Below, piece after piece: positions 1 through 61,925 of a DNA stretch of 61,925 nt; position 1 is the stretch's first letter; the number at the start of each line of letters is the position of its first letter. The stretch is from Halothiobacillus sp. (GTDB lineage Bacteria > Pseudomonadota > Gammaproteobacteria > Halothiobacillales > Halothiobacillaceae), in the NCBI GenBank assembly GCA_016278265.1, contig JADQCE010000006.1, positions 1-61,925 on the forward strand, in the 5' to 3' direction. The position numbers were made by a program, and so were the translations under genes. The notes beneath the pieces were generated by a model. The model was not told where the DNA came from and made no database searches. It saw only the letters and a program-made list of their open reading frames with translations.

Positions 1-50
1 GATGATAGTGTGGGGTCTCCCCATGTGAAAGTAGGTCAACGCCAGGCTCC
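1..50 (+). rRNA. rrf: 5S ribosomal RNA, 3' end (partial)
   Basis: The first 50 bases match the 3' third of a bacterial 5S rRNA: a GATGATAGTGTGGGGTCTCC segment, then CCCATGTGAAAGTAGG, then GCCAGGC closing the terminal helix. The 5' two thirds lie outside the window, so an rRNA operon enters from the left. An intrinsic terminator follows directly. The exact mature 3' end (48-50) is estimated by comparison with the E. coli molecule from memory. Confidence 0.93.
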
Positions 51-57
51 CCATTCG

Positions 58-91
58 AAACCCCCGTATGCCGTTAAGGCTGCGGGGGTTT
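58..91 (+). terminator. Intrinsic terminator of the rRNA operon
   Basis: A nine-base stem, AAACCCCCG at 58-66 pairing with CGGGGGTTT at 83-91, closes a loop of about 16 bases and ends in T residues. It lies just past the 5S rRNA end and fits the terminator of that operon. Confidence 0.85.
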
Positions 92-210
92 CTGCTTTGT
101 AGGAATTGGCGTACAGGAAGAAAGGTAGATTCCTACGACAATTGAGGGTTATCCCGATATTCTCGGCCAACGATTCGCCTTAAGCTCTGTGTCTGGATGA
201 CAGATGAAGA

Positions 211-492
211 GTGGAGTGTGTGGTGAACAACGCGGGTTTTTCGTGGGTGGGTCTCGGTCTGCTGTTCCTGATCTCCTTCCCGGTTCAGGGAAATGGTTTG
301 GATCTCAATCGGGCGTCCGCAGACGAGCTTGCCGGGGTGAGTGGGGTCGGCCCGGTTCAAGCCGAACGGATCGTGCTCCACCGCCTGACCGAGGGGGCAT
401 TCGGATCGTTCGATGAGTTGGAATTGGTCTGGGGTTTGGACCCCCAGGTCATCCCCCGCCTCCGCCCCTACGTTGCCGTTCACCCTGATTGA
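211..492 (+). CDS. ComEA-family helix-hairpin-helix protein, exported
   Basis: A small protein of about 93 residues. The N-terminus has a hydrophobic stretch (residues 11-27) like a signal peptide. It is followed by a helix-hairpin-helix module beginning LDLNRASADELAGVSGVGPV, the signature of ComEA-type proteins that bind DNA non-specifically, often outside the inner membrane. Starts at GTG 211, 220 and 223 are all possible; 211 has a purine-rich GAAGAG upstream. In naturally competent bacteria ComEA helps DNA uptake, but short single-domain versions in gammaproteobacteria are mostly uncharacterised. It stands alone between an rRNA operon and sucC and has its own terminator. The family is clear; the function is not. 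Confidence 0.75.
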   Translation: MECVVNNAGFSWVGLGLLFLISFPVQGNGLDLNRASADELAGVSGVGPVQAERIVLHRLTEGAFGSFDELELVWGLDPQVIPRLRPYVAVHPD

Positions 493-528
493 CGCGTGGG
501 TTTTGATTTCTCCCCTGAGTGACTCGTT

Positions 529-552
529 GCCCCGGCCTTGCCGGGGCTTTTT
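529..552 (+). terminator. Intrinsic terminator after the comEA-like gene
   Basis: GCCCCGG (529-535) pairs with CCGGGGC (541-547) around a five-base loop and is followed by a run of five T. It separates the ComEA-like gene from the sucCD-nadE operon. Confidence 0.88.
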
Positions 553-657
553 CTTGGCTATTGTTCCGGCCCACGGATAGCGTCTGCGGGCATGACAATG
601 GGGCTTCGGTGCGCGACAATGCCCCCTTTTCATTGACGATTTCTGGAACGGGTCACC

Positions 658-1845
658 ATGAACCTGCACGAATATCAGGCCAAATCATTGCTGTCAGAAT
701 TCGGCATTCCCATGCCATCCGGCGCCCTGATCCAATCGGCCGACGAAGTGGGAGACGGTGCTCATCTGCCCGCTAGCGAGTCCGGCCGCTGGGTCGTCAA
801 GGCGCAGGTGCATAGCGGTGCGCGCGGAAAGGCCGGCGGCGTTCGGTTGGTCGACGAGGTCGCCGGGGTGACCCAGGCTGCGACTGATCTGCTAGGTACT
901 CGGCTGGTGACGTTGCAATCCGGACCCGCCGGGTTGCCGGTGGATTCTTTGCTCGTTGAGCCGGCGGCCGATATTCGGCATGAATATTATCTCGCGGTTA
1001 CGGTCGATCGGGCATTGCAGCGGGTCGTGATGGTCGCCTCGTCGCAAGGTGGCATGGACATCGAGGCGGTGGCCGAACAGCACCCGGAGTCAATCCACCG
1101 GGCGGTGGTCAACCCCACCGTGGGGCTTGGCGCGTACCAAGCCCGCGAGCTTGCCTTCGCGCTCGGGTTACCTGTCGACCAAATGAAGGGCTTCGTGTCG
1201 CTGGCATTGAAGCTATACCGCGCATTCATCGAACGCGACGCGGCCCTGATCGAGATCAACCCGTTGGCAGCCTTGACCGATGGCGAGTTGGCGATCGTGG
1301 ATGCCAAGGTGGCCCTGGACGACAACGCAGAATATCGGCAAGCCGAATGGTGGAAACGCCGAGACATCGCCCAGGAGGACCCGGCCGAGCGCAAGGCGAT
1401 CGATCATGGACTCAACTACGTCTCCCTGGACGGCAACATTGCCTGCATGGTCAATGGCGCCGGCTTGGCGATGGCGACCATGGATCTGATCCAGCATGCC
1501 GGCGGCAAGCCGGCCAATTTCCTCGATGTCGGCGGCGGCACCTCGGCAGCCAAGGTGACCGAGGCGTTCAAGCTGATTCTCGAGAACCCGCGAGTCGAGG
1601 CGATCTTGGTCAATATCTTCGGGGGGATCGTGCGGTGTGACCTGATCGCCGAGGGCATCATCGAGGCGGCCCGAGAGGTGGCGCTCGAGGTGCCGACCGT
1701 CGTACGCCTGGCCGGCACCAACGCCGAACAGGGCCGCCGCATGCTGGCCGAATCCGGGCTGGCCTTGACGGCCGAAGACGAGCTCGCGGCTGCCGCCAAC
1801 CGGGCGGTAGCACTTGCCAACACCAAGCGGGAGGCTGGCCGATGA
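658..1845 (+). CDS. sucC: Succinyl-CoA ligase (ADP/GDP-forming), beta subunit
   Basis: This is the beta subunit of the TCA-cycle enzyme that interconverts succinyl-CoA and succinate with nucleotide phosphorylation. The 395-residue protein opens with the family start MNLHEYQAK. An ATP-grasp fold follows, with [18 protein letters not shown] at 45-62, the metal-binding EINP at 199-202, GGGTS at 292-296 and FGGIVRCD at 321-328. Length is normal (about 388 in E. coli). It overlaps sucD by four bases (ATGA), so the two subunits are probably translationally coupled. A GACAATG motif occurs twice upstream (594-600 and 615-621); its meaning is unknown. Confidence 0.97.
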
Positions 1846-2744
1846 GCATTCTGGTCGACGAATCCACCCGGGTGATCTGCCAGGGGTTTACCGGCAAGCA
1901 GGGCACCTTTCACTCCGAACAGGCGATCGCCTATGGCACCCGTTTGGTCGGCGGGGTGACGCCCGGCAAGGGCGGGCAGACACATCTGGGCCTGCCGGTA
2001 TTCGATACGGTTGCCGATGCCGTGCGCGAGACGGGCGCGACCGCGAGCATGATCTATGTGCCGGCACCGTTCGCCGCGGATTCGATCCTCGAGGCCGCTG
2101 CCGCCGGTATCGAGGTGATCGCCTGCATTACCGAGGGCATCCCGGTGATCGACATGCTCAAGGTCAAGGCGGTGCTCGCCCAGGATTACCCGGATGCCTG
2201 CCTGATCGGACCAAACTGCCCGGGACTGATTACGCCGGATAGCTGCAAGATCGGCATCATGCCGGGCTCGATCCACAGCAAGGGACGAGTCGGCATTGTT
2301 TCGCGTTCCGGTACGCTGACCTACGAAGCAGTCGCACAGACCACCGCCACGGGACTCGGCCAGAGCACCTGCGTCGGCATTGGTGGCGACCCCATCGGTG
2401 GGTTGGATTTCATCGACTGCCTGTCGCGCTTTGCCGACGACCCGCAGACCGAGCTGGTGCTGATGGTGGGTGAAATCGGCGGGGGCGCCGAGGAGGCCGC
2501 CGCCGAGTTCATTCGTCAAGGCTATCCCAAGCCCGTGGTGGCCTACATTGCCGGGGCCACGGCGCCGGCCGGCAAGCGCATGGGGCATGCCGGGGCGGTA
2601 ATCGCGGGGGGGCAGGGCACCGCCGCCGCGAAATGCGCGGCCTTGCGCGCAGCAGGCGTGCATGTAGTGGACAGCCCGGCCGAGCTGGGTGTGACGGCGG
2701 CCCGCGTGCTCGAGAATCGGTCCGAGGGCATGAGCACATCGTGA
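1842..2744 (+). CDS. sucD: Succinyl-CoA ligase, alpha subunit
   Basis: The alpha subunit binds CoA and carries the phosphohistidine. The 300-residue protein has an N-terminal Rossmann-type CoA-binding domain ([10 protein letters not shown] near 15-24), GPNCPG at 123-128, and the phosphorylated histidine in MGHAGAV (His249). The start overlaps the end of sucC (ATGA), and its stop overlaps the GTG start of nadE. All expected catalytic residues are visible and the length is normal. Confidence 0.97.
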
Positions 2745-4429
2745 CTGACAATCTGAACCGAATCGAAGAGCGTGAGATCGGCGGCCTGCGGATCGCACTG
2801 GCCCAGATCAACACCCGGGTTGGAGACTGTCGCGCCAACGCCTCGCGCGTGATCGAACTGGTGGCGCGCGCCCGCAAGGAGGTCGATGCGCGGCTCGTCG
2901 TCTTCCCCGAGTTGACGATTTCCGGCTACCCGCCCGAAGACCTGTTGCTGCGCGAGGATTTCGTCGAATCTTGCGAGGCGCAACTGGTGCGGATCGCCGG
3001 CGAAGTGGGCGATACCGCCGTGCTGATCGGCACCCCGGGTCGTGACGCCGAGGGCTATCTGCAGAATCAGGCGGTGTTGATCGACGGTGGGGAAATTGTG
3101 GCCCGCTACGCCAAGCGAGCCCTGCCCAACTACGGTGTGTTCGACGAAAAGCGATACTTCCGCAAGGGGGTATCTCCGCTGGTGGCCGAGATCGACGGGG
3201 TTTCGGTGGGAGTGGTGATCTGCGAGGACGCGTGGCGCGAGGGGCCGATCGAAGAGACCGCTCGAGCGGGCGCCGCCGTGATTTGCGTGCTCAATGCCTC
3301 GCCGTTTCATCGCCAGAAGACCCGTGAGCGCGAGGCCCAGATCGCCGAGCGCGTCAATTCCAGCGGCTGCGCGATCATCTACGTCAATCTGGTCGGTGGT
3401 CAGGATGAGCTGGTGTTCGACGGTCGTTCGTTCGTTTCCTCGGCCTCCGGCAACCACATGCACCTGCCCGGTTTTGCCGAGAGCATCGGCTGGACGGAGA
3501 TCTCGCCGACGGGCGAAGTCCTGGCCCATGGTCCCAGCCATGACTGGCAGCAAGGTGAGGCGGAGATCTATCGCGCCCTGACGACCGGTATTGCCGATTA
3601 TGTGCGCAAGAACGGATTTTCCGGCGTGGTGCTGGGCTTATCGGGGGGTATCGACTCGTCCCTGGTGCTCGCGCTCGCCGTGGATGCGCTCGGGGCGGAC
3701 AACGTGCTGGCCGTGCGCATGCCGTCACAGTACACCTCGCCCATGAGTCTCGAGGATGCCCAGCTCCAGTGCGACGCGCTGGGCGTGCGTTGCGAGACGT
3801 TGTCGATCGAGCCGGTCTTCGGCTCGTTCCAGGAAACGCTCTCGCCGCTGTTCGCCGGCCTGGCCGAAGACGTCACCGAGGAGAACCTGCAGGCCCGTGC
3901 CCGCGGCGTGATCTTGATGGCGTTGTCGAACAAGTTCGGCCGGTTGTTGCTGACGACCGGCAACAAGTCCGAACTGGCCGTCGGCTACGCGACCCTTTAC
4001 GGCGACATGGCCGGTGGGTTTGCCCCGATTAAGGACGTCCCCAAGACGGTGGTCTATCAGCTCGCCCGCTACCGCAACGCGCTGGGTGGGACCGTGCGTC
4101 CCGAACTCGCCGCCGTGCCGGAGCGTGTCATCACGCGCGAGCCCTCGGCGGAGCTGCGTGCCGACCAGCGTGACTCGGATTCGCTACCGGCCTACGAGGA
4201 TCTCGACCGCATCATCGAGGCCTTCGTCGAACACGACAGCAGTATCGAGGATATCGTTGCCTTGGGGCTGGACGAGGCCGTGGTTCGCCGGGTGGTTGGC
4301 ATGATCCTGGTCAACGAATACAAGCGTCGCCAGGCGCCGCCGGGCGTGCGCATCAGCCGCCGCGCTTTCGGTCGTGACCGCCGCTACCCGATCAGCTCCG
4401 GCTTTCGCCCCGACAAGGTCGACGACTGA
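2741..4429 (+). CDS. nadE: Glutamine-dependent NAD+ synthase
   Basis: Converts nicotinate adenine dinucleotide to NAD+ using glutamine as nitrogen donor. The 562-residue protein has an N-terminal nitrilase-type glutaminase domain with a Glu57 / Lys125 / Cys161 triad (FPEL, YAKR and ICEDAW motifs). The C-terminal synthetase domain has a PP-loop ATP site, SGGIDSS, at 301-307. The reading frame is open further upstream, but GTG 2741, inside the sucD stop (GTGA), gives the usual family length and an operon-style overlap. A GAGGG at about 2724 can serve as ribosome-binding site. Confidence 0.95.
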
Positions 4430-4445
4430 GGCCCTCGGGAGGGCC
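4430..4445. terminator. Short hairpin between convergent nadE and rsmE
   Basis: GGCCCT (4430-4435) pairs with AGGGCC (4440-4445) around a CGGG loop, directly after the nadE stop and facing rsmE. No T-run follows on either strand, so at most it is a weak, bidirectional terminator. Confidence 0.4.
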
Positions 4446-4481
4446 AAGGCGTGAGATTCAGTGCTGGGCTCGTTGGCGGCT

Positions 4482-5216
4482 CTAGCCCAGATCGCCCCAC
4501 TGGTACTGCAGCACCGCCACCCCGGTGATCGCGGCCGTCTCGGCGCGCAGGATGCGCGGTCCGATGGTCAGTGCCCGGAAACCGTGCTCCTCGGCTTGAG
4601 CCACCTCGTCCTCGGTCAGCCCGCCTTCCGGGCCGACGAGCAGCGCCACTCCGGTTGGACGCGGCTGGTCGCGCAGGGCCGTCAACGGCTGTTGGGCGCG
4701 TGGATCGAGCACCAGTCGTACCGGCGCCTCGGTCGCCATTAGTGCCTGACCCAGTGATCGAATCGGCTCGATGTCGGGCAAGGTGTCGCGCCCGCACTGT
4801 TCGCAGGCGTTGATCATGATCTGGCGCCAACGGGTCAGTCGCTTTTCGGCGCGGTCGCCCTTGAGTTCCAGCACGCTGCGCTCGGTTTGCACCGGCGCGA
4901 TGGTGGTCACGCCCAGCTCGACCGCCTTCTGGATCACCAGCTCCATCTTCTCGCCCTTGGCCAGTGCGGCCATCAGGGTGATCGGGATCACCGAGTCCTC
5001 GGGGCTCGCTTCGCTGGATTCGACCCGCACACGGGCCTCGCGCCGGGCCAGTGTCATCTGGCCGTGGGCGCGACGGCCACGGCCGTTGAACAGCTCCAAC
5101 GGTTGGCCGTCCTTCAGGCGCAGGACGTTTCTCAGGTAGTTGACGGTGTCGGCCGGCAGGTCGATTTCACTCCCGGCTTCCAGCTCGTGGTCGACGAAGA
5201 CGCGGCGGGTGCGCAT
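4482..5216 (-). CDS. rsmE: 16S rRNA (uracil-1498-N3)-methyltransferase
   Basis: A SPOUT-fold methyltransferase that modifies U1498 of 16S rRNA. The start at 5216 gives the family-typical MRTRRVFVD beginning and 244 residues, about the length of E. coli RsmE. An upstream in-frame start at 5237 would run into the bioA stop and is less likely. The C-terminal knot region holds LLVGPEGGLTEDEV and GPRILRAETAA, which form the SAM-binding trefoil knot. It is the last gene of the minus-strand DHQS II-bioA-rsmE set, four bases after the bioA stop. Confidence 0.95.
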   Translation of the reverse strand: MRTRRVFVDHELEAGSEIDLPADTVNYLRNVLRLKDGQPLELFNGRGRRAHGQMTLARREARVRVESSEASPEDSVIPITLMAALAKGEKMELVIQKAVELGVTTIAPVQTERSVLELKGDRAEKRLTRWRQIMINACEQCGRDTLPDIEPIRSLGQALMATEAPVRLVLDPRAQQPLTALRDQPRPTGVALLVGPEGGLTEDEVAQAEEHGFRALTIGPRILRAETAAITGVAVLQYQWGDLG

Positions 5217-5220
5217 GGGG

Positions 5221-6561
5221 CTAGCGCAGCGCCGCACGCGCGGCGTCGCGCGTGACTTCGAATACGTGTCGATAGTCGTCCTCGTCGAGGACGTAGGGCG
5301 GCATCCAGTAGAGCGTGTTGCCGAGGGGGCGCAGCAGCAGCTCGTGCTCGAGCGCGTACTGGTACGCGCTCACGCCACGGCGATCCCCAGACGGGAACGG
5401 CTCGCCCGTCGCCGGGTCGACCAGGTCCATGGCGGCGATCATGCCGGTGCGACGCACGTTGGTGATGTGGGGCTCCTGCGCCAGCTCGGCGAGGTGGCGA
5501 TCCATGATCGCCTGCGATTGTTGATTGGCGTTGAGGACGTCATCGCGCTCGAACAGATCGAGGGTGGCAAGTGCCGCCGCGCAGGCCAGCGGGTTGCCGG
5601 TGAAGCTGTGGCTGTGCAGAAAGGCACGCATGCTGGCGTAGTCGTCATAGAACGCCTGATAGACCGTGTCGCTGGTGAGCACGGCGGCCAGCGGCAGGTA
5701 GCCGGCGGTCAGCCCTTTCGACAGGCACATGAAGTCCGGCGTGATGTCGGCCTGCTCGCTGGCGAACAAGGTGCCGGTGCGGCCGAAGCCCACCGCGATC
5801 TCATCACAGATCAGGTGCACGTCGAACTCGTCGCAGAGCATGCGCAGCCCGCGGATGTAGTCCGGGTGATGCATTAGCATGCCCGCCGCGCACTGGACCA
5901 GCGGCTCGACGATCACGGCGGCGGTGCGCTCGGCCTGTTCCTCGAGGATCCGTCGCATGCCGTCGAGTGCCTCGGCGGCCCGCTCGCGGCAATCGCCGCG
6001 ATCCTGCCGGCAGGCCGGCGAGGGCGCGGTGGCCGTGGTGCGCAGTAGCGGGCCGTAGGTGTCCTTGTACAGGCCCACGTCGCCGACCGAGAGTGTGCCG
6101 AGGGTCTCGCCGTGGTAGCTGTTGGCCACCGTGACGAACTCGCTTTTCTCCTCGCGGCCGCAGTTGCGCCAGTAGTGGTAGCTCATCTTCAGCGCCACCT
6201 CGACGCCGGAGGAGCCGTTGTCCGCGTAGAAGACCCGGTCGAGCCCGGAAGGTGTGATCTCCACCAGTCGCTCGGACAGCTCGACTACCGGGGCATGGGA
6301 GAAGCCGGCCAGGATGACGTGTTCGAGCTTGTCGAGCTGGGCCTTGATCCGGTCGTTGATGTAGGGATTGGCGTGACCGAAGATGTTGACCCACCAGGAG
6401 CTGATGATATCCAGGTAGCGTCGGCCATCGAAGTCATACAGCCACGGCCCCTCGCCCCGCTCGACGGGCACCAGCGGGATGGACTCGTGGTCCTTCATCT
6501 GGGTGCAGGGGTGCCAGAGGACGTTGAGGTCGCGGCGTTGCCAATCCTGATTGCGGGTCAT
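5221..6561 (-). CDS. bioA: Adenosylmethionine-8-amino-7-oxononanoate aminotransferase
   Basis: A class III PLP aminotransferase of biotin synthesis that makes 7,8-diaminopelargonic acid with SAM as amino donor. The 446 residues include WHPCTQM at 16-22 (typical of BioA), SSGVEVALKM near 117-126, CDEIAVGFGRTG at 252-263 and the PLP lysine Lys282 in CLSKGLTAG. An upstream GGAG supports the start. Other bio genes are not nearby; the gene sits between an archaeal-type dehydroquinate synthase and rsmE, 43 bases after the former, so it is probably co-transcribed with it. Confidence 0.95.
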   Translation of the reverse strand: MTRNQDWQRRDLNVLWHPCTQMKDHESIPLVPVERGEGPWLYDFDGRRYLDIISSWWVNIFGHANPYINDRIKAQLDKLEHVILAGFSHAPVVELSERLVEITPSGLDRVFYADNGSSGVEVALKMSYHYWRNCGREEKSEFVTVANSYHGETLGTLSVGDVGLYKDTYGPLLRTTATAPSPACRQDRGDCRERAAEALDGMRRILEEQAERTAAVIVEPLVQCAAGMLMHHPDYIRGLRMLCDEFDVHLICDEIAVGFGRTGTLFASEQADITPDFMCLSKGLTAGYLPLAAVLTSDTVYQAFYDDYASMRAFLHSHSFTGNPLACAAALATLDLFERDDVLNANQQSQAIMDRHLAELAQEPHITNVRRTGMIAAMDLVDPATGEPFPSGDRRGVSAYQYALEHELLLRPLGNTLYWMPPYVLDEDDYRHVFEVTRDAARAALR

Positions 6562-6604
6562 GCCGTGCTCCGGAAGTTGGGGAAGGTCTGTGCCAGTGGT
6601 CGAT

Positions 6605-7594
6605 TCAGCGTTCGTTGATGGTTTCGTCGACGCGACGACCGAAGTGTCGTCCGCCGTGCTCGGCCAGCGAGACGCGCACCCGGTCGCCGAGGTTGAGATC
6701 GAGCACGCTTACCGCCCGGCCCTCGGGGCTCACCAGGCGGATGGTCTCGGCGTGCTGCAGGATGGCGGAGAAGCGGTTGCCGTCCTCGTCGACCGCCTCG
6801 ATCTGCACCATCGGGCGGCGTTCGATCTTGTTGCGACCGAGGGCCAACGTGCGCGTTCGGCCATCGGCGGCCACCACCAGGGCTGGGTCGCCACTGGCCA
6901 TCTCGGCCAGATACCGGACCCGGTCACCGGGGGTGACCAGGTAGCCGTGGATCGCGCCGGCATTCACCCGGAAGGGGCGCGCGGCACAGTGCGGGTTGTC
7001 GACGTTCTCGCTATGGATCAGAAAGCGGGCATGGTTGAAGCTGCCCACCAGCAGCCCTTCCCCCGGGGCGAGTTCGCCGATCAGGTCGAGGCAGCTGCGA
7101 TCGCCCATGCCCACCGGGCTGATGCGGGTGATCCGTGCGTCCGTCAGCTCGACCGGTGAAGGGGCGAGTTCGGCGAGCATGCGGCCCAGGGCCCCGATGG
7201 TCTCGGCATCGGCGTGCCGCAGCCAGATACCCGCCACTCCCTGCTCCATGATGGTCAGCGCCAGCCTGGCCTGCTCGGCGTCATCGACCACCTGGATCAC
7301 TTGCGCGCCACGCGCGATCAGGTTCTCCGCCGGGATGATGGTCCACTCGGCCGGCTCGACCACCGCGAGCCGATCACGGCGAACGGCCGCCTCGTCGGCC
7401 TCGCACTCGATGCGGTAGCGCTCGAAGTCACGACCATCCTCGAAATCGCCGCCGGCTCCGACGCGAGGCAGGCCGGCGGTGTCCTGACCCGCGGGCAAGA
7501 CCAGCGCGGTGGCACCGGCATCGGCCGCCGCCCCGGCGAGGTCGGCGTCGGTCGGTTCGATCCAGATGTGCTTGTCGGACAGCTTGATGGTCAT
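6605..7594 (-). CDS. Archaeal-type 3-dehydroquinate synthase II (AroB')-like protein
   Basis: A 329-residue member of the DHQS II family (Pfam PF01959). In archaea the enzyme oxidatively deaminates and cyclises 2-amino-3,7-dideoxy-threo-hept-6-ulosonate to 3-dehydroquinate, replacing classical AroB. A Streptomyces relative (GriH) makes 3-amino-4-hydroxybenzoate. Diagnostic motifs are VGMGDRSCLDL (161-171), GSFNHARFLIHSE (184-196), RPFRVNAGAIHGY (206-218) and KIERRPM (256-262). The N-terminal half is less conserved. It is unexpected in a gammaproteobacterium, and no partner aldolase (MJ0400 or GriI type) is seen in the window. It heads an apparent operon with bioA and rsmE. Family assignment is firm; the product made in this organism is open. 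Confidence 0.88.
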   Translation of the reverse strand: MTIKLSDKHIWIEPTDADLAGAAADAGATALVLPAGQDTAGLPRVGAGGDFEDGRDFERYRIECEADEAAVRRDRLAVVEPAEWTIIPAENLIARGAQVIQVVDDAEQARLALTIMEQGVAGIWLRHADAETIGALGRMLAELAPSPVELTDARITRISPVGMGDRSCLDLIGELAPGEGLLVGSFNHARFLIHSENVDNPHCAARPFRVNAGAIHGYLVTPGDRVRYLAEMASGDPALVVAADGRTRTLALGRNKIERRPMVQIEAVDEDGNRFSAILQHAETIRLVSPEGRAVSVLDLNLGDRVRVSLAEHGGRHFGRRVDETINER

Positions 7595-7750
7595 GCGCGG
7601 GAGTATATCGTCCGTCGGCGGCTGTGGGGTCTGGGCATTGCTACGCGATCGATCACTGGATCCGGTGGGTCGCCGCGCCCGTTTGACTCTTGCTCGCGAT
7701 AGTGGCGCCGGTTGTCCGCCCGGCTCGACGTCACGGGCTGGCTTAGGGCC
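7595..7750. other. Intergenic spacer between metF and the DHQS II gene
   Basis: This 156-base gap separates the metF stop from the DHQS II start, both genes on the minus strand. A TATACT at about 7610-7615 (minus strand), close upstream of the DHQS II start, could be a -10 element, but no convincing -35 accompanies it. I see no RNA gene or repeat here. Confidence 0.3.
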
Positions 7751-8593
7751 TCAGGCCCCGACCAGCCCGGCGTCGCGACAGAGCCGGATGACCGGTTGCG
7801 AGCGGTTCATGGCATAGAAGTGGATGCCGGGGGCGCCGGCGTCGACCAGTTGCCGACAGAGCTCGGTGACCACGTCATGGCCGAACGCGCGCAGTCCCTC
7901 CAGGTCATCACCGAACCCCTCCAGCCGTTTGCGCAGCCAGCGCGGGATGTCCGCGCCGCACATGTCGGAGAAACGCGCGAGTTGCTGGTAGTTGGTGATC
8001 GGCATCACGCCGGGGACGATCGGCACGTCGATGTTCAGGCGTTCGCAGTCGTCGAGAAAGCGCCGGTAGGCCTCGATCGAGTAGAAATACTGCGTGATCG
8101 CCGCATCTGCGCCTGCCTCGACCTTGCGCTTGAAGTTGGCCAGGTCCGCCTCGGCGTTGGGGGCCTGCGGATGGATTTCCGGGTAGGCCGCCACCTCGAC
8201 ATGGAACCAGTCGCCGCTGTGCTCGCGGATGAAGGCGACCAGCTCGTTGGCATAGCGGAAATCGCCCGGGTCCTGCATGCCACTGGGCAGGTCGCCGCGC
8301 AGGGCGACGATCCGCCGGATACCCTGCTCGCGGTAGTCATCGAGGATCTGCCCGATGCCCTCGCGCGAGGAGCCGATGCAGGACAGGTGCGGCGCGGCCG
8401 GCACGCCCGAGTCGCGCTGGATCTCGCGGACCGTCTCGAAGGTGCGGGTCTGGGTCGAGCCACCGGCGCCGAAGGTGACCGAGAAGTACTCGGGGTCGAT
8501 TGCGCGGGCGAGTTCCTGATAGACCTCGCGCAGCTTCGCCTGGCCGTCGTCGGACTTGGGCGGAAAGAATTCGCAGGAAACCGGGATCGGCAT
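7751..8593 (-). CDS. metF: 5,10-methylenetetrahydrofolate reductase
   Basis: An FAD-dependent enzyme that supplies 5-methyl-tetrahydrofolate for methionine synthesis. The 280-residue protein begins MPIPVSCEFFPPKSD. The start at 8593 is fixed by a near-perfect GGAGG seven bases upstream; an upstream in-frame ATG at 8626 has no such site. The TIM-barrel motifs FGAGGST, ALRGD and TQYFYS are present. The gene follows ahcY by 88 bases on the same strand, so the SAH riboswitch ahead of ahcY may control both. Confidence 0.96.
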   Translation of the reverse strand: MPIPVSCEFFPPKSDDGQAKLREVYQELARAIDPEYFSVTFGAGGSTQTRTFETVREIQRDSGVPAAPHLSCIGSSREGIGQILDDYREQGIRRIVALRGDLPSGMQDPGDFRYANELVAFIREHSGDWFHVEVAAYPEIHPQAPNAEADLANFKRKVEAGADAAITQYFYSIEAYRRFLDDCERLNIDVPIVPGVMPITNYQQLARFSDMCGADIPRWLRKRLEGFGDDLEGLRAFGHDVVTELCRQLVDAGAPGIHFYAMNRSQPVIRLCRDAGLVGA

Positions 8594-8681
8594 GATTCCT
8601 CCGGGAAATGTAGGGGCGGGCGACACGGGATGTCGTGCCGCCCGGGGAGCATGTCGGTAACGCCGAATCAGTAGCGCCAGA

Positions 8682-10106
8682 TCAGTAGCGGTACGCGTCC
8701 GGCTTGAACGGGCCTTCGGCGGGCACGCCGAGGTACTTGGCCTGCGCGTCGGTCATGCGGGTAAGCACGCCGCCGAAACCTTCGACCATGTAGCGGGCGA
8801 CTTCCTCGTCGAGCTGCTTGGGCAGGACCTCGACGCGCAGCGCCTCGGCCTTCTTCTCGGCCGGCAGGTCGGCGAAGCGATCCCGGAACAGATGGATCTG
8901 GGCCAGCACCTGGTTGGCGAACGAGCCGTCCATGATGCGGCTCGGGTGGCCGGTAGCGTTGCCCAGGTTCACCAGGCGGCCTTCGGAGAGCAGGATCAGA
9001 TAGTTCTCGCTGTCCGGATCGAATGCGCCGCCGGCGGTCGCTTCGCGGTAGACCTTGTGCACCTGCGGCTTGATCTCTTCCCAGGCCCAGTTTTCGCGCA
9101 TGTAGACCGTGTCGATTTCATTGTCGAAATGACCGATGTTGCAGACCACCGCCGCGTTCTTGAGCGCCCGCAGCATCGGTGCGTCACAGACGTTGACGTT
9201 GCCGGTGGTGGTGACGAGCAGATCGATCTTGCCCAGCAGGCGCTGGTCGACGCCGTCGTCGTTGCCGGTATTGATGCCATCGATGTATGGCGAGACGACC
9301 TCGAAGCCGTCCATCGCGGCCTGCATGGCGCAGATCGGATCGATCTCGGTGACCTTGACGATCATGCCTTCCTGGCGCAGTGAGGCGGCCGAGCCCTTGC
9401 CTACGTCGCCGTAGCCGATCACCAGTGCCTGCTTGCCCGACAGGAGGTGATCGGTGGCGCGCTTGATCGCATCCGAGAGCGAGTGGCGGCAACCGTACTT
9501 GTTGTCGTTCTTCGACTTGGTGACCGCGTCGTTGACGTTGACCGCCGGGATCTTGAGCGAGCCTTCCTCGAGCATTTCCAGTAGGCGGTGCACGCCGGTG
9601 GTGGTCTCTTCGGAGACACCGTGGATACCCGCGATGAGATTGGGATACTTTTCGTGCATCAGGCCGGTCAAATCGCCGCCGTCGTCGAGTAACAGGTTCG
9701 GGGTCCATGCCTGCTGATCGTCACCGGGGCCCTGGATGGTCTGTTCGACGCACCACCAGTACTCCTCCTCGGTCTCGCCCTTCCAGGCGAACACGGGAAC
9801 GCCGGCGGCGGCGATGGCGGCCGCGGCGTGATCCTGCGTGGAGAAGATGTTGCACGACGACCAGCGCACGTCGGCGCCCAGCGCGGTGAGCGTCTCGATC
9901 AGCACCGCGGTCTGGATGGTCATGTGGATGCAGCCGGCGATGCGTGCCCCGGCCAGCGGCTGCTCGGCGCGGTACTTCTCGCGGATCTTGATCAGGGCCG
10001 GCATTTCGCGCTCGGCGATGCGGATCTCGCGGCGACCCCAGTCGGCGAGATTGATGTCGGCGACCTTGTAGTCGTTGAAGGCTTGCGGTTTGGTGACGGC
10101 GTTCAC
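8682..10106 (-). CDS. ahcY: Adenosylhomocysteinase (SAH hydrolase)
   Basis: Hydrolyses S-adenosylhomocysteine to adenosine and homocysteine, removing the inhibitor formed by SAM-dependent methylation. The 474-residue protein has substrate-binding CIHMTIQTA (59-67), the internal EETTTGV near 167-172, NAD-binding [10 protein letters not shown] (231-240) and the conserved C-terminal FKPDAYRY. The start is GTG 10106 with GAGGA upstream. Its leader carries a SAH riboswitch and two further hairpins. A ten-base sequence spanning its stop codon is repeated just downstream (8667-8676 and 8681-8690). Confidence 0.97.
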
Positions 10107-10138
10107 GGTCAGCGTCCTCGTCGATTCTTTTCAGTGGA

Positions 10139-10183
10139 TCGACTTGAACGAGAGGCAGGTCGTGCGGCTCTTGTTCAAGTCGA
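10139..10183 (-). other. Long hairpin in the ahcY leader
   Basis: TCGACTTGAAC at 10139-10149 is exactly complementary to GTTCAAGTCGA at 10173-10183. The helix can continue inward through a G.T pair and AGAG/CTCT to about 16 pairs, with a 13-base loop. It lies between the SAH aptamer and the ahcY start and has no T-run, so it does not look like a normal terminator. A second hairpin (10195-10201 with 10214-10220) sits between it and the aptamer and may belong to the expression platform. Confidence 0.6.
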
Positions 10184-10224
10184 GGCTTGAAAGCGAACCC
10201 GGTTCTAATGGGGCGGGTTCTCAA

Positions 10225-10321
10225 GAGCGCCGTTGATCAGGTGACGGACCGGCTCGGCCGGTTCGCCGCCGCGCCCCGGCCGAGCCTGACCCGCTATTCA
10301 GCGGATTGCAGCGCTCCTCGG
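10225..10321 (-). promoter_or_regulatory. SAH riboswitch controlling ahcY (and probably metF)
   Basis: On the minus strand the leader reads CCGAGGAGCGCTGCAATCC, then GGGTCAGGCTCGG, a variable GC-rich hairpin, and AACGGCGCTC. These are the conserved blocks of the S-adenosylhomocysteine riboswitch. GAGCGC near the 5' end pairs with GCGCTC at the 3' end to close the aptamer. This RNA class normally turns on SAH-recycling genes when SAH accumulates, and here it precedes ahcY. I recognised it by eye, not by covariance search, but the match to the core is very good. Confidence 0.92.
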
Positions 10322-10346
10322 TCGGGGCGGGGAAAATCAGTCGGGG

Positions 10347-10375
10347 ATTATAACCGCCTCCAGGGCGGTCTGCAC
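10347..10375 (-). promoter_or_regulatory. Promoter for the SAH riboswitch-ahcY transcript
   Basis: A perfect -10 hexamer TATAAT lies at 10352-10347 on the minus strand, about 25 bases before the aptamer, so transcription would begin near 10340. The -35 region (about 10370-10375), which overlaps the space just past the metK stop, is poor (GTGCAG-like). It separates ahcY-metF from metK transcription. Confidence 0.7.
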
Positions 10376-10391
10376 GGAGGGGATGCCGTGC

Positions 10392-11564
10392 TTACAGGCC
10401 GGCATCGCTGCGCAGCGCCTCGGCCCGATCGGTGCGCTCCCAGCTGAATTCCGGCTCCTCGCGACCGAAATGGCCGCCGACGGCGGTCTTGCGGTAGATC
10501 GGCCGGATCAGATCCAGCATTTGCAGGATGCCGTAGGGGCGCAGGTCGAAGTGCTGGCGAACCAGGTCGGTGATGCGCTCGTCGGCAATGCGGCCGGTGC
10601 CGAAGGTGTCCACCGAGATCGAGGTCGGTTCGGCCACGCCGATGGCGTAGGAAATCTGGATCTCGCAACGATCGGCCAGGCCGGCGGCAACAATGTTCTT
10701 GGCCACGTAGCGCCCGGCGTAGGCGGCCGAGCGATCGACCTTGGAGGGGTCCTTGCCGGAGAAGGCACCGCCGCCGTGGCGGGCCATGCCGCCGTAGGTG
10801 TCGACGATGATCTTGCGCCCGGTCAGGCCGCAGTCGCCCACCGGGCCGCCGATGATGAACTGGCCGGTGGGGTTGATGTGGTACTTGGTGTGTTGGTCGA
10901 GCCACTCGGCCGGCAGTACTGGCTTGATGATCTCCTCCATGACCGCCTCGTGGAGGTCGGACTGGGAGATATCGGGGTTGTGCTGGGTGGAGAGCACCAC
11001 GGCGTCGATGCCCACCGGGACCCCGTCCTCGTAGCGGAAGGTGACCTGGGATTTTGCGTCTGGCCGCAGCCACGGGAGGGTGCCGGCTTCGCGCACCGTC
11101 GCTTGTTGTTGCACCAGGCGATGGGCGTAGGTGATCGGCGCGGGCATGAGCACGTCGGTTTCGTTGGTGGCGTAACCGAACATCAGGCCCTGGTCGCCGG
11201 CACCCTGGTTGGCGGCGTCCTCGCGGTCGACGCCCTGGGCGATATCGGAAGACTGCTTGCCGATGGCATTGAGTACGCCGCAGGTGTGACCGTCGAAGCC
11301 GAGCTCCGAGCTGGTGTAGCCGATGTCCACGATCACCTCGCGCACCAGCTCGTCGACATCGACCCAGGCCGAAGTGGTTACCTCGCCGGCGAGCACGACA
11401 AACCCGGTCTTCACCAGCGCCTCGCAGGCGACCCGGGCCGACGGATCCTGCACCAGGATTGCGTCGAGGATCGCATCGCTGATCTGGTCGGCGATCTTGT
11501 CCGGGTGGCCCTTGGAGACGGACTCCGAGGTGAACAGGTGGCGCTTGGCGGCATTTGCGCTCAT
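10392..11564 (-). CDS. metK: S-adenosylmethionine synthetase
   Basis: Makes SAM from methionine and ATP. The 390-residue protein begins [23 protein letters not shown]; the start at 11564 is preferred over an upstream in-frame ATG at 11648 because it gives the family N-terminus. Characteristic motifs are [12 protein letters not shown] (near 122) and the phosphate-binding [16 protein letters not shown] (near 265). It lies upstream of ahcY-metF on the same strand, forming a SAM/methyl-cycle block, but ahcY has its own promoter and riboswitch. Its own leader contains a 9-bp hairpin. Confidence 0.97.
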
Positions 11565-11610
11565 GTCGTGCAGGCCTCTCTTGCGTGCAGGTGGGGCGGT
11601 CGAATCGTGT

Positions 11611-11637
11611 CGCCGGGCGTGCTCATACCGCCCGGCG
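11611..11637. other. GC-rich hairpin ahead of metK
   Basis: CGCCGGGCG (11611-11619) pairs perfectly with CGCCCGGCG read at 11629-11637, with a nine-base loop. It lies between the PhnD-like gene and metK on the minus strand. No T-run follows, so it may be a weak terminator of the upstream gene or a structured metK leader. Confidence 0.5.
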
Positions 11638-11697
11638 GGCGCAATCATGGCACAGCTTGCCCCGAGGTTCAGTAGCCCGGGTTCGGTGGCCCGGCGT

Positions 11698-12558
11698 TCA
11701 GTAGCCGTAGGTGCCGATCAGCAGCTCGGCGTTGCCGGAGTAGTAGCGGTTGTTTGCCGGCACGATGTCGGTCAGTTGCTGTTCGTCGAGGATGCGTCGG
11801 CCTTCCTCGGTTTCGGCGAACGACAGCAGTGCCTGCTGCAGCGCCTTGCGCGCGCGCTCGTTGAGCTCCGGGGAGACCGAGAAGCCCAGGAAGGGCAAAG
11901 GCTCGGTGGTGATCACCGGGTACAGCCCCGGATAGCCGCCGACCAGCGGGGTGGGAATGACACCTGCCCGCGCCTTGCCCTCGAGCACCGCGGTGGCGAC
12001 ATCGCGGTTGGTACGTTCGAAGACGAGGGTCGGCTGTTGCACGGGGTTGGGGAACAGTTGGTACAGCACCAGAGCGCCGACCGACGGCGACGGCTGGACC
12101 GCCACGCGCTGGTTGACCAGCTCCCTCGGCGACAGGATCAGGTCATCATCGCGGGTAACCAGGGATTGGGTGACCTCCCCGTCAAAGCGGGCGATCACTT
12201 GCCAGTTCTGGCGCTGGACGCGGAAGTCGGTCACGGGGGCGGCGTCCAGGGCAATGTCGAAGTCCGAGCCGCCGCGCGTGGCTTCCCAGAAGGACAGGTA
12301 ATTGGGGAACAGCTCGAGTTCCACGGTCTCGCCCAGACGCCGGCTCAGGTATTCGGCCACCGGGGAGTAGGCTTCGTTGAGCTCCGCTTCCGGCAGGAAC
12401 GGCGCGATGGCCATTTTCAGGGTCTCTTCCGCCTTGGCGGGGAGCGCTGCGATTAGTAGCGCCGCGGCGCCAGCCAGCAGGGGGAGTAGTCGACTCGGGC
12501 GGCCGTGTCGGCGGTTGGACGGGCGAGGGGCGAAGGCGGGGCGCGTCGACGCGTTCAT
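11698..12558 (-). CDS. PhnD-like periplasmic substrate-binding protein, orphan
   Basis: A 286-residue exported protein of the PhnD-like ABC transporter substrate-binding family (PF12974 type; phosphate/phosphite/phosphonate-like ligands). A signal peptide with Arg-rich N-region, hydrophobic core and AKA-type cleavage site covers about residues 1-45. Then come [20 protein letters not shown] and the typical [25 protein letters not shown] and [18 protein letters not shown] segments. The start at 12558 has AGGAGA upstream; the frame is open further. No permease or ATPase gene is adjacent, so it may feed a distant transporter or serve as a sensor. The ligand cannot be told from sequence. Confidence 0.8.
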
Positions 12559-12859
12559 GGGTGGGTTTCTCCTGGTCCTTGGCGATCGGTTTGCGTTCGC
12601 GACCGGTCTGCTGCCGGTTTTGCGTATTGCCGTGAGCTGTCGTGGCCCTGTCCGGCGAGACGGTTCGCTGCGCCGCCAATCGCGGCATGGCGGCCGGCGG
12701 TTGATTGGCAGGGAAAATATCACAGTTGTCGTCCGGGCGGCGAGCGGTGCCGTTCCGGCGGTGCGCCGCTGGGCGGCTTGCCTGCCGGCAGGCGTGTCGT
12801 GCGACACTTGATCGGTTACGAAACCTTTGACTCGAGACAAGCTGTAAGGAGGTTCGCTC
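12559..12859. other. Divergent intergenic region with two abutting palindromes
   Basis: This 301-base region separates the minus-strand PhnD-like gene from the plus-strand thioredoxin-like gene. At 12780-12793 is a perfect 14-base palindrome (GCCTGCCGGCAGGC), immediately followed at 12794-12807 by GTGTCG-TG-CGACAC, another inverted repeat. They lie about 55 bases before the thioredoxin-like start and could be operators or a hairpin. A GATATTTT run on the minus strand near 12715 may be a -10 for the PhnD-like gene. No RNA gene is evident. Confidence 0.45.
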
Positions 12860-13414
12860 ATGGCTCGCACTGAAACCCCGGTCTGCGATTTTGGTCGTCC
12901 CGCTGTGGATTTTGCCCTGCCGGACGTCGAGGGGCGCATCTGGCGCCTGAGCGACGTGCAGGGTGGGAAAGGCACGCTGGTGATGTTCATCTGCAACCAC
13001 TGCCCCTACGTCAAGGCGGTGCTCGATCGCATCGTCTGCGATGCACGCGAGCTCAAGGGGTTGGGGGTCAACACGGTGGCAATCATGTCCAACGATCCCA
13101 GCGATTATCCGGAGGACTCGCCGGAGAACATGAAGCGGGTCGCCGAGGCGCACAAGTTTTCCTTTCCCTACCTGATCGACGAGTCCCAGGCAGTCGCCAA
13201 GGCCTATGGCGCGGTCTGCACGCCAGACTTCTTCGGCTACAACGCGGATCTCGAGCTGCAGTACCGCGGTCGTCTGGATGCCTCGCGCAAGGAGGCCGAG
13301 CCGGACGCGCCGCGCGAGCTGTTCGAGGCGATGAAGCAGGTGGCCGAGACCGGTCACGGCCCCGAGGAGCAGGTGCCCTCCATCGGCTGTTCGATCAAGT
13401 GGCGCGAGTCCTGA
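12860..13414 (+). CDS. Thioredoxin-like (AhpC/TSA-fold) protein
   Basis: A 184-residue cytoplasmic protein (no signal peptide) with a thioredoxin fold. FALPDVEG is a peroxiredoxin/TlpA-like opening, followed by a CNHCPYVK redox motif near residues 46-53 (CxxC with an unusual Asn-His pair). SNDPSDYPEDSPENMKRVAE and the cis-proline region TPDFF near 117-121 follow. This branch is commonly annotated as thioredoxin family protein; its substrate is unknown. The start has a full TAAGGAGGT ribosome-binding site. A hairpin terminator follows. Confidence 0.85.
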   Translation: MARTETPVCDFGRPAVDFALPDVEGRIWRLSDVQGGKGTLVMFICNHCPYVKAVLDRIVCDARELKGLGVNTVAIMSNDPSDYPEDSPENMKRVAEAHKFSFPYLIDESQAVAKAYGAVCTPDFFGYNADLELQYRGRLDASRKEAEPDAPRELFEAMKQVAETGHGPEEQVPSIGCSIKWRES

Positions 13415-13421
13415 CGAGGTT

Positions 13422-13442
13422 GGCCGCCTCGCCGGCCTTTTT
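13422..13442 (+). terminator. Intrinsic terminator after the thioredoxin-like gene
   Basis: GGCCG (13422-13426) pairs with CGGCC (13433-13437), followed by five T. An alternative hairpin (CGAGG 13415-13419 with CCTCG 13427-13431) overlaps it. Confidence 0.7.
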
Positions 13443-13496
13443 GGTTCACCGAGCAGGCGATGTCTGTCGTTCCTAAGTAATTGAAAAACAGGGTGG

Positions 13497-13525
13497 TTGC
13501 CTTGTGTGAGGGTTTTGGGGACAAT
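13497..13525 (+). promoter_or_regulatory. Promoter upstream of transketolase
   Basis: TTGCCT (13497-13502) and GACAAT (13520-13525) are spaced by 17 bases, giving a sigma-70-like promoter about 105 bases before the tkt start. The first gene of the carbon-fixation/glycolysis cluster would be driven from here. No LysR-type (CbbR-like) operator was recognised by eye. Confidence 0.55.
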
Positions 13526-13630
13526 GTCGCGCAACTTCCACGCCTGCCTCAAGGCCAGGCGCCGTCGTCTGCGTGCGCAATGCACACGGCGCAAAGAACC
13601 GCTTCTTTTTTCAACCCTTTGGAGTGTTAT

Positions 13631-15619
13631 ATGTCGACACGTAGAGAGCTTGCCAACGCGATTCGCGCGTTGAGCATGGACGCCGTTCAGAAGGCGAATT
13701 CGGGTCACCCGGGTGCCCCCATGGGCATGGCGGACATCGCCGAGGTGCTGTGGAACGACTACATGCACCACAACCCGAAGAACCCGGAATGGCCGAACCG
13801 CGACCGTTTCGTGCTCTCCAACGGCCACGGCTCGATGCTGATCTACTCTCTGCTCCACCTGACCGGCTACGAACTGCCGATGGAAGAGCTGAAGAATTTC
13901 CGTCAGCTGCACTCCAAGACCCCGGGCCACCCGGAATACGGTTATACCCCGGGCGTCGAGACCACCACCGGTCCGCTCGGCCAGGGCCTTACTAATGCCG
14001 TCGGCATGGCGATCGCCGAGAAGATGCTCGCCGGCCAGTTCAACAAGCCGGGCCACAAGGTCGTCGACCACTACACCTACTGCTTTTTGGGTGACGGTTG
14101 CCTGATGGAAGGCATCTCCCACGAGGCCTGCTCGCTGGCGGGCACGTTGGGCGTGGGCAAGCTGATCGCCTTCTACGACGACAACGGTATCTCCATCGAC
14201 GGTCACGTCGAGGGCTGGTTCACCGATGACACGCCCAAGCGTTTTGAGGCCTACGGCTGGCACGTCGTCCGTGACGTCGACGGTCACGATGCCGACGCCA
14301 TCGATGCGGCCATCCGCGAGGCGCGTTCGGTCAATGACAAGCCGACCATGATCTGCACCAAAACCGTGATCGGCTTTGGTGCCCCGAACCTCTGTGGCAC
14401 TCACGACTGCCACGGCGCCGCCCTGGGCGATGCCGAGGTCAAGGCCACCCGCGAGAACATCGGCTGGAACCACGAGCCGTTCGTTATCCCCGACGAGGTT
14501 TACGGCGGCTGGGACGCTACCGAAAAAGGCGCGAAGGCCGAGGCCGAATGGAATGAGACCTTTGCTGCCTACGAGAAGGCTTATCCCGCCGAAGCCGCTG
14601 AGCTCAAGCGTCGCCTGAACGGCGATCTGCCGGCCGACTTCAACCAGAAGATGGACGCGCTGATCAAGGAGATCGACGCCAAGGGCGAGAGCGTCGCCTC
14701 GCGCAAGGCCTCCCAGGCCGTGATCACCGGCCTGGCCGAGATGCTGCCGGAACTGGTCGGCGGCTCGGCCGATCTGGCGCCGTCCAACCTGACTACCTGG
14801 AAGGGCTGCACCGCGCTGACCGCGACCGAGTCGGATGCCAACTACATCCACTACGGCGTGCGCGAATTCGGCATGAGCGCCATCATGAACGGCATGGTGC
14901 TGCACGGCGGCCTGCTGCCGTACGCCGGCACCTTCCTGATGTTCTCCGAGTACGCCCGCAACGCGCTGCGCATGGCTAGCCTGATGAAGATCGGCTCGAT
15001 CTTCGTCTACACCCACGACTCCATCGGTCTGGGCGAAGACGGACCGACCCACCAGCCGGTCGAGCAGATTGCCACCATGCGCCTGATCCCGGGCATGCAG
15101 ACCTGGCGTCCCTGTGACGCGGTCGAGACCGCGGTCGCCTGGAAGCAGGCGGTTGTCCGTCGTGACGCACCGACCTCCCTGGTCTTCTCGCGCCAGGGCC
15201 TGCCGCACCAGAACCGCTCGGGCGAGCAGATCGCCAGCATCGAGAAGGGCGGTTACGTGCTCAAGGACTGCGACGGCACGCCGGACCTGATCCTGATCGC
15301 CACCGGCTCGGAAGTTGGTCTGGCGATGGACGCGGCGAAAGAGCTTTCCGACAAGAAGGTTCGCGTCGTTTCCATGCCCTGCGTCGAGGCCTTCGATGCC
15401 CAGGACGCGGCCTATCGCGAATCGGTCCTGCCGAGCGACGTCACCGCGCGCATGGCCATCGAGGCTGGCGTGACTTCCTGCTGGTACAAGCACGTGGGTA
15501 CCCACGGCAAGGTGATCGGTCAGGACACCTTCGGTGAATCCGCCCCGGCCGGTGACCTGTTCAAGTACTTCGGCTTTACCGTCGAGCGCGTGGTCGAAGA
15601 GGCCCGCAAGCTGGGCTGA
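13631..15619 (+). CDS. tkt: Transketolase
   Basis: A TPP-dependent enzyme that transfers two-carbon units in the pentose phosphate and Calvin cycles. The 662-residue protein starts [20 protein letters not shown] at ATG 13631 with GGAG upstream; the frame is open further 5' but without support. [13 protein letters not shown] lies near 22-34, the TPP-Mg motif is [13 protein letters not shown] (in [10 protein letters not shown]), and [19 protein letters not shown] marks the pyrimidine domain. It heads the cluster tkt-gap-pgk-pyk-fba, an arrangement typical of autotrophic proteobacteria (cbbT). Confidence 0.97.
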
Positions 15620-15675
15620 GCCCCCGCCGATTGAAGCAATTGGGCGCATGCCGGCGCGGCATGCGCCCTGACTGA

Positions 15676-16707
<1,032 letters not shown>

Positions 16708-16720
16708 ACCGAACGGCCCG

Positions 16721-16746
16721 AACGGGTGGGTTTTCCCACCCGTTTT
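16721..16746 (+). terminator. Strong terminator/attenuator between gap and pgk
   Basis: AACGGGTGGG (16721-16730) is perfectly complementary to CCCACCCGTT (16735-16744) with a TTTT loop and a short T tail. It sits 14 bases after the gap stop and inside an otherwise co-directional gene set. It should reduce read-through into pgk, or act as a processing site that protects the gap message. Confidence 0.85.
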
Positions 16747-16848
16747 TCCAGCTGTCTTTCGCGCCACGCGAGAGCCGTAAGGACTGGGCGTCATCGAGTC
16801 GCCTCCCATTCCTTACCGCTTTTTATCTGTCTCATTGAGGAGTTTTCC

Positions 16849-18033
16849 ATGGCGAATGTCATCCGCATGACTGATCTCGATCTTGCCGGCAAGCGCGTGC
16901 TGATCCGCGCCGACCTGAACGTGCCGGTCAAGGACGGCAAGGTCACCTCCGATGCGCGCATCAGCGCGTCGCTCGGGACCATCAAGGCCGCGCTCGATCA
17001 GGGCGCCCACGTGATGGTCACCTCGCACCTGGGTCGTCCGACCGAGGGAGAATTCTCCGAGGAAGATTCCCTCGCGCCGGTCGCCAAGGACCTGGGCGAC
17101 AAGCTTGGTCGCGAGGTCCGGCTGGTACGTGACTATCTGGGTGCGAACGTCGAGGTGGGTGCCGGCGAGGTGGTCATGCTGGAGAACGTGCGCTTCAACA
17201 AGGGCGAGAAGAAGAACGACGAGGCGCTCTCGAAGCAATACGCCTCCCTGTGCGACGTGTTCGTGATGGATGCCTTCGGCACCGCCCACCGCGCCCAGGC
17301 CTCCACTCACGGTGTGGCCCAGTTCGCACCGGTCGCCTGCGCCGGCACGCTGCTCACCCAGGAGCTCGAGGCCCTGAACAAGGCGCTGGCCAACCCGGCA
17401 CGTCCGATGGTTGCGATCGTCGGCGGCTCCAAGGTCTCCACCAAGCTGACCGTGCTCGAGGCGCTCGCTGCCAAGGTCGATCAGCTGGTTGTCGGTGGCG
17501 GCATCGCCAACACCTTCGTCAAGGCCGCGGGTCACGGCGTGGGCAAGTCGCTCTGCGAAGACGATCTCGTCCCGACCGCCAAGGCCCTGATGGACAAGCT
17601 CAAGAGCAACGGCGCGAACATCCCGATGCCCACCGACGTGGTGGTCGGCAAGCAGTTCGACGAGAACGAGCCGGCTGTCCTCAAGCGCGTCGAGGACGTG
17701 GCGGATGACGAGATGATCTTTGACATCGGCCCGGAGAGCGCCGAGGCCCTGGCGAAGATCATCGAGAACGCCGGCACCGTCGTCTGGAACGGCCCGGTCG
17801 GCGTGTTCGAGTTCGATCAGTTCGGTGACGGCACCAAGCGCATCGCCCAGGCGATTGCCGACACAAAGGCCTTCACCCTGGCCGGTGGCGGTGACACCAT
17901 CGCGGCGATCCAGAAGTACGACATCTACGACAAGGTCAGCTACATCTCGACCGCAGGCGGCGCGTTCCTCGAGTTCCTGGAAGGCAAGACCCTGCCGGCG
18001 GTCGCCATGCTTGAAGAGCGGGCGAAAGGTTAA
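16849..18033 (+). CDS. pgk: Phosphoglycerate kinase
   Basis: Transfers phosphate between 1,3-bisphosphoglycerate and ADP. The 394-residue protein starts [20 protein letters not shown] at ATG 16849, preceded by TGAGGAG. The substrate-binding [21 protein letters not shown] and the nucleotide-site GGGDTIAAI are all visible. The stop (TAA) shares a base with the pyk ATG, so pgk and pyk are translationally coupled. Confidence 0.97.
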
Positions 18034-19511
18034 TGACAAACATGCACGGTTCTACTGATCATCTCCCGGCGCAGCGACGCACCAAGATCGTCGCGACACT
18101 CGGCCCGGCCAGCGACGACCTGGCGACCATCACCGCCTTGGTGCGCGCGGGCATCGATGTCGTGCGCATGAACTTCTCGCACGGCAAGGCGGCCGACCAC
18201 CAGCGTCGTGCCGACTTGGTGCGCGAGGCCGCGGCCGCCGAGGGGCGTTACGTCGCCATCCTCGGCGACCTGCAGGGGCCGAAGATCCGCATCGACCGGT
18301 TCAAGGACGGCAAGGTGGAGCTCGAAGAGGGCAAGCCGTTCACCCTCGACGCCGACCTCGACCCGGATGGCGGCGACGAGACCCAGGTCGGGATTACCTA
18401 CAAGGCGCTGGTTTCCGACTCGCGTCCGGGTGACATCCTGCTGCTCGACGATGGCCGCATCGTCCTCAGGGTCGATGAGGTCCAGGGCAACCAGGTGCGC
18501 ACGACGGTGGCCATCGGCGGCATGCTCTCCAACAACAAGGGCATCAACCGTCAGGGCGGTGGCCTGTCCGCGCCGGCGATCACCGACAAGGATCGCGCCG
18601 ACATCGTGACGGCGTCCCAGATCGGTGTCGACTACATCGCGGTTTCCTTCCCGCGTTCGGGCGAGGACATCCACGAGGCCCGTCGCCTGCTGCAAGAGGC
18701 CGGTTGTCGCGCGCATATCGTTTCTAAGATCGAGCGCGCCGAGGCGGTCGACTGCATCCGCGAGATCATCCAGGCCTCCGATGCCATCATGATCGCCCGC
18801 GGTGACCTGGGCGTGGAAATCGGCGATGCCGAGCTGCCCGCGGTGCAGAAGGCCTTCATCAAGATGGCCAAGGAGCTCAACCGTCCCGTCATCACCGCCA
18901 CCCAGATGATGGAGACCATGATCGACAACCCGATCCCGACGCGAGCCGAGGTGTTCGATGTGGCCAACGCGGTGCTCGACGGTACGGATGCGGTGATGCT
19001 CTCGGCCGAGACGGCCGCCGGCAAGTACCCGATACGCGTGGTCGAGACCATGGCTCGGGTCTGCCATCGCGCCGAGTACCAGATCGAGGCCAAGAAGAGC
19101 GCGCCGCCGCTGGACGTGCCCTTCGAGCGGATCGACCAGGCAATCGCCTACTCGGCGATCTATACGGCCAACCACCTCTCGGTCGCGGCCATCGTCGCGC
19201 TGTCCGAGTCAGGGGCGACGCCGCTGTGGATGTCACGGGTCGATACCGACATCCCGATCTACACCTTTACCCGATCGGAGGAGACCGCGCGTCGCGTGGG
19301 TCTCTACCGTGGCGTGCAGGCGGTGCATTTCCCCGTGCCCTCGACCGATCATGCCGAGGTCAACCGGATGGTGATCGAGAGCCTTCAGCAGATGGAAAAG
19401 CTCGACGAGGGCGATCTGGTGATTATCACCAAGGGCGACCTGATGGGTCAGATGGGCGGTACGAACGCCATGAAGATCGTTCGGGTCGGGGACGTGATCT
19501 CCGTCGACTGA
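18033..19511 (+). CDS. pyk: Pyruvate kinase
   Basis: Converts phosphoenolpyruvate and ADP to pyruvate and ATP. The 492-residue protein has RRTKIVATLGPASDD at the N-terminus, GDLQGPKIR, and the signature MIARGDLGVEIG holding the metal/substrate residues. TATQMMETMI and a C-terminal allosteric domain follow. The ATG overlaps the pgk stop by one base; ATG 18042 is an alternative start. pyk between pgk and fba is seen in many Calvin-cycle clusters. Confidence 0.96.
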   Translation: MTNMHGSTDHLPAQRRTKIVATLGPASDDLATITALVRAGIDVVRMNFSHGKAADHQRRADLVREAAAAEGRYVAILGDLQGPKIRIDRFKDGKVELEEGKPFTLDADLDPDGGDETQVGITYKALVSDSRPGDILLLDDGRIVLRVDEVQGNQVRTTVAIGGMLSNNKGINRQGGGLSAPAITDKDRADIVTASQIGVDYIAVSFPRSGEDIHEARRLLQEAGCRAHIVSKIERAEAVDCIREIIQASDAIMIARGDLGVEIGDAELPAVQKAFIKMAKELNRPVITATQMMETMIDNPIPTRAEVFDVANAVLDGTDAVMLSAETAAGKYPIRVVETMARVCHRAEYQIEAKKSAPPLDVPFERIDQAIAYSAIYTANHLSVAAIVALSESGATPLWMSRVDTDIPIYTFTRSEETARRVGLYRGVQAVHFPVPSTDHAEVNRMVIESLQQMEKLDEGDLVIITKGDLMGQMGGTNAMKIVRVGDVISVD

Positions 19512-19539
19512 CGCGCGGAGGTCATTTCTTGGCGCGATT

Positions 19540-19567
19540 TTGCATATCCCGGCGCGCTGGGTATGCT
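19540..19567 (+). promoter_or_regulatory. Promoter upstream of fba
   Basis: TTGCAT (19540-19545) and TATGCT (19562-19567) are separated by 16 bases, about 90 bases before the fba start. This suggests fba can be transcribed independently of pgk-pyk. Confidence 0.6.
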
Positions 19568-19658
19568 GTCGCGCTTATCGAATTTTCGGCGTCCGGGCCG
19601 GTGCGGCCGGGATGCCACCACGGTTTCTTAACTACGTTTCAACTTGAGGAGAGGCAAC

Positions 19659-20723
19659 ATGGCGCTCATTTCGCTTCGCCAGCTGCTGGATCATGCCGCT
19701 GAACACAGCTACGGCATGCCGGCGTTTAACGTCAACAACATGGAGCAGATCCACGCGATCATGCAGGCCGCCGACGAAGTCGACAGCCCCGTGATCCTGC
19801 AGGGCTCTGCCGGTGCTCGCAAGTACGCGGGCGAGCCGTTCCTGCGTCACCTCGTCGAGGCGGCCACCGAGGCCTACCCGCACATTCCGATCGTCATGCA
19901 TCAGGACCACGGTTCCGATCCGGGCGTCTGCCTGCGTGCGATCCAGTCGGGCTTCTCCTCGGTCATGATGGACGGCTCCCTGATGCCCGACATGAAGACC
20001 CCGTCCGACTATGAGTACAACGTCGACGTTACCGCCAAGGTGACCGAGATGGCGCACGCCGGCGGTGTCTCCGTCGAAGGTGAGCTGGGCTGCCTCGGCT
20101 CGCTGGAAACCGGCGAGATGGGCGAGGAAGACGGTCACGGCGCGGAAGGCAAGCTGGACATGGACATGCTGCTTACCGACCCGGAAGAAGCCGCCGACTT
20201 CGTCAAGCGGACCGACTGTGACGCCCTGGCGATCGCCATCGGCACCAGCCACGGCGCCTACAAGTTCACGCAGAAGCCGACCGGCCAGATCCTGCGCATC
20301 GACCGCGTTAAGGAGATCCACGAGCGGATCCCGGACACCCACCTGGTCATGCACGGCTCCTCCTCCGTACCGGAAGAGTGGCTCGAGATCATCAACAACT
20401 ACGGCGGCGACATGGGTCAGACCTATGGCGTGCCGGTTGAAGAGATCGTCGAGGGCATCAAGTACGGTGTTCGCAAGGTCAACATCGACACCGACCTGCG
20501 CATGGCGTCTACCGGTGCCGTTCGTAAGCACCTGGCCGAGAACAAGTCCAACTTCGATCCGCGTAAATTCCTCAAGGAAGCGACCGCCGGCATGCAGGCC
20601 ATCTGCAAGGCGCGCTTCGAGGCCTTCGGTTCGGCCGGCATGGCTTCCAAGATCCGTCCGATTTCCCTGGAAGAAATGTACAAGCGTTACGAGTCCGGCA
20701 GCCTCAAGCAGAAGATCCGCTGA
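19659..20723 (+). CDS. fba: Fructose-bisphosphate aldolase, class II (Calvin-cycle subtype)
   Basis: Zinc-dependent aldolase that condenses dihydroxyacetone phosphate with glyceraldehyde-3-phosphate; in Calvin-cycle organisms it may also make sedoheptulose bisphosphate. The 354-residue protein starts [13 protein letters not shown] at ATG 19659 (GAGGAGAGG upstream). It has the metal-binding [19 protein letters not shown] and IGTSHGAYK segments. The [14 protein letters not shown] insertion is typical of the autotroph-type (CbbA) branch of class II aldolases. It is the last gene of the cluster and is followed by a terminator. Confidence 0.96.
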
Positions 20724-20766
20724 TCTTCGCTTGATCGGGCGACTGCCCGGTGCTGCTCGAAACGAC

Positions 20767-20792
20767 AACCCCGCTGATCGGCGGGGTTTTTT
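20767..20792 (+). terminator. Intrinsic terminator after fba
   Basis: AACCCCGC (20767-20774) pairs with GCGGGGTT (20781-20788) around a six-base loop and is followed by T residues. It ends the carbon-metabolism cluster. Confidence 0.92.
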
Positions 20793-20852
20793 GTGCCTGC
20801 GGTTTGCCAACGGCCGTAGGCGTGAGCCGGTAAATGCGTGATAATTGAGCGC

Positions 20853-23111
20853 ATGCGAGGGACTGCGTACAAGGATGACCCTGTACCCCGGCTGCCGGCG
20901 AATAACCGGCGACCGGGGCTGCGTGCCGTCTGGCTGCTGGTGCTGATGGGGTGGCTGTTGCTGGGGGTGCTCGGCACGCTGGTGGTGCAACGAGAGTTCG
21001 ATTCCGAGGTCGACGCCCGCGCCGATCGACTGTTGGACACCGCCGACTACGCCCTATCGAGTCGCCAGGCCGAACTGGCGAGGATCGCCCGGATACTGGC
21101 ACTGGACGAGCGGGTGCGCGAAATCCTGTCCCAGGCCCGGGCGATGGTCGAGCTGGAAGGTGGCGGTGGCGGCGCTGAGGGGGCCGCAACGCTCCGCCGT
21201 GAGCTCGCCCGGGCGGTCACCCCGATCGCCTCGGAGCTGATCCACGGCCAGGATCGCGTGATGCAGTTTCACCTGGGGCCGGAGGCGGTCAGTTTCCTGC
21301 GGGTGCATGCCCCAGAGCGTTTCGGTGACGAGTTGGCGTCCCTGCGGCCGTTGCTGGCCGAGGTGTATCGCAACGGGCGAGGCGCAATGGGTTTCGAGGT
21401 GGGGCGCGTGTTTTCCGGCTTTCGCGCGGTCGAACCCGTTTGGGCCCCGAATCCCGGCGGGGCGTCCGGTGGGTCGGACCGGGTGATCGGGACCGTCGAG
21501 GTGGGCACGGGCGTCACGCCGGTCGACAGCTACCTCGAGGAGAGCCTGGGGGCACGCGCGACCCTGCTGCTGCCCGCCGCGATCGCCGAGGAAAACATCT
21601 GGGCGGAGATGCGCGAACGGCGGCATATCGCCCCGGTGGGGGATGGCGATTACTACCTGGACGGGCCCAAGGTGGATCATCTTGGGCTGGCGGCCGCCCT
21701 TAGCCGCCTCAAGGGCGAACCACCGGCACGGTGGCGGTTTTCAGCCGACGGGCGTAAGTGGCTGGCCGTGTCACGCCCCGTGCCGATTCTCACCCAGGAG
21801 AGTGATAAACCCGCCCAACTCGTGGCGGTCGAATCGATCGCGGATCTCTATGCGGCGATGCAACGGCGGCTGGTCTCCCTGCTGGCCGCCGTGGTGGCCG
21901 CCTTCCTGCTGACGTCGCTGGGCCTGTGGCTGCTGTCTCGGTGGCAGCGAACCCGCTGGATGGTGGTCATCGATCGTGCCGAGGCTGAGCGTGACGCGCT
22001 GTTCGAGCTGAGCCCCCAGCCGCTGGAGCTGACCGACATGCAGGGGCGCTCGTTGCTGGTGAATGATGCCTTTCGTCGCACCTTCGGGGTCGTCGAGTCC
22101 GTCGATGGGAGCGGTTGGCTCGCGCGAGGTCTCGAGGGGTTGCAGCTCGAGGCGTTCGAGCGGGCCATCGCCCGTGGGGAGCGCTGGAACGGAGCGCTGC
22201 GACTGCCGGCATTGCAGGGCAGATCGGGCTGGTTCCGGGTGCAGGTGGTGCCGATTGCGGACGAGTCCGGTCGTCCGGCCCGACTGTGGTGGTTCTTCCA
22301 CGATGTTGATCGTGAACGCCGGGCCGCGGCCATCGCACAGGCAGAGCGGGATCGTCTCGATGCCTTCCTCGCGGCGAGCCCGGCGGTCATTTACACCTTC
22401 CGTGCCGATCGCCCCGGCCGTCTGGATTACGTCAGCGCCAATATCCGCGAGATTCTCGGCTATACCCCGGATGCCTTGATCGATGGACCGGACTGGTGGG
22501 AGCAGACCCTGCACCCCGACGATCGCGAACGCGCCCTGAAGGAAGGCGATTTCACCCGGTGGCCAGACGACCGCAAGCGCAGTCGCTACCGACTGTTGCG
22601 ACCGGATGGCTCACCCCTGTGGGTGACGGACCACGCTCGCCTGCTCCGCGATGTCGATGGCCGTCCTGAGCGGATCGTGGGGGCACTGATTGACTCTCGC
22701 GAGACGGTGGCGCTCGAGGCGAGGCTGGCCGAAAGCGAGCGGTTGTATCGTTCGGTGGTCGAGGGTGTCGAGGAGGCGATCTTCGTGGTGGGTGTCGAGT
22801 CCGGTGGCGTGTTTCGCTTCATCACCAGCAACCCGGCCCACGAACAAGCCACGGGTCTGTCGCGTGAGCAACTGGCCGGTGCCACGCCCGATGAGATCCT
22901 GCCGCCCGATGTCGCCGCCCACGTGAAGCGTCAGTACCGTGCCTGTCTCCAGACGGGGCGGGCGATTCGTTATCACGAGACGCTCGATTTGCCCGCTGGT
23001 CGAGGGCATTGGCACACCACGCTCACCCCGATCCGGGACGAAAGTGATGCGTTTGCCCTGATCGCCGGGGTGGCCATGCGGCTCGAGGAGGGGCGCAACG
23101 ACGTGACCTGA
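20853..23111 (+). CDS. Membrane sensor with dCache and three PAS domains, no output domain
   Basis: A 752-residue membrane protein. TM1 is at about 24-45 and a periplasmic double-Cache domain at 50-335. The stretch RVMQFHLGPEAVSFLRVH, with FGDE, resembles the dCache_3 domain of chemoreceptors and cyclases. TM2 is at about 340-363, followed by three PAS regions: about 380-490, 500-620 (with a PAC-like RYRLLRPDGSPLWV) and 628-747. The protein ends just after PAS3 with no kinase, GGDEF, EAL or methyl-accepting region, and none is found in the 186 bases that follow. It may signal through a partner or be a truncated regulator. GTG 20838 is an alternative start. It is not obviously co-regulated with its neighbours. 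Confidence 0.8.
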   Translation: MRGTAYKDDPVPRLPANNRRPGLRAVWLLVLMGWLLLGVLGTLVVQREFDSEVDARADRLLDTADYALSSRQAELARIARILALDERVREILSQARAMVELEGGGGGAEGAATLRRELARAVTPIASELIHGQDRVMQFHLGPEAVSFLRVHAPERFGDELASLRPLLAEVYRNGRGAMGFEVGRVFSGFRAVEPVWAPNPGGASGGSDRVIGTVEVGTGVTPVDSYLEESLGARATLLLPAAIAEENIWAEMRERRHIAPVGDGDYYLDGPKVDHLGLAAALSRLKGEPPARWRFSADGRKWLAVSRPVPILTQESDKPAQLVAVESIADLYAAMQRRLVSLLAAVVAAFLLTSLGLWLLSRWQRTRWMVVIDRAEAERDALFELSPQPLELTDMQGRSLLVNDAFRRTFGVVESVDGSGWLARGLEGLQLEAFERAIARGERWNGALRLPALQGRSGWFRVQVVPIADESGRPARLWWFFHDVDRERRAAAIAQAERDRLDAFLAASPAVIYTFRADRPGRLDYVSANIREILGYTPDALIDGPDWWEQTLHPDDRERALKEGDFTRWPDDRKRSRYRLLRPDGSPLWVTDHARLLRDVDGRPERIVGALIDSRETVALEARLAESERLYRSVVEGVEEAIFVVGVESGGVFRFITSNPAHEQATGLSREQLAGATPDEILPPDVAAHVKRQYRACLQTGRAIRYHETLDLPAGRGHWHTTLTPIRDESDAFALIAGVAMRLEEGRNDVT

Positions 23112-23297
23112 GCCGGGCCGTTCGGCATTTTTCCGGGGTGACGGTCTGTTGCTGCGACCACCGTCCGGTCGGTGATAAGGGGGAGGCGGCCGCCACAAAG
23201 GCGGTCCGCTCGTCCAATCGGGCCTTCCCTGGGCTCCCTTGCAAACCCTGGCGCCGTCGACCATCATCCGGGCCCTGCTCGATCTGAGGATCTGCGT

Positions 23298-24251
23298 GTG
23301 ACCTTGCCTGATCCACCTGCTGCTCACCATCATTCGGCGATACCGCCCGTCGTTCGCGCACGTGGCCTGGTCAAGTGCTTCGGTGCGTTGCGCGCGGTCG
23401 ACGCGGTCGATTTCGACATCCCGGCCGGCCATTGTTTCGGTTTTCTGGGGCCCAATGGCGCCGGCAAGACCACCACCCTCAAGATGCTGATGGGGCTGGC
23501 GGACTTCGATGCCGGCGAGCTCTCGGTGCTCGGGCACGAGTTGCCGGCCGAGGCGCGCGCCATTCGTGCCCGCGTCGGGTTGGTTCCGCAGGGCGACAAC
23601 CTCGACCCGGACTTCACCGTCCGGGAGAACCTGTTCATGTACGCCCGCTTTTTCGGCCTGTCCCGCGCGCAGGTGGCCGAGCGGGTCGACGCCTTGCTCG
23701 ACTTCGCCAACCTGACGCACAAGGCCGAGGCCCGGGTCGATCAGTTGAGCGGCGGCATGCAGCGCCGCCTGACCATCGCCCGCGCCCTGGTCAATGACCC
23801 GGAGGTCGTCATCCTGGATGAGCCTACCTCGGGACTCGATCCGCAGGTGCGCCACGTCATCTGGGGCCGGCTGGCCGAATTGCGCGCCCGCGGCGTGACG
23901 CTGGTGCTGACGACCCATTACATGGAAGAGGCCGAGCGCCTTTGCGATGAACTGGTCGTGATGGATCACGGTCGCATTCTCGACCAGGGGAGCCCCGGCC
24001 AGCTGATACAGCGCCATGTCGAGCCGGACGTGATCGAGCTGCGTGGCACGGTCAGTGATGGCGTGTTCGCCACGTTGACCTCGATGGCCCTGCGAGTCGA
24101 GCGCCACGGCACCGCGGTCTACGTCTATACCCGGGCGCCGGGTCCGATACTCGATTTCCTGGGGCAGCCTGATGGCCTGACGGTGATCCATCGTCGCGCC
24201 GGGCTCGAGGACGTGTTCTTGCACCTGACCGGCCGGGAGTTGCGCGAATGA
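23298..24251 (+). CDS. ABC transporter ATP-binding protein, NodI-like
   Basis: ATPase subunit of an ABC-2 type exporter, 317 residues. Walker A is GPNGAGKTT (51-59), the signature LSGGMQ (150-155) and Walker B/D-loop VILDEPTSGLD (171-181). The C-terminal tail, including YVYTRAPGPILDFL, resembles NodI/DrrA-type ATPases. GTG 23298 is chosen because GAGG lies eight bases upstream; the open frame begins earlier but has no support. Paired with the permease that follows seven bases later. The substrate is unknown; NodIJ-like pairs export polyketides, oligosaccharides or drugs. Confidence 0.9.
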   Translation: MTLPDPPAAHHHSAIPPVVRARGLVKCFGALRAVDAVDFDIPAGHCFGFLGPNGAGKTTTLKMLMGLADFDAGELSVLGHELPAEARAIRARVGLVPQGDNLDPDFTVRENLFMYARFFGLSRAQVAERVDALLDFANLTHKAEARVDQLSGGMQRRLTIARALVNDPEVVILDEPTSGLDPQVRHVIWGRLAELRARGVTLVLTTHYMEEAERLCDELVVMDHGRILDQGSPGQLIQRHVEPDVIELRGTVSDGVFATLTSMALRVERHGTAVYVYTRAPGPILDFLGQPDGLTVIHRRAGLEDVFLHLTGRELRE

Positions 24252-24258
24252 GGTGCCC

Positions 24259-25047
24259 ATGAAGCGTTCCATCTGGCAGTTGCCGCGGGCCAGGATGGCG
24301 GCGTTTTCCGTGTTCGCCCGCAATTTTCTCGTCTGGCGAAAGCTGATCGGACCGGCGATCGTGCTCAACTTCGGTGAGCCGGTCATCTATCTGCTGGGTC
24401 TGGGCATCGGTCTGGGGGCGCTGGTGGGGGACATCGGCGGCCTGCCCTATCTCGTCTTCCTCGCCTCGGGGATCGTGGCGTCCTCGGCGATGATCTCGGT
24501 CAGCTTCGAGGGCATGTACTCGGTCTACACGCGGATGGTGCCGCAGAAGACCTTCGACGCCATCATGGCTACGCCGCTGGATATCGACGACATCATCCTC
24601 GGCGAAACCATCTGGGCGGCCTTCAAGGGGCTGTTGAGCGCCGTGGCAATCCTGATCGTTGCCGCCCTGCTGGACGCGGTGCCCGGCGGCTGGATGGCGC
24701 TGTGGGCGCTGCCGGTGGTGTTCCTGCTGGGGCTGGCCTTTGCCGGGCCGGCCATCGTGATGACGGCGATCGCCGACAACTACGATTTCTTCAACTACTA
24801 CTTCGTGCTGGTGGTCACCCCGATGTTCATGCTCTCGGGGGTGTTCTTCCCCATCGAGACCCTGCCCGACTGGATGCAGACCGCCGTGCTGGTCCTGCCG
24901 CTGACACATGCCATCGAGGTCATCCGGCCCCTGATCGTCGGCGAGCCGGTCGAGCACCTGCTCGCCCACCTGGGCGTGCTGGTCGGCTTCGCCGTGGTCG
25001 CCTACTACCTCGCCGTGGCCCTGGTGCGGCGGCGGTTATGGAATTGA
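24259..25047 (+). CDS. ABC-2 type permease, NodJ-like
   Basis: A 262-residue membrane protein with about six predicted transmembrane segments (for example IVLNFGEPVIYLLGLGIG). FEGMYSVYTRM and the conserved MLSGVFFPIETLP motif mark the NodJ/DrrB branch of ABC-2 permeases. ATG 24259 has GAGG upstream; GTG 24253 is an alternative. It forms an exporter with the ATPase upstream. Confidence 0.9.
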   Translation: MKRSIWQLPRARMAAFSVFARNFLVWRKLIGPAIVLNFGEPVIYLLGLGIGLGALVGDIGGLPYLVFLASGIVASSAMISVSFEGMYSVYTRMVPQKTFDAIMATPLDIDDIILGETIWAAFKGLLSAVAILIVAALLDAVPGGWMALWALPVVFLLGLAFAGPAIVMTAIADNYDFFNYYFVLVVTPMFMLSGVFFPIETLPDWMQTAVLVLPLTHAIEVIRPLIVGEPVEHLLAHLGVLVGFAVVAYYLAVALVRRRLWN

Positions 25048-25079
25048 AGAAGGCCGAAAGCGAAGCATGTTGAAGCGGC

Positions 25080-25101
25080 GTAGGAGCGGCTTTAGCCGCG
25101 A
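25080..25101 (+). repeat. REP-like palindromic repeat
   Basis: The bases GTAGGAGCGGCTTTAGCCGC at 25080-25099 match the short palindromic REP sequence common in Pseudomonas, Xanthomonas and related genomes; GCGGCT pairs with AGCCGC around TT. It lies about 30 bases after the permease gene. Such elements are usually moved by RAYT transposases. No second copy or RAYT gene was seen in the window. Confidence 0.7.
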
Positions 25102-25157
25102 GCGTGCCGGGATGGCAAAGAGGTCGGGAAAAGAAATCAGGAGTCAGAGGGTGGCTT

Positions 25158-25184
25158 GATGCTGAAGGCGATGAATCCAGCATC
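25158..25184. terminator. Hairpin between convergent ABC permease and folM
   Basis: GATGCTG (25158-25164) pairs with CAGCATC (25178-25184). It lies between two converging genes and may be a weak bidirectional terminator; there is no T-run. Confidence 0.35.
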
Positions 25185-25197
25185 TCGCGCTGACAGC

Positions 25198-25932
25198 TCA
25201 GCTCTCCCAGCGTCGCCCGGTGTCGAGCCGGATCACGGCCTGATTGATCAACGGACAAGCCATCAGGTAGTCGATCGTCTGGCTGACCACGCCCGGGCCA
25301 GGCTCGAACGGCAGCAGGCGTCGCTTGAGCCGGTGGCGACGGTACTCGGCGTCGTCCTCCGGGTGGAACATCAGCAGGCCGGGGGCGATGGCGTTCACCC
25401 GCGTGTGCGGGGCGTAGCGCAGGGCCAGCGACCGGATCGAGTTCTCGATCGCCGCCTTGGAGGCGATGTAGTGGATGTGGTCGGCTTCGCCCTCGTCGAT
25501 GTGGGCGTCGGTGATGAATACCGCCTGCCGGTCGGCGTGGCCGTCATCCCGCTCGCGGGCGGGCAGGGCGCGTTGCAGGTGCTCGGTTAGCTCGATCGGG
25601 CTGGTCACGTGCACGGTATACATCGCCGTGGCCAGTTCGGGATTCGCGGCGACGTCCTCGTCGCGGTGCCAGATCGAGGCGTTATGCACGATCAGATCCA
25701 GGCGGTCCGTGTGGTCGGCGACCTGCTGGGCGAACGCCGCGAGCCGTTCCCGCTCGAGCAGGTCCAGTGGCAGGGCGATCACGCCCTGGTCGATGAGCGC
25801 GTGCAGGGCGTCGGTCTCGTGGCGATAGGTGCCGATGACTCGGTGGCCCGCGGCCAGCAGGTGTTCCGCGAGATGGGCGCCGACGCGGCGCGTCACCCCG
25901 GTGATCAGGACGGTCTGGGCGCGTGATGTCAT
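25198..25932 (-). CDS. folM: Dihydromonapterin reductase (FolM-like short-chain dehydrogenase)
   Basis: A 244-residue short-chain dehydrogenase/reductase of the pteridine reductase branch. The cofactor motif is TGVTRRVG (11-18), the TGxxxRxG form seen in FolM/PTR1, rather than TGxxxGxG. NAS follows the third strand, and the catalytic YxxxK is in HYIASKAA. FolM reduces dihydromonapterin to tetrahydromonapterin and can reduce dihydrofolate. It lies four bases after folE on the same strand; GTP cyclohydrolase I makes its pterin precursor. Confidence 0.88.
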   Translation of the reverse strand: MTSRAQTVLITGVTRRVGAHLAEHLLAAGHRVIGTYRHETDALHALIDQGVIALPLDLLERERLAAFAQQVADHTDRLDLIVHNASIWHRDEDVAANPELATAMYTVHVTSPIELTEHLQRALPARERDDGHADRQAVFITDAHIDEGEADHIHYIASKAAIENSIRSLALRYAPHTRVNAIAPGLLMFHPEDDAEYRRHRLKRRLLPFEPGPGVVSQTIDYLMACPLINQAVIRLDTGRRWES

Positions 25933-25936
25933 GACG

Positions 25937-26545
25937 TCACCGTGCCACCAGCTGGAGAAACTCGTTACGGGTGGCCGCGCTGTCCCGGAACTGCCCGGTC
26001 ATCCGCGAGGTGATGGTCTCGGATTCGACCTTCTGGACGCCGCGCATCGCCATGCACATGTGCGCGGCCCGCACCTGGACGGCGACGCCGACGGCCCCGG
26101 TCGCGGTCTCCACTGCCTCGGCGATCTGCTGGGTCATGTTCTCCTGGATCTGCAGGCGCCGTGCGTAAAGATCCACGATGCGGGCGAGCTTGGACAGACC
26201 CAGCACCTTGCCCTGCGGGATGTAGCCGATATCAACATGACCGATGATCGGCAGCATGTGATGTTCGCAGAGGCTGTAGAACTCGATGTTGCGCACCACC
26301 ACCATCTCGTCGTTGTCCGACTCGAACAGGGCGTTGCCGATGGCCGATCCCAGGCGCTGATTCAGTCCTTGGTTGAGATAGAGCAGGGCCTTGGCGACGC
26401 GCCTGGGCGTGTCGATCAGCCCCTCGCGGGCGGGGTCCTCGCCCAGTTCGGCCAGGATGGTCTTGACCGCACCGGCGATGGTCTCGATGCGCTGTTCGTC
26501 GGCGCCGACCGGTTCGGGAAAGTCGTCCTCGTGCAAGGCTGCCAT
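25937..26545 (-). CDS. folE: GTP cyclohydrolase I
   Basis: First enzyme of tetrahydrofolate and tetrahydropterin synthesis, converting GTP to dihydroneopterin triphosphate. The 202 residues contain the zinc-binding [26 protein letters not shown], and the second Zn cysteine in HMCMAMRG. The pairing with folM suggests a tetrahydromonapterin branch. Upstream lies a structured inverted-repeat element shared with the divergent argS gene. Confidence 0.96.
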
Positions 26546-26622
26546 GTCGGTGGTTTCTCTCAGTAAAGGCTCAAAACGTCGGCAGGAACTTTAGCAGGTG
26601 CCCGCCGGCATGTCCGAGTGCC

Positions 26623-26633
26623 GCGGTTGGTTG
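26623..26633 (+). repeat. Left direct repeat flanking the inverted-repeat element
   Basis: GCGGTTGGTTG occurs here and again at 26908-26918, on either side of the 274-bp inverted-repeat element. This is the pattern expected for a target-site duplication of 10-11 bases. Confidence 0.75.
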
Positions 26634-26634
26634 C

Positions 26635-26908
26635 CCAGGGAAACCCTGCCCGATTCGATGGCATCTCTGGCTCGCGGGTTTGTCCGCAACCAAGGCGCCG
26701 GACCGAAGGCGGGCTCATTGCCCGTCAAGGGACGGCAACGCCGAGTGCGGGCAAACCCGCGAGCCCCGTGTGGGCGGGCCTCCAAGGGCCCATCTGCTGC
26801 GTTGCAGTCCTTGTAAAGGGCGACGGCCCTTCATGGCGGACTGGGCCTTGCACCTGGGCCCTTGGAGGTCCCGCAGAGACGTCATCGAATCGGGCAGGGT
26901 TCCCCTGG
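26635..26908. mobile_element. MITE-like palindromic element (274 bp), family unknown
   Basis: Terminal inverted repeats of 35 bp (26635-26669 and 26874-26908) match at 32 of 35 positions. They enclose two further inverted repeats: arm A 26669-26687 with 26747-26765 (18 of 19), and arm B 26774-26792 with 26855-26874 (19 pairs with one bulge). Only eight bases separate the arms, so one strand could fold as a three-way junction. Smaller hairpins sit inside arm A (26710-26724) and arm B (26816-26831). Flanking direct repeats suggest transposition. No credible protein is encoded. It fills most of the gene-free 26546-27009 region between folE and argS. Terminal repeats are read directly; mobility is inferred. 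Confidence 0.75.
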
Positions 26909-26918
26909 CGGTTGGTTG
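26908..26918 (+). repeat. Right direct repeat flanking the inverted-repeat element
   Basis: The second copy of GCGGTTGGTTG (compare 26623-26633). Its TTGGTT also supplies a plausible -35 hexamer for the argS promoter, so the insertion site lies within a promoter region. Confidence 0.75.
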
Positions 26919-26940
26919 GGCCAGCGCTTGCCGCTAAACT
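26912..26940 (+). promoter_or_regulatory. Promoter upstream of argS
   Basis: TTGGTT (26912-26917) and TAAACT (26935-26940) are spaced by 17 bases, 70 bases before the chosen argS start. The -35 falls in the right direct repeat of the inverted-repeat element. Confidence 0.55.
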
Positions 26941-27009
26941 GTCGCGTTCTTTCCCGGCGCCGATGCCGGCGCCCATGTCATGTTTCCAGCGCAAGGGGTT
27001 ATCCCGTCC

Positions 27010-28773
27010 GTGAAGGCCGTAATCGAACAACGTCTCCAGGCCATCTGCCAGCAATTGGTCGCCGAGGGCGACCTGCCCGCCGATGTGTCGGTCAAACCGG
27101 TGCTGACGGTGCCGAAAGACCCGGCCCACGGGGATTTCGCCAGCAACCTGGCGATGCAACTGGCCAAGCCGATGAAATGCCCGCCGCGGACGATCGCCGA
27201 GCGCATCGTCGAGGCCTTCGCCGACGAGAAGGGGGTCGAGCGTGTCGAGATCGCCGGTCCGGGTTTCATGAACTTCTTTGTCGAGGCGGGCGCCGCCTTC
27301 GCCCTGATCGACCGCATCCTGGATGAGCGTGAGCGCTTCGGTTGCTCGAATGCCGCCGGTGGTCAGCGCGTGCAGGTGGAGTTCGTCTCGGCCAACCCCA
27401 CTGGCCCGCTGCACGTCGGTCACGGCCGTGGCGCGGCCTACGGCTCGGTCGTGGCGAGCCTGCTCGAGGCGGTCGGTGCCGACGTCCAGCGCGAGTACTA
27501 CGTCAACGATGCCGGCCGCCAGATGCACATCCTCGCGATCAGTGTCTGGCTGCGTTACCTCGAGGGGCAGGGCGAGAGCATCGTGTTTCCCTCCAACGGT
27601 TACCGCTCGGAGGGCTATATCCTCGACATCGCGGCGGCGCTGGCGGACGAGCACGGTCGTCGACTGGTGGTGGGCTCGGACAAGGTGTTCGCCGACCTGC
27701 CGGAGGACGCGCCGGACGGCGACAAGGAGCGTCACATCGATGCGCTGGTCCGGCGCATGCGCGAGCTGCTCGGCGAGACCGACTACCAGCTGGTGTTCCG
27801 CGCCGCGCTCGATTCGATCCTGTCGGATATCCGCGCCGACCTGGCGGAATTCGGTGTCACCTACGACAACTGGTACTCCGAACAGAGCCTGGCCGATCGC
27901 GGCCTGGTCGAGCGCGCCATCGAGCGGCTAAAGGCACAGGGTCATCTCTACGAGCGCGACGGCGCGCTGTGGTTTCGCTCCACCGACTTCGGCGACGACA
28001 AGGATCGCGTGGTGCGGCGCGACAACGGCCAGACCACCTACTTTGCCTCCGATATCGCCTATCACCTCGACAAGTTCGACCGCGGCTTCGACCAGGTGGT
28101 CGACATCTGGGGCGCCGATCACCACGGTTACGTGCCCCGCGTGCGCGCCGCGCTGACCGCGCTGGGCAAGCCCGCCGACCAGTTGACCGTCTCGCTGGTG
28201 CAGTTCGCGATCCTCTACCGGGGTGGCGAGCGGGTGCCGATGTCGACCCGTTCGGGCAGCTTCGTCACCCTGCGCGAACTGCGCCAGGAAGTGGGCGACG
28301 ATGCCGCGCGTTTCTTCTACGTGATGCGGGCGGCCAATCAACATCTCGATTTCGATCTCGATCTGGCCAAGAGTCAGAGCAACGAAAACCCGCTCTACTA
28401 CATCCAGTACGCCCACGCCCGAGTGGCCTCGGTGTTGCGCCAGTTGCCGTTGCGCGGCCTTTCCCATGAGCCGCAAGTTGGTCGCGAGGCCTACGCGCGA
28501 CTGACCGAGCCGCACGAGCAGGCCCTGTTCAAGCGCCTGTCGCAGTACCCAGCGCTGATCGAGCGGGCCGCCCTGGCGCACGAGCCGCACCAGGTGGTTC
28601 ACTACCTGCGTGATCTGGCCCAGGACTTCCACAGCTACTACAACGCGCACGCCTTCCTGCTGGGAGAGGACGCGCCGTTGCGTAACGCCCGGCTCAACCT
28701 GGTGCTGGCGACCCGGCAGGTGCTGGCCAACGGTCTGGCGCTGCTCGGCGTCAATGCCCCGGACGAGATGTAA
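27010..28773 (+). CDS. argS: Arginyl-tRNA synthetase
   Basis: Class I aminoacyl-tRNA synthetase charging tRNA-Arg. The 587-residue protein (from GTG 27010) has an N-terminal Add1 domain, the HIGH-type ATP site HVGH in [14 protein letters not shown], and, in place of a canonical [13 protein letters not shown], as in many bacterial ArgS. The C-terminal anticodon-binding helical domain includes YAHARV. GTG 27010 gives the usual [10 protein letters not shown] opening and has AAGGGG upstream; ATG 26980 is an alternative ten residues earlier. A SPOR-domain gene follows after eight bases, a common gammaproteobacterial pairing. Confidence 0.95.
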
Positions 28774-28781
28774 CCGTCACG

Positions 28782-29354
28782 ATGGCCAGCAAGGGGAACA
28801 AAAAGGTGAATCGACCTCGAGCTTCGGCAGGCAATCGCGGCGCCAAATGGGCATTGCTGATCGCATTGGTCCTGCTGGTCGGGATGGTGGTGCTGCTCGC
28901 GCGGCTGACGGCGGAGAACAACAGCCGGCCGACCGAGGCGCCGACCGCCCAGACCGATACCCGCAGCGTGGAGAAGCCACCGGAGAAGCAACCGGTTTCG
29001 CCCGAATTCCAGTTCTACACCCTGTTGCCCAAGCAGGGGAATCAGCCGCCTCGCCCCGCCATGCAAGAGGAGGGGGTCGCGGACGAGCCGTCTGCCGAGC
29101 GGTCTGACGTCAAATCGGATGTGCGTTACGTGCTCCAGGCCGGCTCGTTCAGCAAGGCACGCGATGCCGAGGCGCGCAAGGCCGAGCTGGCCCTGCTCGG
29201 GGTCGAAAGTCACATCAATGCAGTCGACGTGAGCGGGCGACGCTACCACCGCGTGATTCTCGGCCCCCTGCCCGGCAAGGGAATCGCGGCACTGCGCCGG
29301 CAGCTCGATCAAGCCGGCATCCAGACGACCGAGCCTCGTCGTAGCGACGGCTGA
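28782..29354 (+). CDS. SPOR-domain, FtsN-like inner-membrane protein
   Basis: A 190-residue bitopic membrane protein. It has a short basic cytoplasmic tail, one transmembrane helix (about 23-42), a Pro/Glu/Gln-rich periplasmic linker (43-110) and a C-terminal SPOR domain (about 112-185) starting YVLQAGSFSKARDAEA and ending with YHRVILGPLPG. SPOR domains bind denuded peptidoglycan at the septum. The position directly after argS and the layout match FtsN of gammaproteobacteria, though FtsN proper usually has a longer linker. Confidence 0.88.
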   Translation: MASKGNKKVNRPRASAGNRGAKWALLIALVLLVGMVVLLARLTAENNSRPTEAPTAQTDTRSVEKPPEKQPVSPEFQFYTLLPKQGNQPPRPAMQEEGVADEPSAERSDVKSDVRYVLQAGSFSKARDAEARKAELALLGVESHINAVDVSGRRYHRVILGPLPGKGIAALRRQLDQAGIQTTEPRRSDG

Positions 29355-29415
29355 CCGTTGTCGGTCGGATATTGCCCGGGCGCCATACTCGGAATACAGT
29401 GAGCCATATAAGGGG

Positions 29416-29445
29416 GCTGCCAAGACACAGGATCGTGTCGGCAGC
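29416..29445 (+). other. Hairpin in the leader of the diguanylate cyclase gene
   Basis: GCTGCC (29416-29421) pairs with GGCAGC (29440-29445), and inside it, after an AA bulge, GACAC (29424-29428) pairs with GTGTC (29435-29439) around AGGATC. It ends 29 bases before the start codon and has no T-run. It could be an RNA structure or a protein-binding dyad. Confidence 0.5.
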
Positions 29446-29474
29446 AACGGCTCGTCCAATTCCGGGGATGGCGC

Positions 29475-31205
29475 ATGATGGCTGGCAATGCCGCGGGGCG
29501 GATGGAGGCGGGCGTTTGCGCCAGGTGGGTTGACCGCGTGTTCCCCCCGGTGGTGATCTGGTGGCTGCTGATCACCTTCCTGTTGTTTGCCCCGGCCGCG
29601 CAGGCCGAACGCGACCTCCTTTCCCAGGCCCAATGGGCCACCACCCAGGAGCGCCTCTCGCCGAGCGAGGCGATGGCCCTCGATTTCCGTGCCGCCGAGG
29701 CGGCGACCCTGAACCTCGGGCCGTATCAGGGTCGGATCTGGCTACGTGTGACGCTCGATGGCGAGGCAAACGCCGAATCGCGCTGGCTGTCGATTCGCTG
29801 GCCGTATTTCCGGGAGCTGCGAGTGTTCCTGCGCGACTCCAGCGCCCCAGGGGGCGATTGGCTGGAAGTGCGCGAGACTACCGAGGTGGCGGGGTTGTTG
29901 GACATGCCTGGGCACCCGGGGCGGTTATTGCCGCGGTTTTCGGGTGAGCGCGAGGTGATGATCCAGCTGCGGGCCGATGGCCCGACGGCGCTGCGCCTGA
30001 CGCTCGGCACGCTGGACGAGGAGCGGGTTCGCACCCTGGAGCGCTACACCCTGTTCGGCGTCTATCTGGGCGCGATGCTCGGCATGGCGGCCTACAGCCT
30101 GTTCCTGATGCTGGCGGTGCGCGAGCGCACCTATCTCGGCTATGCCGCCTTCCTGGCGGCGACCGTGCTCTATGTCGGTCTGCGCTACAACATCCTCACC
30201 CCGCTGTTCCCCGATGTCGTCCAATCGGTGCCGCCCGCGGCACGGGCGCAGCTGGCCGTCGCGCTGGTGGCGTTGTCGGGGATCTGGTTCGTGCGGCGAT
30301 TCTTGCGCACCCAGCGTGATGATCGACTTGCCGATCGGTCGCTGGTTGGCGTCATGGTGGCGGCGCTGCTGTCCATGCCCGCCTCGATCTGGCTGGCGGG
30401 AGTTGTGTCGTTCGCCATCATGGCGGTCTATGCAGTCGCCGCGGTGGCGGCGATTGTCTGGGCTGCCGTGCGGGCCATGCGCCGTGGTTTCGACCCAGCC
30501 GGCTACCTGTTGCTCGGCTGGTCGGTATTCGCCCTGGCCGTGTTGCTGTATCTGGCCATGCTGCTGGGCTGGCTGCCGTATGCCACCTGGCTGATGATCT
30601 CCCTACCGGTTGGCTCGTTGGCCGAGGCCCTGTTGCTGGCGTTTGCCCTGGGCAATCGCATCCGGCACAAGCAGCGAGAGGAAGCCGTGCTGGCGCAGGA
30701 GCGGGATCGATACCGGTTCCTCAGCGAGCAGGATGGCCTGACGGGTCTCTACAACCGCCGCGCGCTGGATCGGCGTCTGGATCATGCCATCGCGACCAGT
30801 TTGCGCACGGGCGACCCATTGAGTCTTATCGTCCTTGATGCCGACTGGTTCAAGGATTACAACGACCGCTACGGGCATCTGGCCGGTGACGATGCGCTGC
30901 GCTGCCTGGCGCGCGTGATGAGGGCCAACGTGCGCGATGGTGACGGGTGCTTCCGCTATGGTGGCGAGGAGTTCGTCATCCTCCTGCCGGGGCAGGGGCT
31001 GGCCCAGGCGACGGTGGTCGCCGAACGGATACGCGAGGCTTATCGCGGCAATTCCGCCTCCGAGCTCGGCCCTGGTGGCACCGTGAGTCTCGGGCTGGCG
31101 CAATTTCGCGAGGGCGATAGCGCCAACACCCTGCTTGCACGTGGCGATGCCGCCCTCTATCACGCCAAGGAGCGCGGCCGCGATCGGGTCGAGTTGGCGC
31201 ACTGA
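29475..31205 (+). CDS. Diguanylate cyclase with 7TMR-DISM sensor
   Basis: A 576-residue membrane protein that makes cyclic-di-GMP. It has a signal/anchor at about 23-44, a periplasmic DISMED2-like beta domain (about 48-180), seven transmembrane segments (about 193-393), then a GGDEF domain (about 413-570). The active site is GGEEF (496-500), so the enzyme should be active. A product-inhibition I-site RDGD (487-490) lies exactly five residues before it. Start codons at 29475, 29478 and 29502 are possible. It stands alone between the SPOR gene and ilvE and is preceded by a hairpin. Confidence 0.92.
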   Translation: MMAGNAAGRMEAGVCARWVDRVFPPVVIWWLLITFLLFAPAAQAERDLLSQAQWATTQERLSPSEAMALDFRAAEAATLNLGPYQGRIWLRVTLDGEANAESRWLSIRWPYFRELRVFLRDSSAPGGDWLEVRETTEVAGLLDMPGHPGRLLPRFSGEREVMIQLRADGPTALRLTLGTLDEERVRTLERYTLFGVYLGAMLGMAAYSLFLMLAVRERTYLGYAAFLAATVLYVGLRYNILTPLFPDVVQSVPPAARAQLAVALVALSGIWFVRRFLRTQRDDRLADRSLVGVMVAALLSMPASIWLAGVVSFAIMAVYAVAAVAAIVWAAVRAMRRGFDPAGYLLLGWSVFALAVLLYLAMLLGWLPYATWLMISLPVGSLAEALLLAFALGNRIRHKQREEAVLAQERDRYRFLSEQDGLTGLYNRRALDRRLDHAIATSLRTGDPLSLIVLDADWFKDYNDRYGHLAGDDALRCLARVMRANVRDGDGCFRYGGEEFVILLPGQGLAQATVVAERIREAYRGNSASELGPGGTVSLGLAQFREGDSANTLLARGDAALYHAKERGRDRVELAH

Positions 31206-31323
31206 CGTCCCTGCCGGAATCCCGCCGGGGGTGATAAACTCGCGGGTTTGCGCGCTGGTGTGTCGTTGATCGCTCAACGCACGCTGCGCGGCACCGGTTC
31301 ACTGCTCTGCGAGGCACAAAGCA

Positions 31324-32259
31324 ATGTCGATGGAAGATCGCGATGGCCTGATCTGGCTGGATGGCGAGATGGTCGAATGGCGTGATGCCAAGGTCCACGT
31401 ACTTACCCACACCCTGCATTACGGCATGGGGGTGTTCGAGGGCGTGCGCGCCTACAAGACGGATCAGGGGACGGCGGTCTTTCGCCTCGAGGACCATACC
31501 CGCCGGCTGCACAACTCGGCCAAGATCCTCGGCATGAAGCTGCCCTACACCGAAAGCCATCTCAACGAGGTGCAGCGTCAGGTCGTGCGCGAGAACCATC
31601 TCGAGAGCGCCTATATCCGGCCGATGGCCTTCTACGGTTCCGAGGGCATGGGCCTGCGTGCCGACAATCTCAAGGTGCACGTCATGGTCGCGGCCTGGCA
31701 CTGGGGTGCCTACCTGGGCGCGGAGAACATCGAGAAGGGCATTCGCATCCGCACCTCGAGCTACTCGCGCCACCACGTCAACGTCACCATGTGCAAGGCC
31801 AAGGCCAACGGGGCCTACATGAACTCCATGCTGGCACTGCGCGAGGCCACCGCCGCCGGTTACGACGAGGCGATGCTGCTCGACACGCAAGGTTTTGTCG
31901 CCGAGGGCTCGGGCGAGAACATCTTCATCGTGCGCGATGGCATGCTTTTCACGCCGGACCTGACCGCCGCGCTCGACGGCATCACCCGCCGGACGATCAT
32001 TGCCCTGGCGAACCAGTTCGGCATTCCGGTGGTGGAAAAGCGCATCACCCGTGACGAGGTCTACATCGCCGACGAGGCCTTCTTCACCGGCACCGCCGCC
32101 GAGGTCACGCCGATCCGCGAGGTCGACGATCGGCCGATCGGCAGCGGCGAGCGCGGCCCGATCACCGAGCGGCTGCAGAGCACCTACTTCGACCTGGTCG
32201 AGGGACGCTACCCGCCGCTGGGCGACAACTGGCTGGACTACGTGGAGGCGAAAGCATGA
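31324..32259 (+). CDS. ilvE: Branched-chain amino acid aminotransferase
   Basis: Fold-type IV PLP aminotransferase for the last step of valine, leucine and isoleucine synthesis. The 311 residues include GMGVFEGVRAY (34-44), the PLP lysine region CKAKANGAYMNS (Lys160), GEN near the loop at about 194-196, and FFTGTAAEVTPI. The leader has a small hairpin (CGTTGA 31264-31269 with TCAACG 31274-31279) and a TAAACT near 31235 that could be a -10. It overlaps the downstream zinc-finger gene by four bases. Confidence 0.96.
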   Translation: MSMEDRDGLIWLDGEMVEWRDAKVHVLTHTLHYGMGVFEGVRAYKTDQGTAVFRLEDHTRRLHNSAKILGMKLPYTESHLNEVQRQVVRENHLESAYIRPMAFYGSEGMGLRADNLKVHVMVAAWHWGAYLGAENIEKGIRIRTSSYSRHHVNVTMCKAKANGAYMNSMLALREATAAGYDEAMLLDTQGFVAEGSGENIFIVRDGMLFTPDLTAALDGITRRTIIALANQFGIPVVEKRITRDEVYIADEAFFTGTAAEVTPIREVDDRPIGSGERGPITERLQSTYFDLVEGRYPPLGDNWLDYVEAKA

Positions 32260-32468
32260 ACCCGGATACCGCGTCGCACCCCGAAGATTTCGATACCCCC
32301 AATGCCGATTGCCTCGTCGAGGTGACCCAGGCGGACCTGCCGATTTACTGCCCGCCCGAGGAGGATGCCTTGTGGAACTCGCACCCGCGGGTCTACATCC
32401 ATCTCGAGCACAAGGGCGACGAGGCCCGCTGCATCTACTGCAGTGCGGTCTACAAGCTGATCGACTGA
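32256..32468 (+). CDS. Zinc-finger CHCC domain protein
   Basis: A 70-residue protein with a C-terminal zinc-finger CHCC domain (PF10276 type): HPRVYIHL-x-HKGDEARCIYCSAVYKL. The metal ligands are probably a cysteine, a histidine and the CIYC pair. The domain is homologous to the mitochondrial complex I subunit NDUFS6, but bacterial proteins like this one have no proven role. It overlaps ilvE (ATGA), and the ilvE/zinc-finger/LPS neighbourhood is conserved in several gammaproteobacteria as far as I recall. Confidence 0.85.
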   Translation: MNPDTASHPEDFDTPNADCLVEVTQADLPIYCPPEEDALWNSHPRVYIHLEHKGDEARCIYCSAVYKLID

Positions 32469-32507
32469 ACCGGCTGGTCGACTGACAGGGGCTCGTCGCG
32501 GCGGGCG

Positions 32508-33494
32508 TTATCGCTCGTCGGTGACCCTTTCGCAGATGACCGCCGCCACCTCTCGGGTGTCGTCCACCGGTTCGTATTCCCAGTGTTCGAGCGATCCGTC
32601 GAAGGCGCGTGTCACGCCTTCCTCGCGCAGTTCGCGATGGAATCGCGCCAATCGTTTCGAGTAGCGGCCGAAATCGATCACGTACAGCGGCCGACCGGTC
32701 GAGGCGGCCTCGGAGACCATCGAGGCCGAATCGCCGCTTACGACGAGGTAGTCGGCCAGGGCGAGGATGCCGAAGTAGGGATTCGGCCCCTCGCCTTGCC
32801 AGAGTTGGTGCGGCACGTGACGGATGGCCTCGGCCAGAACGCGGGTATTGGCCTCGCCGGTACGCCGTGACGGGGTGATTAGGAGCGAGCCGCCGCTGTT
32901 GTGCGCCGCAATAGCAAGCTGTTCGCCGATCTGCCGCGTCTTCTCCGGCGTGAGCGTCATGGTGCGGTTCGAGCCACCGAGCAACACCCCGATCCAGGGG
33001 CGCGGCAGTGCCTCGAATTGGTTGCGGAATTGGCCGGCGGCCTGATCAAGCTTTGCCTGGGTGACGTGATGGATCGCCCCGCGCGTCGGCAGGACGTTTG
33101 GCCCTCTCAGCCCGTCGTGGCGCGGCGGCACCACCAGGTCGAAGTATCGCGGCGGGATCAGCGGATCCTGGACATGCACCGTGAAGCAGCGCCCGGCACT
33201 GGCCTTGCGGATGGCGATCGAGGCCGCCGCGCTGCGGCGTCCGCAGGTGATCAGTACGCGAGGCCAGGGCGGGACGAGAGGGTCCGAGTCGGGGCTGAGC
33301 CGGTCCAGCGGCCGGGGCATCCAGTGCATCGGCAGCCAGCGCCACGGGCGGGGTATGCCGATGGTTTTCTGTACCACCGGCCAGCCGGTGGACTCGGCGA
33401 CGGCCTCGGCCAGCCCGCGGGCCTGGTTGGCCATGCCCGCCTCGCCGGTGGTGACGGCCCAGATTTCGTTGACGATGTCGGGATGCGTCGGCAT
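32508..33494 (-). CDS. ELM1/GtrOC1-family protein, LPS-associated
   Basis: A 328-residue protein of the family named after the plant mitochondrial fission factor ELM1 (PF06258). It begins MPTHPDIVNEIWAVTTGEAGM, with GMANQARGLAEA, a central GVLLGGSNRTMTLT and a C-terminal YLVVSGDSASMVSEA. These resemble the nucleotide-sugar-binding half of GT-B glycosyltransferases. The reading frame is open upstream, but the start at 33494 fits the family and avoids the adjacent divergent gene. Its place beside core-oligosaccharide glycosyltransferases supports a role in LPS assembly. Catalytic activity is unproven. Confidence 0.82.
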   Translation of the reverse strand: MPTHPDIVNEIWAVTTGEAGMANQARGLAEAVAESTGWPVVQKTIGIPRPWRWLPMHWMPRPLDRLSPDSDPLVPPWPRVLITCGRRSAAASIAIRKASAGRCFTVHVQDPLIPPRYFDLVVPPRHDGLRGPNVLPTRGAIHHVTQAKLDQAAGQFRNQFEALPRPWIGVLLGGSNRTMTLTPEKTRQIGEQLAIAAHNSGGSLLITPSRRTGEANTRVLAEAIRHVPHQLWQGEGPNPYFGILALADYLVVSGDSASMVSEAASTGRPLYVIDFGRYSKRLARFHRELREEGVTRAFDGSLEHWEYEPVDDTREVAAVICERVTDER

Positions 33495-33546
33495 GCGGGC
33501 ATGATAGCGTCTCCGGCAGACCGTCGGGGAGCATTGGGAGGACAGG

Positions 33547-34701
33547 GTGAGAGAAGACGAGCAGGGAGCCGAGCGGGTGGCACGTCGCTTGACCGTGGTG
33601 CAGATGCTGCCCGCCCTCGACGGTGGTGGTGTCGAGCGCGGCACGCTCGAGATCGCCGAGGCGCTGGTGGCCGCCGGCCATCGCGCCATCGTGATCTCCG
33701 AGGGCGGTCGGCTGGTCGAGGAACTCGAGGCGCTGGGTGCCGACCACATCACCCTGCCCGTCGGACGCAAGGCGCTGACCACGCTGCGTTATATCCCGAT
33801 CGTGCGTCGCCTGCTGCGCGACGAGGGTGTCGACATCCTGCACCTGCGCTCGCGCCTGCCCGCGTGGATCGGTTACCTCGCCTGGAAGGGGCTGCCGAAC
33901 GTATCCCGCCCGCATTTGGTCACCACCGTCCACGGTGCCTATTCGCCGGGCTGGTACAGCGCCGTGATGACCAAGGGCGAGCGCGTGATCGCCGTGTCCG
34001 ACAGCATCGTCGAGTACATCCGCAGCAACTACCCGAAGGTCGACCCCGAGCGCATCGTGCGCATCTACCGGGGTGTCGATCCGGCCGACTATCACCCGGC
34101 CTTCCGGCCGGACGCAGCCTGGCGCGAGCGCTTCTTCGCCGAGCACCCCAAGCTCGCGGATCGCTGGGTGCTGACCCTGCCCGGGCGGATCACCCAGTTG
34201 AAGGGGCACCGGGATCTCATCGAGATCGTCGCGGGCTTAAAGGCGCGGGGCGTCCCGGTGCACGCGTTGTTGGCCGGCGGGGTGCACCCGCGGCGGCAAG
34301 CCTACTGGCAGGACATTCAGGCGCGTGTCACCGAGCTCGGGCTTGAGGACGACATCACCTGGCTTGGTCCGCGCCGTGACCTGCGCGAGATCATGGCGAT
34401 CAGCGATGTCGTCCTGTCGCTGACGCAAAAGCCTGAGTCCTTTGGTCGTACCGTCACCGAGGCGTTGGCCCTGGGGCGGCCGGTGCTCGGCTACGACCAC
34501 GGCGGGGTGGGGGAGCAATTGGGGCAGGTCTACCCCGAGGGGCGGGTGCCGCCGGGTGACGTTCACGAGGCGGTCGAGCGCCTCGCACAGTGGTGGCGAG
34601 AGGGCGCCCCGTCGGTGACCGAGGCCGTGCCGTTCACGCTGGCGCGCATGCAGGACGAGACGCTCGCCCTGTATCAGTCGCTGGCCGTCGAGCGTTCCTG
34701 A
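33547..34701 (+). CDS. Glycosyltransferase family 4
   Basis: A GT-B glycosyltransferase, 384 residues. The N-terminal acceptor domain contains the glycine-rich LPALDGGGVERGTLE. The C-terminal nucleotide-sugar domain has LPGRITQLKGH and the E-x7-E motif KPESFGRTVTEALALG. GTG 33547 has GGGAGGA upstream. Likely adds a sugar to the LPS core or O-chain, judged from the neighbourhood. Its last 28 bases overlap the end of the convergent glycosyltransferase gene on the minus strand. Confidence 0.88.
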   Translation: MREDEQGAERVARRLTVVQMLPALDGGGVERGTLEIAEALVAAGHRAIVISEGGRLVEELEALGADHITLPVGRKALTTLRYIPIVRRLLRDEGVDILHLRSRLPAWIGYLAWKGLPNVSRPHLVTTVHGAYSPGWYSAVMTKGERVIAVSDSIVEYIRSNYPKVDPERIVRIYRGVDPADYHPAFRPDAAWRERFFAEHPKLADRWVLTLPGRITQLKGHRDLIEIVAGLKARGVPVHALLAGGVHPRRQAYWQDIQARVTELGLEDDITWLGPRRDLREIMAISDVVLSLTQKPESFGRTVTEALALGRPVLGYDHGGVGEQLGQVYPEGRVPPGDVHEAVERLAQWWREGAPSVTEAVPFTLARMQDETLALYQSLAVERS

Positions 34702-35741
34702 CCACCGGCCAGGGCGAGGGCCTGGCGATAGCCCGCCTCCATCTGCGGCAGCACGGCATCGACGTAGTAGCGCTCGCGATAGCGCGCCAGCGCCTTTGCC
34801 GCGCGGTCGGCCCGGGCGGCCTCGTTGCCGATCGCCTCGGCCAGTTTCTGGGAGAGATCCTCGGCATCATCGATCGCACAAAGCCACCCGGTGGTCTCGT
34901 CGAGGATGGTCACCGGCCCTTCGGTGCGCGTGCTGACGATCGCGGTGCCGCGGGCCATCGCCTCGAGCACCACGATGCCGAAGGGCTCGTGGCGCGACGG
35001 CAGTACGAACAGGTCCGCCTGGTCCAGCAGCGGCGTGACGTCCTCCATCCAGCCGGGGAAGTCGACCCGGTCGCTGATGCCGAGCTCGTCGGTCAGCGCG
35101 GTCAGCGTGTCGCGGTCGGGGCCGTCGCCGGCCAGCACCAGCCGCCAGGCGTTCGATTCGGGCAGGCGGGCGACCGCGCGGAGCAGGACATCGAACCCCT
35201 TCTTGTGCACGAAGCGGCCGAAGGCCAGCAGTTGCACCGCCGTGGTCGCCTCGCTGGTCGGGCGCTGGCGCGGCGGGAACATCGAGAAGTTCGGCACCAC
35301 CGTGACCCGTGCGTCGGCCACGCCCAGTTCGCGCAGATGGCGCGCCTGGTCGTCGGTCGCGGCGGTGAAGAAGTCGACCTGGCGGAAGTACTTGAGATCG
35401 AGGTAGTTGTGCACGTGGGTGACCAGCGGTGCCGGCAGCCAGCGCTTGATCCGCCCCAGGTAGAGCCCGGCCCGGCTGAGCTGGGCCTCGACGATGTCGG
35501 GCTGGAATGCGCGGATGGCGCGCGCCAGCGGCCAGAGCTTGAGCCAGTCGTGGTTGCCGCGCACCCGCAGCGGTACCACGCGGATGCGCGCCTTGCCCTC
35601 CAGATGACGGCGGCTGGCCGATTCCGGGTGGGTGATCGCCAGCACCTCGTGGCCGCGCTCGGCCAGTGACAGGCACAGGTCGACGAAATAGCGTTCGGCG
35701 CCGCCGAACCCCTTGCTGAACATGACTTGAACGATGCGCAT
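34674..35741 (-). CDS. Glycosyltransferase family 4
   Basis: A 355-residue GT4 enzyme. MRIVQVMFSKGFGGAERYFVDL is the donor/acceptor-binding opening, followed by AFGRFVHKKGFDVLLRA and LPSRHEPFGIVVLEAMARG (E-x7-E). It resembles LPS core and teichuronic-type transferases. Divergent from the polysaccharide deacetylase gene and convergent, with a 28-base tail overlap, with the other GT4 gene. Sugar specificity cannot be read from sequence. Confidence 0.88.
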   Translation of the reverse strand: MRIVQVMFSKGFGGAERYFVDLCLSLAERGHEVLAITHPESASRRHLEGKARIRVVPLRVRGNHDWLKLWPLARAIRAFQPDIVEAQLSRAGLYLGRIKRWLPAPLVTHVHNYLDLKYFRQVDFFTAATDDQARHLRELGVADARVTVVPNFSMFPPRQRPTSEATTAVQLLAFGRFVHKKGFDVLLRAVARLPESNAWRLVLAGDGPDRDTLTALTDELGISDRVDFPGWMEDVTPLLDQADLFVLPSRHEPFGIVVLEAMARGTAIVSTRTEGPVTILDETTGWLCAIDDAEDLSQKLAEAIGNEAARADRAAKALARYRERYYVDAVLPQMEAGYRQALALAGGQERSTASD

Positions 35742-35891
35742 GGCGTGCTGATTTCTGTCTGAATAAGTCGGTCACCGCGGTCCGCTCAGCGGGCCGATTC
35801 TCGCGCGGCGAGCCGGGTTGGGTATCATCGCACAGCGTCCGGCCCGTTGGGCTGTCCGAAACCGACCCTCAATCGATCCCCTGGAGTCGTC

Positions 35892-36647
35892 GTGCCCGAA
35901 CCGCTGTACTGGCTGGCCTTGCTGATTGCCGTGCTGGGAGCGCTCGCTCTGCTGGCTCGCTATAATTTGTGGCGCCTGCCCCGGCCGAAGGCATGGCCAC
36001 GCCTACTGATGTATCACAGTATCCGGCCGACCGAGACGTCGGCCGGCATCGTCATGGATGTGCGGCGTTTTGCCTGGCAGGTCGACTGGATGGCGCATCA
36101 TGGCGCGCGATTCGTCACCGTGTCCGAACTTCTCGCTGCGCCCGACCCAAGCGGCATGGTGGCGATCACCTTCGACGATGGCTACGCCGACAACTACCGA
36201 CATGCCTGGCCGGTGTTGCAGCGCCACGGGGCACCGGCAACGGTCTATCTCGCCACGGAAATCGACGAGATCGAGCGACTGACCCCGGCGATGATCGCCG
36301 AGCTGCAGGCCGACGGCTGGGAGTTCGGGGCGCACACGGTCCATCATTGTCACCTGCCGTCGACCCTGGCGGATATCGCCCGGCGCGAAATCGTCGAGTC
36401 CCGTCGGGCGGTCGAGGCGCTCACCGGCCGACCCTGCCGGAGCTTTGCCTATCCGTTCGGCAAGTACCGCCCCGAGCACGTCACGATGGTGCGGGAGGCA
36501 GGCTTCGAGTCGGCGGTGACCACGCGCAAGGCGATCACACCGCGCGAGCATGCCGATCCCTACGAGCTGCCGCGCCTGTCGATGGTCGGGCAAATGAACC
36601 GCTTCGAGTTCTGGCTTACCTACTCGCGAGGGCGATATCGTGTCTGA
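35892..36647 (+). CDS. Membrane-anchored polysaccharide deacetylase
   Basis: A NodB-homology (carbohydrate esterase 4) protein, 251 residues. It has an N-terminal transmembrane anchor (about 7-25), then LLMYHSIRP, the metal and catalytic motif AITFDDGYADN, and HTVHHCHLPS (zinc histidines). SFAYPFGKY and a C-terminal PRLSMVG follow. GTG 35892 has CTGGAG upstream. It overlaps the GT2 gene downstream by eight bases, so it probably trims acetyl groups from a surface glycan built by this cluster. Confidence 0.9.
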   Translation: MPEPLYWLALLIAVLGALALLARYNLWRLPRPKAWPRLLMYHSIRPTETSAGIVMDVRRFAWQVDWMAHHGARFVTVSELLAAPDPSGMVAITFDDGYADNYRHAWPVLQRHGAPATVYLATEIDEIERLTPAMIAELQADGWEFGAHTVHHCHLPSTLADIARREIVESRRAVEALTGRPCRSFAYPFGKYRPEHVTMVREAGFESAVTTRKAITPREHADPYELPRLSMVGQMNRFEFWLTYSRGRYRV

Positions 36648-37500
36648 TGCCAACGGCAAGCTGCCGGTCAGTGTGTTCCTGATCACCAAGAACTGCGGTC
36701 GCTGGCTCGAGCAGGTGCTCGAGCCGCTGGCCGACTTCGCCGAGATCGTGGTGCTCGACTCGGGGTCCCGCGACGACACCCTGGCGATCGCTCAGCGGCA
36801 TGGCGCGATCATCCACCATCAGGACTTCCTCGGCTTCGGCGCACAGAAGCAGGCGGCGCTCGAGTTCTGCTCGCAGCCTTGGGCGCTCAACCTCGACGGC
36901 GACGAGATCATCGACGAGACGCTGCGCGATGCCATCGTCCGACTGGTGCGGGAGGACGATCCCACCGTGGTCGGTGCTCGGGTGCGCATCCGCGACTGGT
37001 TCATCGGTGTGCCGGCCTCGAAGGCGGCGCGACCGATCCGGCGGGTGCGGCTGTTTCGCCGCGACCGCGGTCGATTTCTCGCCCGCGAGACGGTGCACGA
37101 GTCGGTGCAGCTCGACACCGGTGAGGGGCGCGTGGTCGACCTGCCCGGCTGGATCGAGCACTTCGGGGTCGAGTCGGTGGCGCTGCGCGTCGAGAAGATC
37201 AATCGATATTCCAGTTACCGTGCCGAGCAGGATCTCGCCCGAGGCAAGGGCCCGTCGGCGCTCAAGCTTTTCACCGTCTTCCCGCTGCGTTTTCTCAAGA
37301 GCTACCTGTTGCGCCGCGCTTGCCTCTCCGGACGTCGCGGGCTGATCCAGTCGGTTGCGAACGCCTACTACGCCTTTTTGATCGAGGCGAAGAAATTCGA
37401 GAGCCGCGAGATACACCGCCAGAACGTGGGCGAGGGTAAGATGCGCGCTGAAGGCGCCGACGACCAGAGGCGCCACGACGCCAACAAGGGAGAACAATGA
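36640..37500 (+). CDS. Glycosyltransferase family 2, WaaE/KdtX-like
   Basis: A 286-residue GT-A glycosyltransferase. It opens VSVFLITKNCGRWLEQVLEPL, then VLDSGSRDDT. The metal-binding LDGDE is in ALNLDGDEIID, followed by RRVRLFRRDRGRF and a C-terminal hydrophobic RFLKSYLLRRACLSG. This layout matches the WaaE (KdtX) beta-glucosyltransferases of LPS inner-core extension. GTG start 36640 lies within the deacetylase end. It overlaps waaL by four bases. Confidence 0.88.
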   Translation: MSDANGKLPVSVFLITKNCGRWLEQVLEPLADFAEIVVLDSGSRDDTLAIAQRHGAIIHHQDFLGFGAQKQAALEFCSQPWALNLDGDEIIDETLRDAIVRLVREDDPTVVGARVRIRDWFIGVPASKAARPIRRVRLFRRDRGRFLARETVHESVQLDTGEGRVVDLPGWIEHFGVESVALRVEKINRYSSYRAEQDLARGKGPSALKLFTVFPLRFLKSYLLRRACLSGRRGLIQSVANAYYAFLIEAKKFESREIHRQNVGEGKMRAEGADDQRRHDANKGEQ

Positions 37501-38801
37501 ATAGGACGTCGTTGATGGCCGCCCCGCGGCGACTGATCCGGGGGGCTCGGGCCCTCGAGGCCTGGGCCTTGCTGCTGGCTGGCGTGTTGCCGGCATTGCT
37601 GCTGTTCAAGCGAGGGCTGGCAGAGACCACCTTGGGGCTGTTCGTCCTGGCCGGTCTCGCTTTTGCTTGGCGATGGCGCGAGGCGGCCTGGCTTCGCCAG
37701 CCATGGCTCTACGCGGCTTTAGCGCTCTCCGGCGTGCTCCTGCTACTCGCACCATTCTCGATCGACCCGGGCGAGTCGGCGCAGGCGGCGTTGATCTCGT
37801 GGCGCTGGCCCGTCTTCGCCGCTCTGCTTGCCTGGTTTTTCCTTGCCCGCCCGCAACGGCTGCGGATATTCGAGATGGGGGTCATGGTCGTGCTGGCGTT
37901 CGTCGTACTCGACGGTTTCTGGCAATACCTCACGGGCACGGATGTCTTCGGCATCCCTCGCCATTCCGCAAACCGACTGACCGGGCCGTTTAACGATCCG
38001 CTGATCGGTACGTTTACCGATCGGCTGTGGTTCATCGCGCTCGCACTGCTCTGGTTCGTGATGCTGCGGCGTCACGCGGCACTGGCCGTGCTCGGTCTGC
38101 TGGGTGTTTCATCGCTTGGGGCGCTGTTCATCTTCCTCACGGGCGAGCGCGCGGCCTTCCTAGTCTTCGTGCTTGGAACCGCGGTGGTCGTCCTCGGCGT
38201 GTTCCTCCGTCTGCCGCGCTGGCGTTGGCCACTCGTGGGGGCCGCGCTGGCCATGACGATTATGGTCACGGCACTGGCCGCGACGCAGCCGAAGATGGTG
38301 GATCGCACTGTGCATTCGACCGTGGACGCCATCGTCCATCTTGATAAGAACGTTTACGGCCTGAATTTGATCACCGGTTGGGAGCAGTTCCGCGAGAATC
38401 CCCTGACCGGGGTCGGAGCCCGCCAGTTTCAGGCGTACTGTCAGGCGCAGATGCCCGAGGCACTGGCGGCTTACCGTGAGCTGGGCGTGCCCGAGTGCGT
38501 CATCCATCCACACAACCTCTACATGGGGATGCTGGCCGAGGGTGGGGTGATCGGCTTTGTGCTGTTCGTGCTGATGCTTGGGCTCCTGTTCCGCGCCTTC
38601 TTCCAGCAAGAGCGTGCCTCGGGCGAGCCCCAGGAGTTGCGCGCCTTCTTTGCCAGCTCTTTGCTCCTGGTGACGTTCTGGCCGGTACAGCCGAGCATGG
38701 AATACTTCAACGGCTGGACGGCGGCCGTGGTCTGGATGGGGGTCGGCTGGGGGTTGGCACGTAGCCGGCTGGCGTACGCGAGCGCGACGGCCGGGCCGTG
38801 A
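37497..38801 (+). CDS. waaL: O-antigen ligase family protein
   Basis: A 434-residue inner-membrane protein of the O-antigen ligase/polymerase family (PF04932). About ten to twelve transmembrane helices flank a periplasmic loop with ITGWEQFRENPLTGVGARQF. A conserved HPHNLYMGMLAEGGVIG follows; its histidine and arginines in the loop are typical of WaaL. It joins O-chains to lipid A-core at the periplasmic side. A polymerase (Wzy) function cannot be excluded. It overlaps genes on both sides (ATGA and GTGA). Confidence 0.82.
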   Translation: MNRTSLMAAPRRLIRGARALEAWALLLAGVLPALLLFKRGLAETTLGLFVLAGLAFAWRWREAAWLRQPWLYAALALSGVLLLLAPFSIDPGESAQAALISWRWPVFAALLAWFFLARPQRLRIFEMGVMVVLAFVVLDGFWQYLTGTDVFGIPRHSANRLTGPFNDPLIGTFTDRLWFIALALLWFVMLRRHAALAVLGLLGVSSLGALFIFLTGERAAFLVFVLGTAVVVLGVFLRLPRWRWPLVGAALAMTIMVTALAATQPKMVDRTVHSTVDAIVHLDKNVYGLNLITGWEQFRENPLTGVGARQFQAYCQAQMPEALAAYRELGVPECVIHPHNLYMGMLAEGGVIGFVLFVLMLGLLFRAFFQQERASGEPQELRAFFASSLLLVTFWPVQPSMEYFNGWTAAVVWMGVGWGLARSRLAYASATAGP

Positions 38802-39907
38802 GCTCGACCTCGCAGCCCACCGCCATCCTGTTGCCTCCGCGGGAGCAGTTTACCCATGAGGGGGCTGGAGCGATCGCGCTGACCGTTGCAGAGCAGCTCC
38901 GGACCGGAGCCAGTCGCGAGCCGCTCGAGATCTGGGGACGTGCACCGAACGGGACGTTGCTGGCGTTACCCGATGGGACGCCGTACGTGTCGTTATCGGA
39001 CCTCGCCTGGATTCCGGCACGGCGCCGCTCCCGCCATGCTTGGGCGGCCCGCCTTCAGGCTGCCCGGCGTCGCCCTTGGCGCCTGGAGATCCACAACCGT
39101 GCCGAGCTGTTCCAGCGGCTGGCAACGGGTTCGAGCCGGCTGGCGCTGTATCTGCACAATGACCCGCAGGGCATTCGGGGGCTCGAACTCGCTGAGCAAC
39201 GTCAGGCGGTGCTTAGGCGGGCCGACTATATTGTCTGCGTCAGCGATTTCCTTCGCCGCCGTTTCTGCGAGGGGCTGGGGGCGGATTGCGCGGCGCGAGT
39301 ACAGGTGGTCGCCAATAGCGTGGATCTCGACAGATTCCGTCCCGGACCGAAGCGACGCGAGATCCTGTTTGTCGGCCGACTGATCCCCGAGAAGGGTGCG
39401 GTCGAGCTGGCCGAGGCCCTGCTGGAGCTCTTGCCGCGCCATCCCGAGGTGACTGCGCGTTTCATCGGTGCCTGGCATTTCGGCCAGTCGGACGTACGCT
39501 TTCCTTACGAACGGGATCTCGAGGCACTGGTCGCGCGCAGCGGTGGGCAGATTCGCCTTGAGGGCTACCGTCCCTACGACGAGGTCGCTGCGGCCTTCGC
39601 CCGGGCGGAGATCGCAGTCGTGCCGTCGTTGTGGGATGAGCCATTCGGTCGTACGGCCTTGGAGGCCATGGCAGCCGGCTGCGCCGTGGTGGCGGCCAAT
39701 CGTGGCGGCCTGCCCGAGGTGGTGGGTGATGCCGGCCAAGTGGTCGAACCGGACCCGGCGACACTGGCTGAATCACTCGGTAGCCTGTTGGCATCCTCCG
39801 CACGCTGTGAGGCGTTCGGCAACGCGGCGCGTCGTCGGGCCGAAACCGTATTCGAAGCCGGCGCCCTGCACCGCCGGATCGCGTCATTACGCGATCGACG
39901 CGACTAG
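38798..39907 (+). CDS. Glycosyltransferase family 4
   Basis: A 369-residue GT4 enzyme: FTHEGAGAIA near the N-terminus, LYLHNDPQGIRG, VSDFLRRRF, FVGRLIPEKGAVELAEAL, and the nucleotide-sugar motif PSLWDEPFGRTALEAMAAG. GTG start overlaps the waaL stop (GTGA). Its stop interlocks with that of the convergent lpxL gene: the two genes share CTAG at 39904-39907. Confidence 0.87.
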   Translation: MSSTSQPTAILLPPREQFTHEGAGAIALTVAEQLRTGASREPLEIWGRAPNGTLLALPDGTPYVSLSDLAWIPARRRSRHAWAARLQAARRRPWRLEIHNRAELFQRLATGSSRLALYLHNDPQGIRGLELAEQRQAVLRRADYIVCVSDFLRRRFCEGLGADCAARVQVVANSVDLDRFRPGPKRREILFVGRLIPEKGAVELAEALLELLPRHPEVTARFIGAWHFGQSDVRFPYERDLEALVARSGGQIRLEGYRPYDEVAAAFARAEIAVVPSLWDEPFGRTALEAMAAGCAVVAANRGGLPEVVGDAGQVVEPDPATLAESLGSLLASSARCEAFGNAARRRAETVFEAGALHRRIASLRDRRD

Positions 39908-40812
39908 CGTGCGGTTCGCTGGCGGTAGGGCGAGGAAATGCCTGCTGGCAGCGTTTTGAACCGCCGATGCCCCCACAGATACATCGCCGGATGGCGGCGG
40001 ATTTCCCCTTCCAGTCGTTCGACCAGAAGCTGGGTGTCGGCTACCTCTTCGCCGCTGGGGATGCCCGCGATCGGCGGCTCGATCTCGAGTTCGTAGCGGT
40101 TGCCAAAGCGGCGGACGTGGTAGGGCAGGATTGCGGCCCGGCCCATGCGCGCCAGTATTGGCATGGCGGTGTTGGTGGCCGCCGGTAGCCCGAAGAAGGG
40201 GATGAAGGCGCTGGTCTTGCCGTGGTAGTTCTGGTCCGGAGCCGTCCAAAGCGCGTCACCGGCCCGCAGGGCGCGAACCATGGCGCGAGTGTCCTCGCGG
40301 TGGATCAGTCCGGCGAGGTGCTTCTCGCGTCCCTGGTCGATCAGCGCGTCGATTGCCGGGTTGTTGTTGGGACGATAGACGGCATGCACCGGCGCATGGC
40401 GGGAGACGAAGTACACGCCCAGTTCCATGTCGGTGACATGCGCGGCGTTAAGGATCACGCCCTGCCCGGCGGCCCGGGCGGCCTCGAGGTGTTCCAGGCC
40501 GATAATGCGGTATTCGGGCACCTTGTCGAGAGCGCCGAACCAGCCCCAGAACCCCTCGCAGATGCCCGCCCCCAGTCGGGCGAAGTGCTCGTCGATGGTC
40601 TCCTCCCGCGCCGCAGCGGTCCATGCGGGGAAGGCCACGGCCAGGTTCGCCCGCATGACGCGGCGTCGTTTCTTGAGCACACGCGCCATCAACCAGCCAA
40701 GCCCGCGACCGAAGGCAAGTCGGGCACGCTGCGGCAAGGCGGCGATCAGCCGCGGAATCAGCGACAGCAGCAAGCGCGTCGCGCGAATGCGAGATGGGAG
40801 AGGGGCACTCAT
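39904..40812 (-). CDS. lpxL: Lipid A acyltransferase, LpxL/HtrB family
   Basis: Adds a secondary acyl chain to Kdo2-lipid IVA at the inner membrane. The 302-residue protein has an N-terminal hydrophobic helix, the NLAVAFP signature, and the catalytic H-x4-D/E motif as NAAHVTDMELG (His and Glu five apart). PDQNYHGKTSAFIPFFG and WGHRRFKT at the C-terminus follow. The start at 40812 gives family length; a longer frame extends upstream without support. It is divergent from waaA, the Kdo transferase whose product it acylates. Confidence 0.9.
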   Translation of the reverse strand: MSAPLPSRIRATRLLLSLIPRLIAALPQRARLAFGRGLGWLMARVLKKRRRVMRANLAVAFPAWTAAAREETIDEHFARLGAGICEGFWGWFGALDKVPEYRIIGLEHLEAARAAGQGVILNAAHVTDMELGVYFVSRHAPVHAVYRPNNNPAIDALIDQGREKHLAGLIHREDTRAMVRALRAGDALWTAPDQNYHGKTSAFIPFFGLPAATNTAMPILARMGRAAILPYHVRRFGNRYELEIEPPIAGIPSGEEVADTQLLVERLEGEIRRHPAMYLWGHRRFKTLPAGISSPYRQRTAR

Positions 40813-40928
40813 TGGGCGGCATTCTAAGCGATAATGGGCCTCATGCACTTGAAGCGACTTGTCTGCCCGTTCGTCTCGCCGGTGTGCGGCCCCTTTCACG
40901 ATCGCCGCCGTGGGCAGGGGAGTGTGGC

Positions 40929-42161
40929 GTGAGGCGCTGGCAATACCAGGTCGCATTGGGGCTGATTGCCCCGTGGCTCCTGTGGGACGCGTGGCGACGT
41001 TATCGCCATGCTCGCCCTGGGCATCGTCGCCTGCTGGAACAGTTCGGGCGTCTGCGGGACGGGTTGCCCCGGGGCGGCGTGTGGTTGCATGCCGTTTCCC
41101 TGGGCGAGGTGCGGGCCGCGGCCATGCTGGTCAGCGCGCTGCAGGCGCGCTGGCCGAATCTTCCCATCGTGATCAGCACCACCACCGAGACCGGCGCCGA
41201 GGCGGCACGCGCACTCGACCTGCCGCATTTCTATGCCCCCTTCGATCTGGCCTTCGCGCAGCGTCGCGTGTTGGCGCGCTTGCGCCCGCGGCTGATGGTC
41301 GTGATGGAAACGGAGCTGTGGCCCAATCTGGTGCGTGAGGCGGGACGTGCCCGAGTTCCGCTGGTCATCGCCAACGCCCGCCTGTCCGACCGATCGTATC
41401 GACGATACGTCCGCTGGGGCGGTGGTTTGCTCCGGGAGGTGCTGAACGGGGTCGATCTGATCTGCGCCCAGTCCGCCGCCGACCGGGACCGTTTCCTTGC
41501 CCTGGGGGCGGCGCATGCCGAGGACTGCGGGAATCTCAAATTCGATCTGCCGGTGAGCGGTGAGGCCGTGCCTGTTTCGGCCGAACGCCGCCTGACCTGG
41601 CTGGCGGCGAGCACCCACCCGGGCGAAGAGGCTCAGGTGCTTGCCGCTCACCAGGCGGTGCGGGCGCGTTACCCGGAGGCCCGCTTGATCCTGGTGCCAC
41701 GCCATCCCGAGCGGGCGGGCGAGGTGCAGCGGCTGGTCGAGCGTTCCGGCTTGTCGGTGGAGGTGTGGGCACCTGATCGGCAGCCGGATTATCGGCCGGC
41801 GGTGGAGGTGGTCGACCGGGCGGGGCTGCTCGCGGGGCTGTTCCCCGAGGTGCCGGTCGTCTTCATGGGCGGATCGCTGGTATCCGTCGGTGGGCACAAT
41901 CCGATCGAACCGGCCGCCGTGGGGCGGGCGGTGTTGCATGGGCCGGCGGTGCAGAATTTTCGCCAGGTCTTTGCGGTGCTCGGCGAGCGAGATGCCTGTC
42001 GTGAGGTGACCGACAGCGAGGCGCTGGCGGCGACCGTGATCGAGTGCTTCGATCAACCCGAGCGCTGGGCGGCGACCGGGGCACGGGCGCGCAGCGTGAT
42101 CGCCGAGCACCGCGGGGCGGCCGACCGGCTGGTCGAGCGGCTCGCTTCGTGGCTGGATTGA
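40929..42161 (+). CDS. waaA: 3-deoxy-D-manno-octulosonic acid transferase
   Basis: Adds Kdo from CMP-Kdo to lipid IVA. The 410-residue GT30 protein has an N-terminal membrane-associating segment, GVWLHAVSLGEVRAA, STTTETGAEA, ETELWPNL, and in the donor-binding half STHPGEEAQVL and GSLVSVGGHNPIEPA. GTG 40929 is chosen for its AGGGGAG ribosome-binding site and family length; the open frame starts 135 bases earlier. Confidence 0.95.
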   Translation: MRRWQYQVALGLIAPWLLWDAWRRYRHARPGHRRLLEQFGRLRDGLPRGGVWLHAVSLGEVRAAAMLVSALQARWPNLPIVISTTTETGAEAARALDLPHFYAPFDLAFAQRRVLARLRPRLMVVMETELWPNLVREAGRARVPLVIANARLSDRSYRRYVRWGGGLLREVLNGVDLICAQSAADRDRFLALGAAHAEDCGNLKFDLPVSGEAVPVSAERRLTWLAASTHPGEEAQVLAAHQAVRARYPEARLILVPRHPERAGEVQRLVERSGLSVEVWAPDRQPDYRPAVEVVDRAGLLAGLFPEVPVVFMGGSLVSVGGHNPIEPAAVGRAVLHGPAVQNFRQVFAVLGERDACREVTDSEALAATVIECFDQPERWAATGARARSVIAEHRGAADRLVERLASWLD

Positions 42162-42181
42162 GCGGTCTGAACGGACGTCGA

Positions 42182-42199
42182 TCGCCTGACTCCAGGCGA
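42182..42199. terminator. Hairpin between convergent waaA and tolC
   Basis: TCGCCTG (42182-42188) pairs with CAGGCGA (42193-42199) around a four-base loop between two convergent genes. It has no clear T-run and is probably a weak bidirectional terminator. Confidence 0.45.
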
Positions 42200-42206
42200 G
42201 ACGGAA

Positions 42207-43718
42207 TCAGTCTTGGTCGTTGACCGTCTGGCGGGCGCGCTCGAGCACACGTTGCATCATTTCGGTGTCGGCCGTGCTTGCGCCGTCTTCATCGCTCCGG
42301 CCCATCAGGGGCGCGATCAGGGCGTTGGTTTCCTGATCCGTCAGCTGACGATTGATGGCCGCCAGATCGGTGACGGTCAGTTGACCGGTGTCGGCCTTCA
42401 GCTGCAGCAGATTGGTGATGTAGCCGTAGCGGGCGTCGAGGTAGTCGGCCATGGCGCTGAATACGCGCAGCTCGGCGTTGAGTACGTCAACGATGGTGCG
42501 CGTGCCGACGCCGTAGCCGGCCTCGGTGGCCACCAGGCTGGTGCGCGCGGATTCGACCGCCTGGCGGTAGGCCGTGATCTGGCTGATCGAGGTCTGCACG
42601 CCGCGGTAGCTATCCGAGGTTTGCTGGCGGACCTGGCGACGCTGCGCCTCGAGATCGTACTGGCTGCGCTGGTAGTCGAATGCCGCCTGGCGCGATTGGG
42701 CATTGATGCGCCCGCCGGTGTAGATCGGCAGGTTGAGCTGCACGCCGACCTGGCCGTTGAGCGTCTCGCTGCGATCGCCGAACTGGCTGGGGCTGCTGTC
42801 GTAGCCGTAGCTTCCCTCGAGACTCACGGTCGGCGCGCGCTGCGAGCGGGCCACGTCCACGTTTTGTTGGGCGATCCGCGTGCCGACCACCGCGCTCTGC
42901 AGGCCGAGGTTCTGCTCAACGGCCAGGTCGATCCAATCCTGCGGATCAGCCGGCTCCGGCTTGGCGACATCGAGGTTGGTGCGGATGTTGTCCAGGTCGG
43001 TCAGGGGCTTGCCGACGATGGTTTGCAGCGCGGCCTCGGCGTTGTTCAGTGCGCTGCGTGCCTGGATGATCTGGGCGTTGGCCTGGTCGTATTCCGATTG
43101 GGCGTCGGCCACATCGGTCACCGCCACCAGCCCCACCTCGTACTGGCGCTGGGCGCGTTCGAGCTGGCGCGTGAGCGCGGTGCGGTTGGCCTTGGCCAGC
43201 TGCAGCTGCGCGTCGGCGTTCAGTACTTGGAAGTAGGCCTGGCCGGTGCGCAGGATCAGGTCCTGGCGGGCCTGCTCGTAGTCGATGGCGGCCTGGCGCA
43301 CCTGCAGCTGGGCGATGTCGAGCTGCAGGTTCTCGCTGCGGTTGTAGATCGTCTGTGACAGGCTCAGGCCAAGGTTGCGCCCACTGCCCTTGGTGACGTC
43401 CGAGGAGCCGGGAAAGCCGCCGGCGAGCACCCGAGTGTGGGTGTAGTTGACGCCGGCATTTCCGCCCACCTGCGGCAGGAGGTCGGCGCGCTGGATGGGG
43501 ATGTTCTGTTCGACCGAGAGCCGCTGCTGTTCCGCCGAGCGCAGTTGCGGGTCATTCTGCTCGGCCAACGCATAGATATCGAGCAGGTCGGCCGACCAGG
43601 CCGGTGTGCCGCCGACTGCCAGACCGATGCCGATGGCGACCGACAGGGCGGCGCGGCGCAGCGGCCGGTTCGGGGCGATGTGCCCGCCGCGAGTGGATGC
43701 GTTGCGACTGACAGGCAT
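42207..43718 (-). CDS. tolC: TolC family outer-membrane efflux protein
   Basis: A 503-residue outer-membrane channel for type I secretion and efflux pumps. A signal peptide ends in AWSADLLD (about residue 43). Two repeated alpha/beta halves follow, with LLDIYALAEQNDPQL, QTIYNRSENL, VGLVAVTDVADAQSEYD in the first and LPIYTGGRINAQSRQAAFDY, VGTRTIVDVLNAEL in the second. The C-terminal tail is acidic. A pcm-like methyltransferase gene precedes it, a common gammaproteobacterial order, but a terminator and separate promoter lie between. Confidence 0.94.
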   Translation of the reverse strand: MPVSRNASTRGGHIAPNRPLRRAALSVAIGIGLAVGGTPAWSADLLDIYALAEQNDPQLRSAEQQRLSVEQNIPIQRADLLPQVGGNAGVNYTHTRVLAGGFPGSSDVTKGSGRNLGLSLSQTIYNRSENLQLDIAQLQVRQAAIDYEQARQDLILRTGQAYFQVLNADAQLQLAKANRTALTRQLERAQRQYEVGLVAVTDVADAQSEYDQANAQIIQARSALNNAEAALQTIVGKPLTDLDNIRTNLDVAKPEPADPQDWIDLAVEQNLGLQSAVVGTRIAQQNVDVARSQRAPTVSLEGSYGYDSSPSQFGDRSETLNGQVGVQLNLPIYTGGRINAQSRQAAFDYQRSQYDLEAQRRQVRQQTSDSYRGVQTSISQITAYRQAVESARTSLVATEAGYGVGTRTIVDVLNAELRVFSAMADYLDARYGYITNLLQLKADTGQLTVTDLAAINRQLTDQETNALIAPLMGRSDEDGASTADTEMMQRVLERARQTVNDQD

Positions 43719-43775
43719 GGTCGGGACACCTCGGAAAGGTTGGTCGGGAATTGATTAGCTCTCTAATGGAATCGC

Positions 43776-43805
43776 ACGATACCCCAGCCGTTGCGTCACC
43801 GGCAA
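43776..43805 (-). promoter_or_regulatory. Promoter for tolC
   Basis: On the minus strand TTGCCG (43805-43800) and TATCGT (43781-43776) are 18 bases apart, about 60 bases before the tolC ATG. The 287-base gap from 43719 to 44005 otherwise holds only the pcm terminator. Confidence 0.55.
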
Positions 43806-43971
43806 GCGGTAGCCGCGCCGCCCGCCTAGTTTGAGCGGGTGCGTGTTCAAGGGGAAGAGCTTAGCGCAGAAAGGGCCGTGTTGGAGCCCCTGGCGGGCAC
43901 AGAGTCTGGCGGGGCCGTGGTGGGTGAGCACAGGGCCCGCCACCAATCGTGTCGAGGGCATCAAGTGCTGC

Positions 43972-43996
43972 AAAAGAGGCCGCGTTGGCCTCTTTT
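43972..43996 (-). terminator. Intrinsic terminator of the pcm-like gene
   Basis: On the minus strand AAAAGAGGCC is followed by a five-base loop and GGCCTCTTTT. This is a perfect ten-base stem ending in four T, ten bases after the pcm-like stop codon. Confidence 0.9.
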
Positions 43997-44005
43997 GGTC
44001 GGCAA

Positions 44006-44665
44006 TTAAAGCGAGAATGACGGTTTCGGTTCGGCGCCGATCAGGTAGCCCGTGCGGGTCTCGAACAGCGAATCGGTGCGGAAGTGGGTCTCGGATTCGC
44101 GGGTGACCATCGAGACGGTCTGGATCGGTCCGGTGCCGGTAATCGCCAGCAGGCGTCCGCCGATATTGAGTTGGCGCAGGCTCGCCTCCGGCATCTCGGT
44201 GCGGGCGCCGGTGAACACGATCACGTCGAACCGTTCGTCGTTGGCCCAACCGTCGTGGCCATCGCCGGTTTCGAGCACGACGCGCTCGAAACCCAGCTCC
44301 GCGAGCAGGCCGCCAGCGCGCTCGGTAAAGTCCGGGAAGATGTCCACCGAGCGCACGCTGTTGCCCAGCGAGGCCAGGCACGCGGTGAAGAAGCCGGTGC
44401 CGGTGCCGATCTCGAGCACGCGTTCGCCGGGCTGGACCTGCAGGTACTGCAGGATGCGACCTTCGACGACCGGTGCCAGCATGGTCTGCCCGTGGCCGAT
44501 CGGCACGGCCACGTCGGCAAAGGCATGCACCCGCTCGGCATCCGGGACGAAACGCTCGCGCGGGACGTTGAAGAACACCTCCAGAACGCGCTTGTCGAGC
44601 ACGTCCCAGGGGCGGATCTGTTGCTCGACCATATTGAAGCGGGCCAGTTCGATGTCGGTGGGCAT
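44006..44665 (-). CDS. pcm: Protein-L-isoaspartate O-methyltransferase-like protein
   Basis: A SAM-dependent methyltransferase related to PIMT, which repairs isoaspartyl residues. In 219 residues it has FNMVEQQIRPWDVLDKRVL, the SAM motif I VLEIGTGTGFFTACLA, the active-site region GHGQTMLAPVVEGR, and GDGHDGWANDERFDVIVFTGA. Canonical Pcm usually has a GDG followed by a slightly different acidic motif, and this tolC-linked subgroup (sometimes called Pcm2) may have another substrate. The start at 44665 gives family length. Confidence 0.85.
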   Translation of the reverse strand: MPTDIELARFNMVEQQIRPWDVLDKRVLEVFFNVPRERFVPDAERVHAFADVAVPIGHGQTMLAPVVEGRILQYLQVQPGERVLEIGTGTGFFTACLASLGNSVRSVDIFPDFTERAGGLLAELGFERVVLETGDGHDGWANDERFDVIVFTGARTEMPEASLRQLNIGGRLLAITGTGPIQTVSMVTRESETHFRTDSLFETRTGYLIGAEPKPSFSL

Positions 44666-44872
44666 GAATTCGGCTCTGGTTTCTGGAAATTGAGTGCGCG
44701 GTAATTTACGGGTTTTCCACTGCCCCGGCAACTTCCGGCCTTTGACGGGGGTGTCGTTGCGTCGTGCTAAGTCACTGAAAGCCGTGCGGGAACTTGTTAT
44801 TTGCTTGCCGCTGGGGTAGCGTCTCGACCAATAGCGGTGGTTGCCGGGCGATATCCGGCGGCCGCCCATCCG
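44666..44872. other. Intergenic space between pcm and the TPP riboswitch
   Basis: The two genes diverge here. The thiC promoter should lie within 44740-44865, but I could not find a hexamer pair I would trust. TTGACG at 44750-44755 has only a poor -10 partner. No small gene or repeat is seen. Confidence 0.3.
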
Positions 44873-44969
44873 CAGACTAGGGGTGCCGCCCCGGCCGTGA
44901 ATGGTCGGTCAGGCGGCTGAGAAACACCCTTGGAACCTGATCCGGCTTGCATCGGCGTAGGGAAGTCTG
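44873..44969 (+). promoter_or_regulatory. TPP riboswitch (THI element) of thiC
   Basis: The conserved core is present in order: CAGACTAGGGGTGCC, GGCTGAGA, ACCCTTGGAACCTGATC, and ATCGGCGTAGGGAAGTCTG. Stem P1 forms between CAGACT at 44873-44878 and AGTCTG at 44964-44969. Thiamine pyrophosphate binding normally turns off thiC. About 80 bases separate the aptamer from the start codon. Confidence 0.96.
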
Positions 44970-45015
44970 TCTGGCACAACCGAGATCCCCTCCTCGTGTC
45001 CAGTCGGCGCTCGTC

Positions 45016-46940
<1,925 letters not shown>

Positions 46941-46968
46941 CGCCGTTTGTTTCGCACCTGGATAAACA

Positions 46969-46995
46969 AAACCCCGGCCTGGCCGGGGTTTTTCC
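46969..46995. terminator. Bidirectional terminator after thiC
   Basis: AACCCCGGCC (46971-46980) and GGCCGGGGTT (46982-46991) form a long GC stem with T-runs on the plus side and A-runs on the other, so it can terminate thiC and the convergent DUF1328 gene. Confidence 0.92.
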
Positions 46996-47015
46996 ATGGT
47001 GCGTCCGTCGTGGCG

Positions 47016-47180
47016 TCAGACCGATGGACGGCGGCCCATCACGAAGAAGACGATGGCCAGAATCAGGCCAACCACGAACAGAATCCAGGCGATTTGAGTG
47101 GCAGCGCCGGCGATGCCGCTCAGGCCGAGTACGCCAGCGATGATGCCGACGACGAGGAAAATGAGTGCCCAGGACAACAT
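47016..47180 (-). CDS. DUF1328 small membrane protein
   Basis: A 54-residue inner-membrane protein starting [19 protein letters not shown], with two transmembrane helices separated by a short SGIAGAATQ turn and ending [10 protein letters not shown]. It belongs to the DUF1328 (YtjA-like) family of very small stress-associated proteins with unknown function. The start at 47180 has a strong GGAGG; an upstream in-frame ATG at 47288 does not. Confidence 0.88.
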
Positions 47181-47421
47181 GATGCGACCTCCTTGGTTGC
47201 AAGACCCCGCAAGACCTGTCGGCAGGCAATGTGGGGCGAATACCGGCGTGATGCCGGCGGAAAGTGGTTTTTGCCGTGATGCGGACACGGCTTGTCACGC
47301 ACTCATTTAGATCGGCGGCCTCAGGTTAGGTTCCCGGGGCGGGTTTGCGCGCTCTCGGATCATCTGGAAACAGGCTGGGCTGCTAAGATCGCCGGCCCCA
47401 GTAATCATCGCCGGTGAGTGC

Positions 47422-48372
47422 ATGACCCAGCCGACCCCCGGTCCCGTCGAGGACCGTGAGATTCCCGAGTACGCGCCGATCGCGTTGCTGCCACTGCTCG
47501 CGCTGCTGTTGCTTGGCCTGCTGTGGGGCTACAACTGGGTGGTGATGAAGGCCGTGCTGGTGGATGTGTCGTCGGCGTGGTTTGCGGCTTTGCGTACCGT
47601 CCTGCCCGCGCTGCTGCTCATCGCGATCTTGCCGCTCGCCGGCAAGCGGTTGCGTCCGCCGCCCCTGTTTTACGTGTTACCGATCGGCCTGTTCCAGACC
47701 GCCGGCTTCGTCGGTTTCATGATGTGGGCGCTGGAGACCGGCGCGGCCGGCGAGACGGCCGTGATCGTCTTTATGATGCCGCTGTGGCTGACCTTGATGG
47801 CGCACTTTGCGTTGAAGGAGCGTGTCACGCGCATTCAATTGCTGGCGATCGGCCTTGCCGTGCCCGGACTGGTGCTGCTGATTTCCCCATGGGAGAAATC
47901 CCTGGCGTTGGGGGCGGTGTTGCTGGCCTTTGCTTCGGGCTTCGGTTGGGCGTTGGGCGCGATCTGGCAGAAGCGCTACTACCATCGCTACCAGCCGGAT
48001 CTGTTGAGCCTGACGGCCTGGCAGATGCTTTATGGTGGTCTGTTGCTGATGGCGATCGCGCTCTGGGTCGAGCCGTTTGCCGTCGAACCGACGCCCCACT
48101 TCTTCTGGTCCCTGTTCTACAACGTGGTGCTGGCGGGGGCCCTGGGCTGGTTGCTGTGGGTCTATTCCCTACATCATTTGCCGACCTGGATCGCCGGCTT
48201 CGGCGCACTGCTGGTGCCCGGCATCGGCGTGTTGAGCGCGTGGCTGGTGCTGGGTGAGACACCGGGGCCGATCAAGCAGCTCGGCATTGGCCTGATCCTG
48301 TCGGCCCTGTTGATCATCACGCTCTACCAGCGCCGTCAGCGGCGCAATGCCCGCCGGCGATCGGTGGGTTGA
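47422..48372 (+). CDS. DMT-superfamily transporter (EamA domain)
   Basis: A 316-residue inner-membrane protein with about ten transmembrane segments in two EamA repeats. LLWGYNWVVMKAVL opens the first; ASGFGWALGAIWQKRY marks the second. These carriers often export metabolites or amino acids. The C-terminus is Arg-rich and cytoplasmic. It is divergent from the DUF1328 gene. The substrate is unknown. Confidence 0.87.
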   Translation: MTQPTPGPVEDREIPEYAPIALLPLLALLLLGLLWGYNWVVMKAVLVDVSSAWFAALRTVLPALLLIAILPLAGKRLRPPPLFYVLPIGLFQTAGFVGFMMWALETGAAGETAVIVFMMPLWLTLMAHFALKERVTRIQLLAIGLAVPGLVLLISPWEKSLALGAVLLAFASGFGWALGAIWQKRYYHRYQPDLLSLTAWQMLYGGLLLMAIALWVEPFAVEPTPHFFWSLFYNVVLAGALGWLLWVYSLHHLPTWIAGFGALLVPGIGVLSAWLVLGETPGPIKQLGIGLILSALLIITLYQRRQRRNARRRSVG

Positions 48373-48469
48373 TCCTTCGACCCGGTGCGCGCTTGCCAGC
48401 TGTGCGATGCTGAGGAAAAGAGCGGCGCCGTTGCATGAAAGCGCTGCACCAACCGAGATGAGGTAATCG

Positions 48470-49213
48470 ATGGGTGAGTGGATCGAGGTGACGGTGGCGG
48501 AAAAGGTCCGCTGGAACGACGGGCTGTACTCCCTGCGTTTCCAGGCACCGCTACCGGCATTCAAGGCGGGGCAATTTGTCCGGGTCGGGCTCGATGTTGA
48601 CGGCGAGCGCATCGCGCGCCCCTACTCGTTGGTCAACGCGCCGGACGAGACACCGCACGAGATCTATTTCAATGTCGTGCCCGAGGGGCCGCTTTCCCCG
48701 CGCCTGGCCCGGTTGGAGCCCGGCGACCCCCTGTTCGTGCATTCCTCGGTCACCGGCACGATGACCATGGAGCGCACGCCCGAGCATCGCCACCTATGGC
48801 TGTTCGCCACCGGCACCGCGCTGGGGCCGTTCCTGTCGATTCTCAAGACTGATGCCCCCTGGGAGCGCGCCGAACGGGTGGTGCTGTGCCATTCGGTGCG
48901 TCGCGCGACGGATATGGCCTACGGCGAGACGATTCGTCGATTGCAGGCGCGTCACGGCGATCGATTCGACTTCGTGCCGGTGGTCACCCGGGAGGCGCAT
49001 CCGGGTGCCTTGCGCGAGCGGATCCCCGCCTTGCTGACCTCCGGCGAGATCGAGCGGCTTGTCGGGCTGTCGCTCTGCCCGGGGGACGCCCACGTCATGC
49101 TGTGCGGGAACTCAGGGATGATCGAGGAGGTCCAGCAGGTGCTCGAATCGCGCGGCCTGCGTCGTCACCGCCGCCGGGAACCGGGGCACATCACCGTCGA
49201 GAAGTATCACTGA
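48470..49213 (+). CDS. fpr: Ferredoxin/flavodoxin-NADP+ reductase
   Basis: A 247-residue FAD oxidoreductase that moves electrons between NADPH and ferredoxin/flavodoxin. [11 protein letters not shown] (the RxYS FAD motif) is followed by [12 protein letters not shown] and [17 protein letters not shown] for NADPH. The C-terminus, HITVEKYH, is like the bacterial Fpr subclass ending in VExYW. The end differs in the last residue, which may affect NADPH affinity. Length matches E. coli Fpr (248). Confidence 0.92.
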
Positions 49214-49362
49214 CTCGAGGGCCCTGTTTGGATGGCCCGGGCCGCGGGGACGTCGCCCGGTCGATGCCCGCCTCGCGTCGGCTATACTGGCCCTCCGACA
49301 GTAATCGTGCTGCCCGAGTTTCGGGTGGCCAGACCTCTTGGATTCATGGAGTGGCAACCGCA

Positions 49363-49971
49363 ATGGTGCTGATGCTCGACAACTACGACTCGTTTACCTA
49401 CAACCTGGTCCAGTACCTGGGCGAGCTGGGTGAAGAGGTCTGGGTGGCGCGCAATGACCAGGTCACCATCGAGGAGATCGAGGCCCGTGCGCCGAGTCAT
49501 ATCGTCGTCTCCCCGGGGCCCTGCGATCCGGACCAGGCGGGCATCTCGCTGGAGGTGATCCGGCATTTTGCAGGCAAGCTGCCCGTGCTGGGCGTCTGTC
49601 TGGGTCACCAGGCGATCGGTCAGGTCTTCGGCGGCAAGGTGGTGCGTGCCCGTGAGGTGATGCACGGCAAGGTCTCGCCGGTCTACCACACGAGCGAGGG
49701 GGTGTTCGAGGGGTTGCCCAATCCCTTCGAGGCGACGCGCTACCACTCGCTGGTCGTCGCCCGCGAGAGCATTCCCGAGGTGCTCGAGGTGACCGCCTGG
49801 ACACAGAACGAAGATGGTTCGGTCGACGAGGTGATGGGCTTTCGCCATCGCGAGTACGCCATCGAGGGCGTTCAGTTCCACCCCGAGTCGATCCTCACCC
49901 AGCACGGCCACCAGCAACTCAAGAGCTTCCTGCGCTACCGTTCCGGCGTGCGCGAACCCGTACCGGCGTGA
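49363..49971 (+). CDS. trpG: Anthranilate/aminodeoxychorismate synthase component II
   Basis: A class I glutamine amidotransferase of 202 residues, supplying ammonia for anthranilate (tryptophan) or aminodeoxychorismate (folate) synthesis. [15 protein letters not shown] opens the protein; the nucleophile is Cys in [11 protein letters not shown], with the His-Glu dyad in QFHPESI. ATG 49363 has GGAG upstream; GTG 49351 is an alternative. trpG usually sits with trpE or trpD, but here it overlaps an MFS transporter gene by four bases. PabA and TrpG cannot be told apart by sequence alone. Confidence 0.92.
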
Positions 49972-51224
49972 ACGCGCCGGCCGACGAGACCTCGGCCCGG
50001 GCGGATGACACCCCGCGGGGGCGTCGCGCCGCCGTACTGGTGCTGGTGATCGCCGGGCTGCTGATGCTCGCGCCGTTCACCGTCGATGCCTACCTGCCGT
50101 CGTTTCACGCCATGGCCGACGAGTTCGGCGTAGGTCAGGCGGCGATCCAGCAGACCCTTTCCCTGTACCTGCTCGCCTTCGGCTCGATGATGCTGTTCTA
50201 CGGACCGGCCTCCGACAGCTTCGGTCGCAAGCGCGTGATCCTGCTCGCCCTGCTGGCCTATGCCCTGATGACCGTCTTTGCCGCGCTCTCGCAGGGTATC
50301 GGCCAGCTGATTGCCGCGCGGGTGGGGCAGGGACTAGCCGCCGGTGCGGGTGTGGTGATCGGTCGGGCGCTGGTGCGCGACCTGTTTGCCGGCGCCGATG
50401 CCCAGCGGGTGATGGCGAACGTGATGCTGATATTTGCCTCGGCACCGGCGGCAGCCCCGATCATCGGTGGTTGGCTGCACGAATGGTTCGGCTGGCGCTC
50501 GGTGTTCTGGTTCCTGCTGGGTTTCTCCCTGCTGCTCGTGATCGCGATCTGGCGGTTGTTGCCGGAGACCGTGGCACAGCGCGATCGTCAATCATTCGCC
50601 CTGCGATTCGTGCTCAAGAGCTATGCGCGGGCGCTATCGCATCCGCGCTACATGCAGCTGGTCGTGGTGTTCGCGCTGTTGTTCGGGGGCATGTTCCTGT
50701 ACGTCGCGGCCGCGCCGGCCATTCTCATCGACCATCTTGGCCAGGACGAGACCGATTTCTGGAAGTTCTTCGTGCCGTTGGTGGCCGGGCTGATTCTCGG
50801 CAGCCGCCTGACCAACTGGCTCGCCGGGCGATTGAGCATGACCGCTGCGATGGCGATCGGCCTGGCAATTACCGGCATGGCGGTGATCTACAACCTGATC
50901 CAGGCCTGGGTGCAGCCGCCGGACGTCACGCATGGGCTGTGGCTGACCGTCACGCCGATCACGCTCTACGTCATGGGCATGGCGACCACCATGCCGGCGC
51001 TCAATATCACGGCGCTCGACTACTGGCCGGCGCAGCGAGGGCTCGCCTCGGCGCTGCAAGGGGCAACCCAGATGGTGTTCGCCGGGCTGGTATCCGGGTT
51101 GATGGTCGCGTGGCTGGCGGATTCCCTGTTTGCCTTGGCGGTGGGGATGGCGTGCCTATACCTCGCTGCACTGGGGCTGTGGTTGGTTTGGTATCGTTCA
51201 GCGAAGGCGAAGGTGCCCGCCTGA
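49968..51224 (+). CDS. Bcr/CflA-family MFS drug exporter
   Basis: A 418-residue inner-membrane protein with about twelve transmembrane segments. The loop 2-3 motif [16 protein letters not shown] and motif C region [11 protein letters not shown] are as in the Bcr/CflA subfamily of multidrug exporters. The GTG start at 49968 overlaps the trpG stop (GTGA). The physical coupling to an amidotransferase of chorismate metabolism is unusual. Substrate unknown. Confidence 0.9.
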
Positions 51225-51229
51225 CACAA

Positions 51230-51262
51230 AAGAACGCCCGGCAAAAATGGCCGGGCGTTCTT
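51230..51262. terminator. Terminator after the MFS gene
   Basis: AAGAACGCCCGG (51230-51241) pairs with CCGGGCGTTCTT (51251-51262), a 12-13 bp stem. Because the two flanking genes converge, it can serve both strands. Confidence 0.85.
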
Positions 51263-51305
51263 GAACAGACGTCAGGCCGGTGAGATCGGCCCAAACTAGA
51301 CGGGG

Positions 51306-51716
51306 TTACATCTCCCCATTGTCCTTGTACTTCTCCTGCTCGCGCTCCTGTTCCTGCTCCTGCTCCTGCTCCTGCTCTTTATCCTTGTACTCTTTGCCGG
51401 CGTTGTCATGGCCCATGTTTCCGTCGCCCATGTTTTCCAAATGCTTCTCGGGCAAGGTGTCCTTGCCGCGTTGCGGAGCTTGCTCACCTTGCCCGGCGGG
51501 TGGCGCCATGTCGTCAGTTCGCGGCTTTTCTTCCTGAAGAGCGCCGCCCATCCCGGTGGATGGCGCAACGCCATCACCTTGCGGCTGTTCTTCCTGCGGG
51601 GCACCGGTCCCCGGGTCTTCGTCTTTGTCTTCGGCGTAGGCCGAGCCCATGCCGATCATCGTTGCCAGTGCCGTGCTGCTAAGAAGCGTCGCAATGGTTT
51701 TTGTTTTGAATTTCAT
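51306..51716 (-). CDS. Exported low-complexity protein with Glu-Gln repeat
   Basis: A 136-residue protein, not recognised. It has a clear signal peptide (1-28, ending AYA), an acidic, Pro/Gly/Gln-rich middle with repeated E(E/K)xP motifs (for example APQEEQPQGDG and ALQEEKPRTDD), then a KEQEQEQEQEQEREQEK run near 113-129 and a YKD motif on both sides. It looks intrinsically disordered and periplasmic or surface-exposed. AAGGTG precedes the start. Homologues, if any, may be fast-evolving. Confidence 0.68.
   Translation of the reverse strand: MKFKTKTIATLLSSTALATMIGMGSAYAEDKDEDPGTGAPQEEQPQGDGVAPSTGMGGALQEEKPRTDDMAPPAGQGEQAPQRGKDTLPEKHLENMGDGNMGHDNAGKEYKDKEQEQEQEQEQEREQEKYKDNGEM
51333..51374 (+). 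repeat. Hexamer tandem repeat inside the secreted protein gene
   Basis: Seven six-base units with consensus CTCCTG lie end to end, the second (CTCGCG) and fourth (TTCCTG) being imperfect. On the coding strand they encode alternating Gln and Glu. A unit gain or loss keeps the frame, so the protein length could vary between strains. Confidence 0.85.
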
Positions 51717-51977
51717 AAGACACCTTCCCTTTCTAGAGATGGAATGGTCGACGTGTTGCCGAGCAACGGGCGAAAGCGTCGTCCGCTCAAGGTTTGGTCA
51801 CCGGGCGTGTCGAGAGTTCCTGCCAAGTCGTTTTTCTCGCTCCCCTTCCGTGCTTGCGAGGAGGGGCGTGGGCACGGGATCACTGTCGGCGATGGTAGAA
51901 TCGCCGCCAACACGTTATTCAACGGGTGGGATATTTCGGTGGAACGCCGAGTCGCGCCAGCAACAAGAAGGTGAGCA
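51717..51977. other. Divergent intergenic region before yebC
   Basis: A 261-base gap between the secreted-protein gene (minus) and yebC (plus). TAGAAT at 51896-51901 may be a -10 for yebC; no clear -35 was found. No RNA gene or repeat is apparent. Confidence 0.35.
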
Positions 51978-52718
51978 ATGGCCGGTCACAGCAAGTGGGC
52001 GAACATCAAGCATCGCAAGGCCGCGCAGGACAAGAAGCGCGGCAAGCTCTGGACCAAGATCATTCGTGAGATCACGGTGGCCGCGCGCGCCGGCGGCAAT
52101 GCCGACCCGGCGGCCAACCCGCGTCTGCGCCTGGCCTGGGACAAGGCGCTGGGGGCGAACATGCCCAAGGACACCATCGAGCGTGCCGCCAAGCGCGGCG
52201 CCGGTGACCTGGAAGGGCAGGATTTCGTCGAGGTCACCTTCGAGGGCTACGGGCCAGGCGGCGTGGCGGTCTACGTCACCGGGATGACCGACAACAACAC
52301 CCGCACGGTGGCCGACGTGCGCCATGCCTTCTCCAAGAACGGCGGCAACCTCGGCACCGACGGCTCGGTGGCGTTCCTGTTCTCCCGCCTCGGCGTGCTC
52401 TACTACCCGCCGGGCAGCGACGAGGACCCGATCATGGAGGCCGCGATGGAGGCCGGTGCCGAGGACATCGAGGTGTTCGACGACAACTCGATCGAGGTGA
52501 CCACCACGCCGGAGACCTACAGCGACGTCAAGCAGGCCATGATCGATGCGGGCCTGCCGCCGGAGGAGAGCGAGGTGACCATGCGGGCCTCGACCAGTGC
52601 GCCGGTCGACGGCGAAAACGCGGAGAAGGTGATCAAGTTGATCGACATGCTCGAGGACCTCGACGACGTGCAGGAGGTCTATCACAACGGCGAGATCCCG
52701 GAAGCGGCCTATGCCTGA
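51978..52718 (+). CDS. yebC: YebC/TACO1-family translation/regulatory protein
   Basis: A 246-residue protein opening [20 protein letters not shown], with [24 protein letters not shown] and a C-terminal EVTMRAST region, matching the YebC/PmpR/TACO1 family. Members act as transcription regulators or as translation factors that relieve stalling at proline-rich stretches. Its ATG follows an AAGGTGAG ribosome-binding site, and it overlaps ruvC by eight bases. Confidence 0.96.
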
Positions 52719-53376
52719 GTCGCCGGCAGGGAGTCGCCCCATACGACGGGTGCTCGGCATCGACCCCGGCTCGCGCGTGCTCGGGTTGGCGGTGATCGAG
52801 TTCGCCGGCGGCCAGGGCCGTTGCCTGGCGCTTGCGAGCCATTCCCTGCAGTCCCACGGTGACTTTGCCGCCCGCATGGGCGGCGTTTTCGATGTGGTCT
52901 CCGAATGGATCGAGACCCACCAGCCGAGCGAATGCGCCATCGAGCAGATCTTCATGTATCGCAGCGAATCCTCCTCGCTCAAGCTCGCCCAGGCGCGCGG
53001 CGCGGCCCTGGCCGCCGTGGTGCGTCATGGCCTGCCAGTCGAGGAATACATGCCGGCGACCGTCAAGCAGGCGGTGGTCGGCAGCGGCAAGGCCGACAAG
53101 GCGCAGGTGGCCCACATGGTCCAGCGACTGGTCGGGCTGAGCGAACTGCCGTCGACCGACGGGGCGGACGCCGCGGCGGTGGCGTTGTGCCACTGTTATC
53201 GCAGCAATGCCTTCGGTGCCGTCGGTAGCAGCGGACCGAACGGCGAGGCGCGCGAGATCCTGCGCGAGGCATCCCAACGACGCTATCGCCGCCGCAGCGA
53301 TTCGCGCGGCTGGCGCGACATGGATGCCGCCACCCTGATGGCCCGCTCGACCGGCAAGGCCGGAACCAAGAAATGA
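52711..53376 (+). CDS. ruvC: Holliday junction resolvase RuvC with C-terminal extension
   Basis: Endonuclease that cuts Holliday junctions moved by RuvAB. Catalytic acids Asp18 (GIDPGS), Glu78 (AIEQIF), Asp150 and Asp153 (DGADAAAV) are all present. At 221 residues it is longer than E. coli RuvC (173): about 12 extra residues at the N-terminus and a basic tail of about 55 residues after 165, rich in Arg and Ser (RRYRRRSD). The tail has no recognised domain. It overlaps yebC by eight bases. Confidence 0.95.
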
Positions 53377-53383
53377 GGTGCCC

Positions 53384-53989
53384 ATGATCGGACGACTCGC
53401 CGGACGCGTGTTGATACGCAAACCCCCGTTTCTGCTGGTGGACGTGCAGGGGATCGGCTACGAGGTCGAGGCGCCCATGTCGACCTTCTTCGCCACGCAG
53501 GGTCAGGACGACGTCATCCTGCACACCCACCTGGTGGTGCGCGAGGACGCGCAATTGCTGTACGGCTTTGCCACCATTCGTGAGCGCGACCTCTTTCGCG
53601 CCCTGATCAAGGTCTCGGGCATCGGTCCGCGCATGGCCGTCGCGGTGCTCTCGGGCATGTCCGAGGCGCAGTTCCGCGACTGCGTGCTCAACGACGACGT
53701 CACCGCGCTGACCAAGGTGCCGGGGATCGGCAAGAAGACCGCCGAGCGGCTGATCATCGAGATGCGCGACCGCCTCGACAAGCAACCGGGTGGCGGGGTG
53801 CCGGCGGTTGCCGGCGGCGAGCCGGCAGTCGCGACCCCGCGCGACGAGGCCTTGAGCGCACTCGAGGCGCTCGGCTACAAGCCGGCCGAGGCCGGCCGCA
53901 TGATCGCCCGGGCCGAGAAGGAAGGCGCCGATAACGCCGAAGCCCTGATCCGACTGGCGCTGCGGCAGACGGTCAAGCCCGCCTCATGA
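53384..53989 (+). CDS. ruvA: Holliday junction branch-migration protein RuvA
   Basis: A 201-residue junction-binding subunit. [10 protein letters not shown] is the OB-fold opening, then two helix-hairpin-helix motifs, [15 protein letters not shown] and [18 protein letters not shown] linker and a C-terminal RuvB-binding domain ([20 protein letters not shown]) follow. ATG 53384 with GAGG upstream is preferred to GTG 53378. It overlaps ruvB by four bases. Confidence 0.96.
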
Positions 53990-55053
53990 GTGCCCCCATG
54001 GAAGACGCCCGCTTCGTCAGCTCCGAACACCGCCCCGACGAGGAGGCCCTCGAGCGGGCGCTACGCCCGCGTCGGCTCGCCGACTACATCGGCCAGCCGG
54101 CAGTGGTCGAGCAGATGGAGATCTTCGTGCCCGCCGCGCGCAATCGCGGCGAGCCGCTCGACCACGTCCTGATCTTCGGCCCGCCGGGGCTGGGCAAGAC
54201 CACGCTGGCGCACATCATCGCCAACGAGATGGGCGTGAGCCTCAAGCAGACCTCCGGCCCGGTGCTCGAGCGTCCGGGCGATCTCGCCGCGCTGCTGACC
54301 AACCTCGAGCCCGGCGACGTGTTGTTCATCGACGAGATACATCGCCTGTCGTCGGTGGTCGAGGAGATCCTCTACCCGGCGATGGAGGACTACCAGATCG
54401 ACATCATGATCGGCGAGGGGCCGGCGGCCCGCTCGATCAAGCTCGACCTGCCGCCGTTCACCCTGGTGGGCGCGACCACCAGGGCCGGCATGCTGACCAA
54501 CCCGCTGCGTGACCGCTTCGGCATCACCCAGCGCCTGGAGTTCTACGAGGTCGAGCACCTCGTGCACATCGTCACCCGCTCGGCGCGCCTGACCAACCTG
54601 GAGATGGACGCCGAAGGCGCCCAGGAGATTGCCGCCCGCTCGCGCGGCACGCCGCGGATCGCCAACCGGCTGCTACGGCGGGTGCGCGACTACGCCGACG
54701 TGAAGGGTAGCGGCCAGGTGGACCGGGTGATCGCCAACGCTGCCCTCGACATGCTCAAGGTCGATCAGCGTGGTTTCGACCACCAGGACCGCCGCCTGCT
54801 CGAGACGTTGCTCGACAAGTTCGACGGCGGACCGGTCGGACTGGACAACCTCGCCGCGGCGATCGGCGAATCGCGCGATACCATCGAGGACGTGCTCGAG
54901 CCGTATTTGATCCAGCAGGGCTTTCTGATCCGCACCCCGCGCGGGCGCATGGCTACCCGGCAGACCTGGGCGCACTTCGGCTACCGGCCACCCGAGCGCT
55001 GGCAAGACGAATCGACCGATCCGCTGGCGGGGGCCTCTTCCGATGACGTTTGA
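53986..55053 (+). CDS. ruvB: Holliday junction DNA helicase RuvB
   Basis: An AAA+ motor of 355 residues that drives branch migration. The N-terminal [12 protein letters not shown], Walker [12 protein letters not shown], Walker [10 protein letters not shown], the arginine finger region (LRDRFGI) and a C-terminal winged helix ([16 protein letters not shown]) are present. It follows ruvA with an ATGA overlap. The ruvCAB order after yebC is the common gammaproteobacterial arrangement. Confidence 0.97.
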
Positions 55054-55101
55054 GCGGCTCGACAAACCGTCACGAGCCGCCCGAGTGCAAGGAGCCGCGC
55101 A

Positions 55102-55590
55102 GTGAGTGACGAGACATATCACACCGATAGGCGAGGAGCGAACGAGTACGCGACGCCGCAATCGGGTGGCGCAGCAGGTTTGTCGAGCCGCGATATTTTT
55201 CGTTGGCCGGTGCGCGTCTACTACGAAGACACCGACGCCGGCGGGGTGGTCTATCACGCCCGCTATCTCAACTTCTGCGAGCGGGCCCGCACCGAGTGGC
55301 TGCGCTCGCGCGGCTGGGAGCAGGACGTGCTGCGCGATCAGCACCAGGTCGTGTTCGTGGTGGCCCGGGCCTCACTTGAATATCGCCGACCAGCACGATT
55401 TAATGACTCGCTGAACGTCACCTGCGAGGTGGCGCGCCTGCGCGCGGCGGCTATTGACTTCACCCAGCGCGTGGAACATTCCGCCGATTCCACGGTCCTG
55501 TGTGGGGTGTCCGTCCGCGTGGTCTGCGTGGATGCGCAGACCTTTCGTCCCAAACCCATACCCGAGTCGATCCTGGAGTCTTTCGCGTGA
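55102..55590 (+). CDS. ybgC: Tol-Pal-associated acyl-CoA thioesterase YbgC
   Basis: A hot-dog fold thioesterase of 162 residues. The catalytic motif is YYEDTDAGGVVYHARYLNFCERART, with the aspartate in EDTDAGG. The first 30 residues are a variable extension rich in Ser/Gly. It is the first gene of the tol-pal operon and overlaps tolQ (GTGA). Confidence 0.93.
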   Translation: MSDETYHTDRRGANEYATPQSGGAAGLSSRDIFRWPVRVYYEDTDAGGVVYHARYLNFCERARTEWLRSRGWEQDVLRDQHQVVFVVARASLEYRRPARFNDSLNVTCEVARLRAAAIDFTQRVEHSADSTVLCGVSVRVVCVDAQTFRPKPIPESILESFA

Positions 55591-56264
55591 ATGCCGATCC
55601 GTCCATCGTCGAGCTGATTACCGGGGCTAGCCTGCCCGTGCAACTGGTCCTGATCATCCTGGCGCTGGCTTCGGTTGGCTCCTGGGCGTTGATCTTTCAT
55701 AAGGCCCGGGTCTACAAGCGCGCCGTCAGCGGCGTGCGGTCGTTCGAAAGCAGCTTCTGGGCCGGCGGCAGTCTCAACGAGTTCTACGACCGCATCTCCC
55801 GCGAAGCCCGTCCGCGCGAGGGCCACGAGGCCGTCTTCGAGGCCGGTTTTCGTGAATTCCAGCGCCTGCGACAGGCCGAGGATCGAGGGCACACGCAGAT
55901 CATCGATGGCGTCGAGCGCGCCATGCGAGTCGCCGAACATCGCCAGCTCGATCAGCTCGAGGAGGGCGTGCCGTTTCTCGCCACGGTCGGGTCGGTCAGT
56001 CCGTACGTTGGCCTGTTCGGCACCGTCTGGGGCATCATGAGTGCCTTCATGAACCTCGGCGCCATGCAGAGCGCCACGTTGGCGGCCGTGGCCCCGCCCA
56101 TCGCCGAGGCGCTGATCGCCACGGCGATGGGTCTGTTCGCGGCCATCCCGGCGGTCATCGCCTACAACCGCTACACGCAGCGGGTCGACTGGCTCGCCGG
56201 ACGTTACGAGAATTTCGTCGACGAATTCCTGGGGCTGCTGCAGCGGCAACTGGGGGGCAAGTAA
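55587..56264 (+). CDS. tolQ: Tol-Pal motor subunit TolQ
   Basis: Inner-membrane proton-channel subunit related to ExbB/MotA. In 225 residues it has three transmembrane helices: about 17-37, then LATVGSVSPYVGLFGTVWGI (about 130-150) and ATAMGLFAAIPAVIAYN (about 170-190). GTG 55587, inside the ybgC stop, gives the normal length; the frame is open further upstream. Confidence 0.95.
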   Translation: MNADPSIVELITGASLPVQLVLIILALASVGSWALIFHKARVYKRAVSGVRSFESSFWAGGSLNEFYDRISREARPREGHEAVFEAGFREFQRLRQAEDRGHTQIIDGVERAMRVAEHRQLDQLEEGVPFLATVGSVSPYVGLFGTVWGIMSAFMNLGAMQSATLAAVAPPIAEALIATAMGLFAAIPAVIAYNRYTQRVDWLAGRYENFVDEFLGLLQRQLGGK

Positions 56265-56267
56265 GCC

Positions 56268-56717
56268 ATGGCACGTCGCACCCGACGGGCACGGCGGATG
56301 GTTGCCGAGATCAACGTCGTTCCCTACATCGACGTGATGCTGGTGCTGCTGGTGATCTTCATGGTCACCGCGCCGATGCTGCAGCAGGGGGTCGAGGTCG
56401 AGCCGCCACAGGCCTCGGCCAGTCCGCTGGAAGACACCGACGAGCCGCCGCTGCTGATCAGCGTCAATCGTGACGGCGAGTATTTCGTCAACAAGGCCGA
56501 TAACCCCGAGGCCCCGGTCAGCTTGGTGACGATCACCGAGCTGGTGGCGGCCGCGCGTCAGGTGGATCCCGAAACCCCCATCCTGGTGAAGGGCGATCGT
56601 GCCTCGAACTACGAGAACGTCATGCGCGCCATGGTGGCCGCGCAGCAAGGCGGCGCACCCAAAGTGGGGCTGGTGACCAGTTCCGATCCGGCGGGTGATA
56701 ACGAGGGGGAACAGTAA
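56268..56717 (+). CDS. tolR: Tol-Pal motor subunit TolR
   Basis: A 149-residue inner-membrane protein with one transmembrane helix, IDVMLVLLVIFMVTAPML, that includes the proton-carrying Asp (YIDVM). The periplasmic domain is of the ExbD/TolR type. It lies three bases after tolQ. Confidence 0.95.
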   Translation: MARRTRRARRMVAEINVVPYIDVMLVLLVIFMVTAPMLQQGVEVEPPQASASPLEDTDEPPLLISVNRDGEYFVNKADNPEAPVSLVTITELVAAARQVDPETPILVKGDRASNYENVMRAMVAAQQGGAPKVGLVTSSDPAGDNEGEQ

Positions 56718-56720
56718 GCG

Positions 56721-57848
56721 ATGTGGCGGATGCTAACGCGCATGCCTGGTGCGGTGATGCTGGCCGTGTTGCTGCACGTGGTGCTGGTGCTTGCGATCGT
56801 GTTCTCCGAGTTGTGGCAGCCGGAGTCGGTCAAGCCCAGTGGCGAGGCGGCGCAACTGCCGACACCTAATATCGAGGCGGAATCGGTCTCCTCCGCGGCG
56901 ATCGAGCGCCAGGCCGATCGCCTGCGCGAGCAGCGCGAAGCGCGCGAGCGCGAACGAACTGAGGCCGAGAAGGCGCTTGCCCAAGCGGCGGCCGCCCGGC
57001 GCGCCGAGGAAGCTCGCGCCGAGCAGATGCAGGAGTTGCGCGAGCAGCGTGAGCGCGAGGCCGCAAAAGAGCAGCAGCGACTGGAAGAGCTCGCCAAGGC
57101 GCGCGAGGAAGCGCAAGCCGAGCGCGAAGCGGCTCGCAAGCAAGCCCAAGCGGCGCGCCAAGCCGCCGAAGAGGCGGCCGAACGCCGCGAGGCGGCAGAA
57201 CGTGCGCGCGCCGAGGCCGAAGCCGCCCGCAAGGAGGCCGAGGAAGCCGCTCGCCAGGCGGCCGAAGAACAGGCGCGCAAGGAAGCCGAAGAAAAGGCTC
57301 GTCGCGAGGCCGAAGAAAAAGCCCGAAAGCAAGCCGAGGAGAAAGCCCGACGCGAAGCCGAGGAAAAGGCACGTCAGGAGGCTAAAGAAAAGGCCCGTCA
57401 AGAGGCCGAGGAGCAGGCCCGCAAGGAAGCCGAAGAGAAAGCGCGCCGCGAGGCCGAAGAAAAGGCTCGCCAGGAGGCCGAGGCAAAGGCCGCCCGCGAG
57501 CAGGCCGAACGTGAGGCGCGTGAACAGGCCTTGCGCGATCAAATGGCCGCGGAACAGCAGGCGCGCGCCGAGAGCGATGCCTTGAACAAGTGGGCCGCCG
57601 CCATCCAGTCCAAGGTGAGGGGCAATTGGCAACGCCCGCCCGGTGCGCAGGTCGGGTGGACCTGCACGGTGACCGTCCGACAGGATGCCGATGGACGGGT
57701 GCGCAATGTGAGCGTCGAGCGTTGCGATGGCGACCGCCTGTTCGAACGCTCCGTGGTGCAGGCCATCGAGGCCGCCTCGCCCTTGCCCAAGCCGGAAATC
57801 GACTCGATCTTCCAGGAAGAGCTCCGTTTCAACTTCAAGCCGGAATGA
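56721..57848 (+). CDS. tolA: Tol-Pal envelope-spanning protein TolA
   Basis: A 375-residue protein linking the inner-membrane TolQR motor to TolB/Pal. One transmembrane helix lies at about 10-30; a long charged helical region at about 60-285; and a globular C-terminal TolA/TonB-like domain at about 286-375 (KVRGNWQRPPGAQVGWTCTV). Within the helical region ten octapeptides with consensus AEEKARxE run without a break from 181 to 260. Their DNA is tandemly repeated every 24 bases. The C-terminal Cys pair in TCTV and ERCDGD may form a disulfide. Confidence 0.93.
   Translation: MWRMLTRMPGAVMLAVLLHVVLVLAIVFSELWQPESVKPSGEAAQLPTPNIEAESVSSAAIERQADRLREQREARERERTEAEKALAQAAAARRAEEARAEQMQELREQREREAAKEQQRLEELAKAREEAQAEREAARKQAQAARQAAEEAAERREAAERARAEAEAARKEAEEAARQAAEEQARKEAEEKARREAEEKARKQAEEKARREAEEKARQEAKEKARQEAEEQARKEAEEKARREAEEKARQEAEAKAAREQAEREAREQALRDQMAAEQQARAESDALNKWAAAIQSKVRGNWQRPPGAQVGWTCTVTVRQDADGRVRNVSVERCDGDRLFERSVVQAIEAASPLPKPEIDSIFQEELRFNFKPE
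57261..57500 (+). repeat. 24-bp tandem repeats in tolA
   Basis: Ten consecutive degenerate 24-base units encode TolA residues 181-260, each beginning with an Ala codon and following the pattern A-E/K-E-K/Q-A-R-x-E. Unit loss or gain would preserve the frame and shorten or lengthen the helix by about 12 angstroms (8 residues at 1.5 angstroms each). Confidence 0.85.
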
Positions 57849-57871
57849 CCGGCCAACCCGGGGTGACCCAC

Positions 57872-59182
57872 ATGACAGTACTGGCCCTTTTGCACCGTTC
57901 GCATCGTTGGCTCGCGTCCACGGCCTTGGCGGGAATGCTCGCGTTCGTCATGCCGGCGCAGGCCGCGCTGGAAATCGATATCAGCGGTGGCACCGAGAGT
58001 GGCGTGCCAATCGCCGTGGTGCCGTTCGACCAGCCGAGCGGCGTGGATGATCTCGCTCGGATCATCGGTGACGACCTCGCCCGCTCCGGCCTGTTTTCGC
58101 CCGTCGCGCGGGATGCCATGCCCGGTCGTCCGGCCTCGCCGGAGCAGTTGCGCCTCGGTGACTGGCGTGCCGGCAAGGCGCGCTACCTCGTCATGGGGCA
58201 GGTCGAGCCCGATGGTGACCAACTGCGCGCCCGCTTCTACCTGATTGATGTCAGCTCCGGTGAGCGGCTGGCCGGCAGCCAGATCACGGCGGTTGCCTCG
58301 GCGGATCGGTCGGTGGCGCATCGCATCAGCGACATCATCTACAAGGAGTTGACCGGCGAGCGTGGCGCATTTTCGACCCGCATTGCCTACGTCACCGAGC
58401 GTGGTTCGGTCGACAATCGCACCTATACCCTGCAGATCGCCGATTCGGATGGCGCGAACCCGCGCACCGTGCTCGAGTCACCGTATCCGCTCATGTCGCC
58501 GAGCTGGTCCCCGGACGGTGGCAAGCTGGCCTACGTATCCTTCGAGGGCAACCGATCGGCCATCTGGGTGCAGGATCTGTCCAGCGGTGATCGGTATCAG
58601 CTCACCGATTACCCCGGCATCAACGGCGCGCCGGCCTGGTCGCCGCGCGGTGACAAGATCGCCGTGACCTTGTCCAAGGGTGGCAACCCGGACATCTATG
58701 TCATCGATCTCGATACCCGTCGGACGGTCCAGTGGACCCGTTCCGGGTCGATCGAGACCGAGCCGACCTGGTTCCCGGATAACCGCAGCCTGGCGTTCAC
58801 CTCGGACCGTTTCGGTCAGCCGCAAGTGTTCCGCAAGGCGGGGCCCGACGACCGGGCCCGTCGCCTGACCTTCGATACCTCTTATGCCGCCGGTCCACGC
58901 ATCTCGCCCGACGGTGAGCGCCTGGCGCTGGTGGTGCGCGACGACCGCGGCTTCTTCGTCGCCGAACAATCGCTCGACGATGGTAGGCGCCAGCTGCTCA
59001 GCCGCGAGGGTGGCGAGGAGCGCCCCAGCTACGCGCCCAATGGCGCCATGGTGGTGTACGCCGCGCAATCGGGGAGTGGTTCGGTACTCAAGATTTCACC
59101 GGCCATCGGTGGCGAGCCGCAGACCCTGAGTTACGATCGGGGCAAGGTGCGCGATCCGGTCTGGGGGCCCTTCAATGACTAG
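57872..59182 (+). CDS. tolB: Tol-Pal periplasmic beta-propeller protein TolB
   Basis: A 436-residue periplasmic protein. The signal peptide ends at about residue 31 (AQA), followed by an N-terminal TolA-binding domain (LEIDISGGTESGVPIAVVPF), then a six-bladed WD40-like propeller whose repeats carry SPSWSPDGGKLAYVSFE and SFEGNRSAIWVQDL. It binds Pal. ATG 57872 is chosen; the open frame extends into tolA. It overlaps cpoB by eight bases. Confidence 0.95.
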   Translation: MTVLALLHRSHRWLASTALAGMLAFVMPAQAALEIDISGGTESGVPIAVVPFDQPSGVDDLARIIGDDLARSGLFSPVARDAMPGRPASPEQLRLGDWRAGKARYLVMGQVEPDGDQLRARFYLIDVSSGERLAGSQITAVASADRSVAHRISDIIYKELTGERGAFSTRIAYVTERGSVDNRTYTLQIADSDGANPRTVLESPYPLMSPSWSPDGGKLAYVSFEGNRSAIWVQDLSSGDRYQLTDYPGINGAPAWSPRGDKIAVTLSKGGNPDIYVIDLDTRRTVQWTRSGSIETEPTWFPDNRSLAFTSDRFGQPQVFRKAGPDDRARRLTFDTSYAAGPRISPDGERLALVVRDDRGFFVAEQSLDDGRRQLLSREGGEERPSYAPNGAMVVYAAQSGSGSVLKISPAIGGEPQTLSYDRGKVRDPVWGPFND

Positions 59183-60179
59183 GAAATTGCCGAATACCAT
59201 GCACGAGATTTCAACGAAGCGCCGCTCAAGGTTGGCGGGTTCTCTCGCCGCCGCCCTGCTACTGGGCGGCACCTCCCTGCCGGTGGCCGCACAACAGGCT
59301 CCCGGTTGGCTCAACTGGGGCGGCGGTTCGAACGAGCAGTCGTCCGGCGAGACCGAGAATGACTCCGCGCCCAGCGTGCCGAGCGCTCAAAGCACGCCGA
59401 TGCCGGCGAGCGGTGTCACCGTTGCCGATACGGGCAACCCGTCGGGGCAGGCGATCCTGCTCCAGCGCCTGATGCAACAGGTCAATGACCTCGAGCGGCA
59501 AGTGCGAGACATGCGCGGCCAGCTCTCCGAGCAGCAACGCACGCTGGAGCGCCAACAACGACGCCTCGACGAGGCGGCCGAGGCTCGCCCGCCGCAACGC
59601 GCCTCCGATTCGACGAGCGCGGCAGCGGGTGTGGGTGCCGAGGACTCGGTCGCCCAGGACGTACCCGACGAGGCGATCGCCGCGGTGAGCGGTGAGACCC
59701 GTGACAATGCTCAAGGTGACCAGAGCGCCCCCGCCGATCAGGCCGACTCTGAACGGGCGGATTCGAATGCCGCTGATCAAGGCGGCGGGATGGCCAGCGA
59801 GGACGAGCAGCAGGCCCTCTACAATGAGGCCTTCGAGGTTCTCAAGAGCGGCAAATACGAACAGGCCGTCGAAGCGTTCCAGCAGGTGATCGACGCCAAC
59901 CCGAAAGGCAGCTGGGCGGCGAGTGCGCTGTTCTGGCAGGGCGAGACCTACTATGTCCAGCAGGACTACGCCGCCGCTGGCAAGGCCTACGGCGAGGTCA
60001 TCGAGCGATTCCCCGACAGCAATCGCATTCCGGATGCCAAGCTCAAGCTGGGCTACGTCGCCCAGGAGCGTGGTGACAAGGAGGCGGCCCGTCGCGTGTT
60101 CAACGAACTGGTGACCGATTACCCCGATTCGCAGGCCGCCGGGCTGGCCAAGCAACGCCTGTCGCGCATGGGCAACTGA
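59175..60179 (+). CDS. cpoB: Cell division coordinator CpoB (YbgF)
   Basis: A 334-residue periplasmic protein. A signal peptide ends near residue 40 (VAA-QQ); a coiled coil of the TolA-binding trimer type lies at about 92-137 (LMQQVNDLERQVRDMRGQL). A long Ser/Asp/Gln-rich disordered linker spans about 138-210, and TPR repeats 213-330 (ALYNEAFEVLKSGKYEQAVEAF and two more). ATG 59199 is an alternative start that still leaves a signal peptide. CpoB coordinates peptidoglycan synthesis with outer-membrane constriction. Confidence 0.93.
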   Translation: MTRKLPNTMHEISTKRRSRLAGSLAAALLLGGTSLPVAAQQAPGWLNWGGGSNEQSSGETENDSAPSVPSAQSTPMPASGVTVADTGNPSGQAILLQRLMQQVNDLERQVRDMRGQLSEQQRTLERQQRRLDEAAEARPPQRASDSTSAAAGVGAEDSVAQDVPDEAIAAVSGETRDNAQGDQSAPADQADSERADSNAADQGGGMASEDEQQALYNEAFEVLKSGKYEQAVEAFQQVIDANPKGSWAASALFWQGETYYVQQDYAAAGKAYGEVIERFPDSNRIPDAKLKLGYVAQERGDKEAARRVFNELVTDYPDSQAAGLAKQRLSRMGN

Positions 60180-60877
60180 TGACGGTCGAATCCGCCAACC
60201 GGCCTGAGGCGCTCGAGTCGATTGCGCCCGCGGCGGCGCGCAGCCTGCGCATTACCGAGATATTCCGTTCCCTGCAGGGCGAGTCGGATCACATCGGCTG
60301 GCCGACGGTGTTCGTCCGCCTGACGGGGTGCCCGCTGCGTTGCGTCTACTGCGATACCGCTTACGCCTTCACCGGCGGTGAGCGCATGGAGCAGGAGTCG
60401 ATCCTCTCGCGGGTCGCCGAACTCAACACCCGGCATGTCTGCGTCACCGGTGGCGAGCCGCTGGCCCAGCCGGGTTGCGTCGAGCTCTTGCGGCAACTGG
60501 TCGATGCGGGGCACGTGGTCAGTCTGGAGACCAGCGGGGCGCTCGATATCGCCAAGGTCGATCCGCAAGTGCACATCGTCATGGACCTCAAGACGCCCAG
60601 CTCCGGCGAAGTCGAGCGCAACCGTTGGGCAAACCTCGATGTGCTCAAGCCCAGTGACGAGGTCAAGGTAGTCATCGGCTCACGCGCGGACTTCGACTGG
60701 GCCGTGGCCCGGGTGCGGGAGCATGACCTGGCCGGGCGATTCGCCGTGCTGTTCTCGCCGGTCTTCGGCGGGGTCACGCCTACCGAGCTGGCGGACTGGG
60801 TTCTGGAAACCGGGCTTGAGATTCGCTTTCAGATGCAGCTGCACAAGCTGATCTGGGGTGACGAACCGGGTCGCTAG
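60179..60877 (+). CDS. queE: 7-carboxy-7-deazaguanine synthase
   Basis: A radical SAM enzyme of queuosine/7-deazapurine synthesis converting 6-carboxy-tetrahydropterin to CDG. The 232-residue protein has the cluster motif [11 protein letters not shown] (C-x3-C-x2-C), preceded by [19 protein letters not shown], and GGEPL. Its ATG shares one base with the cpoB stop. The next gene, queC, uses its product, and the two overlap. Confidence 0.95.
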
Positions 60878-61568
60878 GGTGGCGGAGTCGTCCGACAAGC
60901 CGGCAGTCGTGCTGCTTTCCGGCGGCCTGGATTCGGCCACGCTTGCCTGGCAGGCGCGCGCCGATGGCTATGCCGTGCATGCCCTGAGCTTCGACTACGG
61001 TCAGCGCCACCGGGTCGAACTCGAGGCCGCCGACCGGGTCGCCAGCGCGGTGGCCGCGGCCGCGCATCGCACCATCCGTATCGACATGGGCGGGATCAGC
61101 GGCTCGTCGCTCACCGACCAGGACCAGTCGGTCCCCGATTACACCTCCGACAACACGGCGATCCCCAGCACCTACGTGCCGGCCAGGAACCTGACCTTCC
61201 TGTCGTTTGCGTTGGGCTGGGCCGAAATGCTGGGCGCCGAGCGCATCTATATCGGCGTGAATGCGGTGGATTACTCCGGTTACCCGGATTGCCGGCCCGA
61301 GTTCATCCAGGCCTTCCAGCAACTGGCCAACGTGGCCACCGCCGCGGATCACCCATTCGAGATCCACGCGCCGCTCCTCTATATGACCAAGGCGCAGATC
61401 ATCGCCCATGGCAGCGCGCTGGGCGTGGACTACGGCCTGACGGTCTCCTGCTATCGCGCGGACGCACGCGGTCGCGCCTGCGGGACTTGTGACTCATGTC
61501 ATTATCGCCGCCAGGGGTTCGAGGAGGCGGGCGTCCCCGACCCGACCGATTACGTCCACGGGGCTTGA
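60858..61568 (+). CDS. queC: 7-cyano-7-deazaguanine synthase
   Basis: Converts CDG to preQ0 with ATP and ammonia. The 236-residue protein has the PP-loop [42 protein letters not shown], and zinc cysteines in [15 protein letters not shown] 60858 overlaps queE; GTG 60879, just past the queE stop, gives 229 residues and is also plausible. It is the last gene of the tol-que run. No preQ1 riboswitch was seen before it. Confidence 0.94.
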
Positions 61569-61656
61569 GAGTAGGGCTACCGTCGGCAAATCAATCGGTT
61601 GTCGGCGCGTGATCGGTCTTCCGGTTCTCGGTCGACGAAAAGTGCAAAAAAAGGGG

Positions 61657-61684
61657 TTGTCAGCCCCGGCCACCTGCGTATAAT
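61657..61684 (+). promoter_or_regulatory. Promoter for tRNA-Lys
   Basis: TTGTCA (61657-61662) and a perfect TATAAT (61679-61684) are 16 bases apart, 17 bases before the tRNA. A GGGG precedes the -35, as in the two promoters downstream. Confidence 0.88.
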
Positions 61685-61701
61685 GCGCAGTCCTCAACAG
61701 G

Positions 61702-61777
61702 GGGTCGTTAGCTCAGTTGGTAGAGCAGTTGGCTTTTAACCAATTGGTCGTAGGTTCGAATCCTACACGACCCACCA
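61702..61777 (+). tRNA. tRNA-Lys (UUU)
   Basis: A 76-base cloverleaf. The acceptor stem GGGTCGT (61702-61708) pairs with ACGACCC (61767-61773). The anticodon loop CTTTTAA has anticodon TTT at 61735-61737; the T-arm contains GGTTCGAATCC; the CCA end is encoded (61775-61777). It has its own strong promoter. Confidence 0.98.
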
Positions 61778-61796
61778 AATTTCTCCCCGAGAGGGG

Positions 61797-61824
61797 TTGA
61801 AAGCGCGGATACTTCCTGTAAGAT
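61797..61824 (+). promoter_or_regulatory. Strong promoter, first of a tandem pair
   Basis: GAGGGGTTGAAA contains the -35 TTGAAA (61797-61802). A 16-base spacer leads to TAAGAT (61819-61824). The same layout recurs 101 bases later. CCCCGAGAGGGG (61786-61797) just before it could also form a short hairpin terminating the tRNA-Lys transcript. Confidence 0.6.
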
Positions 61825-61897
61825 TCGCGCTCCTTTCCGGCACGAGGGGCTGATCAGATGCCCGCCGGAAGGTCGCCAAAAAGACCTCTTAGAGGGG

Positions 61898-61925
61898 TTG
61901 ACAGGCGACACGAAGGGCGTAAGAT
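61898..61925 (+). promoter_or_regulatory. Strong promoter at the window edge
   Basis: TTGACA (61898-61903), a perfect -35, and TAAGAT (61920-61925) are 16 bases apart, and the element begins with GAGGGG as in the preceding promoter. A hairpin AGGTC/GACCT lies at 61870-61886. The transcribed gene is outside the window; the layout suits a stable-RNA operon. Confidence 0.8.

Follow-up and report, generated by a model that had tools for sequence, protein, structure and literature searches.

The window analysed here, a stretch of 61,925 nucleotides from Halothiobacillus sp., contains a non-coding segment rich in inverted repeats between the genes for GTP cyclohydrolase I (folE, minus strand) and arginyl-tRNA synthetase (argS, plus strand), and raises the question of whether this segment is a mobile element and what its predicted fold would do for it. 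A sequence-only reading had named these two neighbours correctly and had proposed a MITE-like element bounded by terminal inverted repeats and by an 11-bp direct repeat. The repeats themselves were found as it had described them: the 35-nt terminal repeats at 26635-26669 and 26874-26908 are complementary at 32/35 positions (91%), two internal inverted repeats occupy 26669-26688/26746-26765 and 26776-26797/26850-26871, and the 11-bp unit GCGGTTGGTTG is present on both sides (Table 1).

A 266-bp non-coding element between folE and argS

Comparison with other copies placed the mobile unit at 26639-26904, and the 35-nt repeats turned out to include the target-site tetramers (CCAG and CTGG) as their outer 4 nt. 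Mechanical reading frames overlap the element, while a codon-usage gene finder called none inside it and predicted only folE and argS at the locus, both of them outside the 266 bp. With dispersed copies, an empty site in relatives and a two-armed fold, described below, the proposal of a non-coding, MITE-like mobile element is borne out, and by the features tested the element is a MITE, except for the missing partner transposase.

Table 1. Coordinates of the element, its parts and its immediate surroundings in the window
Feature	Position	Strand	Remarks
Mobile element	26639..26904	+	266 bp, no gene; terminal stem and two hairpin arms; ends from copy alignment
Left terminal inverted repeat GGAAACCCTGCCCGATTCGATGGCATCTCTG	26639..26669	+	family consensus GGAAACTCTGCACGATTCGATGGCATCTCTG
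Right terminal inverted repeat	26874..26904	-	repeat comparison and family consensus
Arm A	26669..26765	+	97-nt hairpin; motif CAAGGCGC / GCAACGC
Arm A model match	26669..26765		model R2, E 3.5e-21 (training sequence of R2)
Inter-arm linker	26766..26773	+	superfamily mostly CCC-N3/4-GGG; may form a tiny third hairpin
Arm B	26774..26874	+	101-nt hairpin, inverted homologue of arm A; GCGTTGC / GGCCTTGC motif in window copy
Arm B model match	26774..26874		model R1, E 4e-23 (training sequence of R1)
Left target tetramer CCAG	26635..26638	+	family-wide 4-bp duplication
Right target tetramer CTGG	26905..26908	+	family-wide 4-bp duplication
Left copy of GCGGTTGGTTG	26623..26633	+	local 11-bp repeat, outside element
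Right copy of GCGGTTGGTTG	26908..26918	+	contains candidate argS -35 TTGGTT (26912-26917)
Candidate argS -10 TAAACT	26935..26940	+	same context in 7/9 relatives

Empty sites in relatives and a 4-bp target duplication

Two flanks of ~600 bp were used as separate queries, and a locus had to align to both to be counted. The folE-argS site was without the 266-bp insert in 11/11 relatives with both flanks aligned, 8 from the same genus and 3 from the same family; the argS locus of G007 (L090) aligned to not both flanks and was excluded from these 11. The empty-site alleles that the sequence-only reading had asked for in relatives are present.

The same reading had taken the 11-bp direct repeat for a target-site duplication, and this part of it was not upheld. 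Flanks that are identical right up to the edge of the element occurred in 3, 18, 1 and 0 of 54 paired-end copies at lengths of 3, 4, 5 and 11, respectively. The 18/54 copies with identical flanking tetramers compare with 5.1 on average, and never more than 13, across 10,000 shuffled pairings. The target-site duplication is 4 bp and of the YTAR type, the duplicated tetramers being CTAG, TTAG, CTTG, TTAA, TTTA, CTAA and similar; the two tetramers of the window copy are no longer identical. A true 11-bp duplication would agree with the empty site of G001 and G002, where a single copy of GCGGTTGGTTGGG gives one GCGGTTGGTTG against the two that flank the element in the window. However, no copy among the 54 has identical 11-bp repeats ending at the element, the 11-bp copies in the window are separated from the ends of the element by 5 and 3 bp, and G006 and G009, which are element-free at this site, carry related 11-bp units in an array that finishes with GCGGTTGGTTG (read by eye), making such a duplication highly improbable. 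Because element-free relatives already carry one copy or tandem units, the 11-bp direct repeat is, judged from these sites, an older local feature and not part of the element. The folE-argS interval (also in L084 and L085) can be described as containing an 11-bp minisatellite-like repeat with a copy number that varies across the genus independently of the transposon.

The insertion lies next to a candidate argS promoter, whose TTGGTT, inside the right GCGGTTGGTTG copy, stands 17 nt upstream of TAAACT. Both hexamers recur in context in 7/9 relatives compared, with G010 (TTGGTC and TAGACT) and G007 (another upstream region) as the exceptions, and this recurrence fits a candidate argS promoter left intact just downstream of the insertion. 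A promoter consensus scan of the locus gave nothing above its threshold. As for the gene itself, the start codon of argS may be GTG 27010 instead of ATG 26980, given that relatives keep the sequence from the GTG on and keep the preceding stretch 26980-27010 less well (by eye).

Copies within the genus and family

Other copies, sought in the own genome and in related genomes as the sequence-only reading had proposed, turned out to be many and dispersed. Matches to the element were obtained in 15/57 genomes searched (own included), which comprise 10/11 genomes of the genus (own included), 3 more of the family and 2 others with short matches. The own genome gave 39 match rows, and in 16 of these (window copy included) the match spans 240 or more of the 341 query bases. 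A 20-nt pattern of the terminal-repeat end detected 12 to 201 ends per genome across 10 genus genomes (70 in the own genome, up to 201 in G010), as compared with 0-1 per strand for the reversed pattern used as a control, and all 21 stretches detected with a 24-nt end pattern in the named collection came from Guyparkeria, Halothiobacillus or Halothiobacillaceae. When 19 own copies were placed relative to genes predicted by a crude gene finder, 13 were outside, 5 were mostly inside and 1 overlapped by 17%.

Copies of unusual length were also seen. Very short derivatives contain little beyond the two terminal repeats, such as L048 of 42 bp with TTAG on both sides and the facing ends 40-98 bp apart in G009, and longer copies of 282-339 bp occur in L010, L128, L139 and L140, with an internal duplication inside arm A in L010. 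An argS-related locus of G021 (L093, 1061-1331) has two weak facing arm-B model matches and is perhaps a decayed two-armed copy. No plasmid was matched by the window element, L184, L188 or a 51-nt core, and one plasmid was matched with L193 as query. No match was obtained in phage records searched with the window element, and nothing was found in two viral-contig pattern searches or in E. coli genomes searched with one core (L264).

Predicted fold and a two-hairpin core across Gammaproteobacteria

The strand had been predicted to fold as a stem with two long arms, and RNA folding with shuffled controls gave the same picture. The predicted folding energy was -208.9 kcal/mol, where shuffled sequences averaged -138.2 (z -11.4), with z -11.8 for the opposite strand and z -11.6 with DNA parameters, and no shuffle reached the observed energies for either strand or for DNA parameters. 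Comparison of strands among the Guyparkeria-type folds gave a weak difference, the plus strand being stabler in 32/45. Because the arm-B model R1 also matches the arm A stretch on the opposite strand (26666-26767, minus strand, E 2.5e-4), arms A and B are, by model comparison, inverted homologues; in L172, both arms are matched by the arm-B model (E 1.6e-15 and 2e-13).

The arm-B model matched 92/369 sampled gammaproteobacterial genomes, in 72/271 genera, at E <= 0.001, where a per-genome value of 11 means at least 11 matches. R1 was trained on arm B, and superfamily loci were picked for likeness to arm B with arm A unused in the choice. As a control, 41 loci fetched for other reasons gave 2 weak matches at E up to 0.1, both in L093. 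We then compared 76 loci (56 of 60 newly fetched ones and 20 earlier ones, with L171 and L235 being one place). Recognisable terminal repeats placed as for two arms, with a total of 249-283 bp, were found in 60 of the 76, a call that rests on end positions and is model-checked in both arms for a subset. Four had ends placed as for one arm, and the remaining 12 were without a terminal repeat, 7 of them being cut by contig ends. Azotobacter chroococcum plasmid pAcX50f provides a named example of an arm.

Following a CTAG- or YTAR-like tetramer, the ends fall into IS5-like classes (GGAAACACTGATT, GGGCACCTCTATTA) and further classes (TACTCCGTCAAGG, TGTACTGCGTCAC, TGTCCTGTCACACG, TGTCCCTTAACAG, TGGGCCAAGTGG and others), which are apparently unrelated to one another, and more than one class was found in a single genome (G377). 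Since the terminal stem's inner rim (TCWG / CWGA) and the CCC-N3-GGG linker recur in most cores compared, we infer that the elements form one lineage with changed outer ends and are not chance look-alikes. At the level of sequence and predicted fold, these comparisons show that elements with differing ends, from many gammaproteobacterial genera, have a two-hairpin core in common. The sequence-only reading knew of no named family with this layout, and indeed none was found in Rfam or in the open-licence literature searched, although a name may exist elsewhere. In Rfam, window positions 25000-29000 gave no match at E up to 1, and 17 other loci gave none at gathering score, with three weak microRNA-type matches that were all in L194.

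Covariation and polarity of the arms

The Guyparkeria-type family was analysed with a 45-row alignment (A1), which holds most of the 54 paired-end copies without short, one-armed and over-long ones, plus L019. Standard pairs made up 95.1% of pair cells, a percentage biased upward because the structures of both the 45-copy and the 35-core sets came from the sequences' own consensus. Both sides had changed in 52/111 pairs, as compared with 18.9 in shuffled controls and at most 25 with slid partners. On a tree of Guyparkeria-type copies there were 85 pair-keeping double changes (38 in the terminal stem, 21 in arm A and 26 in arm B) against 1-10 with slid partners, and one-sided breaks were commoner still (35 in the terminal stem, 45 in arm A and 88 in arm B). 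For the superfamily, all 35 cores were used, including six that a 29-core subset had left out, some of them poorly folding. Doubly changed pairs amounted to 68/78 against 54.4 shuffled and at most 52 slid, and doubly changed cells to 744 against 209.7 shuffled and at most 184 slid.

Inner motifs stay while outer stem sequences differ between most genomes: 35/35 cores keep AAC in arm A and GTT in arm B unchanged, and CAAGG is present in most. The arms are also polarised. In the 35 cores, G-U outnumbered A-C in arm A (87:18) and the reverse was seen in arm B (35:92), with a structure that allows G-U and not A-C and so favours the arm A result and works against the arm B result. With a mismatch-neutral aligner and the arms in CAAGG orientation, outer stems outside the Guyparkeria set gave 144:101 (p 0.007); of the genomes concerned, 19 were polarised one way, 4 the other way (including G041 with 5:15) and 4 were ties (p 0.0026). 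The Guyparkeria set gave 125:43 with this aligner. The terminal stem had no polarity (30:27). The effect is moderate, and the cells share ancestry. Given that neighbouring arms are opposite in polarity, a replication- or transcription-strand bias would be no explanation, and we infer from the G-U / A-C polarity that the form in which an arm is used is a folded single strand, either ssDNA or RNA.

Two pairs of copies occupy the same site under the stricter test (L010/L127 is not among them). L033 and L059 have 9 differences, 7 in paired columns, all one-sided breaks, and were considered as proof that resident copies only decay; this was rejected because L057 and L058, with 22 differences, have 12 one-sided changes (5 breaks) and 2 two-sided pair-keeping ones. 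Different-site pairs with 6-12 differences had a mean of 0.53 two-sided changes, with 53% at zero. Same-site and different-site pairs thus look alike, and the resident-copy data therefore do not discriminate.

An IS5-type link at the ends and the search for a transposase

The element ends read GGAA[AC/GG/CC]TCTGCACGA, and their 10-nt tip is also that of IS5-type elements of the same bacterial family. Two such relatives were recovered with the L115 transposase as query, itself identified as NF033581, IS5 family transposase (361.5 bits, E 3e-108). L146 (G019), an IS5-type element, has GGAAGGTCTGATCAAT at both ends with TTAA/TTAA flanks. The left end of L145 (G021) has CTAG followed by GGAACCTCTGATTGAATC, matching the MITE end GGAACCTCTGCACGAATC at 15/18 positions, while no right end of L145 was found in the stretch examined; G021 also contains the MITE. 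IS5 is described as duplicating YTAR (PMC10359306), and MITEPsy1, with the end GGAAGGTCTGAAAAAGCC, as duplicating CTAG or YTAA and transposing in vivo (PMC3189936). The element has two marks of an IS5 derivative, a 4-bp duplication of the YTAR type and ends like those of an IS5-family element.

By contrast, the autonomous transposase with matching ends that the sequence-only reading had suggested looking for was found neither in the own genome, nor in the genus, nor in the complete genome G009. PF05598 had no match in the own genome and matched 1/11 genus genomes (G003), where the match contains a stop, and the L115 protein had no match in 11/11 genus genomes. The single PF01609 match of the own genome (L051, G000:C10:37507-38220) was rejected as the partner, as its translation reads like an IS4-type transposase, with the N-terminal part in another frame, and it is without such ends. 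Only three plus-to-minus spans of 0.7-2.6 kb arise from the 89 ends of G009, and closely facing neighbouring ends are 40-338 bp apart. A Pfam scan of 10 of the 23 long frames listed for the three spans detected no transposase; the scanned frames gave domains of host type (a hydrolase, a CxxCxxCC protein and a threonyl-tRNA-synthetase-like gene) or no Pfam domain.

The complete 3.7-Mb genome G347 has 37 NF033581 match rows, and its insertion sequences L200 and L211 carry CAGGCTGCTGAAAAAC ends with TTAG or CTAG duplications; they were rejected as partners of the G347 MITE since the ends differ. For TACTCC-type ends no partner was detected, with pairs ~80-340 bp apart among the matches listed in 8 genomes (by eye), and no insertion sequence was linked to other end classes such as TACTCCGTCAAGG. 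The partner transposase may be lost, rare or of another kind, and many MITE families are without an autonomous partner.

How the element may move and why its arms may be kept

We consider it probable that the element is a MITE moved by the transposase of another element, most likely of the IS5 family, and that its arms aid the element. Such a transposase would cut at the terminal repeats, the element would insert into YTAR-like tetramers with duplication of 4 bp, and the arms would be kept since their folded single strands (ssDNA or RNA) help copying, moving or retention. At folE-argS, the insertion appears to leave the candidate argS promoter in place. That the same two arms are kept while the ends differ suggests that the folded core itself matters for the spread of the element.

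The covariation is open to a different account in which arm pairing is kept by mutation and not by selection, with template switching in imperfect palindromes copying one side of an arm to the opposite side and thereby altering both together. Several pairs could be altered by one template switch, the terminal stem too is rich in double changes, with 38 against 21 and 26 in the arms, and the same-site pair L057/L058 has its 2 two-sided changes. However, the invariant AAC and GTT are motifs other than simple pairs and persist in the arms, the opposite G-U:A-C polarities of the two arms are unpredicted by symmetric correction, and no correction is seen in L033/L059. We regard this account as rather unlikely.

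An origin as a host regulatory or structural RNA (a terminator, a promoter-region hairpin or an RNase III target), spread by duplication and kept by the host, might be read from the very stable fold, from the site upstream of two divergent genes and from the 13/19 own copies wholly outside predicted coding sequence by the crude gene finder. We judge it quite unlikely, as the position is unconserved, with the element absent from 11/11 relatives, there is no terminator-like site at the locus, and Rfam matched neither the window stretch nor, at gathering score, any of the 17 other loci. We rate lower still the idea that the element is a repeat of the REP/BIME or REPIN-like kind, which a Y1 (RAYT) transposase would move by working on single-stranded hairpins. 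The inverted order and strand polarity of its two hairpins do recall a REP doublet, and Y1_Tnp was matched in 78/92 core-positive against 163/277 core-negative genomes (p 4e-6, with genome size and mobile-element load uncontrolled). However, 14/92 core-positive genomes are without a Y1_Tnp (PF01797) match, the complete Guyparkeria-type G005 among them, by which a Y1/RAYT partner was rejected as a requirement, and the terminal repeats, with the 4-bp duplications, suggest a transposase of the DDE kind.

Going beyond the preferred reading of a MITE moved by a borrowed transposase, we offer tentatively the idea that the core could be the true replicator, a structured nucleic-acid parasite that would have spread across Gammaproteobacteria behind successive ends and transposases, in the way that SINE RNAs use the machinery of another element. 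The arms would then be folded strands of fixed polarity, each offering a protein an open CAAGG/GCAAC loop, and their inverted arrangement would ensure one correctly oriented arm on either strand, exposed or transcribed.

MITEs are usually viewed as products of internal deletion in a single insertion sequence, and their interior as of no importance. In the present group the interior is conserved and the ends are variable, in about a quarter of the sampled gammaproteobacterial genomes (92/369), and the new part is the widespread two-hairpin core, as predicted, behind changing ends. The group makes it possible to test directly if a folded module in a non-coding transposon can be functional and increase the transposon's mobility, and also how such elements change transposase partners. 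On the practical side, at least one assembly seems to break at these repeats (G222, in which many contigs begin ~120-230 bp from a superfamily terminal repeat), and one copy now sits next to the candidate promoter of argS, a core gene.

Comparison with known systems

REP, BIME and REPIN repeats have two palindromes in inverted order with strand polarity, as does the element. The element differs from them in its much longer arms (~100 nt), its terminal repeats and its 4-bp duplication, and in that a Y1 transposase is not required. IS5-family insertion sequences of the NF033581 type (L146, L115) share tips GGAA[GG/CC]TCTG with the element, and L146 also shares a YTAR-like 4-bp duplication; unlike the element they encode a transposase, and the next end bases differ (ATCAAT vs CACGAAT) in this comparison of ends.

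MITEPsy1 of Pseudomonas syringae pv. phaseolicola is described as non-coding like the element, with the tip GGAAGGTCTG at one end, a 4-nt CTAG or YTAA duplication, a supposed origin from an IS5-type element (ISPsy2) and demonstrated transposition (PMC3189936). As regards size and ends, it differs from the element in being 100 bp long with 18-bp ends (PMC3189936). The R0 and R2 intergenic repeats of Pseudomonas fluorescens are likewise short inverted-repeat elements whose ends match insertion sequences of the same genome, whereas they are described as simple stem-loops of 89 and 110 bp (PMC2718517). Classical MITEs, as reviewed, are short and non-coding, with terminal repeats, duplications and a stable predicted fold like the element, and are typically AT-rich whereas the element is GC-rich (PMC10969869). 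What sets the element apart from classical MITEs is its predicted two-hairpin core, common to different-ended elements in many genera.
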